Positions 1-64,000 of a stretch of 64,000 nt of DNA are shown piece by piece. How positions within the stretch are numbered: the first letter of the stretch is position 1; every line of letters begins with the position of its first letter. Location of the stretch: the NCBI GenBank assembly GCA_017620615.1, contig JAGAUW010000029.1, forward strand, positions 1 through 64,000. Direction: 5' to 3'. The DNA is from Clostridia bacterium (GTDB lineage: Bacteria > Bacillota > Clostridia > Monoglobales > Monoglobaceae). Made by a program: the position numbers and the translations under genes. A model generated the notes under the pieces. It ran no database searches. It saw only the letters and a program-made list of their open reading frames with translations, and was not told the DNA's origin.

Positions 1-46
1 TAGACTTATGCCATCTTCTGTGGTATGTTTGTGTTGCTAGATGAGG
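1..46 (+). repeat. Leader-like repeat, copy 1 (inverted relative to 5146-5189)
   Basis: The first 46 bases read TAGACTT...TCTTCTGTGGTA...TGTTGCT...GAGGT on the plus strand. The minus strand at 5189-5146 reads TAGACTT...TCTTCTGTGGTA...GTTGCTGGAGGT, so the two are imperfect copies in opposite orientation about 5.1 kb apart. Copy 2 sits just upstream of a small ORF; copy 1 precedes the secreted protein at 75. It may be a mobile leader or the edge of an inserted strip. The match was found by eye. Confidence 0.4.
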
Positions 47-74
47 TAAATACAAATTTAGGAGATGAAAGATT

Positions 75-581
75 ATGAAGAAGAAAATAATATGTGTGGC
101 ACTTGCTACAACAATGTTACTATCAACAACTGCATCGGCTGCACCTTGGTGGCTCAGTAAATATCGAGTGTCCTTTGATAACGAACTTGGAATCGTAGGA
201 AATGTAACCTTACAATTCGCATCGGACGGCGGTAGCTTTATCAGCCCAATAACAAAAAGATACGGCGATAGCATCAGCCTTGAAAGTTACATACCAACAA
301 AATATGGTTATACATTCAAGGGATGGTTTACCGATCCGAGAACAAAGCAGAATCAGGTAACAACATTTATATTCACAAAGCCCGATGTCTTGTATGCGAA
401 ATGGGAGCTAAACTTACAGGAACTTGTAAATCCAAAGGATGAAATTATGGCAAAAGATACCTGCTACCTAACAGACGAGGAAACAAAAACACGAAATGAA
501 ATTATAGAAGAACAAAATAAAACCTACATTGAAGGCTTCGGATATGCAGCTCCAAGTAAAACCAAAACCATCATAGTATAG
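75..581 (+). CDS. Secreted InlB B-repeat (Listeria-Bacteroides repeat) protein
   Basis: 168-aa protein with a clear signal peptide (residues 1-22: Lys-rich start, hydrophobic core, TASA-A cleavage region). Residues about 45-112 match the InlB B-repeat/Flg_new fold: a strand, then YGDSISL, then GYTFKGWFTDP and a closing YAKWE. This domain is common in exported adhesins and surface proteins of Firmicutes, usually in tandem; here there is one copy and no visible LPxTG or S-layer anchor, so the protein is probably secreted or peptide-bound. The start is the ATG 10 nt after AGGAG. The ECF sigma/anti-sigma pair begins about 100 nt downstream and could control it, but that is inference. Confidence 0.7.
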   Translation: MKKKIICVALATTMLLSTTASAAPWWLSKYRVSFDNELGIVGNVTLQFASDGGSFISPITKRYGDSISLESYIPTKYGYTFKGWFTDPRTKQNQVTTFIFTKPDVLYAKWELNLQELVNPKDEIMAKDTCYLTDEETKTRNEIIEEQNKTYIEGFGYAAPSKTKTIIV

Positions 582-690
582 TAGGATATCATTTTAATAT
601 ATGTATTTGTTAAAAAGTATATTTTTTCTTGCAAATATTTCCATTTAATAATATAATGGAATAAGGAAAATAGAATTTGAGGTGTTGGTA

Positions 691-1272
691 TTGTCTATAC
701 ATATGAAGACAGATATTCAAAATAATGATAACGTGGTTTTGAATTTTGAATATATGTATACAAAATATAAAAACATGATTTGGAAGATTATATGTGACTA
801 TTTGGCGGACAAGCAGTTGCGTGAGGAAGTGCTCCAAGATGTTTTTAAAATATTTGATATGAACATTGAAATTTTTGATAATGAAGAAGGTGCGGTCAAA
901 TGGTTGAAAACCGTTACCTACAATAAAATAAAGGATTATAACAGAAAAACCAAAGCTCGCAAGAAATATTTTGATGTTGTATCGAGGGATGACGAAAATC
1001 TTGAGGAATACAGCGCTTCGCCAGAGACTGAGACTCAAAATATAGTCATTGGCAGAGAAAACATATCAGAAATATCAAAGGCAATTTACGAATTGGAACC
1101 GATTTATCGTGATGTGATTTATTGGGTTTATTATGTGGAATGGACTCCAAAAGAAATATCCGCAAAATATAACATTCCTTTGAACACAGTTTATTCAAGA
1201 CTTAAAAAGGCGAGGGCTATTTTGCGTGAAAAAAATGAGTTAAAGATTTTGAAAGGGAGGGTTGACGCATGA
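691..1272 (+). CDS. ECF-type RNA polymerase sigma factor
   Basis: About 193 aa with the two-domain layout of group 4 (ECF) sigma factors. Region 2 is near residues 20-90 (YKNMIWKIICDYL, then REEVLQDVF, then AVKWLKTVTYNKIKDY) and region 4 near 130-180 (YRDVIYWVYYVEWTPKEISAKY, then TVYSRLKKARAILRE, a helix-turn-helix). An acidic linker joins them. The frame is open from GTG 682, but the GAGGTG ribosome site at 679-684 overlaps that codon, so TTG 691 or ATG 703 is the better start. The stop overlaps the next gene by 4 nt (ATGA), the usual sigma/anti-sigma coupling. Confidence 0.85.
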   Translation: MSIHMKTDIQNNDNVVLNFEYMYTKYKNMIWKIICDYLADKQLREEVLQDVFKIFDMNIEIFDNEEGAVKWLKTVTYNKIKDYNRKTKARKKYFDVVSRDDENLEEYSASPETETQNIVIGRENISEISKAIYELEPIYRDVIYWVYYVEWTPKEISAKYNIPLNTVYSRLKKARAILREKNELKILKGRVDA

Positions 1273-2030
1273 AAAATAAAAAGTACATAATAAGCGATAA
1301 AGAATTTGACAAAATGATAAAAAAGAGCATTGAAACAGAAATGAATGACGGAAAAGATGTAATAACGGATGAAGAACTTTTGGCAATGGGATATACATTG
1401 CCGCCTGAAGATATTCCCCAAAGGATTATGGCAGAGCATGCCAATGAAGGCAAAGTTGGAAAAAGAACACACACAACCGTACGCAAGCTTATTATTGCGG
1501 TTGCGACTTTGGGAATATTGCTGGCAACAATGAGTGTATCAGGTGTAAGGTTTTATGTATTTAATATTGTAAGTGAAATAAGACAAAACTCCATACAATT
1601 TTTTGGCACAAACAAAAGTACATATGAGTATGACGTGGATGAAGCTTTGGCATATGAAAATGCTGAAAAGGAATTGGGCGTTTCTATTTTAAAACCGGGG
1701 TATTTGCCTGATGGGTTTGAGTTTGAGAAGATTAGAGTTTATGTCAAAGATTGTGTGATAATGAATTATGGGAAAGGTGATAATATAATAAGAATTACAC
1801 AAAAACTCCTAATTGATGAAACGGAAACAGGTGAAATGGTTGATATAAATGATGGAGATATGTATATCCTAAAAGCTCAGGATGCCCAGATAAAAGTGGA
1901 AAGGCACGTGCGAAAAGAAACGGAAGATGAGTGGCTGAGTGCAGTCTGGGATAATGAAAACATATCCTATAGAGTCGAGGGTAATATAAACCAAAAAGAG
2001 TTTGAAAAATTTATCAAAAAACTAAAGTAA
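1269..2030 (+). CDS. Membrane-anchored anti-sigma factor with DUF4367-like domain
   Basis: 253 aa. The cytosolic N-terminus (1-72) is charged and probably binds the sigma factor; one membrane segment lies at about 73-93 (LIIAVATLGILLATMSVSGV). The exported C-terminal half contains LGVSILKPGYLPDGFEFEKIRVY, then a predicted beta-rich stretch, typical of DUF4367 in clostridial anti-sigma proteins. It is translationally coupled to the ECF sigma gene and followed by a strong terminator, so the two genes form a complete unit. The signal it senses cannot be read from the sequence. Confidence 0.75.
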   Translation: MKNKKYIISDKEFDKMIKKSIETEMNDGKDVITDEELLAMGYTLPPEDIPQRIMAEHANEGKVGKRTHTTVRKLIIAVATLGILLATMSVSGVRFYVFNIVSEIRQNSIQFFGTNKSTYEYDVDEALAYENAEKELGVSILKPGYLPDGFEFEKIRVYVKDCVIMNYGKGDNIIRITQKLLIDETETGEMVDINDGDMYILKAQDAQIKVERHVRKETEDEWLSAVWDNENISYRVEGNINQKEFEKFIKKLK

Positions 2031-2042
2031 AAATATTTATTT

Positions 2043-2083
2043 AAAGAGCAGGTTATAAGAAAATTATAGCCTGCTCTTTTTTT
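2043..2083 (+). terminator. Intrinsic terminator of the sigma/anti-sigma operon
   Basis: A 16-bp stem (AAAGAGCAGGTTATAA against TTATAGCCTGCTCTTT, one G-T pair) with a 5-nt loop, followed by a run of T. Confidence 0.85.
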
Positions 2084-2095
2084 GTTGTCATCAAA

Positions 2096-2143
2096 AGCCT
2101 TCCCCTTGAGGGGAAGGTGTCAGCGATAGCTGACGGATGAGGT
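2096..2143. repeat. Palindromic intergenic repeat (two hairpins)
   Basis: Two adjacent perfect hairpins: CCTTCCCC-TTGA-GGGGAAGG (2098-2117) and GTCAGC-GATA-GCTGAC (2119-2134), followed by GGATGAGGTG. From memory this module is a widespread extragenic, MITE-like repeat in gut Clostridia. Only one copy is visible here and its flanking inverted partner is absent, so it may be a solo end. Confidence 0.65.
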
Positions 2144-2245
2144 GTAATGTAAAAAATAATATAAAAAAACAAAAATTTTTTTCAAAAAGATAAAAATTTT
2201 TCAAAAAATGTGACAAAAATTACTTGGTAATACGTTATATATTAC

Positions 2246-2732
2246 AGAGGGGGACAAAAAGTATAGGAGGTTACAAATGAAAAAATTTAAAATTATTGCT
2301 TTGATGTTGGTTTTTGTGTTGTCTTTGCAATGTGTAGCTTTTGCAAATGTACAGCCAAGAGGCAGGTATCTTTTGGGAGGTGGCTGCAGCATAACGCCCT
2401 ATTCGGGGTATGTAATTGTTACAGGACACACAGATGCTTATGAAGATGTGGATAAGCTCATTGTTGAAGTGACTGTGTTTAAGGAAGTATCACCGGGTTG
2501 TTGGATAGAGTTTTGGTCAGACTCTTTATCGACAACTGATGATTCGTATGTTCGCATGACGAATACAAGAGTAAATGTGGATAACGGCTACAGATATATG
2601 GTTGAGGCTACCCACACGGTTAAGCACGGCAATGTTACCGAAACAAATTATTCGGAAACAAACTATGTAATAGTATATTAAAAAATACATAATTTGATTT
2701 ATTAAAAAATTTATTAACATTTGTCCCCCTCT
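2246..2732. repeat. 13-bp inverted repeats bracketing a small secreted gene
   Basis: AGAGGGGGACAAA at 2246-2258 is exactly repeated in inverted orientation (TTTGTCCCCCTCT) at 2720-2732. The pair encloses the gene at 2277-2681, the left arm lying just upstream of its ribosome-binding site. No transposase lies between them. They may be ends of a miniature cassette or complementary parts of one transcript. Confidence 0.55.
2277..2681 (+). CDS. Small secreted protein, unrecognised
   Basis: 134 aa with a signal peptide (residues 1-23, cleavage near AFA-N). The mature part begins QPRGRYLLGGGCSI and is rich in alternating polar and hydrophobic residues (TVFKEVSPGCWIEFWSDS, YRYMVEATHTVKHGNV), which suggests a small beta-sandwich; two cysteines (GGGC and PGCW) could form a disulfide. 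It resembles small exported proteins often seen near ECF sigma systems in Clostridia, but I do not recognise a named family. The ATG lies 9 nt after TAGGAGG. A 13-bp inverted repeat flanks the gene. Confidence 0.7.
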   Translation: MKKFKIIALMLVFVLSLQCVAFANVQPRGRYLLGGGCSITPYSGYVIVTGHTDAYEDVDKLIVEVTVFKEVSPGCWIEFWSDSLSTTDDSYVRMTNTRVNVDNGYRYMVEATHTVKHGNVTETNYSETNYVIVY

Positions 2733-2743
2733 CAAAAAAATGT

Positions 2744-2784
2744 AGAGTCAGTGCTGGAGAGGCATGCATCTCCGGTATGACTCT
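2744..2784 (+). other. Stem-loop downstream of the small secreted gene
   Basis: Outer stem AGAGTCA/TGACTCT and inner stem GGAGA/TCTCC around a GCATGC-containing loop. There is no T-run, so it may protect the transcript 3' end rather than terminate transcription. Confidence 0.45.
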
Positions 2785-2888
2785 ATTAAATTTGCACATA
2801 AGGAAATATATATCATTGTTGTTACGTTTTTTAATTGATAAAATTGCATTGTATAAATTTGTCAAACAAAGGAGAAAAAAGAAGAATT

Positions 2889-3149
2889 ATGAAGCATGCA
2901 TACAAAGATAGCATTAAATCTATTTTACATAGGGAACTAATCAAAACTATTGAAGAGTCGAATTTGACCCAGGAGGAAACAGCGGAAATTTTAGGTATTG
3001 ATGTGCGTTCACTTGCGTATTTGAAAGCAGGAACAACAATGTGCAGTTCAACTACTTTACTTATATATCTTACAAAGCTATGCAAAAATCCTACTAAATT
3101 CCTTGAAGATGTTGAGGGTGTTATAAAAGAGCTTGAACAAGAAATATAA
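2889..3149 (+). CDS. XRE-family (Cro/C1) DNA-binding protein
   Basis: 86 aa. A helix-turn-helix occupies about residues 16-50 (ELIKTIEESNLTQEETAEILGI then VRSLAYLKAG), followed by two helices that probably dimerise. The frame is open from 2835, but ATG 2889, downstream of AAAGGAG, is the sensible start. It stands alone with its own terminator. The domain gives no target; the nearest candidates are the surrounding accessory genes. Confidence 0.75.
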   Translation: MKHAYKDSIKSILHRELIKTIEESNLTQEETAEILGIDVRSLAYLKAGTTMCSSTTLLIYLTKLCKNPTKFLEDVEGVIKELEQEI

Positions 3150-3173
3150 ATAAAAAAAATATATAATAAACAC

Positions 3174-3219
3174 CAAACACCCCGAAATCGGACAATTTCG
3201 GGGTGTTTGATATTTTTAT
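3174..3219 (+). terminator. Intrinsic terminator after the XRE gene
   Basis: A perfect 15-bp stem, CAAACACCCCGAAAT against ATTTCGGGGTGTTTG, with a 6-nt loop and a T-rich tail (GATATTTTTAT). It faces the minus-strand gene at 3314-3556 and may work in both directions. Confidence 0.85.
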
Positions 3220-3313
3220 CATCAATCAGGAGTGTAAAAATGAATTATGTTTCCTTGTGAATGGCATAATTTTGTATGAAAAATGATTTGGTGTTGGTCA
3301 TTTTTGTGACTTT

Positions 3314-3556
3314 TTAAAGATGAGAGGGTTTGACTGCGTTTTTGATTTCAAAAGACATATCTGCGATTATATCATGAATATGTATAGGAAATACCTGGTG
3401 TTCGTTGCAGGTGTCTACCAGTTTTTCTGCATACTTCTTTTCGGTGAATACCTTGGGAATATACTTTGTTTGGACACCATCTTCCCAAATCTCTATTCCA
3501 TAGGATATTTGTCCGTTTATATGCTCTTCTCTTATGCGATAAAGTATACCATACAT
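3314..3556 (-). CDS. Small conserved-looking cytosolic protein (DUF6514-like?)
   Basis: 80 aa counted from ATG 3556, which follows GGGGGTGAG; the frame itself is open to 3607. The sequence MYGILYRIREEHINGQISYGIEI...FTEKKYAEKLVDTCNEHQVFPIHIHDIIADM looks like a compact alpha/beta protein without signal or membrane segment. It reminds me of the short clostridial DUF6514 proteins (YGI motif, a KY-F-EK-A region and a C-terminal acidic helix), but this is recall and not a database hit. Function unknown. Confidence 0.6.
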   Translation of the reverse strand: MYGILYRIREEHINGQISYGIEIWEDGVQTKYIPKVFTEKKYAEKLVDTCNEHQVFPIHIHDIIADMSFEIKNAVKPSHL

Positions 3557-3761
3557 TTTTCTCACCCCCTTCAAGTGGAATGTCTCTATTCTAACTCTAT
3601 TCGACAAATTTGGCTATGATATAAATTTCATTATTTTAATCGGTGGGAATATTGTGTGTTATACAGCAACTTTCAGTTGATGCAATAAGGAGATGACATA
3701 AGGCGAGTTTAGTTATATAATATATAATACAAAATTAAAAGTTATGCGGTAAATGTACTAA

Positions 3762-3783
3762 TATCACGATAACTATTGTGATA
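3762..3783. promoter_or_regulatory. 22-bp dyad upstream of recombinase promoter
   Basis: TATCACGATA and TATTGTGATA, separated by 2 nt, are inverted repeats matching at 9 of 10 positions. The dyad ends 17 nt before the -35 box of the left recombinase remnant, as expected for an operator. The binding protein is unknown. Confidence 0.4.
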
Positions 3784-3800
3784 AAAGAAGAAGCTGGTTG

Positions 3801-3829
3801 TTGACAACTCCGCAGAATATTTTTATGGC
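3801..3829 (+). promoter_or_regulatory. Promoter of left recombinase copy
   Basis: TTGACA (3801-3806), 17-nt spacer, TATGGC (3824-3829). The same layout (TTGACA, 17 nt, TATGTT) precedes the opposite copy, so the homology of the two recombinases extends upstream through their promoters. Confidence 0.6.
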
Positions 3830-3871
3830 ACGAGTAAAATAATAATATAAAAAGGAAAGGAAGTTGTTACA

Positions 3872-4465
3872 ATGACAATGACAAAGGAACTTATTGAAAA
3901 ATTTAAGAAGTATTTGATTGAGGAAGAAAAGTCCTCTGCAACCCTTGAAAAGTATATACGTGATGTAACTGCATTTTTTGTATGGCTTGCCGGCTGCAAT
4001 GTTAAAAAACTGACGGTACTTCGCTACAAGGAATATTTGATTGAAAAGTATGCATCAGCTTCGGTGAATTCTATACTGTCCTCATTGAATTGTTTTTTTG
4101 AATTTAGTGGGTGGCGTGAGTTAAAAGTGAAAATGTTGAAAATTCAGAGACAGATTTTCGCAGAAAAGAATAAGGAACTCACAAAAGCAGAATACGAAAG
4201 ACTGCTAAATGTGGCTGTGCACAATAAGAACAAAAGACTATATTATCTTATGCAAACAATATGTGCAAGTGGAATCAGGGTATCGGAATTGAAAGCCATA
4301 ACGATTGAAGCTGTTCGAACAGGACGAGCTGTAATAAACTGTAAAGGTAAAACAAGACAAATATGGGGCCACTTGTTATTTTTTGCCTTTTTGCATATTC
4401 TAAAAGCATTTTGCAAAGCTCTTTTGGCAAGATCACAATACGCATTTTCCCTTTGCAGTTTATAG
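3872..4465 (+). pseudogene. Truncated tyrosine recombinase/integrase, left arm
   Basis: Residues 1-163 match the N-terminal SAM-like core-binding domain (ELIEKFKKYLIEEEKSSATLEKYIRDV...) and the start of the catalytic domain, including the first active-site Arg in ICASGIRVSEL. After CKGKTRQI, near 4360, the frame runs into antisense sequence of the opposite copy, so the remaining catalytic residues (the HxxR box and the Tyr nucleophile) are missing. The last 35 or so codons (4361-4465) are not native. The protein cannot be active alone. Upstream sequence and promoter are shared with the right arm, showing an inverted duplication of related but diverged genes. Confidence 0.8.
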
Positions 4466-4937
4466 TTGCTTTTCTCATTTTAAGACTTTCAATCGTAACC
4501 GCTGAGAGTTCCGATACCCTGATTCCACTTGCACATATTGTTTGCATAAGGTAATATAGTCTTTCATTCTTTTTTGACTTCGCAGCATCAAGCAGGCTTT
4601 CATATTCGGCTCTCGTCAGTTCTTTTTCCTTTTGTGCGAAAATCTGCTTTTGAATTTTTAGCATTTTGACCTTTAATTCGTACCAATGGTTAAAGTTGAA
4701 GAAACTGTTGAGTGATGATAGAACCGAATTTACGGAAGCAGGTGCAAATTTTTCTGTTAAATGCTCCTTATAACAAAGTACCGTCCGTTTATTAATTTCA
4801 CTACCCGAAACCCATGTGAAAAAAGTATTAATATCACGCATATATTTATCAAGCGTAGCAGTTGATTTTTCCTCATTGATCAAGTAGTCTTTGAAATTTT
4901 CAATAAGTTCTTGGGTTATAGTTTTTGTCATTGTCAT
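4371..4937 (-). pseudogene. Truncated tyrosine recombinase/integrase, right arm
   Basis: Paralogue of the left arm in opposite orientation. It begins MTMTKTITQELIENFKDYLINEEKSTATLDKYMRDINTFF and keeps the Arg box ICASGIRVSEL. It extends about 25 residues further (MRIVILPKELCKMLLEYAKRQKITSGPIFV) before joining antisense of the left arm; the frame stays open to 4275 with non-native sequence. The HxxR and Tyr residues are absent. The protein differs from the left arm at many positions, so this is an old paralogue pair rather than a recent duplication. The shared junction lies at GACAAATAT (4356-4364). Confidence 0.8.
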
Positions 4938-4979
4938 TTTAACAACTTCCTTTCTTATTTATATTATTATTTTATCACG

Positions 4980-5008
4980 AACATAATAATATTCGATGGA
5001 GTTGTCAA
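4980..5008 (-). promoter_or_regulatory. Promoter of right recombinase copy
   Basis: On the minus strand TTGACA (5008-5003), 17-nt spacer, TATGTT (4985-4980). It mirrors the left-arm promoter. Confidence 0.6.
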
Positions 5009-5046
5009 TGATTTAACTTCATTTTCATGAATTTTGATATATAAAT

Positions 5047-5085
5047 AGGCGATTATGATTTCATTTTTTAAAATCATAACCGCCT
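5047..5085 (-). terminator. Strong hairpin overlapping the end of the 26-aa ORF
   Basis: A 15-bp stem, AGGCGATTATGATTT against AAATCATAACCGCCT, with one G-T pair and a 9-nt loop. T-runs are weak on both strands. It covers the last eight codons of the small ORF on the minus strand, so it may be a terminator or an RNA-stability element. Confidence 0.5.
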
Positions 5086-5141
5086 TGATATATTGTTTTT
5101 ATTATGTAGCTAAAACCCATAAGTTCAATATTTATAGCCAT
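5061..5141 (-). CDS. Possible 26-aa small ORF with strong ribosome-binding site
   Basis: Reading 5141 to 5061 on the minus strand gives MAINIELMGFSYIIKTIYQGGYDFKK and a TGA stop. It is preceded by GGAGGTGG at ideal spacing (6 nt between GGAGGT and ATG), stronger than most start sites in the window. The middle is hydrophobic and the end is basic, as in small regulatory or toxin peptides, but I recognise no family. The 3' end lies in a strong hairpin. The leader resembles the first 46 bases of the window. It could instead be an untranslated RNA that carries a chance SD. Confidence 0.4.
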   Translation of the reverse strand: MAINIELMGFSYIIKTIYQGGYDFKK

Positions 5142-5145
5142 GTTG

Positions 5146-5189
5146 CCACCTCCAGCAACAACACTACCACAGAAGAGGAGGAAAGTCTA
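5146..5189 (-). repeat. Leader-like repeat, copy 2
   Basis: Minus-strand copy of the element at 1-46. Here it carries the GGAGGTGG ribosome-binding site of the 26-aa ORF. The shared blocks are TAGACTT, TCTTCTGTGGTA and TTGCT. Confidence 0.4.
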
Positions 5190-5263
5190 CGAAGGATTTT
5201 GAACATATTATTATTGTTAAAATAAGATGTTGCAAATTAGTAAAATAGATCTTTTAACTAAAT

Positions 5264-5304
5264 AAACCTTGCTTTTTATACACGGTAAACAAGGTTTGTT
5301 TTTG
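5264..5304. terminator. Hairpin between the small ORF and the membrane protein
   Basis: AAACCTTG and CAAGGTTT form a stem around an 18-nt loop, followed on the plus strand by GTTTTTG. Of the remaining sequence between 4938 and 5336 I see only the promoter, hairpin, small ORF and repeat listed separately. Confidence 0.45.
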
Positions 5305-5336
5305 TACAATCTTAATTGACAATTACATTGCTATTA

Positions 5337-6191
5337 TTAACTAGTCTTATCTGTCTTGAATGTATTTATTATCTCGTCAAAATTCGAATTATCCATAGTT
5401 GTATACATTTGTGGAACATAAGAATATAAAAATCTGCGAATTTTACCATAGGATAACTTACACGCCATAACAACTTTTATTCTATGTTTTAGTTTAATAA
5501 TTCTATTTTGAGGTTCCTTAAAGCTCATTCTTAAAAATAATATTTCGTATTTTGCGAAGACAGCAAACAAATAAGAGATGGGCAAATATAGGATTGACAG
5601 CATAATAGGTAAAGTAAAACTTATACAAATATCTATTAATTCAATAGTCCCTACTGCGTTAATTGCTGATTTTATAGTAAAAAATAAAATGAGCAACCCA
5701 GTGAAGCCTACTATGCCATCTACAAATTTCTTTACAGGAATATCCTTGTCCTTTGCAGCAAATTGTAGCAAAACGAAGAAAACTAGAATGGGTTGTAACA
5801 GAAGTTCAATAACAATATTAAAAGTAAATGTTCCTGAGAAAAACTGAACCAATGCTGTAAATTTCAAATTATCAATTACTATATTCTTAAAATAGTTATT
5901 CTCCAATTGGTGACTGGCGGCATTAAAACAAATAGGGACACCTACGAAAAATGTCCAAATTACAATATCTTTGAGATATTGCCATTTCCAAAAAGTAAAT
6001 TTTGTACACAAGTAGACAAAAATGCTGGAATATATTAGCACAAAGAAAAAAGGAATGATCAACTTTACTTTGCAAGCTGCATTTATTACGTTACCAAATG
6101 CAATTCTTGTTTTTTTATGTAGCAGAATGTAAACTATAAAAAGAATTGCATAAAAAACAATCGCTATCTCACGGGTAGAAAATATCCACAT
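5337..6191 (-). CDS. Multi-pass membrane protein, unrecognised
   Basis: 284 aa from ATG 6191, which follows AAAGGAG; the frame is open to 6311, but that extension crosses the tRNA terminator. I count about six or seven hydrophobic segments (for example IAIVFYAILFIVYILL, IIPFFFVLIYSSIFVYLC, IVIELLLQPILVFFVLLQF, GLLILFFTIKSAI, LPIMLSILYLPISYLFAVFA), then a basic cytosolic tail of about 75 residues ending in DEIINTFKTDKTS. There are no catalytic or transport motifs I can name. Base composition is AT-rich like the rest of the accessory strip, which fits an acquired gene. Function unknown. Confidence 0.65.
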   Translation of the reverse strand: MWIFSTREIAIVFYAILFIVYILLHKKTRIAFGNVINAACKVKLIIPFFFVLIYSSIFVYLCTKFTFWKWQYLKDIVIWTFFVGVPICFNAASHQLENNYFKNIVIDNLKFTALVQFFSGTFTFNIVIELLLQPILVFFVLLQFAAKDKDIPVKKFVDGIVGFTGLLILFFTIKSAINAVGTIELIDICISFTLPIMLSILYLPISYLFAVFAKYEILFLRMSFKEPQNRIIKLKHRIKVVMACKLSYGKIRRFLYSYVPQMYTTMDNSNFDEIINTFKTDKTS

Positions 6192-6265
6192 ACAAATCTC
6201 CTTTATCAAAAAATATATAAATAATATATCATAATTACAATGATAAGTAAATACACGGACAGGTG

Positions 6266-6300
6266 AAGAAAAAGCACAGCTATTTTCGTAGCTGTGCTTT
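6266..6300 (-). terminator. Terminator of the tRNA-Leu transcript
   Basis: On the minus strand, AAAGCACAGCTA and TAGCTGTGCTTT form a 12-bp stem with a 6-nt loop, then TTCTT. It lies 4 nt beyond the CCA end of tRNA-Leu. Confidence 0.8.
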
Positions 6301-6303
6301 CGG

Positions 6304-6390
6304 TGGTGCACCTGAGGAGACTTGAACTCCTAAGCCGTTGCCGGCACACGGACCTGAACCGTGCGCGTCTGCCAATTCCGCCACAGGTGC
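6304..6390 (-). tRNA. tRNA-Leu (anticodon CAG)
   Basis: 87 nt including an encoded CCA. The acceptor stem is GCACCTG/CAGGTGC with discriminator A; the anticodon loop is TTCAGGT flanked by ACGG/CCGT; a long variable arm, as in class II tRNAs, contains the GCCG/CGGC pairs. The T-loop is TTCAAGT. Confidence 0.92.
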
Positions 6391-6459
6391 GAATATTAAA
6401 TTTTAAGTTGTTAGCATTTACACAAGCCGTTTTTGTTTATTCCCTTAAAAAGGGTTCAC

Positions 6460-6532
6460 GGACTTGAACCTGCACTTCTGTGAAGAAATATGGACCTGAA
6501 CCATACGCGTCTGCCAATTCCACCATATCCGC
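6460..6532 (-). pseudogene. 3'-truncated tRNA-Leu (anticodon CAG)
   Basis: Begins GCGGATATGGTGGAATTGGCAG and has a good D-arm, anticodon arm (TATGG-TTCAGGT-CCATA) and variable arm. It matches only as far as GGTTCAAGTCC in the T-arm. The sequence that should complete the T-stem and the acceptor strand TATCCGC-A-CCA is absent; GTGAACCC and a T-run follow, making a small hairpin (GGTTC/GAACC). It cannot form a normal acceptor stem. It lies 69 nt before the intact tRNA-Leu and shares its promoter. Confidence 0.7.
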
Positions 6533-6545
6533 AAGTAACTCGTAT

Positions 6546-6574
6546 ATAATAACATAATTTTTTTGATACTGCAA
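6546..6574 (-). promoter_or_regulatory. Promoter of the tRNA-Leu pair
   Basis: On the minus strand TTGCAG (6574-6569), 17-nt spacer, TATTAT (6551-6546), 13 nt before the first tRNA-like sequence. Confidence 0.65.
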
Positions 6575-6647
6575 GAGTTTTTTTAAAAAACTAAAAATTT
6601 TGCAAAACTTTTTATTCTTTTTCAATATAAATCACTTTGGATGTGGC

Positions 6648-6700
6648 TTGACTTTTAAAAAAAACAGATATATAATAAAAATAGTTAGTCTAAACAAACT
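6648..6700 (+). promoter_or_regulatory. copA promoter with candidate operator
   Basis: TTGACT (6648-6653), 17-nt spacer, TATAAT (6671-6676). Immediately downstream an imperfect dyad, AGTTAGTCT|AAACAAACT (6683-6700, 7 of 9 positions pairing), covers the expected transcription start. A copper-responsive repressor is the obvious candidate, but the dyad does not match the CopY consensus that I know. Confidence 0.6.
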
Positions 6701-6723
6701 GATTTTACGAAGGAATGATAAAA

Positions 6724-9198
6724 TTGCAAAAGTATAGTGTGAAAGGTATGAGTTGTGCGGCTTGCAGTGCTCGTGTGGAAAAGGCAGTTAGGGCAGTTGA
6801 GGGTGTTGAAAGCTGCAGTGTAAATTTGCTCACGAATTCCATGGTTGTTGAGGGCAATGTCGGCGAAGATTCGGTTATAGCTGCGGTAACTGCTGCAGGA
6901 TATGGTGCAGAAAAATTTGGAAAAAAGGCTGAACAAACAAAAAATGAGATGCCTTTTGAGAATGAGCCCGCTGTGTTGAAAAAACGACTTTTTTGGTCAT
7001 TGGGCTGTCTTGCTGTGCTGATGTATGTTTCTATGGGTGCAGTTATGTGGGGCTGGCCTTTGCCTGAATTCTTGTCGGGAAACCATATTGCCATAGGGCT
7101 TGTTCAGTTGCTTTTGACCATTGCAATCATGGTTATAAACAGAAAATTTTTCACAAGTGGATTTAAGGCACTTATTAAACTTTCACCCAATATGGATACG
7201 TTGGTTGCCCTTGGTGCAGGTGCGGCATTTGGATATAGTGTGTATGTGCTTTTTGCTATGACCTGTGCCGTGGGGGACGCAGTAGCAATGCACAACTATC
7301 TGCATCAGTTTTATTTTGAGTCTGCAGCTATGATACTTACGCTTATTACGGTTGGAAAGCTTCTTGAAGCACGTTCGAAAGGAAAGACTGCGGATGCTCT
7401 TCGTGGACTTATGGACCTTGCACCCAAAAGTGCTACTGTTTTGCGTGACGGCAAAGAAATTTTAATTCCGGCGGAAGAGTTGGTTGTGGGTGATGTTTTT
7501 ATAGTAAAAGCAGGGGAAAGCATTCCTGCGGATGGAATTGTTGTTGAGGGTGATGCTTCGGTTGATGAGTCCAGAATTACTGGCGAAAGCATCCCTGTTG
7601 ATAAGTTGGTGGGGGATAACGTAACGGGCGCAACAATAAACAGCCGTGGCTTTTTGAAATGTAGGGCATTGCGTGTTGCAGAGGATACAACTCTTTCGCA
7701 GATAATAAGAATGGTGAGCGACGCAACTTCTATGAAGGCACCTGTTTCAAAGGCTGCGGACAAGGTTTCGGGAGTTTTTGTTCCTGTAGTTTTGGGGGTT
7801 GCCGCTGTTACATTTGCTATATGGATTTTAAGCGGTGCTGATTTTGGCTTTGCAATAGCAAGAGGAATTTCGGTTCTTGTTATAAGTTGCCCTTGTGCTC
7901 TTGGACTTGCTACACCTGTTGCTATTATGGTAGGCAGCGGCGTAGGTGCGAAAGGAGGCATTCTTTTTAAGACGGCTGTGTCTCTTGAGGAGCTTGGGAA
8001 GATTAAGACTGTGGCACTTGACAAGACGGGAACTGTTACCAAAGGTGAGCCGAAGGTTACAGATATTATTTGTCTTGAGGGCTATGACGAAACTGAGTTT
8101 TTGATGCTATCGGCATCGGCTGAAAAGAAAAGTGAGCATCCCCTTGCGAAAACGATTGCTCAGAAAGCAGAGGAAATGGGTATAGAAACCAAAGAAACAG
8201 AGAAATTTGAAGCACTTTTGGGGAATGGCGTTGTTGCAGAGATTTCGGGAGATAAAATAATTGGAGGTAGTCTTAGATTTATCAAGTCAGTGACGGAAGT
8301 TGATGATAAAACAGAAGAAATAACAATGCGACTTTCTTCTGAGGGGAAAACACCTCTTTTGTTCTGCAAAAATAACATAATAATTGGCATTATTGCTGTT
8401 GCTGATGCGGTTAAGGAAGACAGCAAGGTTGCTATTGCTGAGCTGAAACGATTGGGACTTGAGGTCGTGATGATTACCGGTGACAATGAAAGAACGGCTC
8501 AGGCTATTGCGCGGGAGACGGGAATTGAAAATGTGATTGCAGGAGTTTTGCCAAATGGAAAAAGCCATGAGATTTCTAAGCTCAAAGAAAAAGGCAAGGT
8601 GGCTATGGTGGGTGACGGAATAAATGATGCGCCAGCCTTAGCGACAGCGGATATAGGCGTGGCAATAGGTGCCGGTTCGGACATTGCTATTGATGCGGCA
8701 GATGTTGTGTTGATGAAAAGCAGCATTAGGGATGTGGCAGCGGCTGTGAGACTCAGCAGGGCTACCCTCAAGAATGTATATGAAAACTTGTTCTGGGCGT
8801 TTATTTACAACATTGTTGGCATTCCTCTTGCGGCCGGGGCGTTTATAAGCTTTTTAGGTTGGGAAATGAATCCAATGTTTGGAGCTGCGGCAATGAGCCT
8901 TTCCAGCTTTTGTGTGGTTTCAAATGCACTGAGGCTGAATCTTGTGAAAATTTATGGAAGAGAGAAGAAAATAAAGGAGAGAAAAACTATGACTAAAGTA
9001 ATAAAAATTGAAGGTATGATGTGTCCACACTGTGAGGCAAATGTGAAAACAACTCTTGAAGGGTTGCAAGGAGTTGCTTCCGCAGAGGTAAGCCACAAAA
9101 CAGGAATGGCAAAATTGATATTAAGCGAAGATATTGAAAACAGTATCCTGAAAAATGCGGTTGAGGAAAAAGGCTACAAGGTGATTTCGGTTGAATAA
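6724..9198 (+). CDS. copA: Copper-exporting P1B-type ATPase CopA with C-terminal CopZ domain
   Basis: Membrane Cu+ pump driven by ATP. Numbered from ATG 6715: an N-terminal heavy-metal domain has the CxxC pair C14/C17 (GMSCAAC); the transmembrane metal site is CPC at 392-394; the phosphorylated Asp is D436 in DKTGT; later motifs are SEHPL, TGDN and GDGINDAPAL. A second heavy-metal domain (GMMCPHC, C770/C773) follows the last helix through the linker KKIKERK, an arrangement like a fused CopZ chaperone. The AGG at 6711-6713 leaves only 1 nt before ATG 6715, so TTG 6724 is the better start. A 17-spacer promoter precedes it and a terminator follows. Confidence 0.92.
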   Translation: MQKYSVKGMSCAACSARVEKAVRAVEGVESCSVNLLTNSMVVEGNVGEDSVIAAVTAAGYGAEKFGKKAEQTKNEMPFENEPAVLKKRLFWSLGCLAVLMYVSMGAVMWGWPLPEFLSGNHIAIGLVQLLLTIAIMVINRKFFTSGFKALIKLSPNMDTLVALGAGAAFGYSVYVLFAMTCAVGDAVAMHNYLHQFYFESAAMILTLITVGKLLEARSKGKTADALRGLMDLAPKSATVLRDGKEILIPAEELVVGDVFIVKAGESIPADGIVVEGDASVDESRITGESIPVDKLVGDNVTGATINSRGFLKCRALRVAEDTTLSQIIRMVSDATSMKAPVSKAADKVSGVFVPVVLGVAAVTFAIWILSGADFGFAIARGISVLVISCPCALGLATPVAIMVGSGVGAKGGILFKTAVSLEELGKIKTVALDKTGTVTKGEPKVTDIICLEGYDETEFLMLSASAEKKSEHPLAKTIAQKAEEMGIETKETEKFEALLGNGVVAEISGDKIIGGSLRFIKSVTEVDDKTEEITMRLSSEGKTPLLFCKNNIIIGIIAVADAVKEDSKVAIAELKRLGLEVVMITGDNERTAQAIARETGIENVIAGVLPNGKSHEISKLKEKGKVAMVGDGINDAPALATADIGVAIGAGSDIAIDAADVVLMKSSIRDVAAAVRLSRATLKNVYENLFWAFIYNIVGIPLAAGAFISFLGWEMNPMFGAAAMSLSSFCVVSNALRLNLVKIYGREKKIKERKTMTKVIKIEGMMCPHCEANVKTTLEGLQGVASAEVSHKTGMAKLILSEDIENSILKNAVEEKGYKVISVE
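8989..9198 (+). CDS. copZ: Possible free CopZ copper chaperone from internal start within copA
   Basis: ATG 8989, in frame with copA, is preceded by AAAGGAGAG at good spacing, exactly as for a separate gene. Translation from it would give a 69-aa heavy-metal-associated protein (MTKVIKIEGMMCPHCEANVKTT...) of normal CopZ length with Cu-binding C12/C15. No stop separates it from copA, so both a fusion and a free chaperone may be made. The overlap with copA is complete. Confidence 0.5.
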   Translation: MTKVIKIEGMMCPHCEANVKTTLEGLQGVASAEVSHKTGMAKLILSEDIENSILKNAVEEKGYKVISVE

Positions 9199-9201
9199 CA
9201 A

Positions 9202-9227
9202 ACGGGGCTTATATAGCCTCGTTTTTT
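9202..9227 (+). terminator. Terminator of copA
   Basis: ACGGGGCT and AGCCTCGT pair (one G-T) around TATAT, followed by TTTTT. Confidence 0.8.
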
Positions 9228-9262
9228 GATGTAAAATCAGATAAAAAAACTTTCGCAAACCC

Positions 9263-9291
9263 TTGACACAAAAGTTAAATTCCTTTATACT
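9263..9291 (+). promoter_or_regulatory. proS promoter
   Basis: TTGACA (9263-9268), 17-nt spacer, TATACT (9286-9291), about 105 nt before the start codon. I looked for a T-box in this leader and saw none. Confidence 0.75.
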
Positions 9292-9396
9292 GAAATGAAG
9301 AATGTATAATTATGCTCAAATATAGTTTTTTGCAATAGAAACTGTATAAAGAACGGGCATTTTTGTCTATAAATTATTTTGAAGGGAATGGAAATT

Positions 9397-10836
9397 TTGG
9401 CTAAAGACGAAAAAAAACTTGTAGAAGAAATAACCTCTATGTCAGAGGATTTTGCACAATGGTATACTGACATTGTGAAAAAGGCAAAATTGGTTGATTA
9501 TTCAGGCATCAGGGGGTGCATGGTTATTCAGCCTTATGGTTATGCCATCTGGGAAAATATCCAAAAAGAGCTTGACAGACGCTTCAAGGAAACAGGGCAC
9601 GAAAATGTTTATATGCCTATGTTTATCCCTGAAAGTCTTTTGCAACGGGAAAAAGACCATGTTGAAGGTTTTGCTCCTGAGGTTGCATGGGTTACTCACG
9701 GCGGTGCCTAAAAGCTTGAAGAAAGACTTTGCGTAAGACCCACATCTGAAACTCTCTTTTGTGACCATTATGCAAATATAATTCATTCATACAGAGACCT
9801 TCCAAAGCTTTACAACCAGTGGTGTAACGTTGTGAGATGGGAGAAAACAACACGACCTTTCCTCAGAACAATGGAATTCTTGTGGCAGGAGGGTCATACT
9901 GCTCATGCAACAGCTGAAGAAGCAGAAGCAGAAACACTTCGTATGCTTAATGTCTATGCAGATTTTTGTGAGCAGGAGCTTGCTATTCCTGTTGTAAAGG
10001 GCAGAAAAACCGATAAAGAAAAATTTGCGGGAGCCGCGGCTACATACACCATTGAAAGTCTTATGCACGACGGCAAGGCACTTCAGTCAGGTACAAGCCA
10101 CAACTTTGGTGACGGCTTTGCAAAGGCATTTGGAATTCAGTATACTGGTGAGGATAATGAACTTCATTATGTACATCAGACCTCTTGGGGTATGACTACC
10201 CGTCTCATTGGTGCAATCATTATGGTTCACGGTGATGATGCGGGACTCAAACTTCCTCCGAGAATTGCGCCTGTTCAGGCTGTTATTATTCCTATTGCGC
10301 AACACAAAGAGGGTGTAATTGAAAAAGCAGAGGAACTTACAAATCTCCTAAGCAAGAAATTCAGAGTAAAGCTTGATTCAAGCGACAAGTCACCGGGTTG
10401 GAAATTCAGTGAATACGAAATGAAGGGTGTTCCCGTAAGAATTGAAATTGGTCCAAAGGACATTGAAAACAATCAGGCGGTATTGGTGAGCAGAACAACA
10501 AGAGAAAAACTCTTTGTTTCACTTGACAATATTGAAGAGGAAGTTGAAAGGCTTCTTGTGAGAGTTCAGCAGGAAATGCTTGATGCAGCACTTAAAAACC
10601 GTGAAGAAAAGACCTCGGTTGCTCTTAGCTATGATGAGTTTAAAGAAATCGTTGAAAATAAAGGAGGCTTTGTCAAAGCTATGTGGTGCGGCGATACAGA
10701 GTGTGAAAACAAGATAAAAGAAGATACATCTGCTACATCACGTTGCATGCCTTTTGAGCAGGAACAGCTTTCTGACAAATGTGTATGCTGTGGAAAGCCT
10801 GCTAAAAAAATGGTGTACTGGGGCAAGGCGTATTGA
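9397..10836 (+). CDS. proS: Prolyl-tRNA synthetase (archaeal/eukaryotic-type), interrupted by in-frame TAA
   Basis: Charges tRNA-Pro. TTG 9397 follows GAAGGGA and gives the usual [15 protein letters not shown] start. Class II motifs are kept: motif 2 region [28 protein letters not shown], motif 3 region [14 protein letters not shown], then the anticodon-binding domain and a C-terminal part with cysteines ([17 protein letters not shown]) ending in Tyr. Codon 105 (9709-9711) is TAA between VTHGGA and [14 protein letters not shown], where relatives have one ordinary residue, probably Glu; a single base change would explain it. Everything else is intact, and the gene is essential unless a second copy exists, so a sequence error or recent mutation is most likely. 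Confidence 0.85.
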
Positions 10837-10879
10837 TGCGTATTTCAACGCATAAAATGTTTTAAGGAGGAAGAGGAAA

Positions 10880-11731
10880 GTGTTTGACGGCTTTTATGAA
10901 TCACTTATCAATCAGTTGTCACTTCTCAGGATAACAGACTTTATTGATATTTTTATTGTTACCTTTATCATTTACAAAGTGCTCAAATTCATCCGCGATA
11001 CAAGAACTGTGCAGCTTTTAAAAGGTGTCATTGTTCTTATTGTGGTTATGCAGGTCAGCCAGTTTGCAAAATTACATACTGTTCATTATCTTCTCAGTAA
11101 TGCTATGCAGCTGGGCTTGATTGCAATTCTCATTGTTTTTCAGCCAGAGCTTCGTCGTGCTCTTGAACAGCTGGGACAGAGAACCTTGGGTCAGTGGTTC
11201 AATTTTGATGAACGTGCTGATGATGAGGAAAAGGAAAAGGTTATCAAAGAAGTCAAAGAAAGTTGCATAAATATGTCAAAAAGTCATATTGGTGCACTTA
11301 TCGTTATGGAGCGCGACACAAAAATCGGTGATATAGTTGGCACGGGCATTACGATGAATGCTGATGTTTCGGCTGAACTTCTTGTTAATATTTTTGTTCC
11401 CAAGACCCCTCTCCATGACGGAGCGGTTATCATCAGAAACAACAAGATTGAAGCAGCAAGCTGTTTCCTTCCGCTTTCGCAAAATCCCAATGTCAGCAAA
11501 GAACTTGGTACGAGGCATCGTGCAGGTCTTGGTATGTCTGAAGAATCGGATGCGGTTGTTGTTATTGTTTCTGAAGAAACAGGAAATATTTCTATTGCCT
11601 GTGGTGGTGAACTCAATATGAATCTTTCTCCTGAAAGCTTAGAAAAAAAGCTTCAGAAGCTGTTTGACCTTGAGAAGAAAGACAATAAAAACATGAAGAA
11701 TATATTTGTAAGGAAGGAGAAGACAAAGTGA
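10880..11731 (+). CDS. cdaA: Diadenylate cyclase CdaA
   Basis: 283 aa. Makes cyclic di-AMP from two ATP at the membrane. Three N-terminal hydrophobic segments (about residues 20-100) precede the DAC domain, whose signatures are DGA at 180-182 (PLHDGAVII) and RHR at 212-214 (GTRHRAGLG). The start is GTG 10880 after AAGGAGG. It overlaps cdaR by 4 nt (GTGA), the standard cdaA-cdaR pair in Firmicutes, although the usual third gene glmM is not next; a glmM lies about 44 kb away at 55381. Confidence 0.94.
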   Translation: MFDGFYESLINQLSLLRITDFIDIFIVTFIIYKVLKFIRDTRTVQLLKGVIVLIVVMQVSQFAKLHTVHYLLSNAMQLGLIAILIVFQPELRRALEQLGQRTLGQWFNFDERADDEEKEKVIKEVKESCINMSKSHIGALIVMERDTKIGDIVGTGITMNADVSAELLVNIFVPKTPLHDGAVIIRNNKIEAASCFLPLSQNPNVSKELGTRHRAGLGMSEESDAVVVIVSEETGNISIACGGELNMNLSPESLEKKLQKLFDLEKKDNKNMKNIFVRKEKTK

Positions 11732-12672
11732 AAGGATTTTTTGCAAAAGATTCTGTGTTAAAAGTAGTTTCCTTCGTGATTGCTGTGCTTCTATGGTTTT
11801 ATATTATAGCTGTTGTGGACCCGTCGGTGGATATTACAGTTAAGGATATTCCCATCAGATACCAGAATCAAGCGATGCTTGAAGAACGGGGCTTAAGTCT
11901 TATTGCTGACCCTGATGCAAGTGTAGAACTGAAAATAAGCGGCAGCAGAAAAAAGATTGCAAATATTGATAACAAAAATATTTATGCGACTGTTGACCTT
12001 GCCAATATGACAAAGGTGGGAACTTTTTCTCTTCCTATAAGCATTTCTGTTCCTTATGAATATGATGAAATTATAAGCAAAAACCCATATAATGCTTCAG
12101 TTGTTATTGACAAAGTTGTTACTGCTGAAAGACCGGTAAGTGTGTTTGCTTCTGGTTCTGTCGCAAATGGTTATATTGCTGATGAGCCTGTTCCCTCGGT
12201 GAAAACTGTTACCCTGAAAGGTGCATCCACTCTTGTTGAAAAGGTTCGTGGCGTGGCGGCGATGCTTGATTTTGACGGAAGAAGTGCTGAAATTAAAGAT
12301 AAGTCACAGCTTTATTTTGTTGATGCAAATGGAAAGATAATAGACGAACGCGACAATATTTACAGCATTGTGAAAATGAATGTTGAGTCTGTTGAAATCG
12401 TTTGTCCGGTTTTCAAGGTGAAAACTGTTCCGATAGTTATTGATAATTCTTCACTTAAATCAGATTACAAGGTGTCTGTGCAGCCGTCTAATGTGACTAT
12501 TTATGCTGAAAATGAAATTTTGAGTGAGATAACCGAGATTATGGCAGCACGAATTGATGTAGCAAAGCTCAAAGAGGAGGGCGTACAGACAGTGGGGCTT
12601 GTTATACCAGAGGGCGTTTCAATGCGTGACGGTATAACGGAAATTACTATTAAGGCTGAGAAGAGAAATTAA
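11728..12672 (+). CDS. cdaR: CdaR, YbbR-repeat regulator of CdaA
   Basis: 314 aa. One N-terminal membrane segment (VVSFVIAVLLWFYIIAVVDP, about 10-30) followed by YbbR repeats outside the membrane (repeating PI-YQN, LKGASTLVEKV, VYAENEIL-like strands), about three copies. It binds and modulates the diadenylate cyclase encoded just upstream. The GTG start overlaps the cdaA stop, so translation is coupled. Confidence 0.9.
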   Translation: MKGFFAKDSVLKVVSFVIAVLLWFYIIAVVDPSVDITVKDIPIRYQNQAMLEERGLSLIADPDASVELKISGSRKKIANIDNKNIYATVDLANMTKVGTFSLPISISVPYEYDEIISKNPYNASVVIDKVVTAERPVSVFASGSVANGYIADEPVPSVKTVTLKGASTLVEKVRGVAAMLDFDGRSAEIKDKSQLYFVDANGKIIDERDNIYSIVKMNVESVEIVCPVFKVKTVPIVIDNSSLKSDYKVSVQPSNVTIYAENEILSEITEIMAARIDVAKLKEEGVQTVGLVIPEGVSMRDGITEITIKAEKRN

Positions 12673-12689
12673 AATCCGGAGGGGTTTCG

Positions 12690-14264
12690 TTGAAGAAAGT
12701 TGTTGTAAGGGGAATATCAATGCCCATAAAACATACTGAGTCAGATGTTTTTGAAAAAGCCTCGGCTGTTTTCAGAAAGCATGGGATAACTCCTTCTGGT
12801 ATGACTGTTTATAAAAAATCTTTGGATGCCAGACGAAAATCGGATATTCATTTTGAATATACGGTTGCGACAGAGACGGAGAGAGTTAACGAAAACCTCG
12901 ATTGCGGGTTGATTTCTTTGTTGAAGGATACGAAGCCTCTTGATTTGGATGAACTGAAGCGTATAAACAGCAGTGATAAAAAAACAGTGGTAGTGGGCAG
13001 CGGCCCATCTGGACTTTTTGCGGCATATGTTCTTGCAAGTTGCGGAGAGACGGTCACTGTTATTGAACGTGGCGGAGATGTGGACAGACGGCAAAAATTG
13101 ATAGACAAATTCTGGCAAGGCGGAGAACTTGACAAAAATACAAACGTTCAGTTTGGCGAGGGTGGTGCAGGTACGTTTTCCGATGGAAAGCTGAATACCC
13201 GAATTGGTGACCCGCTTCAAAGGTTTGTTCTTGAAACCTTTACAGAGTGTGGTGCGCCCAAAGAAATTTTGTATCAGGCAAAGCCCCACATAGGCACAGA
13301 TATTTTGAAAACCTGCGTCAAAAATCTGCGAAAGAAAATTGAAGAGCTTGGCGGAAAAGTGCTGTTTGATACAAAAATGACAGATATAAAAATAAAGAAT
13401 GGACAGATTGTGTCCATACTTACTGATGGTGCAGAGATTGAATGTGACAGACTTATTCTTGCAATCGGGCACAGCAGCCGTGACACCTATGAGATGCTTT
13501 ACAGAAAAGGTATTACTATGGAACAAAAGCCTTTTGCTGCAGGCGTCAGGATTGAGCATCGCCGTGAGTTTATAAATCGTGTGCAGTATGGCAATTCACC
13601 TGACGTTGAGCTTTTGCCCACAGCGGATTATAGACTTGCATACAATGGTGAAGACAGAAGCTGTTACAGCTTTTGTATGTGTCCTGGCGGTGTGGTTGTG
13701 AATGCATCGTCAGAGGAGGAACATCTGGTTGTAAACGGAATGAGCAATCACAGGCGTATGGCGGAAAATTCAAACAGTGCTCTTGTAGTGAGCGTAAGAC
13801 CTTCTGATTTTGATGGAAGTTCACCTCTTGCTGGTGTGGAGTTTCAAAGAAAATACGAGGCTTTGGCTTATAAAGTTGCCACTGGAAAAGGTCCTGTGCA
13901 GCTTGCAAAGGATTTTGTGAGCAACCGTATATCCCAAAAATTTGACGGCGTAAATCCGTCTTTTACCGGTGAAACTGCTTTTGTTGATTTGAGAGAATGT
14001 TTACCAAAATTTATCACAGATACACTGAAAGACGGACTTTTTGATTTTGACAGAAAAATGAAAGATTTTTTGGGTGAGGGTGCGATTCTTACCGGTGTGG
14101 AAATGAGAACGTCGGCTCCACTGAGGATAATAAGAGACAAAAACTTTGAAAGCATAAGTTGTGGTGGCTTATTCCCGGCTGGCGAGGGTGCCGGTTATGC
14201 AGGCGGAATTATGAGCGCTGCAATCGATGGAATAAAAATTGCAAAGCAAATACTACAGAATTAA
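12690..14264 (+). CDS. FAD-dependent oxidoreductase (COG2509 type)
   Basis: 524 aa. After an N-terminal domain (1-90; SMPIKHTESDV... GMTVYKKSLDARRKSDIHFEYTV) comes a Rossmann FAD site VVVGSGPSGLFAAYVLA, then VIERGGDVDRRQ, FGEGGAGTFSDGKLNTR and a closing GGLFPAGEGAGYAGGIMSAAIDG, typical of COG2509 dehydrogenases. Start TTG 12690 after GGAGGGG. The substrate is not known for this family. It follows cdaR by 17 nt, so the three genes probably share a transcript. Confidence 0.85.
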   Translation: MKKVVVRGISMPIKHTESDVFEKASAVFRKHGITPSGMTVYKKSLDARRKSDIHFEYTVATETERVNENLDCGLISLLKDTKPLDLDELKRINSSDKKTVVVGSGPSGLFAAYVLASCGETVTVIERGGDVDRRQKLIDKFWQGGELDKNTNVQFGEGGAGTFSDGKLNTRIGDPLQRFVLETFTECGAPKEILYQAKPHIGTDILKTCVKNLRKKIEELGGKVLFDTKMTDIKIKNGQIVSILTDGAEIECDRLILAIGHSSRDTYEMLYRKGITMEQKPFAAGVRIEHRREFINRVQYGNSPDVELLPTADYRLAYNGEDRSCYSFCMCPGGVVVNASSEEEHLVVNGMSNHRRMAENSNSALVVSVRPSDFDGSSPLAGVEFQRKYEALAYKVATGKGPVQLAKDFVSNRISQKFDGVNPSFTGETAFVDLRECLPKFITDTLKDGLFDFDRKMKDFLGEGAILTGVEMRTSAPLRIIRDKNFESISCGGLFPAGEGAGYAGGIMSAAIDGIKIAKQILQN

Positions 14265-14306
14265 CATAAAGACAAAATACAAACCAGAAAGGCATTGGAT
14301 AAAATT

Positions 14307-15404
14307 ATGAAATTAGGTATAGTAGGACTTCCAAACGTAGGAAAAAGTACACTTTTTAATGCAATAACACAGGCAGGGGCAGAATCGGCGAACTATCCAT
14401 TTTGCACCATTGAACCGAATGTAGGAACTGTTGCTGTTCCTGATGAGAGGCTTGACAGACTCGCTGAAATGTATGATCCTGACAAGGTTACACCTGCTGT
14501 TATTGAATTTGTTGACATTGCAGGTCTTGTAAAGGGAGCAAGTCGCGGTGAAGGTCTTGGTAACAAGTTCCTTTCAAATATTCGTGAGGTTGATGCTATT
14601 GTCCACGTTGTAAGAGCCTTTGATGATACAAACATCGTTCACGTTGAGGGGAACATCGACCCAATACGCGATATTGAAACAATAAATTTTGAGCTTATTC
14701 TATCTGACCTTGAAATTATTGCAAGGCGAATTGACAGACTGAAAAAACAGCTTAAGGGCGGCGACAAAAAATATCAGGTAGAGGTAGACTTCCTCGAGGG
14801 ACTAACAGCAACTTTGGAAAAGGGAATAAGTGCCCGTGCCCTTGACTTTACAGACGAAGAAAGAGAAATGCTCAAAGAGGTGTCACTCCTTAGCCTTAAA
14901 CCCGTTATTTATGCAGCAAATGTGGCTGAAGATGATTATGCAAAGCCTATGGAAGAGAACCAGTATGTAGCCAAAATTCAGGAGTTTGCAGCGTCTGAAA
15001 AGTCAGAGGTTATGGTGGTTTCTGCAAGAATTGAAGAAGAAATTGCAGAGCTTGACAAGGAAGAAAAGGTTATGTTCCTCGAAGAGCTTGGTGCCAGCGA
15101 ATCGGGTCTCGATAAGCTTATTAAGGCAAGCTACAAGCTTCTTGGACTTATAAGCTATCTTACAGCAGGAAAGCCTGAGGTAAGGGCGTGGACAATCACA
15201 AAAGGTACAAAAGCACCTCAGGCAGCAGGAAAGATTCATACAGATTTTGAACGTGGGTTTATTCGTGCAGAGGTTGTGGCATACAATGACCTTATGGAAA
15301 ACGGAAGTATGACTGCTGCAAAAGAAAAAGGACTTGTGAGAAGCGAGGGCAAGGAATACATGGTTGAAGATGGAGACATAATACTTTTCAGGTTTAATGT
15401 ATAA
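14307..15404 (+). CDS. ychF: Redox-regulated ATPase/GTPase YchF (OLA1 family)
   Basis: About 366 aa. Obg-related P-loop protein that prefers ATP and binds ribosomes. It shows G1 GLPNVGKSTLFNAIT, G3 DIAGLVKGASRGEGLGNKFL, an inserted coiled coil (residues about 130-175), and a C-terminal TGS domain ending in VEDGDIILFRFNV. The frame is open from TTG 14295, but MKLGIVGLP from ATG 14307 is the family start. Confidence 0.93.
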   Translation: MKLGIVGLPNVGKSTLFNAITQAGAESANYPFCTIEPNVGTVAVPDERLDRLAEMYDPDKVTPAVIEFVDIAGLVKGASRGEGLGNKFLSNIREVDAIVHVVRAFDDTNIVHVEGNIDPIRDIETINFELILSDLEIIARRIDRLKKQLKGGDKKYQVEVDFLEGLTATLEKGISARALDFTDEEREMLKEVSLLSLKPVIYAANVAEDDYAKPMEENQYVAKIQEFAASEKSEVMVVSARIEEEIAELDKEEKVMFLEELGASESGLDKLIKASYKLLGLISYLTAGKPEVRAWTITKGTKAPQAAGKIHTDFERGFIRAEVVAYNDLMENGSMTAAKEKGLVRSEGKEYMVEDGDIILFRFNV

Positions 15405-15432
15405 ATAAATTTTTATAAAAGGAGCTGGAATT

Positions 15433-15705
15433 ATGAACTTTTTAACAAATTTAAAGAAAGCTGCAGAAGATACAGGGAAAATCGTAGCCAAGAAAACAAC
15501 AGAAATCATAAAGGTTTCAAAAACGAAGTACGACATTTATGATGCTAAAAATGACATAGAAAAGGTTTATGCAGATATGGGCCGCGAGATTTATCTCGGC
15601 TATAAGGAAGATAAAAATGTGGCAGAATTTATTGAAGAAAAGTGTCAGGAAATTGATGCTTTGATTGAAAAGATGGAAAGTCTTAAGGATGAAATTACAA
15701 AATAA
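15433..15705 (+). CDS. Small coiled-coil protein, unrecognised
   Basis: 90 aa, mostly helical and charged: MNFLTNLKKAAEDTGKIVAKKTTEIIKVSKTKYDIYDAKNDIEKVYADMGREIYLGYKED...EKMESLKDEITK. Similar short helical proteins in Clostridia often carry a C-terminal zinc ribbon; here there is one cysteine and no ribbon. ATG 15433 follows AAAGGAGCTGG. It sits between ychF and cmk in the same direction. Function unknown. Confidence 0.75.
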   Translation: MNFLTNLKKAAEDTGKIVAKKTTEIIKVSKTKYDIYDAKNDIEKVYADMGREIYLGYKEDKNVAEFIEEKCQEIDALIEKMESLKDEITK

Positions 15706-15731
15706 CAAAAGAAATTTGGGGAGGGATTTTT

Positions 15732-16409
15732 GTGCCTACTTTCAAAATAGCCATTGATGGTCCTGCCGGGGCTGGAAAAAGTACTATTGCAAAGGCTGCA
15801 TCAAAGAAAATAGGATTTGTCTATATTGATACAGGTGCTATGTTTCGTGCAGTGGGGCTTGCGGCACTTCGCAGAAATATTGATATAAATGGCGATAAGG
15901 AAACTGTCGAAGCTATGCTTGGGGAAATTGCCATTGACATCGCTCACGGAGAAAACGGGCAGGAAATCTTTCTTAATGGTGAAAATGTTTCAACAGAAAT
16001 CCGTATGCCAGAGGTGTCTGTTGCAGCATCCGACATTTCAAAAATTCCGTCTGTACGCAAAAAGCTTTTGGATCTTCAGCGCAGCATTGCCGAAAAAACA
16101 GACGTAATTATGGACGGACGTGACATAGGTACGGTTGTTCTTCCTGATGCGCAGCTCAAGATTTTCCTTACCGCATCGGTTGAAGAAAGGGCTATGCGTC
16201 GCTATAAAGAACTTATTGAAAAAGGCGTAGAATGTGATTTTGATGAGGTAAAAAAGGATATGGAATACAGGGATAAAAACGATTCCGAACGTGAAATCGC
16301 ACCACTTAAACCTGCTGATGACGGTGTTATTGTAGATACAACGGGAAACACCTTGGAGGAATCTGTTGAAATAATTCTTAACCTTATCAATGAAAGAAGA
16401 GGAAAGTAA
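15732..16409 (+). CDS. cmk: Cytidylate kinase
   Basis: 225 aa. Phosphorylates CMP and dCMP with ATP. P-loop GPAGAGKSTIAK at the start, YIDTGAMFRAVGLAAL, MDGRDIGTVVLPDAQLKIFLTAS, and the lid region RRYKELIEKG...YRDKNDSEREIAPLKPADDGVIVDTT, all standard. GTG 15732 follows GGGGAGGG. Its last base is shared with the plsC start codon. Confidence 0.95.
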   Translation: MPTFKIAIDGPAGAGKSTIAKAASKKIGFVYIDTGAMFRAVGLAALRRNIDINGDKETVEAMLGEIAIDIAHGENGQEIFLNGENVSTEIRMPEVSVAASDISKIPSVRKKLLDLQRSIAEKTDVIMDGRDIGTVVLPDAQLKIFLTASVEERAMRRYKELIEKGVECDFDEVKKDMEYRDKNDSEREIAPLKPADDGVIVDTTGNTLEESVEIILNLINERRGK

Positions 16410-17008
16410 TGTATAATTTTGTTTTATCGATAGTAAGGGGAATATATCGCCTTCTGTTCAAAATTGAAATTGAGGGGCTTGAGAAAATCCCTAAGGATAA
16501 AAATTTTCTTGTTGTACCAAATCATCTAAGTAATTTTGACCCGCCTCTTGTTGCGGCATTTTTGCCCGTTAAGATGACATATATGGCAAAGGCGAGCTTG
16601 TTTAAGGTTCCCATTGTTGCTCAGGTTATAAAGGCTTTTGGGGCTTTTCCTGTTAAGCGTAGCGGAAATGATATTTCGGCTGTAAAAACAGCAATAAAGC
16701 TTCTAAAAAATGGCAAAACTCTTGTTATTTTCCCTGAGGGTATAAGGGTGAGAACACCCGGAACCTTGGGCAAGGGAAAACAAGGTGCTGCTATGATTGC
16801 GGCAAAAGCCGGAGTGGGATTTTTGCCTATTGGCATTGAAACTACATATAAATTCCGCAGCAGGGTAAAAATGACTGTGGGTGATTATATTGATTTTTCT
16901 AAGTATTACAATCAAAGACTTTCATCCGAAGAACTGCAAAAAATAACAGACGAGGTTTTGATGCCTGAGATTGCAAAGCTGGCAGGGGCTAAGGTTTATG
17001 GAAATTAA
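16409..17008 (+). CDS. plsC: 1-acyl-sn-glycerol-3-phosphate acyltransferase
   Basis: 199 aa. Adds the second acyl chain in phosphatidic-acid synthesis at the inner membrane. Acyltransferase motifs: NHLSNFDPP (the HX4D block, His and Asp kept), FGAFPVKRSG, and FPEGIRVR (block III). An N-terminal hydrophobic stretch likely associates with the membrane. The gene starts on the last base of cmk and overlaps the ispH fusion, giving the cmk-plsC-ispH/S1 order often seen in Clostridia. Confidence 0.92.
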   Translation: MYNFVLSIVRGIYRLLFKIEIEGLEKIPKDKNFLVVPNHLSNFDPPLVAAFLPVKMTYMAKASLFKVPIVAQVIKAFGAFPVKRSGNDISAVKTAIKLLKNGKTLVIFPEGIRVRTPGTLGKGKQGAAMIAAKAGVGFLPIGIETTYKFRSRVKMTVGDYIDFSKYYNQRLSSEELQKITDEVLMPEIAKLAGAKVYGN

Positions 17009-19283
17009 AATTGCTGACAAGGCAGGGTTTTGCTTTGGTGTTGACAGAGCAGTAAAAATTGCTTATGAGAAGGCAAAATCAGCCGACAAGAAAATCTATA
17101 CTTATGGTATGCTTATCCATAATAGTGATGTTACCTGCGAACTTGAAAATTTGGGTGTTCGGTGTGCTGAAGAAATTTCTCATTTACCCGAGGGTTCGGT
17201 GGTTATAATCAGAGCACACGGAATTTCACGGAAAGAATATGAAGAAATTCAGAATAAGGGCGTTGAGATTATTGATGCCACATGCCCTTTTGTGAAGCGA
17301 ATTCACAAAATTGTTGAAGAGGAGCATCGAAAGGGAAGACAGATTGTTATCGTGGGTGACAAAAATCATCCTGAGGTAAAAGGCATAAACGGTTGGTGTG
17401 AAAATTCGGCTATTATTGTCGGTGCAGATGAAAACACCAGTGAAATTTTGACGAAAAATGCCGAAATTCCAATTAGTTTGGTGGCTCAAACCACTATGAG
17501 GAAAGAAAAATTAAAAAAAATTGAAAAAAGTTTAAAAAAACATTTTACAAATGCGATTTTTTTTGATACAATATGTAGTGCGACTGAAGAAAGGCAGATT
17601 GCAGCAGCAAAACTTTCTGAGGAATGCGATGTGATGTTTGTCTTTGGGGGAGCGGACAGTTCAAACACAAACAAGCTGTTTGAGATATGCCGAGAGAAGT
17701 GTCCCAAGACTTACAAGCTTGAAAATGCAAAAGGATTAAATGAGCTTGCTCATTTGTTAAAAAATAAAAATATAAAAAAAGTAGGCATTACCGCCGGAGC
17801 ATCCACTCCGGATAAGGTAATCAAGGAGGCAAAATTTACCATGGCGGAAATTACAAATGAAATGAACTTTGCAGAGGCATTGGAAGAAACTTTAAAACCT
17901 TTGACAACAGGCGATATTGTTAAAGGCGTAGTTATCGGAATTACCCCTACAGAGGTACAGGTAGACATTGACGGAAAGTATGACGGAGTTATCCCTGCAG
18001 ACGAAGTAACAAGCGATGCAAGCGTTGACTTTAGAACATTGGTTAAAGTTGGCGACGAAATAGATGTGTTTGTTGTTCACGTTTCAGACCGTGACGGAGT
18101 TGTTACACTTTCAAAGAAGAAAATTGATGCTGAAAAAGGCTTGCAGGAAATTCGTGCAGACTTTGAAAACGGAACTGTTTTGAGTGGCAGAGTTAGCGAA
18201 ATCGTAAGGGGTGGCATTGTTACAAACGCAAAAGGCGTAAGAGTGTTCATCCCTGCATCAGAAGCTGCAGAACGTTTTGTTGAAGATCTCGGCTCACTTC
18301 TTAATACCGAAGTTTCATTTAAAATTATAAAGATGGACAGAGATCGCAGAGGTCGTCTCAGAGTTGTTGGCTCAATCAAGACTGTTGCAAGAGAAATCAG
18401 CAAGAAAAAGGCAGAAGAATTCTGGGCATCAGCAGAAGTTAACAAAAAATATTTGGGAACAGTTAAGTCACTCACAGCGTTTGGTGCATTCATTGACCTT
18501 GGCGGTGTTGATGGACTTATCCATATTTCAGAGCTTTCGGACAGTCGCATCAAACATCCGTCAGAGGTAGTTAAAGTTGGCGATTCAATCGAAGTATATA
18601 TCAAGGATATGAACAAGGAAACAGGCAAGATTTCACTTGTTAAAGAGCTTGAGGAAGAAAAGAAAGCAAGAGAAGCAGCTTTCTGGGCTTCTTTGGAGGT
18701 TGGAAAAGAATACACAGGAACAGTTAAGTCACTTACAGCTTTTGGTGCATTTATTGACCTTGGCGGTGTTGATGGTCTTGTTCATGTTTCTGAACTTTCA
18801 TGGCAGAGAATTAAGCATCCGTCAGAGGTTGTTAAAGTTGGTGATTCTCTCACAGTTTATATCAAGGAAATTGACATTGAGAAGAAAAAGGTTTCTCTTG
18901 GATATAAGAAAGAAGAAGACAGTCCTTGGTACAAAGCTACAAAAGACCTTAAGGTTGGCGACAACATAAAGTGTAAGGTTGTTCGCATTCTTCCCTTTGG
19001 TGCTTTTGCAGAAATCGCACCTTTCGTTGATGGCCTTATCCATATTTCACAGATAGCAAACACCAGAATTGAAAAACCGTCTGATGTTCTCAATATCGGT
19101 GACGAGGTTGAAGTTCAGGTTACTGAAATCAACAACGATACAAAGCAGATTGGTCTTTCAAGAAAGGTTCTTCTCCCTGACTATGCTCCTGAAACTGAAG
19201 AGGCTGTGGAAGAAGAAGTTTCAGATGAATCTTATACCGAAGAAGGTTCATTCACACTTGGCGACATTCTTGACGCTGAATAA
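16998..19283 (+). CDS. ispH: IspH fused to ribosomal protein S1-like domains
   Basis: About 761 aa. The N-terminal ~285 residues are 4-hydroxy-3-methylbut-2-enyl diphosphate reductase, the last step of the MEP isoprenoid pathway; the [4Fe-4S] cysteines lie in AGFCFGVDRA, DATCPFVK and TICSATEERQ. Then come five S1 RNA-binding domains from about residue 297 on; the third and fourth share TVKSLTAFGAFIDLGGVDGL almost exactly. The tail is acidic (EEAVEEEVSDESYTEEG). This fusion is known in Clostridia. ATG 16998 lies within the end of plsC (11-nt overlap); the frame is open from 16971. Confidence 0.93.
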   Translation: MEIKIADKAGFCFGVDRAVKIAYEKAKSADKKIYTYGMLIHNSDVTCELENLGVRCAEEISHLPEGSVVIIRAHGISRKEYEEIQNKGVEIIDATCPFVKRIHKIVEEEHRKGRQIVIVGDKNHPEVKGINGWCENSAIIVGADENTSEILTKNAEIPISLVAQTTMRKEKLKKIEKSLKKHFTNAIFFDTICSATEERQIAAAKLSEECDVMFVFGGADSSNTNKLFEICREKCPKTYKLENAKGLNELAHLLKNKNIKKVGITAGASTPDKVIKEAKFTMAEITNEMNFAEALEETLKPLTTGDIVKGVVIGITPTEVQVDIDGKYDGVIPADEVTSDASVDFRTLVKVGDEIDVFVVHVSDRDGVVTLSKKKIDAEKGLQEIRADFENGTVLSGRVSEIVRGGIVTNAKGVRVFIPASEAAERFVEDLGSLLNTEVSFKIIKMDRDRRGRLRVVGSIKTVAREISKKKAEEFWASAEVNKKYLGTVKSLTAFGAFIDLGGVDGLIHISELSDSRIKHPSEVVKVGDSIEVYIKDMNKETGKISLVKELEEEKKAREAAFWASLEVGKEYTGTVKSLTAFGAFIDLGGVDGLVHVSELSWQRIKHPSEVVKVGDSLTVYIKEIDIEKKKVSLGYKKEEDSPWYKATKDLKVGDNIKCKVVRILPFGAFAEIAPFVDGLIHISQIANTRIEKPSDVLNIGDEVEVQVTEINNDTKQIGLSRKVLLPDYAPETEEAVEEEVSDESYTEEGSFTLGDILDAE

Positions 19284-19297
19284 TTAAACAAAAACAC

Positions 19298-19334
19298 GGG
19301 CTGTAACAAAAGATTTATAATTTTGTTACGGCTC
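19298..19334 (+). other. Hairpin after ispH-S1
   Basis: GGGCTGTAACAAAA and TTTTGTTACGGCTC form a 14-bp stem with one G-T pair and one A-C mismatch. There is no T-run; it may pause or weakly terminate before murD. Confidence 0.4.
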
Positions 19335-19358
19335 GCTTTATATCCGGAGGGGCTATTT

Positions 19359-20720
19359 ATGGAAATATCTGAATACAAACAGTATGTCAGAAATAAGTGT
19401 ATTTCGGTAATCGGTATTGGTGTCAGCAATGTTCCGTTGATACGGTTTTTGGTTGATGCCGGAGCAAACGTTACTGCCCACGATAAAAAAGAAAAAGAAC
19501 GTCTGGGTAGAATTTATGAGGAGCTTCTGAAAATTGGTGTTAGCTTTGTCCTTGGTGGAGAATATCTAACGAAAATTCCTGAAAATACCGAAATAATTTT
19601 CAAAACCCCGGGTCTTCGAGGGGATGTACCTGAACTCCTTGCTGCAAAAAAACGTGGTGTTACTGTTACCTCTGAAATGGAGTTGTTTTTTGATATCTGT
19701 CCTTGTGAAATTATTGCGGTGACTGGAAGCGACGGAAAGACCACCACCACAACACTTATTGGCGAGATGCTAAAAGGAGAGGGTTATAAGTGTTTTATAG
19801 GCGGAAATATCGGCAAATCCTTGATTGGTGAGGTGGAAAAAATAACTAAAGATGACAAGGTGGTGCTTGAACTTTCAAGCTTTCAGCTGTTTTCTATGAG
19901 GAAAAGTCCCAAGGTTGCCGTTGTTACAAATGTAACCCCAAACCACCTTGACTGGCACACTGATTTTGACGAATATGTTGAGTCCAAGAAAAATATAATG
20001 AAGTTTCAGGATAAAGCAGATGTCCTTGTTACAAACTCTGCCAATGATGTTTCAAAAAGTATTGGTGATGAGGCAAGGGGAGCGCATAGAAGCTTTTCGT
20101 CACAAGGTGATGCCCTTGTGTATCTTGAAGATGGGTTTATAATTTATGATGAAGAAAAAATTATCAAAACTTCTGATATAAGAATTCCTGGTCTTCACAA
20201 TGTGGAAAACTATATGGCTGCAATTGCGGCAACGAGAGATTATGTTTCTAAAGAAACCGTAGAAAAGGTGGCAAAGAACTTTGGTGGTGTTGCTCATAGA
20301 ATTGAATTTGTGCGTGAAAAGGATGGCGTGAAGTTTTATAACGATTCAATAGCCAGCAGTCCTGCACGCACTACGGCGGGTCTTAAATCTTTTGCCCAAA
20401 AGGTGATTCTGATTGCTGGTGGTTACGATAAAAAAATACCCTTTGACGACTTTGGAAAAGTTGTCAATGAGTATGTAAAGACGCTTGTTCTGGTGGGTGT
20501 TACCTCACCCAAAATAGAAAAAGCAGTAAGAAATGCGGACAATTTCAATGATATTGAAATTATCAGGGCTGATGCCTTTGAAGAAGCGGTTATTTCTGCG
20601 AAAAATAGTGCAAAAAATGGCGACATTGTGTTGCTGTCGCCGGCTTGTGCAAGCTTTGATTTGTTTGATAATTTTGAACAACGGGGAAATATTTTCAAAG
20701 AAATAGTTATGAAATTTTAA
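19359..20720 (+). CDS. murD: UDP-N-acetylmuramoyl-L-alanine--D-glutamate ligase
   Basis: 453 aa. Adds D-Glu to UDP-MurNAc-L-Ala in peptidoglycan synthesis. N-terminal Rossmann-like domain (ISVIGIGVSNVPLIRFL), ATP-binding VTGSDGKTTTTTLIGEML, middle-domain LELSSFQLFSM and TNVTPNHLDWH, and C-terminal HRIEFVREKDGVKFYNDSIASSPART. ATG 19359 follows CCGGAGG; the longer frame from 19323 runs through the hairpin. The 3' end overlaps the convergent comEC by 14 nt. Confidence 0.94.
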   Translation: MEISEYKQYVRNKCISVIGIGVSNVPLIRFLVDAGANVTAHDKKEKERLGRIYEELLKIGVSFVLGGEYLTKIPENTEIIFKTPGLRGDVPELLAAKKRGVTVTSEMELFFDICPCEIIAVTGSDGKTTTTTLIGEMLKGEGYKCFIGGNIGKSLIGEVEKITKDDKVVLELSSFQLFSMRKSPKVAVVTNVTPNHLDWHTDFDEYVESKKNIMKFQDKADVLVTNSANDVSKSIGDEARGAHRSFSSQGDALVYLEDGFIIYDEEKIIKTSDIRIPGLHNVENYMAAIAATRDYVSKETVEKVAKNFGGVAHRIEFVREKDGVKFYNDSIASSPARTTAGLKSFAQKVILIAGGYDKKIPFDDFGKVVNEYVKTLVLVGVTSPKIEKAVRNADNFNDIEIIRADAFEEAVISAKNSAKNGDIVLLSPACASFDLFDNFEQRGNIFKEIVMKF

Positions 20721-22350
20721 TTTTTTGGCGGCCTTTTTGGCCGCTTTTTTCTTTCTTTATGTCATAGAGTGCTTTAAGGAGAAAATATGTAAAAATCACA
20801 ATCCCTGTATATAGTACAAAAGTTGCAAAATTCAGGGAGTTTTCGGGAACATAAAATGAAAATTTACGTTTACCGAATATATCTGCTGTTTTGTAAATTA
20901 TTCCAAGCAGAAATCTCAGGGGATAATAGAAAATACTTGTCGCAAGGTATGGAGAAATATAAAATAGTAGCACAGCCAGGAAGCCAAGACAAAATGCAGC
21001 AGTTACAGCGGGGACAACCCAAAGATTTGTGATAAATTGAACCCAGGATACGTTTTGAAAAAACAGTGCAGAAAAATATGCGGTACCAAGAAAAGCGGAG
21101 AAGGATGTTGCTAAAGACGGAACAATGAATTTTAACGCTTTTCCTGCGAAAGAAGCGATTCTCTCTGGCGCGAAGTTTGGTATCTTAATTTCAAAGTCAA
21201 AAAGATTCATAAGGTATTTCCAAAAGACCAGAATTCCAAGTGTTGCTCCAAAAGAAAGGCTCAAACTTTTTGAAAACAGGGAATAAGGGGTTATCCATAA
21301 AATTATTGCCAGGGAAATAAAGAGTGCATTTATGGGGGAATATCGCTGATTTAAGAACGCCGATATTATCATCACAAGCATCATAATTCCCGCACGGCAT
21401 ATCGAGGGTGTAAAGTTTGCAGCAGCCACGAAGAGAAACAAAATTGGGACAGAGAATAGCAATGATTTTTTGTAGCTTGTGGGGAGTTTTTGCAATAAAA
21501 ATGCAAGCAAAGCAAAGAGAATTGAAAGATGCATACCTGATACCGCTACAATGTGGGAAAGGCCTGCATAAGAAAATTTTTTGTAAAGTGCATCAGAAAA
21601 GTCGGACTTATCCCCCACAAGAATGCCTTTTAATATCGGCGCGAGTTTCGTGGAGTCGTACAGGAGTTTGTCTGTGGCAAATACCACTTTGTTTTTGATA
21701 AGCGTGCCCAATTCTTTGATTGAATATGTAAGACCCTCAGGTGATTTAAAATCGTCGGGGTTTGCATTATGCGTTGTTCCAATTAGGGAAATGTTTTTGC
21801 CCCGCAGGTGGGAAAAGTAGTCATAATTGTCAAAATCGGTTTCTCGATCAGGCGATTTTAGGGTTGTCCAGCAACATATTTTGTCACCTTCCCGGATATG
21901 TTCGCCACGGCTTTTTGGAATGTAAAGAATTATGGTTTCGGGGTCTATGGGCTTGTGGTCTGCCTGGCATACAAGAAACTCCATACTGTATGAGTGTGAA
22001 CTTGAAGTTTCGGATGGAACAGATGAAACAATACCCGAAGTCCATATGCTTTCATCTTTAAAGGTTACAAGTTTGTCATCAAACACAGCCTTTGAGAAAG
22101 AAAATCGGAAAACCCCAACAACAAAACAAAAAATAATCATAATAGGCAGAAGAAAGACCTTTACGGCATTTCTTTTTCCTTTTATAATGAGTAAAGTTAA
22201 AAGCACACAAAAGATAACCCACAAAATAATAAGTATGGGGAACATAAACAGCAAACCAAGGGATGCCGCAAGATATATGCCACAGGCAAAGGCGATAACA
22301 AAGAGAATAAGATAATTCTTTAGGGTTATTATATGCTGTGATTTATACAT
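20707..22350 (-). CDS. comEC: ComEC/Rec2-family DNA uptake channel (short form)
   Basis: 547 aa, many membrane segments. The N-terminal soluble part (about 55-220, the DUF4131 region with LKSPDRETDFDNYDYF) is followed by the competence domain with GDKSDF, YAGLSHIVAVSGMHLSILFALL and SICRAGIMMLVMI. It ends near residue 540 without the C-terminal metallo-beta-lactamase domain found in longer ComEC proteins such as that of Bacillus subtilis. The ATG follows CGGAGG. No other competence gene lies nearby. It converges on murD, and murD's terminator lies inside its last codons. Confidence 0.85.
   Translation of the reverse strand: MYKSQHIITLKNYLILFVIAFACGIYLAASLGLLFMFPILIILWVIFCVLLTLLIIKGKRNAVKVFLLPIMIIFCFVVGVFRFSFSKAVFDDKLVTFKDESIWTSGIVSSVPSETSSSHSYSMEFLVCQADHKPIDPETIILYIPKSRGEHIREGDKICCWTTLKSPDRETDFDNYDYFSHLRGKNISLIGTTHNANPDDFKSPEGLTYSIKELGTLIKNKVVFATDKLLYDSTKLAPILKGILVGDKSDFSDALYKKFSYAGLSHIVAVSGMHLSILFALLAFLLQKLPTSYKKSLLFSVPILFLFVAAANFTPSICRAGIMMLVMIISAFLNQRYSPINALFISLAIILWITPYSLFSKSLSLSFGATLGILVFWKYLMNLFDFEIKIPNFAPERIASFAGKALKFIVPSLATSFSAFLGTAYFSALFFQNVSWVQFITNLWVVPAVTAAFCLGFLAVLLFYISPYLATSIFYYPLRFLLGIIYKTADIFGKRKFSFYVPENSLNFATFVLYTGIVIFTYFLLKALYDIKKEKSGQKGRQKIKIS
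20727..20750 (+). terminator. murD terminator inside comEC coding sequence
   Basis: GCGGCC-TTTTT-GGCCGC followed by TTTTTT. It encodes part of the Gly-Arg-Gln-rich end of ComEC on the other strand. Confidence 0.85.
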
Positions 22351-22462
22351 AAAATCCTCCGGGAAAATAAATACGACAATATATTACTTTATTCGACAGA
22401 TGTTGTCAAGGCGGCGCACTTATCTGTGATTTGAGGAACAAACAAAAATATCAAAATTTTAC

Positions 22463-22491
22463 TTGCCTTTGGGAGGAAAATGATGTATAAT
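22463..22491 (+). promoter_or_regulatory. glyQS promoter
   Basis: TTGCCT, 17-nt spacer, TATAAT (22486-22491), about 100 nt before the start codon. The leader holds one small hairpin (TTCCGC/GCGGAA) but no T-box motif. I see nothing else between 22351 and 22591. Confidence 0.65.
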
Positions 22492-22591
22492 GTAAAATAA
22501 GTATGTTTGTACTTAAGGTTATTATTTAAATATCTTTTATTCCGCAGGTCCACAGCGGAAGTCTTTAAAAGTTTGTGGGCAGAAGGGCTTT

Positions 22592-23983
22592 GTGATTGAA
22601 ATGAAAAATACTGAAAAGACAATGGAGAAAGTGGTTGCTCTTTGCAAAGGGCGTGGATTTGTATATTCAGGTTCTGAAATATACGGTGGACTTGCAAACA
22701 CTTGGGATTACGGTCCTTTGGGTGTTGAACTCAAGAATAACGTAAAACGTGCATGGTGGAAAAAGTTCATTCAGGAAAGTCCCTACAACGTAGGTCTTGA
22801 TGCGGCTATTCTTATGAACCCTGAGGTTTGGGTGGCATCAGGTCACGTTGGCGGTTTTTCTGATCCTCTTATGGATTGTAAGGAATGTAAAGCACGTTTC
22901 AGAGCTGATAAGCTTATTGAAGATGAAGCAGGTGTTTCTGCTGATGGCTGGTCAGATGCAAAAATGATGGAATTTATCACTGAAAAGCAGATAAAATGTC
23001 CGAGTTGTGGAAAACATAACTTTACTGACATCAGAAAGTTCAACCTTATGTTCAAAACTTTCCAGGGTGTTACCGAAGACAGCAAAAACGAAATTTATTT
23101 AAGACCCGAAACGGCTCAGGGTATCTTCGTAAACTTTAAAAATGTTCAGCGCACATCAAGAAAAAAGGTTCCTTTTGGTATCGGTCAGGTGGGTAAATCT
23201 TTCAGAAATGAAATTACACCAGGAAACTTTATATTCAGAACACGTGAGTTTGAACAGATGGAGCTTGAATTCTTCTGCAAACCCGGAACAGACCTCGAAT
23301 GGTTTAAATATTGGAAAGACTTCTGCAAAAACTGGTTACTCTCTTTGGGTATCGCTGAAGAAAACATCAAGATGCGCGACCACGAGCAGGAAGAGCTTTC
23401 ACATTACAGCAATGCGACAACAGACATCGAATTTATGTTCCCGTTCGGTTGGGGCGAGCTTTGGGGTATAGCTGACAGAACAGACTTTGACCTTTCACAG
23501 CACAGCAATCATAGCGGTGAAAAGCTTGAATACAACGACCCCGAAACAAATGAAAAATATGTTCCTTACTGTGTTGAGCCGTCACTTGGTGCAGACCGTG
23601 TCACTCTGGCGTTTTTGGTTGAGGCTTATGACGAAGAAGTTATTGATGCAGAAAAGAATGATGTCCGCACAGTTATGAGATTCCATCCGGCACTTGCTCC
23701 AATTAAGGCTGCGGTTCTGCCTCTTTCAAAGAAATTGGCGGATGGCGCAGGCGAGGTTTACAGAAAGCTTGCGGCGGAATTTATGTGTGAATATGACGAA
23801 GCAGGAAGCATAGGAAAGCGTTATCGCAGACAGGACGAAATCGGTACACCTTTCTGCATCACATATGACTTTGAGTCAGAGGAAGATGCATCTGTTACTG
23901 TACGTCATCGTGACACTATGGAACAGGAACGTATTAAAATTGACGAACTCGTTCAGTATATAAGCGAAAGAATTAAGTTTTAA
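22592..23983 (+). CDS. glyQS: Glycyl-tRNA synthetase, single-chain type
   Basis: 463 aa. Class II synthetase charging tRNA-Gly. [31 protein letters not shown] is the family N-terminus; a zinc-ribbon-like insertion ([21 protein letters not shown]) follows; motif 2 is [25 protein letters not shown] and motif 3 [14 protein letters not shown]; the C-terminus is the anticodon-binding domain. The start is GTG 22592 or ATG 22601; AAGGG at 22583-22587 favours GTG. Confidence 0.95.
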
Positions 23984-24000
23984 GGGATGGTGCACATCAA

Positions 24001-25032
24001 ATGCTGTCAGGCGTTGTGGGTCACGAAAAAGTAAAAAGGGTTCTGCACAATTCTTATTTTGAGGGACGTGTGGGACATGCATATATTTTTGAAGGTCCCA
24101 AGGGTGTTGGGCGGCTCAGTGCTGCAAAGGCTTTTTCAAGGCTTTTGCTTTGTGAAAATCCTCAAAACGGCAATGCCTGCGGAAAATGCAAAAGCTGCAG
24201 CATGTGTGAATCCGGAAATCATCCTGATGTTTCCATTGTTACAAATCAGCTTTATGACCAGAGCAAAAAAAGTACAGATGTGTTGGTTGATACAATACGC
24301 AATATGAAAAAAGATGTGTATATAAAGCCGTATCATTCACAGCGGAAGATTTATATAATTCCAAAGGCTGATACAATGAATATGTATGCACAAAATAGCC
24401 TTCTCAAGGTTCTTGAGGAACCACCTGCATATTGTACGATTATTTTGATAGCGGAAAATTCAAATATGTTTTTGCCCACCGTTTTGTCAAGAACGGTTTC
24501 TGTGAGGTTTTTTCCGCTTTCAGATGTGGATGTTGAGGAATATCTGAAGAAAAATTACCCTGCCCTTTCAGAAAACGCAACTGCCATTGCTGCAATGAGT
24601 GCAGGCTCTATCGGAAAATCCAAAATGCTGTGCGAGTCTCCTGAACTCGTGAAAATGAGGGATGGTCTTGTTGAGTGCTTTGAAGATTTGCTTGGTGAAA
24701 AGAAACGTTCTATTTATGATTTTGTGCTGTTTTTGAAGCAAAACAAGGACGATTTTGAAATTATGAGGGATATTTTGCAAGGGATTTTTTGTGACCTTTT
24801 GCATATAAAAAATACAGGGGATTTTGAACACATTACAAATCCGGACAAGGTGTCAAAACTTAAAAAGTTTAACGAGCAGATGAATAAGTCTGTTCCTGAA
24901 AAATTATTGGAAATTTTGCTTAAATACAATGAGTATTTTTTGAAAAATATAAGCTATGCCCAGATAGCACAGTGCTTGGGTGTGGAGCTATGGGAGGCAA
25001 TCCATGACAGAAGTTATAGGTGTGAAATTTAA
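24001..25032 (+). CDS. holB: DNA polymerase III delta' subunit
   Basis: 343 aa. Clamp-loader subunit. AAA+-type N-terminus with a degenerate P-loop (GPKGVGRLS, Lys replaced by Arg, as expected for a subunit that does not hydrolyse ATP), the four-Cys zinc module CGKCKSCSMC, then KVLEEPPAYCTIILIAEN and LSRTVSVRF (SRC-like). It overlaps ricT by 29 nt, the usual holB-ricT (yaaT) pair of Firmicutes. Confidence 0.92.
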   Translation: MLSGVVGHEKVKRVLHNSYFEGRVGHAYIFEGPKGVGRLSAAKAFSRLLLCENPQNGNACGKCKSCSMCESGNHPDVSIVTNQLYDQSKKSTDVLVDTIRNMKKDVYIKPYHSQRKIYIIPKADTMNMYAQNSLLKVLEEPPAYCTIILIAENSNMFLPTVLSRTVSVRFFPLSDVDVEEYLKKNYPALSENATAIAAMSAGSIGKSKMLCESPELVKMRDGLVECFEDLLGEKKRSIYDFVLFLKQNKDDFEIMRDILQGIFCDLLHIKNTGDFEHITNPDKVSKLKKFNEQMNKSVPEKLLEILLKYNEYFLKNISYAQIAQCLGVELWEAIHDRSYRCEI

Positions 25033-25864
25033 TAAGGCCGGAAAAATATATTATTTCGACCCCAAGGAACACAAAGTGAATATAGGTGACGGAGTCATTG
25101 TTAAAACTTCAAGAGGGTTGGAGTTTGGCTATGTTGCTGTCAAAAACACCGAGGTTGAAGACAGTGAGATTGTTACGCCACTCAAACCTATCGTACGTCT
25201 TGCAACAGAGGCTGATTTTGAGCGTCTTGAAAAGAACAAGGAAAAGGAAAAAGAAGCCTTTGAAATTGCTCTTAAAAAAATTCAGGAGCACGGCCTTGAT
25301 ATGAAGCTTGTTAACACTGAATATACCTTTGATGGAAGCAAGATTTTGTTTTATTTCACAGCCGATGGAAGAATTGACTTCCGCGAGCTTGTAAAAAGTC
25401 TTGCAAGCATTTTCCGAACAAGAATTGAACTTCGCCAGATGGGTGTGCGTGACGAGGCAAAGACCTTGGGCGCAATTGGCATTTGCGGAAGACCTCTTTG
25501 TTGTTCAACTTTTTTGAATGATTTTCATTCGGTGTCAATCAGAATGGCTAAAGACCAAAGTCTTTCACTGAACCCTACAAAGATTTCAGGTATATGCAGT
25601 AGGCTTATGTGCTGTCTTCAGTATGAACAGGCGGCTTATGAGGATTTGCTGAAAAAAGTTCCCGGAAAGGGAGCTTTGGTGGAATATGAGGGTGAACGCG
25701 GTACAGTCGCTGAAACCTTTGTTCTTAAAGGTCTTATTAAAGTGAAATTCGGAACTCAGGAAGAACCAGTTTTCAAATTCCTTGACGCAAAGGATGTCAA
25801 AGTCCTGAAAAAAGGAAAGGCTGAACCGATGGAAGAAATCCCTGAGGAACTCCGTGAAGATTAA
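25004..25864 (+). CDS. ricT: PSP1-domain protein RicT (YaaT)
   Basis: 286 aa. In Bacillus subtilis RicT works with RicA and RicF in an Fe-S complex that stimulates RNase Y mRNA processing and affects sporulation. The PSP1 core runs VIGVKFNKAGKIYYF...DGVIVKTSRGLEFGYV, then FYFTADGRIDFRELVKSLASIFRTRIELRQMGVRDEAK; the cysteine motifs GICGRPLCC and GICSRLMCC are intact. ATG 25004 follows GGGAGG; an upstream in-frame extension begins at 24980. Confidence 0.92.
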   Translation: MTEVIGVKFNKAGKIYYFDPKEHKVNIGDGVIVKTSRGLEFGYVAVKNTEVEDSEIVTPLKPIVRLATEADFERLEKNKEKEKEAFEIALKKIQEHGLDMKLVNTEYTFDGSKILFYFTADGRIDFRELVKSLASIFRTRIELRQMGVRDEAKTLGAIGICGRPLCCSTFLNDFHSVSIRMAKDQSLSLNPTKISGICSRLMCCLQYEQAAYEDLLKKVPGKGALVEYEGERGTVAETFVLKGLIKVKFGTQEEPVFKFLDAKDVKVLKKGKAEPMEEIPEELRED

Positions 25865-25876
25865 ATTTTAAATTTG

Positions 25877-25908
25877 GATTGTGTAGCTCTTGCTGCACAA
25901 TCTTTTTC
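25877..25908 (+). terminator. Terminator of the holB-ricT unit
   Basis: GATTGTGTAGC and GCTGCACAATC pair (one G-T) around TCTT, followed by TTTTTC. Confidence 0.8.
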
Positions 25909-26073
25909 TTTTTCAAAAAATTTTCGCTATGGACAAATGTCTTAAATTGTGATATAATATCCTGGAGTATATTCTGGTGGATTTTGTCATTTTTTCGAGT
26001 CATGATTTGTTTTAAAATATAGATAATTGTAGGCTGAATATTGTCGGTATTTGAGCCTGAGGAGGTAATTTTT

Positions 26074-29000
26074 TTGCATCTGAAAAGTGTTGAGCTTCAG
26101 GGCTTTAAGTCCTTTGCAGACAAAATATATCTTGATTTCAATCACGGAATAACTGCTATTGTCGGACCAAACGGTTCAGGTAAGAGCAATATTTCTGATG
26201 CTATACGTTGGGTTATGGGAGAACAGAGTGTCCGTTCGCTTCGCGGAAGCCGTATGGAAGACGTTATCTTTGCTGGAACTGAGGTGAGAAAGCCTCAGGG
26301 ATTTGCTGAGGTTTCTCTTACACTTGACAATTCTGACGGCGAACTTCCCGTGGATTTTGAAGAGGTTGTTATCACAAGACGTGTGTATCGCAGCGGTGAG
26401 GGTGAATATTTCATAAATCACGCATCCTGTCGTCTTCGTGACATTCACGAGCTTTTTATGGATACTGGTATCGGCCGTGAGGGTTATTCTATTGTAGGTC
26501 AGGGAAAAATTGATGAAATCCTGAGCAACAAGTCCGAGGACAGACGTCGTATTTTTGAAGAAGCGGCTGGAATTACCAAATATAAATACAGAAAAAATGA
26601 GGCAGAAAAAAAGCTTGAAAAGACCAATGACAACCTTACCCGTGTCAATGATATAATGTCCGAGCTTTCAAGTCAGATTGAGCCTCTGCGTATTCAGTCC
26701 GAAAAAGCGAAAAAATATCTTAATCTCCGTGATGAACTGAAGGTCATTGACATAAGTGTCACTGTTGCTGAGATTGTAAAGCACAGAAAAAATCTGGTTG
26801 AAATTGACGGAAAGCTTGAAGCAGTTTCAAACAGCATTGACCTTATGCAAAAGGAGGTTGATGAAAAGGAACAGCTGACCGCACGGCTTTATGAAAAAAT
26901 TGAAAAATTTGAGGAGCAAATGGAGGCTTGCCGTCAGGCACAAAAAGAGACGGCTGATGAAACAGCTGAGGAAAACAACAGAATTTCCCTGAATTTTGCA
27001 AACATTGAATATTGCAACGAAAACATAAACCGAATTAAAGAGGAAATTGCAAAGAGTCAGCGCGGAATGGCTCAACTTGACGAGATTATAAAGGGTTATA
27101 AAAATACATATGATGAGCTTTCTTCAAAACGTGAAGAGTTTGTTAAAGAGGTTGCAGAAAAAGAGGCTGAGTTTGAGAAAATAAACTTTATATTTGAGGA
27201 AAGCGGTGAAAATGTTGAAAATCTCAAAGGCGAAATTATTGAAAAAACCTCTGAAATAAGCACCCTTAGAAGCAAAGTTGCAAACTTTAATATTCTTATT
27301 GAGAATTTTGAAAGAGAACTAGGAAACAACAGCGAAGAGCTTGAGAGACATAGCATTGAATATAAAAAAATTGAAGAAAACAACAGAGTAATTGGAGTTG
27401 CACTTAAGGAGCTTTCTTTGGAGTTTGAAAACATAAAAAAGGCTGCTGAAAGTGACGAAGAATCCTTAAAAGATGGCGAGGAAAAGCTTAAGGAATTAAG
27501 CGAAAAGAAGAACACAGTTATTGAAGAATTAAACCGCAAAAAATCAAGAAGAACTGTTCTTCAGGATATGGAAAATGATTTTGAGGGCTACAACCGAAGT
27601 GTCAAGTCGGTTATGACAGAGCATAAAAGCGGAAGACTTAAGACTGCAAAAATTTATGGTCCTGTTTCAAAATTGATTTCGACCGAAAAGAAATTTGTGA
27701 CTGCTATTGAAGTGGCATTACATTCTGTTAATCAGAATATCGTCACAGAAACAGAACAGGACGCCAAAATGGCAATCAATTATTTAAAGGCTGAAAAGCT
27801 TGGCAGAGCTACGTTTATGCCCGTTTCTACCGTGAAAGCGCGAACCACCGATTTCTGTGGTGCAGAAAATATGGATGGTTACATTGCTGTTGCCAGTGAC
27901 GTGGTAAGCTTCGATAAAAAATATGGGGGTATCGTGGGAAGTGTCCTTGGAGGCACTTTGGTTGTTGACAATATCGACAATGCTATACACATGGCGGCAA
28001 AATGCGGACACAAGTTCAAAATAGTTACTCTTGAAGGCGAAATTATGCAGCCTGGCGGTGCAATGAGTGGCGGAAGCAATGGCAAAAACTCAGGATTTTT
28101 GTCACGCAGTGCAGAAATTGAAACTTTAAATGTTGAAATTTCTCAGCTTGAAAAACAGCTGGAAATGGTTGATGGCGAAAGAATTGAACTTCTGGGCGCT
28201 TTGGAGAAGATTAGGTTCCGTGTGGCAGAAAGCAGGGAAGCTATCAACGAAAAGAACGAAGAATATATACGTGCAAAAGCCGATTTTGACCACAGCAGTG
28301 CATATCTTTTGGCAGCGGAAGAAAGACGCGCACAGCTTGTTCGTGAAAAGAACACCATAGAAGAACGCACGCGTGAAATAAATGACGAAATTATTCTTTG
28401 CAACAAGACTGCGGACGAGCTTGAAGAAAATGTTTTGAAGCTGCGTGGTGAAACCGATGCAAAACTGGTTGAAACAGAGGCGATTTCCCAGAAGGTAAAA
28501 GCGGTTCAGGATGCACTTATTTCTCTTCGCATTGAAGAAAGCTCAAATCAAAAGGATATTGACCTTCAAAAAGAAAGACTTGAGTCAGTTGGAAAAGAAA
28601 AGGAAGAAATCATAGCTGAAAACAATAAAAAACAGGTTGAAATTGACGCTTTAAACGAAAAAATTGCGGCTATAACCAAAGAAATCGAAACTGACAAGAA
28701 GAAACTTGAAGAAATTGGCGGCAGAAGTCAGGAACTTGAAAAAGAACTTTCCAATTTAACAGAAAAACGAAAGGAAACTGACCAGAAGACAAGGGAACTT
28801 CAGGAAGATGTCAAAACTGTCCGTGAAAGGCTTTTTGCTCTCGGTCAGCAAAAGGCAAAAATTGAGGCAGGAAAGGTAAAGTGCGAGGAAAATCTTGACG
28901 GACTCTTTGAATATCTGTGGGAAGAATATGAACTTACATATAGTGACGCTGAAAAGCTCAAAGGTGATGAAATAACCGACTTCAAGGCGGCAACTGCAAA

Positions 29001-29637
29001 AATTTCTGAACTTAAGAGTAAAATAAAGGCTCTTGGAAATATTAACATTGACGCCATTGAAGAATATAAGAACGTAAAAGAACGTTTTGATTTCCTTGTG
29101 CAACAAACTCTTGATTTGGAAAAAGCCAAGGGCGAACTTGAAAAAATCATTGAAGAAATGATGTCAATAATGAAAAAGCAGTTCTCTGAAAAATTTGAGG
29201 TAATCAGCCAGAATTTCAACAGTGTATTCCGTGAACTGTTTGGCGGCGGTCAGGCGAAGCTTTCACTTTCTGACCCTGATGATATTATGGAAACGGGTGT
29301 CGAGATTGAGGCGCAGCCTCCAGGTAAAAAGCTTCAGAGCCTTACCTTGCTTTCAGGTGGTGAAAGAGCGTTTACCGCTATCGCACTCCTCTTTGCAATA
29401 CTCAAGGTTCGTCCCACACCGTTTTGTATTCTTGACGAAATTGAGGCGGCACTTGATGATGCAAATGTTTACCGTTATGCCGATTATCTTAAAAAATACA
29501 GCAAAAAATCACAGTTTATTGTGGTTACTCACAGACGAGGCACAATGGAAGCTGCAAACATCCTTTATGGTGTTACAATGCAGGAAAAGGGTGTGTCGAA
29601 ACTATTATCACTAAATATTGACGAGGTGGCAGAATAA
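26074..29637 (+). CDS. smc: Chromosome segregation ATPase SMC
   Basis: About 1187 aa, normal length. The Walker A motif is [22 protein letters not shown], then coiled coil, the hinge (about residues 510-670, GPVSKLI...[21 protein letters not shown]), a second coiled coil, the signature [21 protein letters not shown] and Walker [20 protein letters not shown] 26074 after GAGGAGG gives [17 protein letters not shown], the family start; the frame is open from 26041. The last base overlaps ftsY. Confidence 0.95.
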
Positions 29638-30569
29638 TGGGACTTTTTTCAAAATTAAAGGATAGTCTTAACAAAACAAAAGAGGCTATCAGCGAGAGAA
29701 TTGAAGATGCTCTCAGTATGTTCAAGTCTATTGATGATGATTTGTTTGAAGAGCTTGAAGAAATTCTTATTATGGCAGATATCGGGGTGGAAACCTCGGT
29801 TGAAATAATTGAAAGGCTGAAAAAAGCTGCAAAAGAAAAGCACATCACAGACGGCGGTGTGCTTAAGGAGGAACTTCGTTGCATCCTTGAAACTATTTTA
29901 AGCGAGGGCGAAAATAGTCTTGTTTTAAAAGGCAAGCCCGCGGTGATTATGGTAATAGGTGTAAATGGAGTGGGAAAAACCACATCAATCGGCAAAATGG
30001 CTCATATGTATAAGGAAATGGGCAAAAAAGTTATTATCGCAGCGGCGGATACTTTCAGAGCAGCAGCCATTGAACAGCTTGAAGTGTGGGCGGACAGAGC
30101 AGATGCTGAAATAATAAAACAGCACGAAGGCTCAGACCCTGCGGCTGTCATTTATGATGCAATCGGTGCTGCTAAAAATCGTGGTGCAGACATTTTGCTT
30201 TGTGACACAGCAGGCAGACTTCACAACAAGAAGAATCTTATGGAAGAACTTAAAAAGATATATAGAATTCTTGATAAGGAACTTCCTGATTCGTCAAAAG
30301 AGGTGCTTCTGGTGCTTGATGCCACGACCGGTCAGAATGCAGTATCTCAGGCAAAGCAGTTCAAAGAGGCGGCGGATATAACAGGCATTGTACTTACTAA
30401 GCTTGATGGAACTGCAAAAGGCGGTATTGTTTTTGCCATAAAGAATGAATATGATATACCGGTTAAATTTGTTGGGCTGGGCGAAGGAATAGATGACATG
30501 GAAGAATTTAATCCGGTGGAATTTGTCAATGCAATAATTGAGCCGGAGGGAGAGAAGACAAATGATTGA
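29637..30569 (+). CDS. ftsY: Signal recognition particle receptor FtsY
   Basis: 310 aa. SRP GTPase that brings ribosome-nascent chains to the Sec translocon. An N-domain helical bundle, then GVNGVGKTTSIGKMA (G1), DTFRAAAIEQL (G2), DTAGRLHNKKNLMEEL (G3) and TKLDGTAKGG (G4). There is only a short N-terminal extension ([18 protein letters not shown]). The start overlaps the smc stop, the common smc-ftsY order. Confidence 0.95.
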   Translation: MGLFSKLKDSLNKTKEAISERIEDALSMFKSIDDDLFEELEEILIMADIGVETSVEIIERLKKAAKEKHITDGGVLKEELRCILETILSEGENSLVLKGKPAVIMVIGVNGVGKTTSIGKMAHMYKEMGKKVIIAAADTFRAAAIEQLEVWADRADAEIIKQHEGSDPAAVIYDAIGAAKNRGADILLCDTAGRLHNKKNLMEELKKIYRILDKELPDSSKEVLLVLDATTGQNAVSQAKQFKEAADITGIVLTKLDGTAKGGIVFAIKNEYDIPVKFVGLGEGIDDMEEFNPVEFVNAIIEPEGEKTND

Positions 30570-33309
30570 TGCAAGAAACAGAAAACGGGACACCTTGTCA
30601 CCATCGGGTTTTGGAAAGAAGACAGTTCTCTTTTTGATAGCCGCAGCAGTACTTTTTGTACTGTGGTATGGGGTAAGGATTGTTTTTGAATACATCAAGG
30701 TTGGCGAGGTAGGAGAGCAGTATACATCGATTTTTTTGAAAAATTTCATTACACGGATGACAGTCAGGGCAATAAGCTTTGCTGTGATTTTTATGGTGCT
30801 TACATTAAGCGTGTTGTTCTTAAGACGCAACCTTAAATTGCTCAGTATTGAACGTGGAATTTTTGAGTCATTAAAAATCTCACTCTTAATCAGTTTTGTA
30901 GCAACGTTATTCCTTGACGGAATGGTAAGTCATAATATATGCGAGGAGTTTCTCAAAGCCTGCAACTCACAGAGTTTCAATCTTACCGACCCTGTTTTTG
31001 GCAAAGATATTGGTTATTTTGTGTTTGTGAGACCGTTTTTTGTTTCACTTTGCAGCTTTGTTCTCAGTGTTTGGTTTTTTATAACAGCAGCGGTTTTTGT
31101 TGCTTATTGGCTGTTTGGTGCTACGCACAGCAGTTACAGCGGAAAAGAATTTTTGACGCTCAAGGCGGTTGCTGTTCACAATTTTGTGAATATCGGAATT
31201 TTGCTTATAATTATTTGTTTTAATTATGTGTTAAAGGCAGAGAATATTTTATATGGCAGTTTTGGCGAGCTTGACGGTGCAGGGTTTACTGACAAGACGG
31301 TATGGCTGACATATTATAGGATAGCACCTTTTCTACTTGTTTTTATTGTGATACTTTCGGGAATTTTTATCTTAAGGCAAAGGAGCCGTGCGGCAATAAA
31401 AACAATCCTTGTTTATCCTTTGTCATGGATACTTGCGGTTGCTTTCGCCTTTGGGACACAGACCATTTTTGTAGCGCCCAATGAGGTAATCCGCGAAAGT
31501 GAAAACATTGCTTCAAATATTAAGTACACACAAAAAGCTTATGGGCTTGACGGCATTTCCGAGGTAGAATTTGATGTAAAGAACGACCTCTCTGTTGCTG
31601 ATTTAAACAGCAGTCAGGAGGTAACCGACAACATCAGGATACTTGACCTTTCTGCAAACCTTACTGTGCTCAATCAGATTCAGGGAATACGCAACTATTA
31701 TCAGTTCAATGAAACGGATATTGTTCCCTATGAGTTTGATGGAAGGAAAACTGCTGTTGCCATAACTCCACGTGAAATAACCAAAGAAAACTTAAGTGAC
31801 AGTGCTGACACATATATAAACCGCACCCTCAGGTATACTCACGGCTTTGGACTTACTATGAATGTTATCAGTGAGGTGACTTCCCAAGGCCAGCCGCTAT
31901 TTTTGGTGAAAGATATACCACCAAAATCCGAAAAGGGCATTGAAAAAATTACTCAGCCCCGAATTTACTATGGTGAGCTTACAAACGATTATGTTGTGGT
32001 GGGAAACGAGAAATATAAAGAGCTTGACTATTCAGAGGGTCAGGAGGATATTGAATTTTCTTATGACGGAAGTGGTGGGCTCAAACTCAATTTCTTCAAT
32101 CGTGCCTTGTTTGCAGCAAAGTATGGAGACATACGTCTGCTTATTTCTGACTTGGTTTCAAGCGATAGCCGTATCCTTATAAACCGCAATATCGTGGAAA
32201 GACTCAAAACTGTTGCGCCGTTTTTTAAGTACGACACCGACCCATATATGGTTATTGACAGCGACGGAAAGCTTAAATGGGTGGTTGATGCGTATACTAC
32301 GAGTGAGTATTTCCCTTACTCACAAAGCTATGGCGAATTCAATTATATCAGGAATTCAGTCAAGGCTATTGTTGATGCATATAATGGCGATGTTACTTTC
32401 TATATTTCAGATAAAAATGACCCAATTGCACTTGTCTACAGCAAGATATATCCCACGCTTTTCAGCAGTGAAGAAATTCCTGATGGAATAAAGGAACACA
32501 TCAAATATCCTGAGTATATTTTCAATGTTCAGTCAAATGTATATGGAAAGTACCACATCTCAAATCCTACAACTTTTTATAACAAAAATGATATGTGGGT
32601 TATCGCTAAAGAAAGATATGGCACAGCAACAGAGGAGAGAGAAATTGCGCCGTATTACAATATGATGCGTTTAGAGGGGAAAGTGGATGCTGAGCTTCTT
32701 TTGACCATTCCCTATACCCTTACCAACAAGGACAATATGGTGGCATGGCTTGCGGCACAAAATGACTGGGATGATTATGGAAAGCTTATGGTTTACAAGT
32801 TCCCAAAAGACATAAACGTATATGGTCCTATGCAGATTGAAAACCGCATCAATTCGGATATGGATATTTCAAAGGAGCTTAACCTCTGGAGTCAGGGTGG
32901 TTCAAAGGTAATTCGAGGCAATATGATTGTTGTTCCAATCGGCAATTCTGTTCTTTATGTTGAGCCAATTTATATCGCATCAAGCAACAAGTCTACGCTT
33001 CCTGAACTTAAGCAGGTGGCGGTTGCATATGGCGAAAAGATTGTGATGAAAAACAATCTCAAGGATGCTCTTTATGCTCTGTTTAACGAGAAAGCTCCGA
33101 TTGAAACAGTGCTTGATGATGTGACAGAAGAAATGGTGAATGAGGAAAACCAAGACGGTTCACTTGATTTCAAATATGTTGCACAAAAAGTGGTTGAAGA
33201 ATTTAATCGGGTAAAACAAGCAAACAAGGATGGTGACTGGAACAGCTTTGGTCAGTCAATGGAGGCTCTTGAAAAATCAATAAGTGAGCTTTCGGAAAAT
33301 ATTAGATAA
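30562..33309 (+). CDS. UPF0182 family membrane protein
   Basis: About 915 aa. Six to seven membrane segments in the first ~300 residues (such as TVLFLIAAAVLFVLWYGVRIVF, FHSLCSFVLSVWFF-like region, TILVYPLSWILAVAFAFG), then a large extracytosolic domain with NQIQGIRNYYQFNETDIVPYEFDGR and YGPMQIENRINSDMDISKELNLWSQGGSKVIRGNMIVVPI, hallmarks of UPF0182 (COG1615). ATG 30562 follows GGAGGGAG and overlaps ftsY by 8 nt. Its role is not known; a linked envelope function is only a guess. Confidence 0.88.
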   Translation: MIDARNRKRDTLSPSGFGKKTVLFLIAAAVLFVLWYGVRIVFEYIKVGEVGEQYTSIFLKNFITRMTVRAISFAVIFMVLTLSVLFLRRNLKLLSIERGIFESLKISLLISFVATLFLDGMVSHNICEEFLKACNSQSFNLTDPVFGKDIGYFVFVRPFFVSLCSFVLSVWFFITAAVFVAYWLFGATHSSYSGKEFLTLKAVAVHNFVNIGILLIIICFNYVLKAENILYGSFGELDGAGFTDKTVWLTYYRIAPFLLVFIVILSGIFILRQRSRAAIKTILVYPLSWILAVAFAFGTQTIFVAPNEVIRESENIASNIKYTQKAYGLDGISEVEFDVKNDLSVADLNSSQEVTDNIRILDLSANLTVLNQIQGIRNYYQFNETDIVPYEFDGRKTAVAITPREITKENLSDSADTYINRTLRYTHGFGLTMNVISEVTSQGQPLFLVKDIPPKSEKGIEKITQPRIYYGELTNDYVVVGNEKYKELDYSEGQEDIEFSYDGSGGLKLNFFNRALFAAKYGDIRLLISDLVSSDSRILINRNIVERLKTVAPFFKYDTDPYMVIDSDGKLKWVVDAYTTSEYFPYSQSYGEFNYIRNSVKAIVDAYNGDVTFYISDKNDPIALVYSKIYPTLFSSEEIPDGIKEHIKYPEYIFNVQSNVYGKYHISNPTTFYNKNDMWVIAKERYGTATEEREIAPYYNMMRLEGKVDAELLLTIPYTLTNKDNMVAWLAAQNDWDDYGKLMVYKFPKDINVYGPMQIENRINSDMDISKELNLWSQGGSKVIRGNMIVVPIGNSVLYVEPIYIASSNKSTLPELKQVAVAYGEKIVMKNNLKDALYALFNEKAPIETVLDDVTEEMVNEENQDGSLDFKYVAQKVVEEFNRVKQANKDGDWNSFGQSMEALEKSISELSENIR

Positions 33310-33311
33310 TA

Positions 33312-33343
33312 AAATATCCCCGCAACACTGCGGGGATATTTTT
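33312..33343 (+). terminator. Terminator of the smc-ftsY-UPF0182 operon
   Basis: AATATCCCCGCA and TGCGGGGATATT form a 12-bp perfect stem with a 4-nt loop, then T residues. Confidence 0.88.
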
Positions 33344-33348
33344 GTGAA

Positions 33349-33379
33349 AAAAAGCCGTCTTAAAAAAGACGACTTTTTT
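33349..33379 (-). terminator. Terminator at the end of bofA
   Basis: Minus strand AAGTCGTCTT and AAGACGGCTT pair around a T/A-rich loop with long T-runs on either side; it may also back up the plus-strand terminator. Confidence 0.65.
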
Positions 33380-33647
33380 ATTTCAAAAGATATTGAACAA
33401 GTGCTACCATAATTACACCGGGTATGCCCAGAAAACCTGAGAGCAAAGATGTTAGGGGGTTTATTATTACAAAAATTCCTGCAAAGCCTCCCATGAAGTT
33501 TACAATGGACAAAAAAATGCTTCCCACTATACTGTTTGCAAGGCATTTAAAAAGCCATTTTATCGGCCTTATAAAAATTCTGCAGAATATATACAAAAAC
33601 AAAAGTCCCAAAGCATATGCTAAGATTGACATAGTATCAAAAACCAT
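33378..33647 (-). CDS. bofA: BofA-like pro-sigma-K processing inhibitor
   Basis: 89 aa, three hydrophobic segments. The C-terminal GFAGIFVIINPLTSLLSGFLGIPGVIMVALVQYLL matches the BofA signature (GIPG preceded by N-PLT). BofA holds the SpoIVFB protease inactive in the outer forespore membrane, so it points to an endospore-forming lineage. ATG 33647 follows AGGAGTGG. It stands alone here rather than next to recR as in Bacillus. Confidence 0.85.
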   Translation of the reverse strand: MVFDTMSILAYALGLLFLYIFCRIFIRPIKWLFKCLANSIVGSIFLSIVNFMGGFAGIFVIINPLTSLLSGFLGIPGVIMVALVQYLLK

Positions 33648-33711
33648 AAAAAATCCACTCCTATAAATTGCTTACATTAAAGAATATACAGAAAGTGGAA
33701 ATTTATTACTG

Positions 33712-34614
33712 TTATTTTGGGACAGCCGTATATTTTTCAACCATAAACACAGGATAATATGATTTTTTTGCCTTTCTAAGACCTTCAAGTCCCATATCTT
33801 CCTCGCGGTTCATAAACTGAAGATTAGACCATTGATTCATGGCAAACTGTTGATTTATCATAGCAAAGCTTCCCTGAAAATCTGTGTTTGCGTGCTCTAA
33901 ATGAATTACTGCCATTGATTTGTTGTAATTGAGAACTTCTCCGAAGCTGAAAGCAACCATTTTTCCGTCAACAAAAATGCCTCCTGCTGAAATATCAAGG
34001 CTTTCCCAGTTGTCAAGAAGTGTACCCACGGCATCAAGCTGTTCGCCGATGTTATCAATTTTTCCTATTTTCGTGTTGCACCAGTGACAAAACATTTCTT
34101 TGCACTCAGCTTTATCGCTCGGCACAAGGGGGCGGTACTGAAAGTCATAAAGGGATTTGAATTTGTTTATATGGTTTCGCTTTGCGTGATAACGCTGACC
34201 GGGAAGTTCAATAAGGTCAGAAGTTTTATATACATAATCTGAATTTGACAAATCCTTTTTAAAGCTGAATACATCAGGGAAGAAATGCTTTACAAGACTT
34301 TTTTGTTCTCTGCTGAAAAGACGGAGAATAAAGGGTGTATTTGTTGATGCAAAAAAACTTATAATTTCATCGAGAGCAATTTCAGGGTCTTTTCCTAAAG
34401 GGAAAGTCACACTTTCGGGTGAATTTCCATACCTGAAAAAGATGCAGAGACAGTTTGCTATTTCTGCGAAGCGTATATTGTAAGCCTTTTTCCACATAAA
34501 AAGGTTTGTGAAAGTAAAGTCAGAGTTCATAAATGTGGAATTTTTGAAATATCTATCAAAGAGTGGTTTGTCACTTAAGGTGACATGTTTAATATCGAAT
34601 GAGCCGAAACTCAT
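33712..34614 (-). CDS. DUF2156 (LPG-synthase C-domain-like) protein
   Basis: 300 aa, soluble. Begins FDIKHVTLSDKPLFDRYFKNSTFMNSDFTFTNLFMW; the C-terminal GNAT-like part has GIFVDGKMVAFSFGEVLN, HLEHANTDFQGSFAMINQQFA and FMNREEDMGLEGLRKAKKSYYP. This is DUF2156 (PF09924), related to the acyl/aminoacyl-transferase half of lysyl-phosphatidylglycerol synthase but without its membrane domain. Substrate unknown. Last gene of the four-gene minus-strand unit. Confidence 0.85.
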   Translation of the reverse strand: MSFGSFDIKHVTLSDKPLFDRYFKNSTFMNSDFTFTNLFMWKKAYNIRFAEIANCLCIFFRYGNSPESVTFPLGKDPEIALDEIISFFASTNTPFILRLFSREQKSLVKHFFPDVFSFKKDLSNSDYVYKTSDLIELPGQRYHAKRNHINKFKSLYDFQYRPLVPSDKAECKEMFCHWCNTKIGKIDNIGEQLDAVGTLLDNWESLDISAGGIFVDGKMVAFSFGEVLNYNKSMAVIHLEHANTDFQGSFAMINQQFAMNQWSNLQFMNREEDMGLEGLRKAKKSYYPVFMVEKYTAVPK

Positions 34615-34658
34615 TTTATCAGCGCCTTTCGGTAAATTTGGTATATTTTTTGTGGGTT

Positions 34659-35264
34659 TTATTCAATATATTCACGAATTCTGAAATCGACACCGCAATC
34701 CTTTGCAATCTTGCGGCAGATTTCAATTTCTTCTGTTGAAATATCGTGGTCTACAATGGAAAAAACGACATTCGGAACAAAACGCTTTGCAAGACGCGCA
34801 AATTCCTGAATACCATCAAAAGCTGCCTCACCAAAAACGCTTTGGCAGATTTCATCATAGCGTTTCGAGTTTGATGCATTAAGGCTGATTGAAACGGTGT
34901 CAATCAGTCCCTCGAAAAGAGGTGTGACATCGCGTTTTTCAATCATATTTGCCTGGCCGTTAGTGTTTATACGGATGGGTAGGTGTGGGTGCTGTCCTTT
35001 GAGCCAGCGTGCAATTTCGATACAATCATCAAATCGCATAAGTGGTTCGCCGTAGCCGCAAAAAACTATGCTGCTGTATTTTGAAAGGTCGCGGGTCTTG
35101 AAATCTTCTTTAATTTCATCGATAGTGGGCTCACGGTCAAGCCACAGATTATCCTTTCCGTTTACATCATCGTGATTGTTTCTTACACAAAAAATGCAAT
35201 CATTGCTGCAACGATTGGTAACATTGACATAGAGTGCATCGCCGAGTTCGTAAGTTATTGTCAT
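34659..35264 (-). CDS. TatD-associated radical SAM protein
   Basis: About 201 aa. The CxxxCxxC motif for the [4Fe-4S]/SAM site is in NVTNRCSNDCIFCVRN; then LWLDREPTIDEI, IVFCGYGEPLMRFDD and RINTNGQANMIEKRD. These fit the short radical SAM family usually encoded beside or fused to a TatD nuclease. No tatD is in this window; instead it lies between a nuclease pair and DUF2156. ATG 35264, after AAGGAA, is preferred to the first ATG at 35285, which overlaps the upstream gene. Confidence 0.88.
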   Translation of the reverse strand: MTITYELGDALYVNVTNRCSNDCIFCVRNNHDDVNGKDNLWLDREPTIDEIKEDFKTRDLSKYSSIVFCGYGEPLMRFDDCIEIARWLKGQHPHLPIRINTNGQANMIEKRDVTPLFEGLIDTVSISLNASNSKRYDEICQSVFGEAAFDGIQEFARLAKRFVPNVVFSIVDHDISTEEIEICRKIAKDCGVDFRIREYIE

Positions 35265-35281
35265 AGAAAATTCCTTCTTTC

Positions 35282-37645
35282 TCATAGTGTAATCTGGTTT
35301 GGGTTATCAAAAATTTCAACAACCATTTTTTGAATATGCTTGTGACAGGTAAAAAAGAAAACCTGCGAAACCGAGCCTGAATTTTCGAGATAATATTTAA
35401 GGAACCTGAGGGCGTCAAGACAGCTTTCGTCATCATACTGAGCAAGGATATCGTCCATAAAAAGCGGGAGGGGATTGTTCTTTTCTGCACAAATATCTGT
35501 TGCTGCAAGACGAAGAGCAAGGTAGGTTCTGTCAATGGCCCCTGAACTTAAAAATTTCCATTCGTGATAACCGTCAGATATATTACTGCGGGCTTCCACA
35601 TTTAAATCACGGCTCACCAGAACATCGCTGTATTTACCTCCTGAGAGCTTCCCAAGATATTCACCTGTTTTTTTGCTTAGATGTGAACCAAGACCCTTGT
35701 TCATTTCACTTATTGCCATTTCCAGTGCATTATCCACAAGAGAGAGTGCATCATAGCGTTCTGTAAACCTGCTGATTTCAGCATGGGTTTCTTCAATCAA
35801 AGCCAGCAACTTATGCTCATCCTGACTTGGAGGCACAACCTTGCTTTGAAGTTCACCAAGAAGATTTCGCTTTTCCTGAAGAATGGATTTAAGTTTATCG
35901 GCGTCTGTCTGATCCACATTGTAGTGGGGAGAGCCTCCCAAAAATTCGTTAATAGATTCAAACTGTTTTTTTACAGCATCCAAATTTATGTCGGTTGTTC
36001 CTGCGGAAACAGCAAGAGTTTTTATCTCTGCAGAAAGGCTCTGGAGGTTTTCTGAAAGCTTGCATATTCCGTCAAAGAATGACCTCGCCTCATTGAAATC
36101 AGTGACTTCCTTGAACTTTGATACATTCAAGGCAAATGTTTGTTTAAGCTTATTTGTTTCACCAAGAACGGATGCGAGGTAGGAGTTTTGATTTGATACG
36201 GTTTTGGATTTAAGCTCTTCAACTGTACAGCATTTATTTTCTTCAAGTATTCCATAAATCTCAGCTTCAAGCGTTGACTTTTGTGTTTCAATTCTGGCTT
36301 TTATTTCGTCAACAGAAATGTTTTTAAGGTCTTCGCTATAAAACGAAAGAAGCAAGAGACTGTTTTCAAACTCTTGTTTTGCAAGTCTTACTGAAATATT
36401 ATTCTTAAAAAGGTTTGTGACGTTTTTTGGAAAAATAGCTGAGAAAGCTACGATGCCCACAAAACATAGGCCGAGAGCGATATAAAACTTAAAAACAAAG
36501 ATGCTTCCTATGCCCAAAACTGCAGACAGAGCGAGAACGGAGAATGCCGCAAGTGTTCTTTTTTTCTTGCATAGGCTTAAAACTTTTTCAAAATTTTTCT
36601 TTGCAGGAATTATGTTGTTAGCTAAAAAAACATTATCGCGATCAGAAACCTCTGATTTTTGTTCAAGATCATGAAGGTGGATATACACGCTGTCGGGAAT
36701 TGAATTATAAGCATTTTGGGATGATAAAGAATAACTTTCATCAATTTGTTTCTTGAGTTCAGTGCCCTGAGTGATAAATGACTGCAAAACATTTAAATCA
36801 GGAAAAAATTTTTCAAGAGAGTCAAGAGTCTCCTGCTTTTTTTCAAGCTTTTCAAGGAGAGCCACAAGAATGGAAAGTTCTTTTTCTGCGTATTTTCTTT
36901 TTTCAGCGAGTGCAATGTTTTCAAGGGAATTTTCAATGTCCAATATTTCATTTTTCAGAGCACTTATATCCGTCATGAGTGAAAACTGTGCTTTGCTTTC
37001 TGTGTAAAATGCTTCAAGCTGAGCTTCAAGTTTTTCAAGACGGGCCTTTGCATCAACAAGAAGACCTTTTTTGCGGCTTTTTGAAATCAGCTCTTCTTTT
37101 GCAGATGAAATTCGCTGTATAACGGCAGTTTGTGAAAAATTTTCATCGCCTGTGACGGAAAGATTTGAAATACGCATAGCAAGGCTGTCCCCTGCAGCAT
37201 CCGAAGTAAATCCTCCGAAGTTTTCGATAAAAACGCTACGTTCAAATTCACCAAGTTCCATATCGAAAAAGGTTTCGCCAATTTCAGAATCAGCAAGCTG
37301 TGGCTGTTTTTCTCCGGTGTCAAGATTTAAGACAGTAACTTTGTCACTGGCAGAGGTTTTTTTGAATTCCTTGTGGATTCTGAAATTGCCATCACTTGTT
37401 TCAACCTCAATAGCACCCGACATGGGAGAACCATTCCAAGGTGAATATTTTTTTCGGCTGTTCTTTGAAATATCAGCAACGTTCTTGCTGCTGTTTCCAT
37501 AAAACATCATTTTAATGAAAGCCATGAGGGTTGATTTTCCGTCTTCATTTTTGCCGAAAATCAAGTTGAAGTCAGGCGAGAAGTCTATGCGTTGTCTACT
37601 GAACTTTCCGAAGTTTTCAATGTCAATTTTTTTAATTAGCACCAA
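35282..37645 (-). CDS. YhaN/SbcC-like AAA ATPase
   Basis: 787 aa. Walker A FGKNEDGKST at 31-39, a long coiled coil on both sides, two hydrophobic segments in the middle (FSVLALSAVLGIGSIFVFKFYIALGLCFVGIVAFSAIF), then YLGKLSGGKYSDV and the ABC signature area FLSSGAIDRTYLALRLA with Walker B LPLFMDDILAQYDDE. The central membrane-like segments are a YhaN trait. It probably forms a Rad50/Mre11-like DNA-processing complex with the upstream phosphoesterase, which overlaps it by 14 nt. Start TTG 37645 or GTG 37642 after GAGGTG. Confidence 0.85.
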   Translation of the reverse strand: MVLIKKIDIENFGKFSRQRIDFSPDFNLIFGKNEDGKSTLMAFIKMMFYGNSSKNVADISKNSRKKYSPWNGSPMSGAIEVETSDGNFRIHKEFKKTSASDKVTVLNLDTGEKQPQLADSEIGETFFDMELGEFERSVFIENFGGFTSDAAGDSLAMRISNLSVTGDENFSQTAVIQRISSAKEELISKSRKKGLLVDAKARLEKLEAQLEAFYTESKAQFSLMTDISALKNEILDIENSLENIALAEKRKYAEKELSILVALLEKLEKKQETLDSLEKFFPDLNVLQSFITQGTELKKQIDESYSLSSQNAYNSIPDSVYIHLHDLEQKSEVSDRDNVFLANNIIPAKKNFEKVLSLCKKKRTLAAFSVLALSAVLGIGSIFVFKFYIALGLCFVGIVAFSAIFPKNVTNLFKNNISVRLAKQEFENSLLLLSFYSEDLKNISVDEIKARIETQKSTLEAEIYGILEENKCCTVEELKSKTVSNQNSYLASVLGETNKLKQTFALNVSKFKEVTDFNEARSFFDGICKLSENLQSLSAEIKTLAVSAGTTDINLDAVKKQFESINEFLGGSPHYNVDQTDADKLKSILQEKRNLLGELQSKVVPPSQDEHKLLALIEETHAEISRFTERYDALSLVDNALEMAISEMNKGLGSHLSKKTGEYLGKLSGGKYSDVLVSRDLNVEARSNISDGYHEWKFLSSGAIDRTYLALRLAATDICAEKNNPLPLFMDDILAQYDDESCLDALRFLKYYLENSGSVSQVFFFTCHKHIQKMVVEIFDNPNQITL

Positions 37646-38771
37646 GGGTCACCTCGCTTTCAAAAGCTTTTAGCCCCAATTTAAGCGCGGAGCGATATGT
37701 GACAGCATCTTCGGGGTTTGCATTTTCAGAAAGCTTCAGCATTTTTTGAACAAAAATCCCGCGCAGAGTGCTTTCTGAAGCAATTTTTTCTATATCTTTT
37801 ACTTGAAATTCTGTGCAGTCCTTTACTTTGGCGTATTCCAGAACTTCGGATAGAGTAGTTTCAATCTGAGAAATATTTGGGGAAAAACTGAAATCAACTT
37901 CACCCACCAAAGAAATTCTGTAGAGATTTTTATCAAAAGTTTCAGGGAATTGGCTTTTTAATTGTACAATGATTTTTGAAGAAATGGCGGCAGAGGTGTC
38001 GCAATTTGAAATATCGGTTTCTGCAAAAATATACTGTCTTGAGGAAAGCTCGGTGTAAGAAAGGTTACAGTGTCCCCTTTTGACAGTGCCTATATAAACA
38101 CCACGGCTTCCATCCTCATCAAAGCCTTTGCCATCGGGACAGCCACAGTATGAAAATGCAGTGTCCCCTGCCTTTTTGATTTCACTGCGTTTGTGAATGT
38201 GGCCAAGTGCCAGATAATCAAGACCGCTTTCTTTAATGGAGTTTTGGGAAATAGGGTTGTATACACTCTCAGTGAGACCAGAAACTATGTCTCCGTGAAG
38301 AACACAAAGATTTATAAATTCAGGATGAACTTCAAGTTTTTGTGAGAGGAGAGAAATTCGTTCAAACCGGTCTGTGAAAGCTGCACCGAAAAGGCGCACT
38401 TTTTTCTCAGGAAAGTCAAAATATTCGGCGAAAGAGGTAAAGACAACTACATTGTCGGGGAAATCGTTTTTAAGATAAAAGCTTCCGGGGCAGGCACAGT
38501 CGTGATTTCCAGGTGAAATAGCAATTGTTGTATCCGGAATATTTGACATTGCCTGAATTATTTCGGCCGCGGTTTCTGCGTCTGGGAAAGGGGTATCAAA
38601 CAAATCCCCTGCAATGAGCAAAAAGTCGACAGCTTCTTTTCGGCAAATGTCAAGCACTTTGAAGAAAGTATTTTTTATTTCAGTACTACCTGACGAAAGG
38701 GCACCTTTCAGCCCGGTGCGTGATGCTCCGATATGAAAATCTGCACAATGCAAAATTTTTATGCTGTTCAT
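37632..38771 (-). CDS. YhaO/SbcD-like metallophosphoesterase
   Basis: 379 aa. Metal-binding motifs of the Mre11/SbcD class in order: LHCADFHIG, LIAGDLFDTP, SPGNHDC, CVLHGDIV, ALGHIHKR. The C-terminal third is a capping domain. With the YhaN-like ATPase next door it likely acts in DNA end processing or repair. The ATG follows AAAGGAGT. First gene of the minus-strand unit; its promoter must lie in 38772-38900, back-to-back with the V-ATPase promoter. Confidence 0.87.
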   Translation of the reverse strand: MNSIKILHCADFHIGASRTGLKGALSSGSTEIKNTFFKVLDICRKEAVDFLLIAGDLFDTPFPDAETAAEIIQAMSNIPDTTIAISPGNHDCACPGSFYLKNDFPDNVVVFTSFAEYFDFPEKKVRLFGAAFTDRFERISLLSQKLEVHPEFINLCVLHGDIVSGLTESVYNPISQNSIKESGLDYLALGHIHKRSEIKKAGDTAFSYCGCPDGKGFDEDGSRGVYIGTVKRGHCNLSYTELSSRQYIFAETDISNCDTSAAISSKIIVQLKSQFPETFDKNLYRISLVGEVDFSFSPNISQIETTLSEVLEYAKVKDCTEFQVKDIEKIASESTLRGIFVQKMLKLSENANPEDAVTYRSALKLGLKAFESEVTLGAN

Positions 38772-38875
38772 ACTTTATACTCCTTTCAAAAAATGTATCT
38801 TAAGTATATCACATTGGAATAAAAATTACAAGATAATGGTAGAATATTATTTGTTAAAATAGAGGGCGAATACGG

Positions 38876-38904
38876 TTGACACAAAATGGAAAATATGGTA
38901 AAAT
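38876..38904 (+). promoter_or_regulatory. V-ATPase operon promoter
   Basis: TTGACA, 17-nt spacer, TAAAAT (38899-38904), 48 nt before the first gene. Confidence 0.75.
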
Positions 38905-38952
38905 ATTTTTGTATTTGCAAAATAAAAATTGCTATAAAAAGGATGTGAAAAA

Positions 38953-39267
38953 ATGAGCACAAATGCTGTTGAAAAAGTACGCGAGGCAGAGCAAAAAGCG
39001 GAACAAACCGAGCGTGAAGCAACGAAACGTGCGCAGAATATAATTGATGCAGCAATGACCGAATGTGAAAGGTGTATCAAAGCGGCAAAAGCCGATGGAG
39101 AAACTGAATTCAAAAATGCGGTTGATGCATGCACAAAAACTGCAGAAGAAGAAAGCAAAAAGGCGAGACTTGGTTTTGATGGCGAGCTTGATAAACTCAA
39201 AACTTTGGCTGAAAGTAAATCTTCAAGAGCGGTTGAATTGGTAAAGGAAAAATTGATTTCCTGTTAA
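38953..39267 (+). CDS. ntpF: V-type ATPase peripheral-stalk subunit (H/G type, NtpF)
   Basis: 104 aa, almost entirely an Ala/Glu/Lys-rich amphipathic helix (VEKVREAEQKAEQTEREATKRAQNIIDAA), the coiled-coil partner of subunit E in the peripheral stalk. First of nine genes in the order F-I-K-E-C-G-A-B-D, as in the Enterococcus hirae ntp operon. Confidence 0.85.
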   Translation: MSTNAVEKVREAEQKAEQTEREATKRAQNIIDAAMTECERCIKAAKADGETEFKNAVDACTKTAEEESKKARLGFDGELDKLKTLAESKSSRAVELVKEKLISC

Positions 39268-39286
39268 GAAATAGGAGGTGGCATAA

Positions 39287-41882
<2,596 letters not shown>

Positions 41883-41944
41883 TAAAAGGCTAATATTTTG
41901 TGAAAACTCAAAGCAGATAGCTTTGGGCATAGGAGGGATATTGT

Positions 41945-42535
41945 ATGACAGGACTTTCAAATATACTTGATAGAATTGAAAATGAGTCGGTTAAAAAGGC
42001 AGAGGAAATCATTCTCAAAGCAAACAATGAGGCGGACAAAATGATTTTTGCTGCAAAAAAAGAGGCTCAGGAAATTCTCGATGACTACAAAGCGAAAACA
42101 GAGAAAAAAACAACGGAAATATTGAGTCGCATAAAAGCATCTGATGAAATCGAAAAGAAAAGGGCAGAACTTTTTAAGAAACAAGAAATTATCAAGACAG
42201 TTTTGGCAACAGCACAAAATGAGATAAAAAGCCAAAGTAATGATGATTATTTTGATTTTCTTGGAAAAATATTGACAAAGTATGCACAAGACCAAAACGG
42301 GACAGTTGTTCTTTCGAATCGTGATTTTGAGAGTATGACAAAAAGCTTCAAGGATATTCTTCAGGAAAAAGGTCTTGCGGCAAAGGCGGGAAATCTGTCT
42401 GACAGAAACGGCTTTGTTATTGTTTATGGCAACATTGAAATAAACTGCACTGTGAATGCTATTTTTGATGCAGAAGCTGAGGAACTATCGGATATGCTTA
42501 ACAAGTTTTTGTTTGACAGCGAAGGAGGGAATTAA
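41945..42535 (+). CDS. ntpE: V-type ATPase subunit E
   Basis: 196 aa. Long N-terminal helix (NILDRIENESVKKAEEIILKANNEADKMIFAAKKEAQEI) and a mixed C-terminal domain ending VNAIFDAEAEELSDMLNKFLF. Peripheral stalk, anchors the catalytic head. The ATG follows AGGAGGG and the stop abuts ntpC. Confidence 0.9.
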   Translation: MTGLSNILDRIENESVKKAEEIILKANNEADKMIFAAKKEAQEILDDYKAKTEKKTTEILSRIKASDEIEKKRAELFKKQEIIKTVLATAQNEIKSQSNDDYFDFLGKILTKYAQDQNGTVVLSNRDFESMTKSFKDILQEKGLAAKAGNLSDRNGFVIVYGNIEINCTVNAIFDAEAEELSDMLNKFLFDSEGGN

Positions 42536-43501
42536 ATGCCCGAAATGTATACTTACGCTGTGGCACGACTTCACGCAAGCGAAAACAATATGCTCTCAAA
42601 TCTGGATTTAGAACGCCTTTTGGCGGCGAATGATATGCGCGAGGCTATGGCAATCCTTTCTGAAAAAGGTTATGATACTATGAATGCGCAAAGTGCCGAT
42701 GCTGTGCTTGAAAATGAACGCAAAAGGCTTTGGGAACTCATTGGCGAACTTGTTGACGATATATCTGTGTTTGATATTTTTCTTTATGAAAATGACTTTC
42801 ACAATTTGAAAGCAGCTGTGAAATCGGTGGTTACAAAGGATGACTGCGGAAACATTTTAGTGCCTTATGGCACAGTTCCTGCTGAAACCATTGTTAAGGC
42901 TGTTGAGAACCGTGAATTTGGTGAACTTCCAAAGTTTTTGAGGGATGTTGCAGAAAAAGCGCTTATGGCTCTGCTTGAAACCGGAGACGGTGGGCTTTGC
43001 GATATTATTATTGACAAGGCATATCTTGAAATGCTTCTTGGATGTGGTGAAAAATCGGATATTGGTCTTATAAAGGATTATGCAGAAACAACGGTGGCTC
43101 TTTGTGATATAAAGATTGCTGCCCGGGGTTCACGACTTGGTAAGAATGCAGAATTTTTCAGACGCAGTCTTGCTGAGTGTAAAACTCTTAATATTGAAGA
43201 AGTAGGAAAAGCTGCTTCAAATGGCTTTGAGGATTTTATGGAATATCTCAAAGGCACTGATTACAGGGAAGCAGCAGATGTTCTGGCAAAATCCTATACC
43301 GCATTTGAAAAGTGGTGTGACGACCGGATTATGCAGGAAGCAAAAAAAGAAAAAAACAATCAGTTCACCCTGGCACCTATTTTTGCTCACATTCTTGCGA
43401 AAGAAAGTGAGTTTAAAATGGTGGGGCTTGTCCTTACTGCAAAACAGAACAAGCTAAACGGGGATGTTATAAGAGAAAGGTTGAGGGAACTTTATGTCTA
43501 A
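42536..43501 (+). CDS. ntpC: V-type ATPase subunit C (AC39/d)
   Basis: 321 aa, helical. YAVARLHASENNMLSNLDLERLLAANDMREAMAIL is the family start. It forms the socket joining the central stalk to the rotor ring. Directly follows ntpE without a gap and overlaps the next gene by 8 nt. Confidence 0.9.
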   Translation: MPEMYTYAVARLHASENNMLSNLDLERLLAANDMREAMAILSEKGYDTMNAQSADAVLENERKRLWELIGELVDDISVFDIFLYENDFHNLKAAVKSVVTKDDCGNILVPYGTVPAETIVKAVENREFGELPKFLRDVAEKALMALLETGDGGLCDIIIDKAYLEMLLGCGEKSDIGLIKDYAETTVALCDIKIAARGSRLGKNAEFFRRSLAECKTLNIEEVGKAASNGFEDFMEYLKGTDYREAADVLAKSYTAFEKWCDDRIMQEAKKEKNNQFTLAPIFAHILAKESEFKMVGLVLTAKQNKLNGDVIRERLRELYV

Positions 43502-43826
43502 AGGAATTGCGGTTATTGGCGACCGTGACAGCATATACGGTTTTGCCTCAATCGGTTTTAATATATTTCCGGTGAGCAACACGGAAGATGGCATAAAAAC
43601 CTTTAAAAATCTTTGCAAGGGCGAATATGCTGTTATTTATGTTACTGAGGCTTTTGCTGCGGAAATAGAAGAAGAAATAGAAAAAGTTTCTGAAAATTTA
43701 TATCCGGCGATAATTCTCATCCCCGGTGTGTATGGCAATACGGGAAAAGGCGTGCTGTCTGTGAGAAAATCGGTTGAAAAGGCGGTTGGCTCGGATATAC
43801 TTTTCAGTGGAGGAACACAGGACTAA
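43494..43826 (+). CDS. ntpG: V-type ATPase subunit F (NtpG)
   Basis: 110 aa. [24 protein letters not shown], then [11 protein letters not shown] and a helical end with PAIILIPG. Central-stalk subunit with a Rossmann-like fold; it binds D and regulates rotation. Confidence 0.9.
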
Positions 43827-43878
43827 ACAAAGCGCGATGCTTTGTGCATTTCAGCTAAAAAAAGAAAGTGGTGTGTAT

Positions 43879-45648
43879 ATGAGTATCGGAAAAATCAAAA
43901 AGGTCGCAGGACCTCTTGTAATAGCCGAAAATATGCGTGATGCCAATATGTTTGACGTGGTTCGTGTTAGTAATCAGCGTCTTATTGGTGAAATTATTGA
44001 AATTCACGGTGACCTCGCATCAGTTCAGGTTTATGAAGAAACCTCAGGACTTGGCCCGGGTGAGCCTGTTGAATCAACGGGAAGTCCATTGAGTGTTGAA
44101 CTGGGTCCCGGTCTTATCGGGGGTATTTTTGACGGAATTCAAAGACCTCTTGAGACAATTATGGAGGTGTCGGGAAACAATCTTCAGCGTGGTGTCGAGG
44201 TTATGTCCCTTGACCGTGAAAAGAAATGGAACTTTGTTCCCGTTAAAGCAGTCGGTGACAATGTCAAGGGCGGTGACATCATAGGAACAGTCCAGGAAAC
44301 CGACGTTGTTACCCAAAAAATTATGGTGCCCAACGGTGTTGATGGAAAAATTGTCAGCATAAATGAGGGTAGCTTTACCGTTACAGAAACAGTAGCGGAA
44401 ATTGAAAAGGCTGACGGCACAAGAGAAAACGTTTCTCTTATGCAAAAATGGCCTGTAAGAAAGGAAAGACCATATAAGAAAAAGCTTCCACCTGAAATGC
44501 CGCTTGTTACTGGGCAGAGAGTTATTGATACCCTCTTCCCCATAGCAAAGGGTGGTGTTGCATCTGTTCCCGGTCCTTTCGGCAGTGGAAAGACGGTTGT
44601 TCAGCATCAGCTGGCAAAGTGGGCAGAGGCTGATATTGTGGTTTATATCGGTTGCGGTGAACGTGGAAACGAAATGACAGATGTTCTCAATGAGTTCCCT
44701 GAGCTTATTGACCCAAAGACGGGAAAATCATTGATGGAACGAACAGTTCTTATTGCGAACACATCTGATATGCCTGTTGCGGCTCGTGAGGCATCAATTT
44801 ATACAGGTATTACCATTGCGGAATATTTTCGAGATATGGGATATTCGGTGGCTCTTATGGCTGACTCAACATCACGTTGGGCGGAGGCTCTTCGTGAAAT
44901 GTCAGGACGTCTTGAAGAAATGCCCGGTGAAGAAGGTTATCCTGCATATCTGGGAAGCCGTCTTGCTCAGTTCTATGAACGTGCAGGCAGAATTATTGCA
45001 ACTGGTAGCGAAGACCGTGAGGGCTCACTTTCGGTTATTGGTGCGGTTTCGCCCCCCGGTGGCGATATTTCAGAGCCTGTTGCTCAGGCGACCCTGAGAA
45101 TTGTAAAGGTGTTCTGGGGACTTGATTCTTCCCTTGCGTATAAGCGTCACTTCCCGGCAATCAACTGGCTCACAAGTTATTCCCTTTATGTTGATACAAT
45201 GGCTAAATGGTTCAATGATGCATCAGGCGGTGACTGGACAGAACTTCGCACAAGAATTATGAAAATTCTTCAAAACGAGGCAGAACTTGAAGAAATAGTA
45301 AAGCTTGTTGGTATGGATGCTCTTTCTGCTCCTGACCGTCTTGTTCTTGAAACAGCACGTTCGGTACGTGAAGACTATCTCCATCAGGATGCTTTCCATG
45401 AGGTTGACACCTACACCTCGGTTGAAAAGCAGTATCTTATGATGAAGCTTATCTTGAAATTTTATGACCAGTCAGCGGATGCACTTTCAAAGGGTGCGGA
45501 CATTGAAAGCCTGGTCAATATGGAAGTAAGAGAAAGAATAGGCCGATACAAATATACACCGCTTGATAAAGTAAATGATGAATATAACAATATCTCGACT
45601 GAACTTAAGAATGAGATAAATAAAGTTATGGCAGGGAGGGAAAGCTGA
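43879..45648 (+). CDS. ntpA: V-type ATPase catalytic subunit A
   Basis: 589 aa. Hydrolyses ATP. Walker [29 protein letters not shown], the bulge region (about 110-190) specific to A subunits, and [32 protein letters not shown]. The longer frame from 43774 overlaps ntp[20 protein letters not shown] from ATG 43879 is the family start. One-base overlap with ntpB. Confidence 0.96.
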
Positions 45649-47018
45649 TGCCAAAGGAATACAGAACTATTGAAGAAGTTGCAGGACCACTTATGCTGGT
45701 TCGTGATGTTACTGATGTAAACTACAACGAGCTTGGCGAAATTGAGCTTGCAAACGGCGAAAAACGTCGCTGTAAAGTGCTTGAAATTGACGGCGGAAAT
45801 GCTTTGGTTCAGCTTTTTGAGTCCTCAACAGGTATAAACCTTTCAAACAGCAAGGTAAGATTTCTTGGCCGTTCTATGGAACTTGGTGTTTCAGAGGATA
45901 TGCTGAGCCGTGTATTTGACGGTCTCGGACGCCCTATTGACGGCGGTCCTGAAATTCTTCCTGAAAAAAGACTTGATATAAATGGTCTTCCTATGAATCC
46001 TGCGGCAAGAAACTATCCTCAGGAGTTTATTCAGACAGGTGTTTCTGCTATTGACGGTCTTAACACACTTGTAAGAGGTCAAAAGCTCCCGATTTTTTCA
46101 GCCAGCGGTCTTCCCCATGCCAACCTTGCGGCACAGATTGCAAGACAGGCGCAGGTGAGAGGAACTACCGACCCGTTCGTTGTTGTTTTTGCGGCTATTG
46201 GTATAACCTTTGAAGAGTCTGAATTCTTCATTAACAGCTTCAAGGAAACCGGTGCAATTGACAGAACAGTTATGTTTGTAAACCTTGCAAACGACCCTGC
46301 TGTTGAACGTATAGCAACACCTCGTATGGCGCTTACTGCTGCGGAATATCTGGCGTTTGAAAAAGGCATGCACGTTTTGGTTATTCTCACGGATATCACA
46401 AACTATGCGGACGCGCTGCGTGAGGTTTCGGCTGCACGGAAAGAGGTTCCGGGACGTCGTGGATATCCAGGCTATATGTATACTGACCTTGCAACACTTT
46501 ATGAAAGAGCCGGCAGACAAAAGGGCAAGAACGGAAGTATCACTATGATACCAATTCTAACAATGCCTGAAGACGACAAAACTCATCCAATCCCTGACCT
46601 TACGGGATATATCACAGAGGGACAGATAATCCTCAGCCGTGATTTGTACCGCAAGAATGTTATGCCGCCTATTGATGTTTTGCCGTCGCTTTCACGTCTT
46701 AAGGATAAGGGTATTGGTGAGGGCAAAACCCGTGCCGACCACGCAAACACAATGAATCAGCTTTTTGCAGCTTATGCAAGAGGCAAGGACGCCCGTGAGC
46801 TAATGATAATTCTTGGTGAAGCGGCACTTACTGATATGGATAAGATTTATGCGAAGTTTGCTGACAAGTTTGAGGAAGAATATGTTTCCCAGGGCTATGA
46901 CAAAAACAGAAGCATTGAGGAAACTCTGGAGCTTGGCTGGAAATTACTCTCAATTCTTCCAAAGAGTGAACTCAAGCGTATCAAGGACGAATTCATTGAA
47001 AAATATTATATTGAATAA
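45648..47018 (+). CDS. ntpB: V-type ATPase non-catalytic subunit B
   Basis: 456 aa. [27 protein letters not shown] start, no Walker A lysine motif ([17 protein letters not shown]), [34 protein letters not shown] and [18 protein letters not shown]. Completes the A3B3 head. Confidence 0.96.
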
Positions 47019-47033
47019 AGGGGGGTGCAAGGT

Positions 47034-47699
47034 TTGGCATCCACACATGTGAATCCCACCCGAATGGAGCTTACCAGGCTAAAGAAAAAGTTGGTAACTG
47101 CAAAACGCGGACATAAGCTCCTGAAAGACAAACGTGATGAGCTTATGCGGAGATTCTTAGAACTTGTAAAGGAAAATATGGAGCTCCGAAAGAACGTGGA
47201 AAAGGGCTTAGAAGAAGCAAATAAAAACTTTGTTCTTGCAAAAGCTATAATGAGAGAAGAAACACTGAACACAGCACTTCTTGCACCGCTTCAGTCCATT
47301 TCAGTTAATGTAAAAACAAACAACGTTATGAGTGTTGAAATTCCGTCTTTTGATTACAAGACAAGAACACCAGACGAAAATGGTATGTATTCATACGGAT
47401 TTGCCTTTACTTCAAGTGACCTTGATTATGCAGTGAAATCCTTGTCGGATATTTTTCCTCAGATGCTTAAATTGGCTGAGGTTGAAAAATCCTGTCAGCT
47501 TATGGCTGCGGAAATTGAAAAAACCCGACGTCGTGTTAATGCTCTTGAACACGTTATGATTCCTGAAACGGAAGAAAGCATCAAATATATAACGATGAAG
47601 CTTGACGAAAACGAAAGAAGCACTCAGGTACGTCTTATGAAAGTTAAGGATATGATGATAAAGGAAGCAATTGAAGCAAAACGTAGCGTATCTCAATGA
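47034..47699 (+). CDS. ntpD: V-type ATPase central-shaft subunit D
   Basis: 221 aa. HVNPTRMELTRLKKKLVTAKRGHKLLKDKRDELMRRFLEL is the first shaft helix; RRVNALEHVMIPETEESIKYI is the returning helix. TTG 47034 lies 6 nt after GGGGGGTG; GTG 47025 overlaps that site. Last gene of the operon. Confidence 0.92.
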   Translation: MASTHVNPTRMELTRLKKKLVTAKRGHKLLKDKRDELMRRFLELVKENMELRKNVEKGLEEANKNFVLAKAIMREETLNTALLAPLQSISVNVKTNNVMSVEIPSFDYKTRTPDENGMYSYGFAFTSSDLDYAVKSLSDIFPQMLKLAEVEKSCQLMAAEIEKTRRRVNALEHVMIPETEESIKYITMKLDENERSTQVRLMKVKDMMIKEAIEAKRSVSQ

Positions 47700-47736
47700 C
47701 GTTTGTGGTATGTATTAAATTTATGTCGCAGTTTGA

Positions 47737-47775
47737 TGGCGGTTGGTCCTTTGTGATTGACCGCCAAAAAACTTT
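47737..47775 (+). terminator. V-ATPase operon terminator
   Basis: TGGCGGT and ACCGCCA form a 7-bp stem around a loop with further partial pairing, followed by an A-run and TTTTTT. Confidence 0.65.
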
Positions 47776-47799
47776 TTTGGAAAAATATTAAAAAAAGTA

Positions 47800-47828
47800 T
47801 TGACAAGCCAAAGAAAAAAGTGTATACT
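47800..47828 (+). promoter_or_regulatory. tRNA-Lys promoter
   Basis: TTGACA (47800-47805), 17-nt spacer, TATACT (47823-47828), 24 nt before the tRNA. Confidence 0.8.
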
Positions 47829-47852
47829 ATTAAACGTTGTGAGACACAATAT

Positions 47853-47928
47853 GCACCTTTAGCTCAGTTGGTAGAGCACCTGACTCTTAATCAGGGTGTC
47901 CACGGTTCGAGCCCGTGAAGGTGTACCA
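47853..47928 (+). tRNA. tRNA-Lys (anticodon CTT)
   Basis: 76 nt with encoded CCA. The acceptor stem is GCACCTT/AAGGTGT (first pair G-T), the anticodon loop CTCTTAA is closed by CCTGA/TCAGG, and the T-arm is CACGG-TTCGAGC-CCGTG. Confidence 0.95.
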
Positions 47929-47929
47929 A

Positions 47930-47960
47930 AACGACTTGCTTTGTGGCGAGTCGTTTTTTT
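47930..47960 (+). terminator. tRNA-Lys terminator
   Basis: AACGACTTGC and GCGAGTCGTT pair (one G-T), 6-nt loop, then TTTTT. Confidence 0.85.
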
Positions 47961-47965
47961 GTTTC

Positions 47966-48020
47966 TATATAAAAGGGCGCTATCTCAATCTGTGAAAAGA
48001 CACTTTTTGAGATACGCCCT
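47966..48020 (-). terminator. Terminator of the minus-strand membrane gene
   Basis: Minus strand AGGGCGTATCTCAA and TTGAGATAGCGCCCT pair with a one-base bulge, then TTTTATATAG. A long stem with a weak T-run. Confidence 0.65.
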
Positions 48021-48027
48021 GATTTAG

Positions 48028-48426
48028 TTAATTACAGTTAAATCTGCAAGCGATAAGGCAGGTTGCACTTGTTATCAAAAGAGAAAAGAAAAACAAAAGA
48101 GCACCTGTTATTATTGTTCCCAAAATACTTGTTGCAGCAAAGGTTACACCGAGAAGAATAACTGATGTCAGTATTGTGCCAAGAATTCCTGCAAAAAATG
48201 CTTTCAGGTTTCTACAACAGCAAGTAGCTTCTCGAGACTCGGAAACGGGAGTCACAAGGGTTAAACCAAGAAAACCTACTGCAATACCGAACAATACCCA
48301 CAAAAATGCAGGAGTGAGTGTTATAATGCCGGTAAAGCTTAAAATTGCTGCAATTATACCGATAATAATGCTTGCGATAACAGATTTGCCTATGCAGTTA
48401 AACTCACAGTTGCAAGTTATAATCAT
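48028..48426 (-). CDS. Cysteine-rich small membrane protein, unrecognised
   Basis: 132 aa from ATG 48426, which follows GGAGGTG. Four hydrophobic segments (SVIASIIIGIIAAILSFTGI, AFLWVLFGIAVGFLGLTLV, AFFAGILGTILTSVILLGVTFA, GALLFFFSLLITSATCLI). Cysteines cluster outside the helices: CNCEFNC at the N-terminus, a CCC between helices 2 and 3, and CRFNC at the end; CEFNC and CRFNC resemble each other. Such clusters could bind metal or form disulfides. Gly-x-Gly-rich helices recall small spore or envelope proteins, but I do not recognise a family. Confidence 0.65.
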   Translation of the reverse strand: MIITCNCEFNCIGKSVIASIIIGIIAAILSFTGIITLTPAFLWVLFGIAVGFLGLTLVTPVSESREATCCCRNLKAFFAGILGTILTSVILLGVTFAATSILGTIITGALLFFFSLLITSATCLIACRFNCN

Positions 48427-48610
48427 ATATTTCACCTCCACTTTATAATATGCCATTCATATTTTTGAAGTGATTACAAAGTGAAAAAATGTTGAAAAAT
48501 GGAAAAAAGATGATATAATATAGAATAACGATAAATACGAATGGATAAATTATGAGGTAAATTTTTCATGGATATACAGCTAAAAATATTACTATATTGG
48601 TAGGAAAGAG

Positions 48611-48639
48611 TTGTTTCTGTATTGATTTAATGGTATAAT
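48611..48639 (+). promoter_or_regulatory. Promoter of the carbohydrate cluster
   Basis: TTGTTT, 17-nt spacer, TATAAT (48634-48639), 61 nt before the esterase ATG. The rest of 48457-48699 shows nothing I can name. Confidence 0.5.
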
Positions 48640-48699
48640 TATGATATACTTACATTACTTGTTAACGATTATGTTTTCGCTGTGAGGAGTGGTTTATTT

Positions 48700-49508
48700 A
48701 TGTTATATGAAAAAGTTTATTTTGATGAAAAAGACCCAAATGCGTTTCTTGAAGTTTTTGTTTCTGAACGTCCGAAGGATTTTGTGAGAAAAGCAATGCT
48801 GGTTGTTCCTGGCGGTGCTTATATGGGTGTTGACGGTGAACGTGAGGGTGAGCCGATTGCACTCGCTTTTTTGCCAAAGGGTACAATGCTTTTGTGCTAA
48901 ATTACTCTACCGGTGAGGGCATTTCTTTCCCCAGACATCTCATTCAGGCATCAAAAGCGATTAAATACATACGGGACAATGCGAAACGTTTTAATATTGA
49001 CCCTGAGAAAGTCATTGTTTCAGGATTTTCTGCGGGAGGTCATCTTGCGGCATGCCTTGGAACTATGTGGGATAAAAAAGAGATTTATGATGAGATTGAT
49101 ATGCCGTTTGGCTATAATAAGCCTGATGGAATGATGCTTATATATCCTGTCATTTCAGGAAAGCATCACGCCTTTTCGTTCAAGTGGTTGTTTGGTGGTC
49201 AGGTGCCTGATGAAGATATGAAATATCAGGGAAGTCCCGAAAACTTCATCAGTGAAAATTCGAGTCCTGCTTATATTATGCATACTTCAAATGACCAGAT
49301 TGTAGATGTGAAAAACTCTCTTGCTTTGGCGGACGCTCTGGCGACAAAAGGTATAAAGTTTGAAATGCATATTTTCCCTGACGGACCTCACGGCGTAGCG
49401 CTTGGAAATGAAATAACCAAATGCGGAAATGAGAAATGGTGCAACAGTGCCATCGCAACATGGGTTGACAGTGCTGCCACCTGGGCGGAAAATCTCTTTG
49501 CAGAATAG
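48700..49508 (+). pseudogene. Alpha/beta-hydrolase (acetyl esterase-like), frameshifted
   Basis: Two overlapping frames complete one COG0657-type esterase of about 270 aa. Frame 1 (48700-48900) gives MLYEKVYFDEKDPNAF...MLVVPGGAYMGVDGEREGEPIALAFLPKG and then runs to a stop. Shifting near 48880 continues as YNAFVLNYSTGEG...VSGFSAGGHLAAC (nucleophile Ser), SNDQIVDV (Asp) and DGPHGVAL (His). One base is missing in or next to AAAGGGT. The catalytic triad is otherwise kept. It lies 12 nt before an SGNH hydrolase, suggesting removal of acetyl groups from plant polysaccharides. Either recent decay or a homopolymer error. Confidence 0.85.
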
Positions 49509-49520
49509 GGGAGGCTGAGT

Positions 49521-50069
49521 ATGAAAAAAGTTACTTTACTTGGTGATTCAATACGTATGGGATATGGAAAACGTGTTGAAGAGCTTTTGAAAGATGAATT
49601 TGAAATTTATCAGCCTGAGGATAACTGCCGTTTTTCAAAATATACCCTGCGTGGTGTTCTTTATGAATGGTCAAAGCAAATTGAGGGCAGTGACGTCATT
49701 CACTGGAACAACGGACTTTGGGATATGTGTGATTTTGGAGAGGGAGTTTTTTCCACCAAAGAGGAATATGCAGAAAATATGAAACGCATCGCAAGGCTTC
49801 TCAAAAAAAGGGGGAAAACGGTTATTTTTGCGACAACTACTCCTGTCCGCGAGGGAAATCCCTATGACGACAACCAAAGAATTGTTGAATATAACAATTT
49901 TATTGCGCCAATTCTCTCGGAAATGGGAGTTCTCATAAATGACCTTCACAGTGTGGTTGCACCCGACATAAATAAATACATACGCGAGGATGATAAAATT
50001 CATCTTACTGACGAGGGTATTGAAGTTTGTGCCAAAAAGGTTATTGAGAGCATAAAAAGTGCTTTGTAA
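49521..50069 (+). CDS. SGNH/GDSL-family hydrolase
   Basis: 182 aa, cytosolic. Block I VTLLGDSIRMGYG with Ser10 as the likely nucleophile; VIHWNNGLWDM gives the Asn of block III; DDKIHLTDEGIEVCAKKV gives the Asp-x-x-His pair of block V. Family members remove acetyl or other acyl groups from sugars. It is intact between two broken genes, starts after GGGGAGG and is read in the same direction. Confidence 0.85.
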   Translation: MKKVTLLGDSIRMGYGKRVEELLKDEFEIYQPEDNCRFSKYTLRGVLYEWSKQIEGSDVIHWNNGLWDMCDFGEGVFSTKEEYAENMKRIARLLKKRGKTVIFATTTPVREGNPYDDNQRIVEYNNFIAPILSEMGVLINDLHSVVAPDINKYIREDDKIHLTDEGIEVCAKKVIESIKSAL

Positions 50070-50120
50070 AGCTGAACATATTTAAGATTTTGTCCCTTTG
50101 AGGACATAGGAGGATGAAAA

Positions 50121-51052
50121 ATGAACAAGCAGGAATTGATGAAACATATTGGCTCCGTTGACCAGATTGGCGGAGTAAGGAATTTTACTTTCAATGACGG
50201 TTGTGCAAAGGGAGTCTAAGCAATTGAGGTGAATACCGGAAAAATCCGTTTTGTCATTCTGCCTGACAGAGCAATGGACATTGCTCAGGCATATTACAAA
50301 GAAAATACAGTAAGCTGGCTGTCAAAAACCGGCATTACAGCACCTGCGTTTTATGAAAAGGATGATTTGAACTGGCTCAGAGGTTTTTATGGCTGTCTTA
50401 TTACTACCTGTGGACTTAAAAATATTGGAGGCCCAGTTGGTAAGCACGGCCTTCACGGAAGAATTGCAAACACACCTGCGGAAAATATTTCTGTGTTTTC
50501 TGACTGGGTTGGTGACGAGTATATTATGAAAGTTACCGATGAAATGCGTGAAAGCGTGGTTTTTGGTGAAATCTTTTGCTTCGAAGAACAATTACCGCAA
50601 AGCTTTTTGCTGAAGAATTTACTGTCCAAGACACCATCATAAATCAGGGCTTTAATGATGAAGATGTTGCACTTTGTTATCATTGCAACTTCGGCTATCC
50701 ACTTGTAAGAGAAGGGGCAAAAATGATAAATGTTCCTGCTGACATTGCTGAGATTCCGGCGCCTATCCATGGATTTGAGGAACAGTGCATTGATGTTAAG
50801 CATACTGGTGATGTTGCGACAGCGGGTATTGAAAATGGAGAAATCGGGGCGTATATAACCTACGAAAGAAAAACGCTTCCTGATTTTCTTGTATGGAAAA
50901 TGATGGGCGAGAGCGAATATGTTGTTGGACTTGAGCCAATAACCACATCCCTTGGCGGACAGGATATTATTGACAATAAGAAATTTGTTTCTTTAAAGCC
51001 TTTTGAAGAATATAAAACAAATCTCAAATTCAGTTTCAAAGAACTGAAATAA
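50121..51052 (+). pseudogene. DUF4432 aldose 1-epimerase-like protein, nonsense plus frameshift
   Basis: The protein would be about 310 aa: MNKQELMKHIGSVDQIGGVRNFTFNDGCAKGV[stop]AIEVNTGKIRFVILPDRAMDIAQAYYKE..., the start and LPDR-MDIA motif of DUF4432 epimerase-like proteins. Codon 33 (50217-50219) is TAA where relatives have Arg or similar. A second lesion near 50575 (a TTTT run apparently one base short) shifts the frame; downstream sequence LRRTITAKLFAEEFTVQDTIINQGF...YEEYKTNLKFSFKEL continues the same protein. It has a strong TAGGAGG site, so it was recently functional or is misread. Confidence 0.85.
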
Positions 51053-51070
51053 TTTCAAAGGAGAAGAGTT

Positions 51071-52495
51071 ATGAAAAAGTCTGTAAAAGATATCCTTGAT
51101 ATAATCAAAAAGAATGACATCAAAATGGTAGATTTTAAAATGGTTGACATCAACGGTCAGTTTCGTCATGTTACCATCCCTGCCAAGAACTTTTCTGAAA
51201 AGACTATGAAAAATGGTATCGGCTTTGATGCCTCAAACTATGGCTATGCGGTGGTTGAAAAGAGTGATATGGTGTTCATTCCTGACCCTGACACAGCGGT
51301 TATTGATCCATTCTGCGAAATCCCTACTTTGTCGATGACGGGAAATGCTATGATTATTGACAATCCTGAAAACAGACCCCTTGCTCAATATCCAAGAAAT
51401 ATAGTTCTGGCAGCCGAAAAATATCTTAAAGACAGTGGTATTGCAGATACTATGCTTATCTTACCTGAATTTGAATTTTACCTTTTTGACAATGTAGGCT
51501 GGGAAGTAAAGCCCGAATCAATCGGTATGGCTCTTGACGTCAGCCAGGCACACTGGAATAGTGCGGAAGAAGGTCTTGGAAATGTGGTTGCAAAGCAGAA
51601 GAACTATCACATTGCAAAGCCTTTTGACGTTTCTTATGAAGCAAGAAGCGAAATGTGTATGCTTATTGACGATGCCGGCATCGCCCTTAATTATCATCAT
51701 CCGGAGGTGGGTGCAGGAGGTCAGTTTGAAATCGAACCTGAGCTTGGACAAATGTCAAAGATGGCAGATGCTACCATGATGATAAAATATATAATTCATA
51801 ACACGGCAAGAAAATATGGTATGTCTGCTACCTTTATGCCGAAGCCTGTTATGGGCGAAGCAGGAAGTGGTATGCATGTTCATATGTTGCTGCTTAAAGA
51901 TGGCGAGCCGGTGTTCTCTGATGACAATGGTTATTCAAATTTAAGCCGTGAAGCGCATTATTTTATGGGTGGTCTTCTCAAGCATATCGCATCGCTTTGC
52001 GCTCTTACAAATCCAAGCACAAATTCATTCAAGCGTCTTGTTCCTGGATTTGAAGCGCCTGTGACTGTGGGTTATGCTACATCAAACCGCAGTGCTGTCA
52101 TCAGAATTCCCGCATATGCAAAAGAACCTTCACTGAGACGATTTGAACTTAGAAATCCTGATGCAACCTGCAATCCTTATTTCTGTTATGCAGCTATTCT
52201 TATGGCAGGTATTGACGGCATCAAGAATAAAATTGACCCCCACGAAAATGGTTGGGGCCCATATGATATGAACCTTTTCCACCTTCCTGAAGAAGAAAAA
52301 GCAAAGCTCAAACAGCTCCCCACATCTTTGGGTGAAGCTCTTGATGCTCTTGAAAAAGATAATGATTACCTTACAACTGGTGGTGTATTTCCTGAGGAAC
52401 TTATTAAGAACTTTATTACATCAAAGCGCAAGGAAGTTGCTGAACTTGCGGCAATTCCTCACCCGGCGGAATTTGACCGATACTACAATCTGTAA
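51071..52495 (+). CDS. glnA: Glutamine synthetase, type I family
   Basis: 474 aa. VDFKMVDINGQFRHVTIPAKNF and GIGFDASNYGYAVVEKSDMVFIPDPDT are the GlnA N-terminal domain; catalytic-domain motifs include LPEFEFYLFD, HHPEVGAGGQFEIEPE, MGEAGSGMHVHMLL, NPSTNSFKRLVPGFEAPV and NRSAVIRIP. It makes glutamine from glutamate and ammonia. There is no Tyr-adenylation site that I can identify with certainty. Follows the epimerase remnant by 18 nt and ends at a strong terminator. Confidence 0.9.
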   Translation: MKKSVKDILDIIKKNDIKMVDFKMVDINGQFRHVTIPAKNFSEKTMKNGIGFDASNYGYAVVEKSDMVFIPDPDTAVIDPFCEIPTLSMTGNAMIIDNPENRPLAQYPRNIVLAAEKYLKDSGIADTMLILPEFEFYLFDNVGWEVKPESIGMALDVSQAHWNSAEEGLGNVVAKQKNYHIAKPFDVSYEARSEMCMLIDDAGIALNYHHPEVGAGGQFEIEPELGQMSKMADATMMIKYIIHNTARKYGMSATFMPKPVMGEAGSGMHVHMLLLKDGEPVFSDDNGYSNLSREAHYFMGGLLKHIASLCALTNPSTNSFKRLVPGFEAPVTVGYATSNRSAVIRIPAYAKEPSLRRFELRNPDATCNPYFCYAAILMAGIDGIKNKIDPHENGWGPYDMNLFHLPEEEKAKLKQLPTSLGEALDALEKDNDYLTTGGVFPEELIKNFITSKRKEVAELAAIPHPAEFDRYYNL

Positions 52496-52499
52496 TCCA

Positions 52500-52536
52500 T
52501 TTGCAAGGTCGAGATTTCGACCTTGCAAAAATTTTT
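52500..52536 (+). terminator. glnA terminator
   Basis: TTTGCAAGGTCGA and TCGACCTTGCAAA form a perfect 13-bp stem, loop of 4 nt, then AATTTTTAT. Confidence 0.88.
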
Positions 52537-52568
52537 ATCTGCTATAAACTGATTTTTGAGGTGATAAA

Positions 52569-53408
52569 ATGAGAAAAATAAACGCTGAACTTATTACACA
52601 GACGGTGAAAAGGCTGTGCATTGAGGCAAATTGTTATCTTGGTAAGGATATAAAAGACCGTCTCCGAAAATTCTATGAGGAAGAGCCTTGGGAACAGGCA
52701 AAAGAGATTTTGGGTAGGATAATCGAAAATTATAATATTGCGGAGGATAGCAGCCAACCCATATGTCAGGATACGGGCATGGCGTGTGTATTTTTGAAAA
52801 TCGGTCAGGATGTTCACGTGGTTGGCGACATAAAGGAAGCTGTCAATGAGGGTGTAAAACAAGGTTATGAAGAGGGCTACCTTAGAAAAAGTGTAGTCCG
52901 TGACCCTATTGACAGAGTGAACACTGGCGACAATACCCCTGCAATGATATATTTTGACATAGTAAAAGGCGACAAAATTGAAATTACCATAGCCCCCAAG
53001 GGCTTTGGCAGTGAAAATATGAGTAGGATTGCTATGCTCAAGCCCTCTGATGGCTTGCAAGGGGTGAAGGATTTTATCATTCAGACGGTGAAAGAGGCGG
53101 GACCCAATCCGTGTCCGCCCGTTGTGGTTGGTGTAGGAATTGGAGGAACTTTTGACAAAGCGGCATATATGGCAAAGGAAGCGCTTTTGAGACCTGTTGA
53201 TAAGCACAACGAAACTCCGTTTTATGCACAGCTTGAAGATGAACTCCTTGAAAGAATAAATCTATTGGGTATCGGACCTCAGGGATTTGGCGGCAAAACA
53301 ACGGCACTTGGTGTAAATATCGAATGGTGTCCTACGCATATTGCGGGATTGCCCGTTGCTGTGAACATAAACTGTCACGTGACAAGACACAAAACGGAGG
53401 TGATATAG
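52569..53408 (+). CDS. Class I fumarate hydratase / tartrate dehydratase alpha subunit
   Basis: 279 aa. [4Fe-4S] enzyme that interconverts fumarate and malate; cysteines are in PICQDTGMACVF, NPCPPVVVGVGIGG and EWCPTHIAGLP. Conserved APKGFGSENMSRIAML lies in the middle. The beta subunit starts immediately after the stop. Fumarate and L-tartrate enzymes of this type are hard to tell apart by sequence; fumarate is more likely in this setting. Confidence 0.9.
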   Translation: MRKINAELITQTVKRLCIEANCYLGKDIKDRLRKFYEEEPWEQAKEILGRIIENYNIAEDSSQPICQDTGMACVFLKIGQDVHVVGDIKEAVNEGVKQGYEEGYLRKSVVRDPIDRVNTGDNTPAMIYFDIVKGDKIEITIAPKGFGSENMSRIAMLKPSDGLQGVKDFIIQTVKEAGPNPCPPVVVGVGIGGTFDKAAYMAKEALLRPVDKHNETPFYAQLEDELLERINLLGIGPQGFGGKTTALGVNIEWCPTHIAGLPVAVNINCHVTRHKTEVI

Positions 53409-53972
53409 ATGGCAATTAAAATCCAGACTCCTCTCACCCGTGAGGGCGCAAAAAAGCTTAGAGCAGGTGACAGCTGTCTTATATCAGGTGTTATTTATGC
53501 CGCAAGAGATGCGGCACACAAGCGACTTTGTCAGCTTATAAAAGACGGTAAACAGTTGCCTTTTGATGTGAAAGACAGCATTATATATTTCGTGGGGCCG
53601 ACTCCGGCAAAACCGGGGCAGGTTATTGGCTCGGCTGGACCAACCACATCATACCGTATGGATGCATATAGCCCGGATTTAATCGCTCAGGGGCAGACGG
53701 GTATGATAGGGAAAGGAAAAAGAGGTCCTGAGGTTGTTGATGCTATGAAAAAATATGGTGCAGTTTATTTCGGGGCAATAGGAGGCTGCGGAGCTCTTCT
53801 TGGAAGGTGCATAAAAAAGTCGGAGGTGATTGCCTATGATGATTTAGGTGCCGAGGCGGTAAGACGGCTCACCGTGGAGGATTTTCCGGTTGTGGTGATA
53901 ATAGATAGCCTTGGCAATAACTTGTATGAAACAGGAAAAGACAACTACCTTAAAAGCCTTTCCAGAAATTAA
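53409..53972 (+). CDS. Class I fumarate hydratase / tartrate dehydratase beta subunit
   Basis: 187 aa. IYAARDAAHKRL, IIYFVGPTPAKPGQVIGSAGPTTSYRMDAYSP, GMIGKGKRGPEVVDAMKKYGAVYFGAIGGCGALL, then the conserved end VEDFPVVVIIDSLGNNLYE. Starts directly after the alpha-subunit stop; GGAGGTG is inside the alpha gene. Confidence 0.92.
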   Translation: MAIKIQTPLTREGAKKLRAGDSCLISGVIYAARDAAHKRLCQLIKDGKQLPFDVKDSIIYFVGPTPAKPGQVIGSAGPTTSYRMDAYSPDLIAQGQTGMIGKGKRGPEVVDAMKKYGAVYFGAIGGCGALLGRCIKKSEVIAYDDLGAEAVRRLTVEDFPVVVIIDSLGNNLYETGKDNYLKSLSRN

Positions 53973-54043
53973 GATGTCATAAAATGACTTGATTTTATTA
54001 TGAGAAAATGATATTATAATTAGAATATTAAGGATTGATTTGA

Positions 54044-54472
54044 ATGAAGAATACATCAAAAATCGTAATTTTTGCGATGGCACTTGCAGTACTTTGCGCA
54101 GTGTTTGTTTCCCAGGGGAATATAACCGATAGTAATGATTTGTGGGGAAGCGCTGTTTATACAGACGATACCGAATTTGGAAACGGTGAAAAAACTGTGA
54201 TTGTCAAGGTTGTTGCAGGAGATAATTCGGTGGACTTTGTGCTAAACACCGACCAAGAAACTCTTGGAGAAGCACTTCTTGAAAATAAGCTTATTTCAGG
54301 CGAAAAAGGGCCGTATGGTCTTTATGTCAAAACGGTTAACGGCATACTAGCAGACTATGATGAAAACAAAAGCTATTGGTCTCTTTCAAAAAATGGTGAA
54401 TATATGCAGACCGGTGTGAGTGATACAAAAATCGCAGACGGCGAAAATTATGAATTGACTTATACAAAATAA
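54044..54472 (+). CDS. Exported DUF4430 protein
   Basis: 142 aa. Signal peptide or anchor at 1-25 (IVIFAMALAVLCAVFVSQ). The rest fits DUF4430 (transcobalamin-like C-terminal fold): TVIVKVVAGDNSVDFVLNTDQETLGEALLENKLISGEKGPYGLYVKTVNGILADYDENKSYWSLSKNGEYMQTGVSDTKIADGENYELTYTK, listed here in pieces by motif: the Thr-Leu-Gly-Glu-Ala-Leu box, YGLYVKTVNGI, and YWSLSKNGEYMQTGVS. Ligand unknown; relatives are linked to cobalamin or other cofactor uptake. Confidence 0.8.
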   Translation: MKNTSKIVIFAMALAVLCAVFVSQGNITDSNDLWGSAVYTDDTEFGNGEKTVIVKVVAGDNSVDFVLNTDQETLGEALLENKLISGEKGPYGLYVKTVNGILADYDENKSYWSLSKNGEYMQTGVSDTKIADGENYELTYTK

Positions 54473-54505
54473 AATATAATAAATATGTGAAAGGAGGTGA
54501 GAAAT

Positions 54506-55162
54506 ATGAAAACAACAGAGCTTTATGACCTTACAAAAACCATAGCGGCACCGCTTCTTGAATCTTTCAAATATCCGTGGTTGTGCCTTGGAAAGATAAA
54601 GGAATTTATTGTTGAACTGGGCAAAAAATTGGATAAAGAGGTGTTCGAAGAGATTGCTGAAAATGTTTGGATTGCAAAATCTGCAAAAATTTTCCCGTCG
54701 GCTTATATTGAGGGGCCTTGCATAATTGATGAGAATTCTGAAGTAAGACAGTGCGCTTTCATAAGAGGCAGTGTCATTGTTGGCAAAAATTGTGTAGTGG
54801 GAAATTCTACCGAAATGAAAAACTCCATAATTTTTGACAATGTACAGGTTCCGCATTTCAATTATGTGGGTGATTCGATCCTTGGCCATCGTTCGCATCT
54901 TGGTGCAGGGGCTGTTACTTCAAATGTGAAGAGTGACAAAACCTTGGTTACCATAAATCTTGATGGAGAGAAAATTGAAACAGGACTTAAAAAGTTCGGG
55001 GCTATGGTTGGCGATTTTACCGAAGTGGGATGTAACAGTGTTCTTTGTCCGGGCACAGTTATTGGCAGAAACTGCACGATTTATCCACTGTCAAGGGTAA
55101 GAGGCTTTTTGAAGGAGAACTCAATTTTTAAAAGCGAAGAGAATATTGTAACAAAGGTCTAA
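54506..55162 (+). CDS. Left-handed beta-helix (GlmU C-domain-like) protein
   Basis: 218 aa. After a helical N-terminus (YDLTKTIAAPLLESFKYPWLCLGKIKEFI) come hexapeptide repeats (IAKSAKIFPSAYIEGPCIIDENSEVRQCAFIRGSVIVGKNCVVGNSTEMKNSIIFDN in pieces), then HFNYVGDSILGHRSHLGAGAVTSN, a motif of the GlmU acetyltransferase domain. Clostridial relatives are annotated as UDP-GlcNAc pyrophosphorylase-like, but no nucleotidyltransferase domain is present. ATG 54506 follows AAAGGAGGTGAG. It lies just upstream of the ribozyme and glmM, both in the amino-sugar pathway. Confidence 0.8.
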   Translation: MKTTELYDLTKTIAAPLLESFKYPWLCLGKIKEFIVELGKKLDKEVFEEIAENVWIAKSAKIFPSAYIEGPCIIDENSEVRQCAFIRGSVIVGKNCVVGNSTEMKNSIIFDNVQVPHFNYVGDSILGHRSHLGAGAVTSNVKSDKTLVTINLDGEKIETGLKKFGAMVGDFTEVGCNSVLCPGTVIGRNCTIYPLSRVRGFLKENSIFKSEENIVTKV

Positions 55163-55204
55163 TGCTTACAATGTTTTTAAAAACAGTGTCATCTCTTCTG
55201 ACGT

Positions 55205-55350
55205 AACTGTTTAGCGCCGGACTGCAAATTTTTTGCAGTGACGAGGTAAGAAGTTATCGAAGTCTTCGGCGGATACTTCTTCGGCAAAATCCTTGTCGTG
55301 AGGATGTATACAAACAAACAAAAGTGCATCCGTTGGATTTTTTAAAGACC
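55205..55350 (+). ncRNA. glmS-type self-cleaving ribozyme/riboswitch
   Basis: The conserved blocks appear in order. AGCGCC at 55213-55218 is the cleavage site (between A55213 and G55214). P1 is ACTGCAAA/TTTGCAGT (55221-55239), followed by GACGAGG. P2.1 is AAGAAGT/ACTTCTT (55248-55254 with 55275-55281). TTATCGA precedes TTCGGCGGAT, which pairs back to GCGCC. P3 is CGGC/GTCG, then TGAGGAT and a P4-like GGATG/CATCC. The Bacillus subtilis glmS ribozyme has the same string of motifs. It is activated by glucosamine-6-phosphate, and the cleaved mRNA is unstable in Bacillus. The next gene is glmM, not glmS. Confidence 0.88.
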
Positions 55351-55380
55351 AAAAATGTTTTTTTTGGAGGAAAAAAATAG

Positions 55381-56727
55381 ATGGGAAAATATTTTGGAAC
55401 TGACGGATTTCGTGGCGAAGCCAATGTAAACCTGACAGTTGAACACGCTTTTAAGATAGGAAGATACCTTGGATGGTATTATGGCAAAGAGCACAAGTGC
55501 AAGGTTGTAATTGGAAAGGATACAAGACGGTCAAGCTATATGTTTGAATATGCTCTGGCGGCGGGACTTACAGCAAGTGGCGCTGATGCGTATCTTCTGC
55601 ACGTTACCACAACACCGTCGGTATCTTACGTTGTGAGAACTGAGGATTTTGATTGCGGCATAATGATTTCAGCCAGCCACAATCCGTATCACGACAACGG
55701 CATAAAGCTTATAAACAACCGCGGTGAAAAAATGTCAGAGTCAATCATTGCGGATATTGAGGCATATATTGATGGTGTTATCGGTGAAATTCCCTTGGCT
55801 GTTGGTGAAGATATAGGAAGAACAATCGATTATGTTGCAGGCAGAAATCGCTACACGGGATATATAATTTCTCTTGCAAGAAATTCTTACAAGGGTATTA
55901 AAATCGGTCTCGACTGTTCAAACGGAAGCACATGGATGCTGGCAAAAAACATTTTTGATACCCTTGGTGCAGAAACATATGTCATAGGAAATCAGCCTAA
56001 TGGCTTCAATATAAATTATGATTGTGGTTCTACTCATATTGAAAATCTTTGTAAATTGGTGAAGGACAACGGCCTTGATATTGGCTTTGCTTTTGACGGA
56101 GACGCTGACAGATGCCTTGCGGTGGATGAAAAGGGAAATGTTTTGACAGGCGACCACATTATGTATTTTTGCGGAAAGTACATGAAAGCGAATGGCACTC
56201 TCAAAAAGAACACTGTTGTTACCACGGTTATGTCAAACCTTGGACTTTACAAGGCACTTGATGCCGAGGGCATTGATTATGTAAAGACAGATGTAGGCGA
56301 CAAATATGTTTATGAATCCATTCAGACCAATGATTATTGTTTTGGCGGTGAGGAATCGGGACATATAATTTTCTCAAAATATGCATCAACAGGTGACGGA
56401 CTTATTACTGCCCTTCAGATAATGGAAGTATTGATTGAGAGCAAGCTTTCTGCATCAAAGCTTTGTGAGGGATTTGAAAGATTTCCTCAGCTTACACGAA
56501 ATGTACGGGTTGAAAACAAGGATGCGGCACTTTGTGATGAGGATGTGAAACGGGCTGTAAAAGAGGTGGAGGAAAGTCTTGGCGATGACGGAAGAATTCT
56601 TTTCAGAAAAAGCGGCACAGAACCTCTCATTCGTATTATGGTTGAGGCTAAGGGTGAAAGCATATGTGAGGCTATGGCTCAAAAAGTGTATGATATTATG
56701 AAAGAAAAAGGTTATGCACTTAACTAA
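55381..56727 (+). CDS. glmM: Phosphoglucosamine mutase GlmM
   Basis: 448 aa. Converts GlcN-6-P to GlcN-1-P for UDP-GlcNAc and cell-wall synthesis. YFGTDGFRGEAN start; active-site phosphoserine loop ISASHNPYHDNGIKL; metal loop FDGDADRCL; sugar-binding GGEESGHIIF (GlmM-type Glu-Glu/Gln-Ser-Gly-His); TDVGDKYVYESI; and phosphate-binding FRKSGTEPLIRIMVE. The ATG follows TTGGAGG. The glmS-type ribozyme fills its leader. No glmS follows: ribU comes next behind its own promoter and FMN riboswitch. Confidence 0.92.
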   Translation: MGKYFGTDGFRGEANVNLTVEHAFKIGRYLGWYYGKEHKCKVVIGKDTRRSSYMFEYALAAGLTASGADAYLLHVTTTPSVSYVVRTEDFDCGIMISASHNPYHDNGIKLINNRGEKMSESIIADIEAYIDGVIGEIPLAVGEDIGRTIDYVAGRNRYTGYIISLARNSYKGIKIGLDCSNGSTWMLAKNIFDTLGAETYVIGNQPNGFNINYDCGSTHIENLCKLVKDNGLDIGFAFDGDADRCLAVDEKGNVLTGDHIMYFCGKYMKANGTLKKNTVVTTVMSNLGLYKALDAEGIDYVKTDVGDKYVYESIQTNDYCFGGEESGHIIFSKYASTGDGLITALQIMEVLIESKLSASKLCEGFERFPQLTRNVRVENKDAALCDEDVKRAVKEVEESLGDDGRILFRKSGTEPLIRIMVEAKGESICEAMAQKVYDIMKEKGYALN

Positions 56728-56744
56728 AAACAAAGCCTTTGCCA

Positions 56745-56773
56745 TTGACAAAAATGATGTAAAGTGATATACT
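56745..56773 (+). promoter_or_regulatory. ribU promoter
   Basis: TTGACA (56745-56750), 17-nt spacer, TATACT (56768-56773), 18 nt before the FMN riboswitch. Confidence 0.8.
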
Positions 56774-56790
56774 CTAAAAAAGTAAATATT

Positions 56791-56900
56791 TTCTTCGGGG
56801 CAGGGCGAAATTCCCTACCGGCGGTGACAGTCCGCGAGCCACTTGTGGTTGATTTGGTGAAATTCCAAAACCGACAGTAAAGTCTGGTTGAGAGAAGAAA
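56791..56900 (+). ncRNA. FMN riboswitch (RFN element)
   Basis: Classic core: TTCTTCGGGGCAGGG opening, CCCTACCGGCGGTGACAGTC block, GCGAGCC, GACAGTAAAGTCTGG and closing GAGAGAAGAA. The closing stem pairs TTCTTC with GAAGAA. A terminator follows (56931-56961), so FMN should switch off riboflavin uptake by ending transcription. Confidence 0.96.
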
Positions 56901-56930
56901 GCTTTATAATAATTTGTTATAGAGTATCTG

Positions 56931-56961
56931 TCCCGATTGCGTTTTGCAATCGGGATTTTTT
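56931..56961 (+). terminator. Riboswitch terminator before ribU
   Basis: CCCGATTGC-GTTTT-GCAATCGGG followed by ATTTTTT. Confidence 0.9.
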
Positions 56962-56980
56962 GTGAAAAGGAGTGGTCTTT

Positions 56981-57583
56981 ATGCAGAAAAACAGCAAAAT
57001 AAAATGGATGGTTGAAGTCGCTATGCTTTCGGCGGTGGCGGTAGTTCTTATGCTCCTTGAATTCCCTCTGCCTTTTATTGCACCGCCTTTTTACGAAATG
57101 GATTTCAGTGAGGTTCCTGTTCTCGTGGGAGCGTTTGCTATTGGACCGATTGCTGGTGTTGTCATTGAGGGGATAAAAGTGATTCTAAATCTTCTTATAA
57201 ACGGCACAATCACCGCAGGAGTGGGAGAAGGTGCAAACTTTTTGGTTGGTGTTGCCTTTATTCTGCCTGCAGGTATTATTTACAAACGTAAAAAGACAAA
57301 GAAAATGGCTATAATCGGTATGTCAGTTGGTGGAATCGTTATGGCGATTTTGTCCTGCTTTATAAATGCATATGTGCTTATACCGGCATATGGCGGAGCT
57401 ATGGGACTTGAAATCAGTGCTTTTGTAGGTATGGCACAGGAAATATATAAAGGAATTGACTCCCTGTTTGAAATGGTGCTTCTTTGTGTGTTGCCGTTTA
57501 ATGTAATAAAGGTCATTTCAGTGTCGGTGGTGACAACTTTCCTTTACAAACACATAAGCCCAATTCTGAAAAGCAAGAATTGA
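56981..57583 (+). CDS. ribU: Riboflavin ECF transporter S component RibU
   Basis: 200 aa, about five to six membrane helices. VEVAMLSAVAVVLMLLEFPLPFI, PPFYEMDFSEVPVLVGAFAIGPIAGVVIEGIK (the substrate loop typical of RibU) and LLINGTITAGVGEGANFLVGVAFILPAG. Works with the shared EcfA/A'/T module encoded elsewhere. ATG 56981 follows AAGGAG; the FMN riboswitch confirms the substrate. Confidence 0.95.
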   Translation: MQKNSKIKWMVEVAMLSAVAVVLMLLEFPLPFIAPPFYEMDFSEVPVLVGAFAIGPIAGVVIEGIKVILNLLINGTITAGVGEGANFLVGVAFILPAGIIYKRKKTKKMAIIGMSVGGIVMAILSCFINAYVLIPAYGGAMGLEISAFVGMAQEIYKGIDSLFEMVLLCVLPFNVIKVISVSVVTTFLYKHISPILKSKN

Positions 57584-57605
57584 TATATAAAATCTAAATA
57601 AGCTA

Positions 57606-57634
57606 TTGACAAATAGTAAAGATTAAAGTATAAT
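57606..57634 (+). promoter_or_regulatory. dapA-lysA promoter
   Basis: TTGACA (57606-57611), 17-nt spacer, TATAAT (57629-57634). Confidence 0.85.
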
Positions 57635-57644
57635 CAAAATGTTA

Positions 57645-57830
57645 GATAGAGGTGCGTTATGTCATCATTAGGCAGATTTTCATCGCTTTGCCAAAGCGGA
57701 TTTGCTGAAAGGGGCAGGCGCCGAAGACGGTTCGTGGCAAAGGACTGGTCTGGCAGTTGGGAATAATATCCCAAATGTTGTCGCACAAGTGCGGAGAGCT
57801 ATCATATCATATTTGTTAATGGTTTTATAT
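57645..57830 (+). ncRNA. Lysine riboswitch (L-box)
   Basis: GATAGAGGTGCG near the 5' end, GGGGCAGGCGCCGAAG in the core, TGGTCTGGCAGTTGGGAATAA in the next arm, and TTGTCGCACAAGTGCGGAGAGCTATC as the closing strand. Gene context (dapA, lysA) agrees. The 3' AGCTATCAT is repeated in the following terminator, so the two can compete for ATGATAG. Confidence 0.93.
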
Positions 57831-57845
57831 CCTTGCATATATCTT

Positions 57846-57877
57846 ATGATAGTTGAAAAATCAGCTATCATTTTTTT
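57846..57877 (+). terminator. Lysine-riboswitch terminator
   Basis: ATGATAGTTGA and TCAGCTATCAT pair (one G-T) around AAAA, then TTTTTT. It lies 39 nt before dapA. Confidence 0.9.
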
Positions 57878-57916
57878 ATGAAAGCAAAAAGATAATAAGG
57901 TAAAGGAGTTTTGAAA

Positions 57917-58804
57917 ATGAAAGAAACTGTTTTTAAAGGTGTTGCAACGGCCATTGTTACACCGATGACCGAAAATGGAGTTGACTACGAAAGCTTTGAA
58001 AGACTTATTGAGTGGCAGATTGAAGAAGGTATAAATGCAATAGTTGTTGCCGGTACAACCGGTGAGGGTTCGACCCTTTCTGACCAGGAGCATAAGGATG
58101 TTCTCAAATTTGCGGTTGAAAAGGTAGGGGGCAGAATTCCTGTCATTGCAGGCACAGGCTCAAACGACATAAGCTATGCAATAAGCCTCACAAAATATGC
58201 GTGTGAGATTGGTGCTGATGCTATGCTGGTTGTTACACCTTACTATAATAAGGCGACGCAGGGTGGACTTATTCAGTCTTTCACTGCTATTGCTGATGCA
58301 AGCACAAAGCCGGTTATTCTTTACAATGTTCCCTCACGTACAGGCTGCAACATCATGCCCGAGACTTGCGCTGTCCTTGCAAAGCATCCCAATATCGTGG
58401 GCATAAAAGAAGCAAGCGGAAACATTTCACAGATTGCAAAGGTTGCATCGCTTGTTGATGAAGATTTTGCAATTTATTCAGGAAACGATGACCAGATTGT
58501 TCCCATTTTGTCACTTGGAGGCATTGGCGTTATTTCTGTGCTTTCAAACATTGCACCAAAAGACACTGTGAAAATCTGTGACAGCTTTTTCTCTGGTGAC
58601 GTGAAAGAAAGCAAAAGACTTCAGCTTCAGTATCTTGACCTCATTGATGCACTCTTCTGTGAAGTGAATCCAATCCCTGTAAAAGCTGCGATTTCTGCCA
58701 TGGGATTTGGTGAGAATTATCTCAGACTTCCACTTACTCCAATGGAAGAGGCTCATGCCGAAAATATGTACAGACTTATGAGAAAAAACGGAATTGAAAT
58801 TTAA
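57917..58804 (+). CDS. dapA: 4-hydroxy-tetrahydrodipicolinate synthase
   Basis: 295 aa TIM barrel, first committed step of lysine/DAP synthesis. GVATAIVTPMTENGVDYESFERLI; VVAGTTGEGSTLSDQEH (Thr-Thr phosphate pocket); VVTPYYNKATQGGL (Tyr); ILYNVPSRTGCN (Tyr and Arg); GIKEASGNISQI with the Schiff-base Lys. ATG 57917 follows AAAGGAG. Confidence 0.96.
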   Translation: MKETVFKGVATAIVTPMTENGVDYESFERLIEWQIEEGINAIVVAGTTGEGSTLSDQEHKDVLKFAVEKVGGRIPVIAGTGSNDISYAISLTKYACEIGADAMLVVTPYYNKATQGGLIQSFTAIADASTKPVILYNVPSRTGCNIMPETCAVLAKHPNIVGIKEASGNISQIAKVASLVDEDFAIYSGNDDQIVPILSLGGIGVISVLSNIAPKDTVKICDSFFSGDVKESKRLQLQYLDLIDALFCEVNPIPVKAAISAMGFGENYLRLPLTPMEEAHAENMYRLMRKNGIEI

Positions 58805-58827
58805 CTTTCCTGAAAGGATAACAATAA

Positions 58828-60126
58828 ATGATTTGTGAAAATCTTGAAATCAACCAGAGGGGAAACCTGACCTTTGCCGGTCGGGACACGGTGGAGCTTG
58901 CAAAGAAGTATCAGACGCCGCTTTTCTTGATGGATGAAGAACGTATACGGAAAAACTGCAGAACATACGTTGATGCAATGAAAAAATATTTTGGCGAAGA
59001 CGCTCATCCGCTTTATGCCAGCAAGGCAGCATCCTTCAAGGCTGTTTATAAAATAGCAATGGAAGAGGGTATGGGCGTTGACGTGGTTTCCTGCGGTGAG
59101 ATTTATACAGCAAAAAGTGTAGGCTTCCCCATGGAAAAGGCATACTTCCACGGCAACAACAAGACTGATTTCGATATAAAATATGCCATAGAAAACGGCA
59201 TTGGTTATTTTGTGGCGGACAGCCGTGAAGAAATTGATGTTATCGACTGTATTTCCGGGGAAATGAATGTTTGTCAAAACATAATTATCCGCATAACGCC
59301 CGGCATTGACCCGCATACCTATGATGCGGTGGCAACAGGCAAGGTTGACTCGAAGTTTGGCTTTGCAATCGAAACGGGTGCAGCAGAATGTATTGTGAAA
59401 TATGCTCTTTCAAAAAAGAACATAAAGCTTTGCGGTTTCCATTGTCACGTGGGTTCTCAGGTTTTTGACTCGGATGTGTATTTCAAGACTGCTGATATTA
59501 TGCTAAGGTTTATTGCGGATATGAAAGCAAAGTTTGGTTACGAGGCAGAAATTCTTAACCTTGGCGGCGGCTATGGAGTGAGATATGTTGAATCAGACCC
59601 CGTGATTGACATTGAAGAAAATATCGCTCAGGTTGCAAAGATGGTGAAAGAAAAATGCAGTGAGCTCAGAATAGATGTTCCTGCAATCCGTATGGAGCCT
59701 GGTCGTTCAATCGTTGCAGACAGCGGACTCACTCTTTATACTGTGGGAAGTGTAAAGGTTATTCCTGAATATAAGAACTATGTTTCAATTGATGGCGGGA
59801 TGGCAGACAACCCAAGGTTTGCTCTTTATGGCTCGGAATATACCGTGGTGACAGCAAACAAGATGAACGAGGAATGTGACTTTTCTTGCTCTGTTGTGGG
59901 CAGATGCTGTGAATGTGGCGACATAATTCAGGAAAATGTCAGCTTGCCGTCAAGCGTGAAACGTGGCGATACTATCGCGGTTATGACAACGGGTGCATAC
60001 AACTATTCAATGGCGTCAAATTATAACAGGCTTCAAAGACCGCCGATTGTGATGCTCACAAAAACGGGGGAATACACCGCGGTGGAACGTGAAAGCTTAG
60101 ATGACATAATAAAAAACGATTTATAA
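58828..60126 (+). CDS. lysA: Diaminopimelate decarboxylase
   Basis: 432 aa, PLP enzyme for the last lysine step. PLYASKAASFKAVYKIA holds the PLP Lys; GFHCHVGSQVFD, ILNLGGGYGVRY, RMEPGRSIVADSG (GEPGR-type) and VGRCCECGDIIQENV with the active-site Cys follow. It lies 23 nt after dapA under the same lysine riboswitch. Confidence 0.96.
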   Translation: MICENLEINQRGNLTFAGRDTVELAKKYQTPLFLMDEERIRKNCRTYVDAMKKYFGEDAHPLYASKAASFKAVYKIAMEEGMGVDVVSCGEIYTAKSVGFPMEKAYFHGNNKTDFDIKYAIENGIGYFVADSREEIDVIDCISGEMNVCQNIIIRITPGIDPHTYDAVATGKVDSKFGFAIETGAAECIVKYALSKKNIKLCGFHCHVGSQVFDSDVYFKTADIMLRFIADMKAKFGYEAEILNLGGGYGVRYVESDPVIDIEENIAQVAKMVKEKCSELRIDVPAIRMEPGRSIVADSGLTLYTVGSVKVIPEYKNYVSIDGGMADNPRFALYGSEYTVVTANKMNEECDFSCSVVGRCCECGDIIQENVSLPSSVKRGDTIAVMTTGAYNYSMASNYNRLQRPPIVMLTKTGEYTAVERESLDDIIKNDL

Positions 60127-60130
60127 AAAT

Positions 60131-60160
60131 AAAGCTCTCTTTTCGGAGAGCTTTTTCTTT
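60131..60160 (+). terminator. dapA-lysA terminator
   Basis: AAGCTCTC and GAGAGCTT pair around a 5-6-nt loop, then TTTCTTTT. Confidence 0.88.
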
Positions 60161-60171
60161 TGAATAAATAC

Positions 60172-60200
60172 TTTACAAAAAGGAAAAAATATGGTAATAT
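60172..60200 (+). promoter_or_regulatory. Promoter of structured RNA 1
   Basis: TTTACA (60172-60177), 17-nt spacer, extended -10 TGG-TAATAT (60195-60200). The predicted start is close to G60207. The -35 and spacer share CTTTACAAAAAGGAAAAA with the promoter of RNA 2. Confidence 0.75.
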
Positions 60201-60206
60201 AATATT

Positions 60207-60360
60207 GCGACTTAGTTTAATATTTTTTCAATGATAGTACGCATTTTTATTTTGATAAAAATGCATGCTCTATTTTGCTTACTGTCATTGGAAGTATAAA
60301 CTGAGTCGCGTCAGGGAGCCATGCATTTTTTGTGCGTGGCTTCGGCTACGCACTTTTTTT
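60207..60360 (+). ncRNA. Structured RNA 1 of a tandem pair, class unknown
   Basis: About 152 nt, non-coding. Terminal stem of 13 bp: GCGACTTAGTTTA (60207-60219) with TAAACTGAGTCGC (60297-60309). Middle stem of 11 bp: CAATGATAGTA (60229-60239) with TACTGTCATTG (60280-60290). Apical hairpin of 10 bp: GCATTTTTAT/ATAAAAATGC (60241-60264). A 15-nt bulge lies on the 3' side of the apical hairpin. It ends with the terminator GTGCGTGGC-TTCG-GCTACGCAC and T7. AGCCATGCA (60317-60325) could instead pair with TGCGTGGCT of the terminator. The rod shape recalls 6S RNA, but I cannot confirm that. Confidence 0.7.
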
Positions 60361-60375
60361 ATTTTGTATAAACAC

Positions 60376-60404
60376 TTTACAAAAAGGAAAAAGTATGTTA
60401 TGCT
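60376..60404 (+). promoter_or_regulatory. Promoter of structured RNA 2
   Basis: TTTACA (60376-60381), 17-nt spacer, extended -10 TGT-TATGCT (60399-60404). The predicted start is near A60411. Confidence 0.75.
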
Positions 60405-60410
60405 GAATAT

Positions 60411-60568
60411 ACACCACACAAGTTAATAATGCAATTTGCAGGGGAAGTGTTTTTATTTTGATAAAAACGCATTCTCTTAATTTGACTTTCTCTTGTGGAT
60501 TGCAAACTTGTGTGGTGCAAGCGGAGCTATGCGTTTTTTGTGCGTGGCTCCGGCTGCGCACTTTTTTA
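60411..60568 (+). ncRNA. Structured RNA 2 of a tandem pair, class unknown
   Basis: Paralogue of RNA 1. Terminal stem of 13 bp, perfect: CACCACACAAGTT (60412-60424) with AACTTGTGTGGTG (60505-60517), sequence unlike that of RNA 1. Next stem TGCAAT/ATTGCA. The apical hairpin GTGTTTTTAT-TTTG-ATAAAAACGC (60447-60470) has the same loop as RNA 1 with a changed base pair near its base. The terminator GTGCGTGGC-TCCG-GCTGCGCAC and T6 are nearly the same as in RNA 1. GGAGCTATGC upstream of it can pair with GCGTGGCTCC as an alternative. No ORF of note lies inside. Confidence 0.7.
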
Positions 60569-60610
60569 TTTGCATAAATGTGTAGCTCTGGTTGTGACCA
60601 AACAAACTGG

Positions 60611-60638
60611 AAAACCTCACCCATTTGGGTGAGGTTTT
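60611..60638. terminator. Bidirectional terminator
   Basis: AAAACCTCACCC-ATTT-GGGTGAGGTTTT, perfect 12-bp stem with T-runs on both strands; it ends the minus-strand synthetase gene. Confidence 0.88.
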
Positions 60639-60650
60639 CGCTTTAAGTGA

Positions 60651-62954
60651 TTATTTATTTGCTTTTTCCATATCCTTGTTGCGGATTTCAACACGGCGGA
60701 CTTTTCCGCTGATTGTCTTGGGAAGTTCATTCACAAATTCCACAATTCTTGGATATTTATATGGTGCTGTGTGTGTCTTTACGTATTCCTGAATTTCTTT
60801 TTTCAGTTCGTCAGTGCCGACAGTGTTTTTGGTGAGAACAATGGTAGCCTTGACAATCTGTCCACGGACCTCGTCAGGAACAGCGGTGATTGCACATTCC
60901 AGAACATAGGGAAGCTCCATAATAACACTTTCAATTTCAAAAGGTCCGATGCGGTAGCCTGAAGATTTGATAACGTCATCAATACGTCCCACATACCAAA
61001 GATAACCGTCTTCGTCCATTGTTGCCTGGTCACCTGTGTGATAAAAATCATCGTGCCAAACATCGTGAGTTTTCTCATCGTCAAGATAGTAGCCGATAAA
61101 TAGTCCGCAGGGTGCACCGTCTTTTGTACGGATACAGATTTCACCGGTGTCACCGGTCTTGCATTCGTTTCCGTCAGGGTCAAGGATAACCACATCATAA
61201 AGGGGTGAGGGTTTTCCCATTGAACCGATTTTTGGCTTTGAGCCAACAAAGTTTGCAATTGAAAGGGTTGTCTCGGTCTGACCAAAACCTTCCATAATAC
61301 TGAGTCCTGTTGCCTTTTTGAATTGGTTATAAACCTCGGGGTTCAGTGCCTCGCCTGCTGTTGTTGCATATTCAATAGAAGAAAGGTCATATTTTGACAA
61401 ATCTTCCTTGATGAAAAATCTGTACATAGTAGGCGGTGCGCAGAATGTAGTGATATTGTATTTCTTGAAAAGAGGAAGAATATCATCAGGATGGAATCTG
61501 TCGAAGTCATAAGTGAACACACCTGCTTCGCAGAGCCATTGTCCATAAAGCTTGCCCCAGAGTGCCTTACCCCAACCAGTGTCAGAAATGGTGAAATGAA
61601 GTCCGTCAGGGTTTACATTGTGCCAGAACTTTGCTGTGGGATAGTGACCGAGAGCATACTTATATGAATGTGTAGCAATTCTTGGATAGCCCGTAGTACC
61701 TGAGGTGAAGAGCATAAGCATCGGGTCATCGCCGCAGGGAGAATTTTCTTTGCGGTCAAAATGGGTGCTGAAACGCTCCATTTCTTCGTTAAAATTGTAC
61801 CAGCCGTCTTTTTTGCCGCCAACAAGAATTTTGAGCATACCCGGGAAGTCTTGAGCTGCTTTTTCGGCTTCTGTGGAAACATCGCCGTCATTTGTGCAGA
61901 CGATAGCCTTTACGCCTGCTGCTTTATAGCGGTATTCAAAGTCGTGTTCAACCAGTTGGTTTGTTGCAGGGATTGCTATTGCACCGATTTTGTGAAGAGC
62001 CAGCATACAGAACCAGAACTCAAAATGACGTTTTAAAACAAGCATAACTGTGTCGCCGCGTTTGATGCCCAAAGACTCAAAATAATTCGCGGTCTTTGCA
62101 GAATACTTTTTCATGTCGTTAAAACTAAATCTGCGTTCTGTCTTGTCATTTCCAACCCACATCATAGCAGTCTTGTCAGGGGTTTTCTTTGCAATTTCAT
62201 CAACGCAGTCAAAGGCAAAGTTGAATTTGTCATCGTTTTTAAATGTGATTCCATTAAACACCCCTTTCTCGTCAAGGGTTGTATCAATGAAATCATCAGC
62301 CACAGTCCTCAATGAAGATTTTGCGGATTTTTCAACCTTTTCAGAAATGTAAGGTGCCTCAGGGTATTCCTCACTGAAATGGCCGTCCTGAGGATTGAGA
62401 ACAACCGCGTGGAATTCGCAACCGCCCTCTGATACTGCAATCATACCGTGAGGAATAATACTGTTATAGAAAATGGAGTCACCCTCGTTTAAAATGTCAA
62501 CGTGATTTCCAACCTGAACTTTGAGAGAGCCTTTCACAATAACATCAAATTCCTGACCATTGTGTGAACTCAGCTTTATGGGAGCATTTTGTTCTTCCTC
62601 AAGATAAGGGAATTTAACAAGGAATGGCTCTGCCAGTTTGCTCTTGAATTTGGGAGCAAGGTTGTTGTACACAAAACCTTGTTTCTTTATGATTTTGAGA
62701 CCTTCACCCTTTCTGGTAATAGCGAAGGAGGTAAGAGTTGAACTTGTACCCTCCAAAATGTCAACCACTTCAACATTACATGCCTTTGCACATTTGTAGA
62801 TAAAGGTAAAGCTGAAGTCTGTTTCGCCTTCTTCAAGGATTTTGTAATCCTGAGTTGATACGCCGGTGAGCTTTGCAAGCTCTTCCTGAGAATAGCCCTT
62901 TGCCTCACGCAAATCTTTGATTCTTCCGGCAACTTCTTTCAAATTGTAATCCAT
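60651..62954 (-). CDS. HTH-cupin-acyl-CoA synthetase fusion (AMP-forming)
   Basis: 767 aa in three parts. Residues about 8-62: XRE helix-turn-helix (RIKDLREAKGYSQEELAKLTGV). About 105-190: cupin (SSHNGQEFDVIVKGSLKVQVGN, IFYNSIIPHGM). About 225-765: AMP-forming acyl-CoA synthetase of the medium-chain type, with P-loop MLMLFTSGTTGYPR, EGFGQTETT, YHTGDQATMDEDGYLWYVGR and the catalytic Lys end PKTISGKVRR. It should activate a carboxylic acid to its CoA ester and may also bind DNA. A T-box lies in its leader. The ATG follows GGGGAG. The substrate is not evident; a branched-chain or aromatic acid is an inference from the T-box. Confidence 0.88.
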   Translation of the reverse strand: MDYNLKEVAGRIKDLREAKGYSQEELAKLTGVSTQDYKILEEGETDFSFTFIYKCAKACNVEVVDILEGTSSTLTSFAITRKGEGLKIIKKQGFVYNNLAPKFKSKLAEPFLVKFPYLEEEQNAPIKLSSHNGQEFDVIVKGSLKVQVGNHVDILNEGDSIFYNSIIPHGMIAVSEGGCEFHAVVLNPQDGHFSEEYPEAPYISEKVEKSAKSSLRTVADDFIDTTLDEKGVFNGITFKNDDKFNFAFDCVDEIAKKTPDKTAMMWVGNDKTERRFSFNDMKKYSAKTANYFESLGIKRGDTVMLVLKRHFEFWFCMLALHKIGAIAIPATNQLVEHDFEYRYKAAGVKAIVCTNDGDVSTEAEKAAQDFPGMLKILVGGKKDGWYNFNEEMERFSTHFDRKENSPCGDDPMLMLFTSGTTGYPRIATHSYKYALGHYPTAKFWHNVNPDGLHFTISDTGWGKALWGKLYGQWLCEAGVFTYDFDRFHPDDILPLFKKYNITTFCAPPTMYRFFIKEDLSKYDLSSIEYATTAGEALNPEVYNQFKKATGLSIMEGFGQTETTLSIANFVGSKPKIGSMGKPSPLYDVVILDPDGNECKTGDTGEICIRTKDGAPCGLFIGYYLDDEKTHDVWHDDFYHTGDQATMDEDGYLWYVGRIDDVIKSSGYRIGPFEIESVIMELPYVLECAITAVPDEVRGQIVKATIVLTKNTVGTDELKKEIQEYVKTHTAPYKYPRIVEFVNELPKTISGKVRRVEIRNKDMEKANK

Positions 62955-62992
62955 TTTTTGTCTCCCCTTTCGGAATTTTTAAAGGAATGTCA

Positions 62993-63278
62993 CAAAAAAA
63001 ACAAACCCGTCTCAAAGCTTTGAGACGGGTTATAAAACTCGCGGTACCACTCAAATTACGGAAAAAATCCGTCACTCGCAGGCTCAAACAAGCCTTTTGC
63101 ATTAACGTAGCAATGCACGGGAGATGTCTACTGACCAGGGGGCTTTCGGACCTCCAACTCGGAAGTGATGGGTCATTGGAAAACTTTGTCATTGGCTCGC
63201 AGCAACCGCCAACTCTCTCCAGACTCTGTAAACCGACCGTCTTCGTCATAGTTTTTCTGTGATATTCAAATTACTGTG
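62993..63278 (-). ncRNA. T-box riboswitch with terminator
   Basis: The minus strand carries the T-box GAGTGGTACCGCGAG (63054-63040), where UGGU can pair with the NCCA end of an uncharged tRNA with discriminator A. After it comes a terminator, AACCCGTCTCAAAG/CTTTGAGACGGGTT (63031-63004), and TTGTTTTTTTT. Stem I shows AGTTGGC/GCCAATG at the top, GTCTGGA/TCCAATGAC with a GAGA bulge, and TCGG/CCGA lower; the specifier loop between reads CCATCACTT. AUC (Ile) fits best; ACU (Thr) and CAC (His) remain possible. A further hairpin TGCATT/AATGCA follows. Confidence 0.92.
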
Positions 63279-63279
63279 T

Positions 63280-63308
63280 ATTATATACCTGAGTATTTAA
63301 TTTGTCAA
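63280..63308 (-). promoter_or_regulatory. Promoter of the T-box transcript
   Basis: Minus strand TTGACA (63308-63303), 17-nt spacer, TATAAT (63285-63280). Confidence 0.88.
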
Positions 63309-63326
63309 TACTTTTTTGGAAATTTT

Positions 63327-63836
63327 TTAATCAAGCTCGTAACAAGCCTCAACTTTTGCATAATAAATGGTATGCAAATCACCGTTTTTATACCATTTAT
63401 CAAGAACGCCTAAGTCAGTAAGACCGCTTTGCATCTCGGTTTTTGCGATGATTTTGCATTCAAAGGCAAGACCTTTGCAGGAAACCACAGGTGTGCTGAT
63501 TTCTTTTGCATCAATCAATGAAAGATCACAGTCCAAAATTTTATCACAATCCCTGCCGGATTTTTGTCCGCAGTAGGAAAGGGCGTCTTTCATCCCATTG
63601 TCATACGGGAAGGTGAGGGTGAATTCCATTGAACTATCAAGCAGTTCTTTTGAAAAGCGACTTTCTCTTACCATAACCTCAGCGGTGGGAGTGCCCCACT
63701 GAAAGCCAAATGTGCCCCAGCCGATGGTCATAGTGTTTATTTTGCCCCCATTTTTCGTAGTAAGAAAAGCGCCTTTTGGCAAAATTTCAGCAGCTTTTTT
63801 GATGTATTCGCTGTAAGCGGTCATATTAAGTTCCAA
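63327..63836 (-). CDS. Flavin reductase-like (flavoredoxin) FMN-binding protein
   Basis: About 169 aa. Split-barrel fold of the flavin-reductase/flavoredoxin family: AAEILPKGAFLTTKNGGKINTMTIGWGTFGFQWGTPTAEVMVRESRFSKELL (given by motif: KGAFLTT, NTMTIGWGTFG, RESRFS), then FTLTFPY and a C-terminal GDLHTIYYAKVEACY. Probably binds FMN and moves electrons in redox or repair. TTG 63836 lies 8 nt after AAGGAG; TTG 63845 touches that site. It follows gpsA with 13 nt between them. Confidence 0.82.
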   Translation of the reverse strand: MELNMTAYSEYIKKAAEILPKGAFLTTKNGGKINTMTIGWGTFGFQWGTPTAEVMVRESRFSKELLDSSMEFTLTFPYDNGMKDALSYCGQKSGRDCDKILDCDLSLIDAKEISTPVVSCKGLAFECKIIAKTEMQSGLTDLGVLDKWYKNGDLHTIYYAKVEACYELD

Positions 63837-63849
63837 ACTATCCAACTCC

Positions 63850-64000
63850 TTAAAATGTTTTTCTATCTATCTTATTCAAAAAGCACTGTTCAGTTTCGTG
63901 TTTTTTTGTTCTTACCATAAGATTTTTGATGGCATCAGCGGGTTTTTTTCCGTGGAAAAGCACATTATAAGCCTCTGAAACAATAGGCATCTCAACGCTC
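63850..64000 (-). CDS. gpsA: Glycerol-3-phosphate dehydrogenase GpsA, C-terminal end (partial)
   Basis: Only the last 50 codons or so are in the window; the gene continues past base 64000. The minus strand reads SVEMPIVSEAYNVLFHGKKPADAIKNLMVRTKKHETEQCFLNKIDRKTF and TAA. EMPI-EAxYxVLF-GKxPxDAIxxLM-R is the conserved C-terminus of NAD(P)H-dependent GpsA, which makes glycerol-3-phosphate for phospholipids. Confidence 0.82.
   Translation of the reverse strand, partial: SVEMPIVSEAYNVLFHGKKPADAIKNLMVRTKKHETEQCFLNKIDRKTF

Follow-up and report, generated by a model that had tools for sequence, protein, structure and literature searches.

Transcriptional riboswitches and attenuators, such as the ZTP, fluoride and lysine systems, are leader RNAs that lie between a promoter and a start codon, and in which an upstream structured domain and mutually exclusive helices decide whether an intrinsic terminator forms. 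Full-length covariation models of terminator/antiterminator riboswitches are available (PMC13273304). Other structured RNAs have been described from gut bacteria on the basis of comparative genomics, including the Gut-1 and Clostridiales-1 RNAs (RF01706 and RF01699; PMC2864571), and a large metagenome catalogue of human microbiomes contains further candidates (PMC8040213). 6S RNA (RF00013) combines a long irregular hairpin with a sigma-A promoter.

Here we analysed a 64,000-nucleotide stretch of a Clostridia genome (the window, to which all unlabelled positions refer) that carries two tandem structured RNAs, and the family to which they belong. Family members resemble the riboswitches and attenuators in their location between promoter and start codon (the two copies in the window are not so placed) and in their architecture. 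They differ in having linked competitions (P1 with P5, P3 with P4, P4 with an antiterminator hairpin (AT), and AT with the intrinsic terminator (T)), with comparative support for each helix, and in their heterogeneous accessory genes, their orphan and tandem copies with promoters of their own, and the lack of a known aptamer or ligand. Unlike Gut-1 and Clostridiales-1 RNAs, family units have no match in Rfam. Comparison across members shows two predicted folds, fold A (P1, P2, P3 and AT) and fold B (P5, P4 and T), which are both conserved, covarying and mutually exclusive. We conclude, with a probability of about 0.72, that the family is a multicopy RNA switch that works by conditional transcription termination. 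All structures reported here are comparative or predicted.

Tandem units in the window

Both units lie on the plus strand and each consists of a sigma-A promoter, a 155-nt structured RNA and an intrinsic terminator; the promoters, stems and terminators of the original prediction were all found in place. The promoter of unit 1 (60172–60200) comprises TTTACA (60172–60177), a 17-nt spacer and TAATAT (60195–60200), and that of unit 2 (60376–60404) comprises TTTACA (60376–60381), a 17-nt spacer and TATGCT (60399–60404), with a TG upstream of the −10 hexamer in both. The hairpin TTTTTATTTTGATAAAAA, with an identical TTTTGA apex, is common to the two units and the terminator GTGCGTGGCTYCGGCTRCGCAC-T6/7 is near-identical between them; the terminal stems are 12–13 bp long in both and unrelated in sequence. 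Folding energies are far below those of dinucleotide shuffles, at −64.9 versus −31.0 ± 3.4 for unit 1 (z = −9.9) and −68.8 versus −36.9 ± 4.0 for unit 2 (z = −8.0), and none of 200 shuffles reached the native value in either case.

In unit 1, P1 pairs 60207–60218 with 60298–60309 (12 bp), P2 pairs 60229–60239 with 60280–60290 and the P3 hairpin pairs 60241–60249 with 60256–60264. The terminator (60332–60360) pairs 60332–60340 with 60345–60353, followed by T7. Three pairings go beyond the original prediction: P4, an alternative to both P3 and AT (60255–60271 with 60315–60331); P5, an alternative to P1 (60301–60304 with 60311–60314); and AT itself (60315–60326 with 60332–60343). Unit 2 has the same set, with P1 at 60413–60424 and 60505–60516, P2 at about 60430–60446 and 60486–60504 and P3 at 60447–60455 and 60462–60470 (the last two from the predicted fold), P4 at about 60461–60477 and 60523–60539 (duplex energy −15.2 kcal/mol), P5 formed by CTTG (60507–60510) with CAAG (60518–60521), AT at 60522–60533 and 60541–60552, and a terminator (60540–60567) that pairs 60540–60548 with 60553–60561, then T6. 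The minimum-free-energy (MFE) structure of both full-length units contains the antiterminator hairpin in place of the terminator and corresponds to fold A. Their AT hairpins are unusually strong, at −20.3 and −18.4 kcal/mol against a mean of −12.3 kcal/mol. When the 5′ part was removed in silico, unit 1 folded exactly into P4, P5 and T; in unit 2, AT still won.

Upstream of the twins, a lysA-like gene ends at 60126 and has its own terminator. The nearest long open reading frame (ORF) on the 3′ side (60651–62954) is on the minus strand and convergent, which bears out the original claim that no plus-strand coding gene follows; the twins are orphan copies with no gene behind them. In three related genomes (G001, G007 and G004) a unit is kept before the same convergent gene, with stems that have changed and still pair, and the orphan unit is therefore maintained in the genus of the twins. 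Any short RNAs that the twins yield might function in trans or serve as decoys.

The convergent ORF encodes a 767-amino-acid product that reads as an N-terminus with helix–turn–helix (HTH) and cupin-like parts fused to an acyl-CoA synthetase, a fusion that looks unusual. We noted three other RNAs in the window on the plus strand. A glmS-type ribozyme match (67.4 bits, 55202–55341) is directly upstream of an ORF (55381–56727) that reads as phosphoglucosamine mutase (GlmM) and not as GlmS, which would be an unusual placement. The FMN riboswitch (56787–56903), ahead of a small RibU-like membrane protein, and the lysine riboswitch (57639–57809), ahead of a dapA/lysA-like pair, are ordinary.

Distribution of the family

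A blastn comparison of the window with 60 related genomes gave matches in 39. For wider searches we built a covariance model (R1) from 32 units that contains only P1, P2 and the terminator, without P4 or AT. R1 recovered ten strong copies in this 1.26-Mb genome and, across the Clostridia sample, copies in 70 of 292 genomes and 48 of 184 genera, with at least 9 copies per genome in some carriers. All named carriers are Clostridia of the gut or rumen that have not been cultured, and almost all of their genomes were assembled from metagenomes. In an even phylum sample of 348 genomes, which included element-free Clostridia, no copy was found in any other genome.

Rfam 15 gave no match at the units of 20 diverse family loci, and for the window units nothing exceeded a gathering threshold, the sub-gathering matches being chance-like, in line with the original alternative of a new class. 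A Gut-1 RNA (RF01706) in another genome (L131, 1906–1977, minus strand) adjoins a family unit at a distance of about 240 nt. We did not find a described equivalent in the literature, in which the supplementary alignments of the human-microbiome catalogue (PMC8040213) were not searchable; its candidates could overlap the family, which could be listed there under a number. Two exact-pattern scans of viral contigs did not find the family pattern, and a search of a plasmid collection did not find the family. Two records labelled as phage have a leader-type copy; one of them contains genes of bacterial type, for a YicC-like protein and a ClpB-like C-terminus, and the second has an integrase. In the collections searched, the family is not a plasmid or viral-contig feature.

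Genomic context

On the basis of mechanical ORF calls, 145 of 204 distinct copies have a co-directional gene downstream, with the start codon no more than 60 nt past the terminator in 118 and within 300 nt in 27 more. The distance from terminator to start codon has a sharp mode at 15–23 nt, and a Shine–Dalgarno sequence is usually present. Another 16 of the 204 copies are followed by a second unit in tandem, and 32 (about a sixth) face a convergent gene, with AT, P4 and T equally stable in this group. The strand of the upstream gene is random (52:53 in the first set of 110 units). In most of the 204 members a −10-like hexamer keeps the same distance from P1, to within 1 nt, and the family promoter, at this fixed distance, has a TTG-like −35 element and the extended −10 consensus TGTGNTATAAT; transcripts should therefore begin at P1. 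Comparison thus shows a fixed predicted promoter and a position upstream of genes. Given that 145 of the 204 members precede a co-directional gene, the family appears to be mainly a cis-regulatory 5′ leader. The idea that the units are stand-alone small RNAs therefore applies to the two copies in the window and not to the family as a whole.

The genes behind family copies do not point to one ligand. Among 113 downstream proteins, scanned without a background set, were 26 BspA-type leucine-rich-repeat surface proteins, 8 dockerin proteins, 6 with a copper-amine-oxidase-N domain and 2 EcoRI-type methylases, together with AbrB/MazE-like and HTH proteins. Small ORFs (MKDYKKxYLxLxN...) recur directly behind units in several genomes (loci L043, L019, L020, L037 and L042); two of the downstream proteins in the scan match Pfam DUF6809. 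At two loci (L045 and L081) a single gene is preceded by an array of three units in a row, every one of which has a terminator.

Comparative support for the two folds

The additional pairings use strands that also serve in other helices. In P4, the 3′ arm of the hairpin, UAAAAAUGCAUGCUC, is complementary to GGAGC-AUGC-AUUUUU just ahead of the terminator; in AT, GGAGCYAUGC pairs with the 5′ arm of the terminator; and in P5, the 3′ strand of P1 pairs with a linker that copies the P1 5′ strand. The P3 hairpin was predicted in 184 of 207 homologues. Covariance-model alignments were used because RNAalifold on a raw MAFFT alignment gave just P1 and part of T. Our first unit finder relied on P4 complementarity, and P4 was re-tested on 105 units from R1, which is blind to it; as the seeds had also been picked by P4 complementarity, the model owes part of its P4 strand conservation, but not the covariation, to that choice.

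In these 105 units, 95.7% of P4 cells were paired, with 82 double changes versus 22.7 ± 3.6 after shuffling (0 of 500 shuffles), and 91.2% of AT cells, with 46 double changes versus 18.3 (0 of 500). The corresponding values for P5 were 94.4% and 24 versus 5.9 (0 of 500). P1, P2 and T together reached 96.7% paired cells (T alone, 97.8%) and 461 double changes versus 101, in an alignment that was fitted to these helices. We also applied a phylogeny-aware null, a home-made version of the idea behind R-scape, in which substitutions were reshuffled along the tree of 203 units. Significant pairs numbered 10 of 13 in P1, 4 of 15 in P2 (the four inner ones), 2 of 4 in P5, 7 of 10 in T, 2 of 15 in P4, where most others are nearly invariant, and 1 of 12 in AT. 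Twelve pairs exceeded the null maximum, all of them within P1, T or P4, and P4 pair 56–136 was significant in the all-against-all test. The covariation of P1, P2 and T thus supports the original proposal of selection on a folded RNA.

Predicted pairing is stronger between the two strands of one unit than between strands taken from different units, by 3.3 kcal/mol for P4 and by 2.8 kcal/mol for AT. G–U pairs exceed A–C mismatches in every helix, by about 4- to 60-fold (376:6 in T and 336:25 in P4), an excess that indicates selection on the plus-strand RNA. The MFE structures of full-length units are near balance, with AT in 116 and T in 91 of 207, and P1 forms in nearly all. Once the first 52 nt or so are removed, the MFE structure becomes P4 with T in 165 of 207, and 129 of these also form P5; the 3′ two thirds thus seem to be built to terminate, and the 5′ arm to override this. 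Unpaired positions show only moderate conservation in the family alignment. One A–U pair (model positions 8 and 109, the fourth P1 position from the G–C end) is nearly invariant while its neighbours vary freely, which suggests that it may be recognized by sequence.

Proposed mechanism

In the switch that we propose, the cassette would consist of a sigma-A promoter, an RNA of about 155–190 nt that begins with P1, and an intrinsic terminator. In fold A, about 50 nt at the 5′ end would pair with the middle of the RNA as P1 and P2, with P3 at the tip; P3 would hide the strand that forms P4, so that GGAGC-ATGC could form AT with the terminator's 5′ arm and RNA polymerase could read through. In fold B, the 5′ arm would be displaced, P5 would take the place of P1, and the 3′ arm of P3 would move to P4, which would capture GGAGC-ATGC-TTTTT and release the terminator, so that the RNA stops. 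The competing pairs are accordingly P1 and P5, P3 and P4, AT and P4, and AT and T. The emerging GGAGC could find a toehold in an exposed GCUCU beside P3, a feature that points to co-transcriptional strand displacement.

The assignment of folds A and B to the on and off states is inferred from these pairings, as is a signal on the 5′ arm or P3 that would decide between read-through and termination. The trigger could be a small molecule, a protein or an RNA able to sequester the 5′ arm. Because P1 and P2 are highly stable and the earliest helices to form, and a nested fold B would lose both, a trigger or a pseudoknotted form would be needed. Inspection of the first 50 nt for a leader peptide revealed no ribosome-binding site or conserved start. 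It is possible, and we offer it tentatively, that the family is a new, widespread class of bistable switch through which a single common signal acts on scattered surface-adhesin, antitoxin and other accessory genes as one regulon, and which orphans tune in trans by serving as decoys or by donating strands.

Alternative explanations

The retention of all helices in orphan copies such as the window twins, the conservation of a paired unit before the same convergent gene in related genomes and the tandem arrangement of 16 of 204 copies would all fit a family of trans-acting small RNAs, of which the terminated 155-nt RNA is the product, with tandem multiplication as in other multicopy small RNAs, and for which proximity to genes is incidental. 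We regard this as unlikely for the family, given the 118 copies that lie 15–60 nt ahead of a start codon with a mode at 15–23 nt, the conservation of an antiterminator that a terminated small RNA would not need, and the occurrence of Hfq in just 2 of 15 carriers. The original prediction also raised 6S RNA paralogues, which would bind RNA polymerase by imitating an open promoter, and the long irregular hairpin, similar length and sigma-A promoter do recall 6S RNA. This reading is almost certainly wrong and we reject 6S membership: RF00013 has no match at E ≤ 10 over 60100–60660, this genome encodes a canonical 6S RNA elsewhere (63.8 bits) and all 15 carriers have exactly one, whereas the family matches it in neither sequence nor structure, has at least 9 copies per genome in some carriers, occupies leader positions and has a conserved competition between antiterminator and terminator that is foreign to 6S RNA.

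Many dispersed copies with variable stems, ahead of accessory genes such as those for antitoxins, an EcoRI-type methylase and surface proteins, might instead be mobile or recombining DNA (a MITE, REP or attC-like folded site) that carries a promoter and spreads with these genes. The G–U excess in all helices places selection at the RNA level and makes a DNA-level hairpin element very unlikely; furthermore, the spacing of promoter, RNA and start codon is fixed, and we noticed no matching transposase neighbourhood. It is also highly improbable that the family is a protein-dependent antitermination leader that uses a known factor of the LicT/SacY type, LoaP or ANTAR, even though such leaders have a competing antiterminator and terminator in common with it. 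The CAT_RBD domain is present in 0 of 15 carriers, which rules out a LicT-type antiterminator as the trigger; LoaP has no match above the cut-off among carriers, and ANTAR is present in 8 of 15 and missing in 7. Hfq, LoaP, CAT_RBD and ANTAR were accordingly rejected as universal partners. An unknown protein is a possible antitermination factor. Conditional termination by two competing folds remains our preferred reading.

Implications

About one in four of the Clostridia genomes sampled carry the family, frequently as multiple copies, and it is not in Rfam; it would rank among the larger uncatalogued classes of bacterial RNA. It would reveal a shared layer of control over surface proteins in bacteria that are common in rumen and gut. 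With two complete alternative folds, it is an unusually clear candidate, among natural RNAs, for a switch that works by strand displacement, and its orphan copies raise the question of switches that act in trans.
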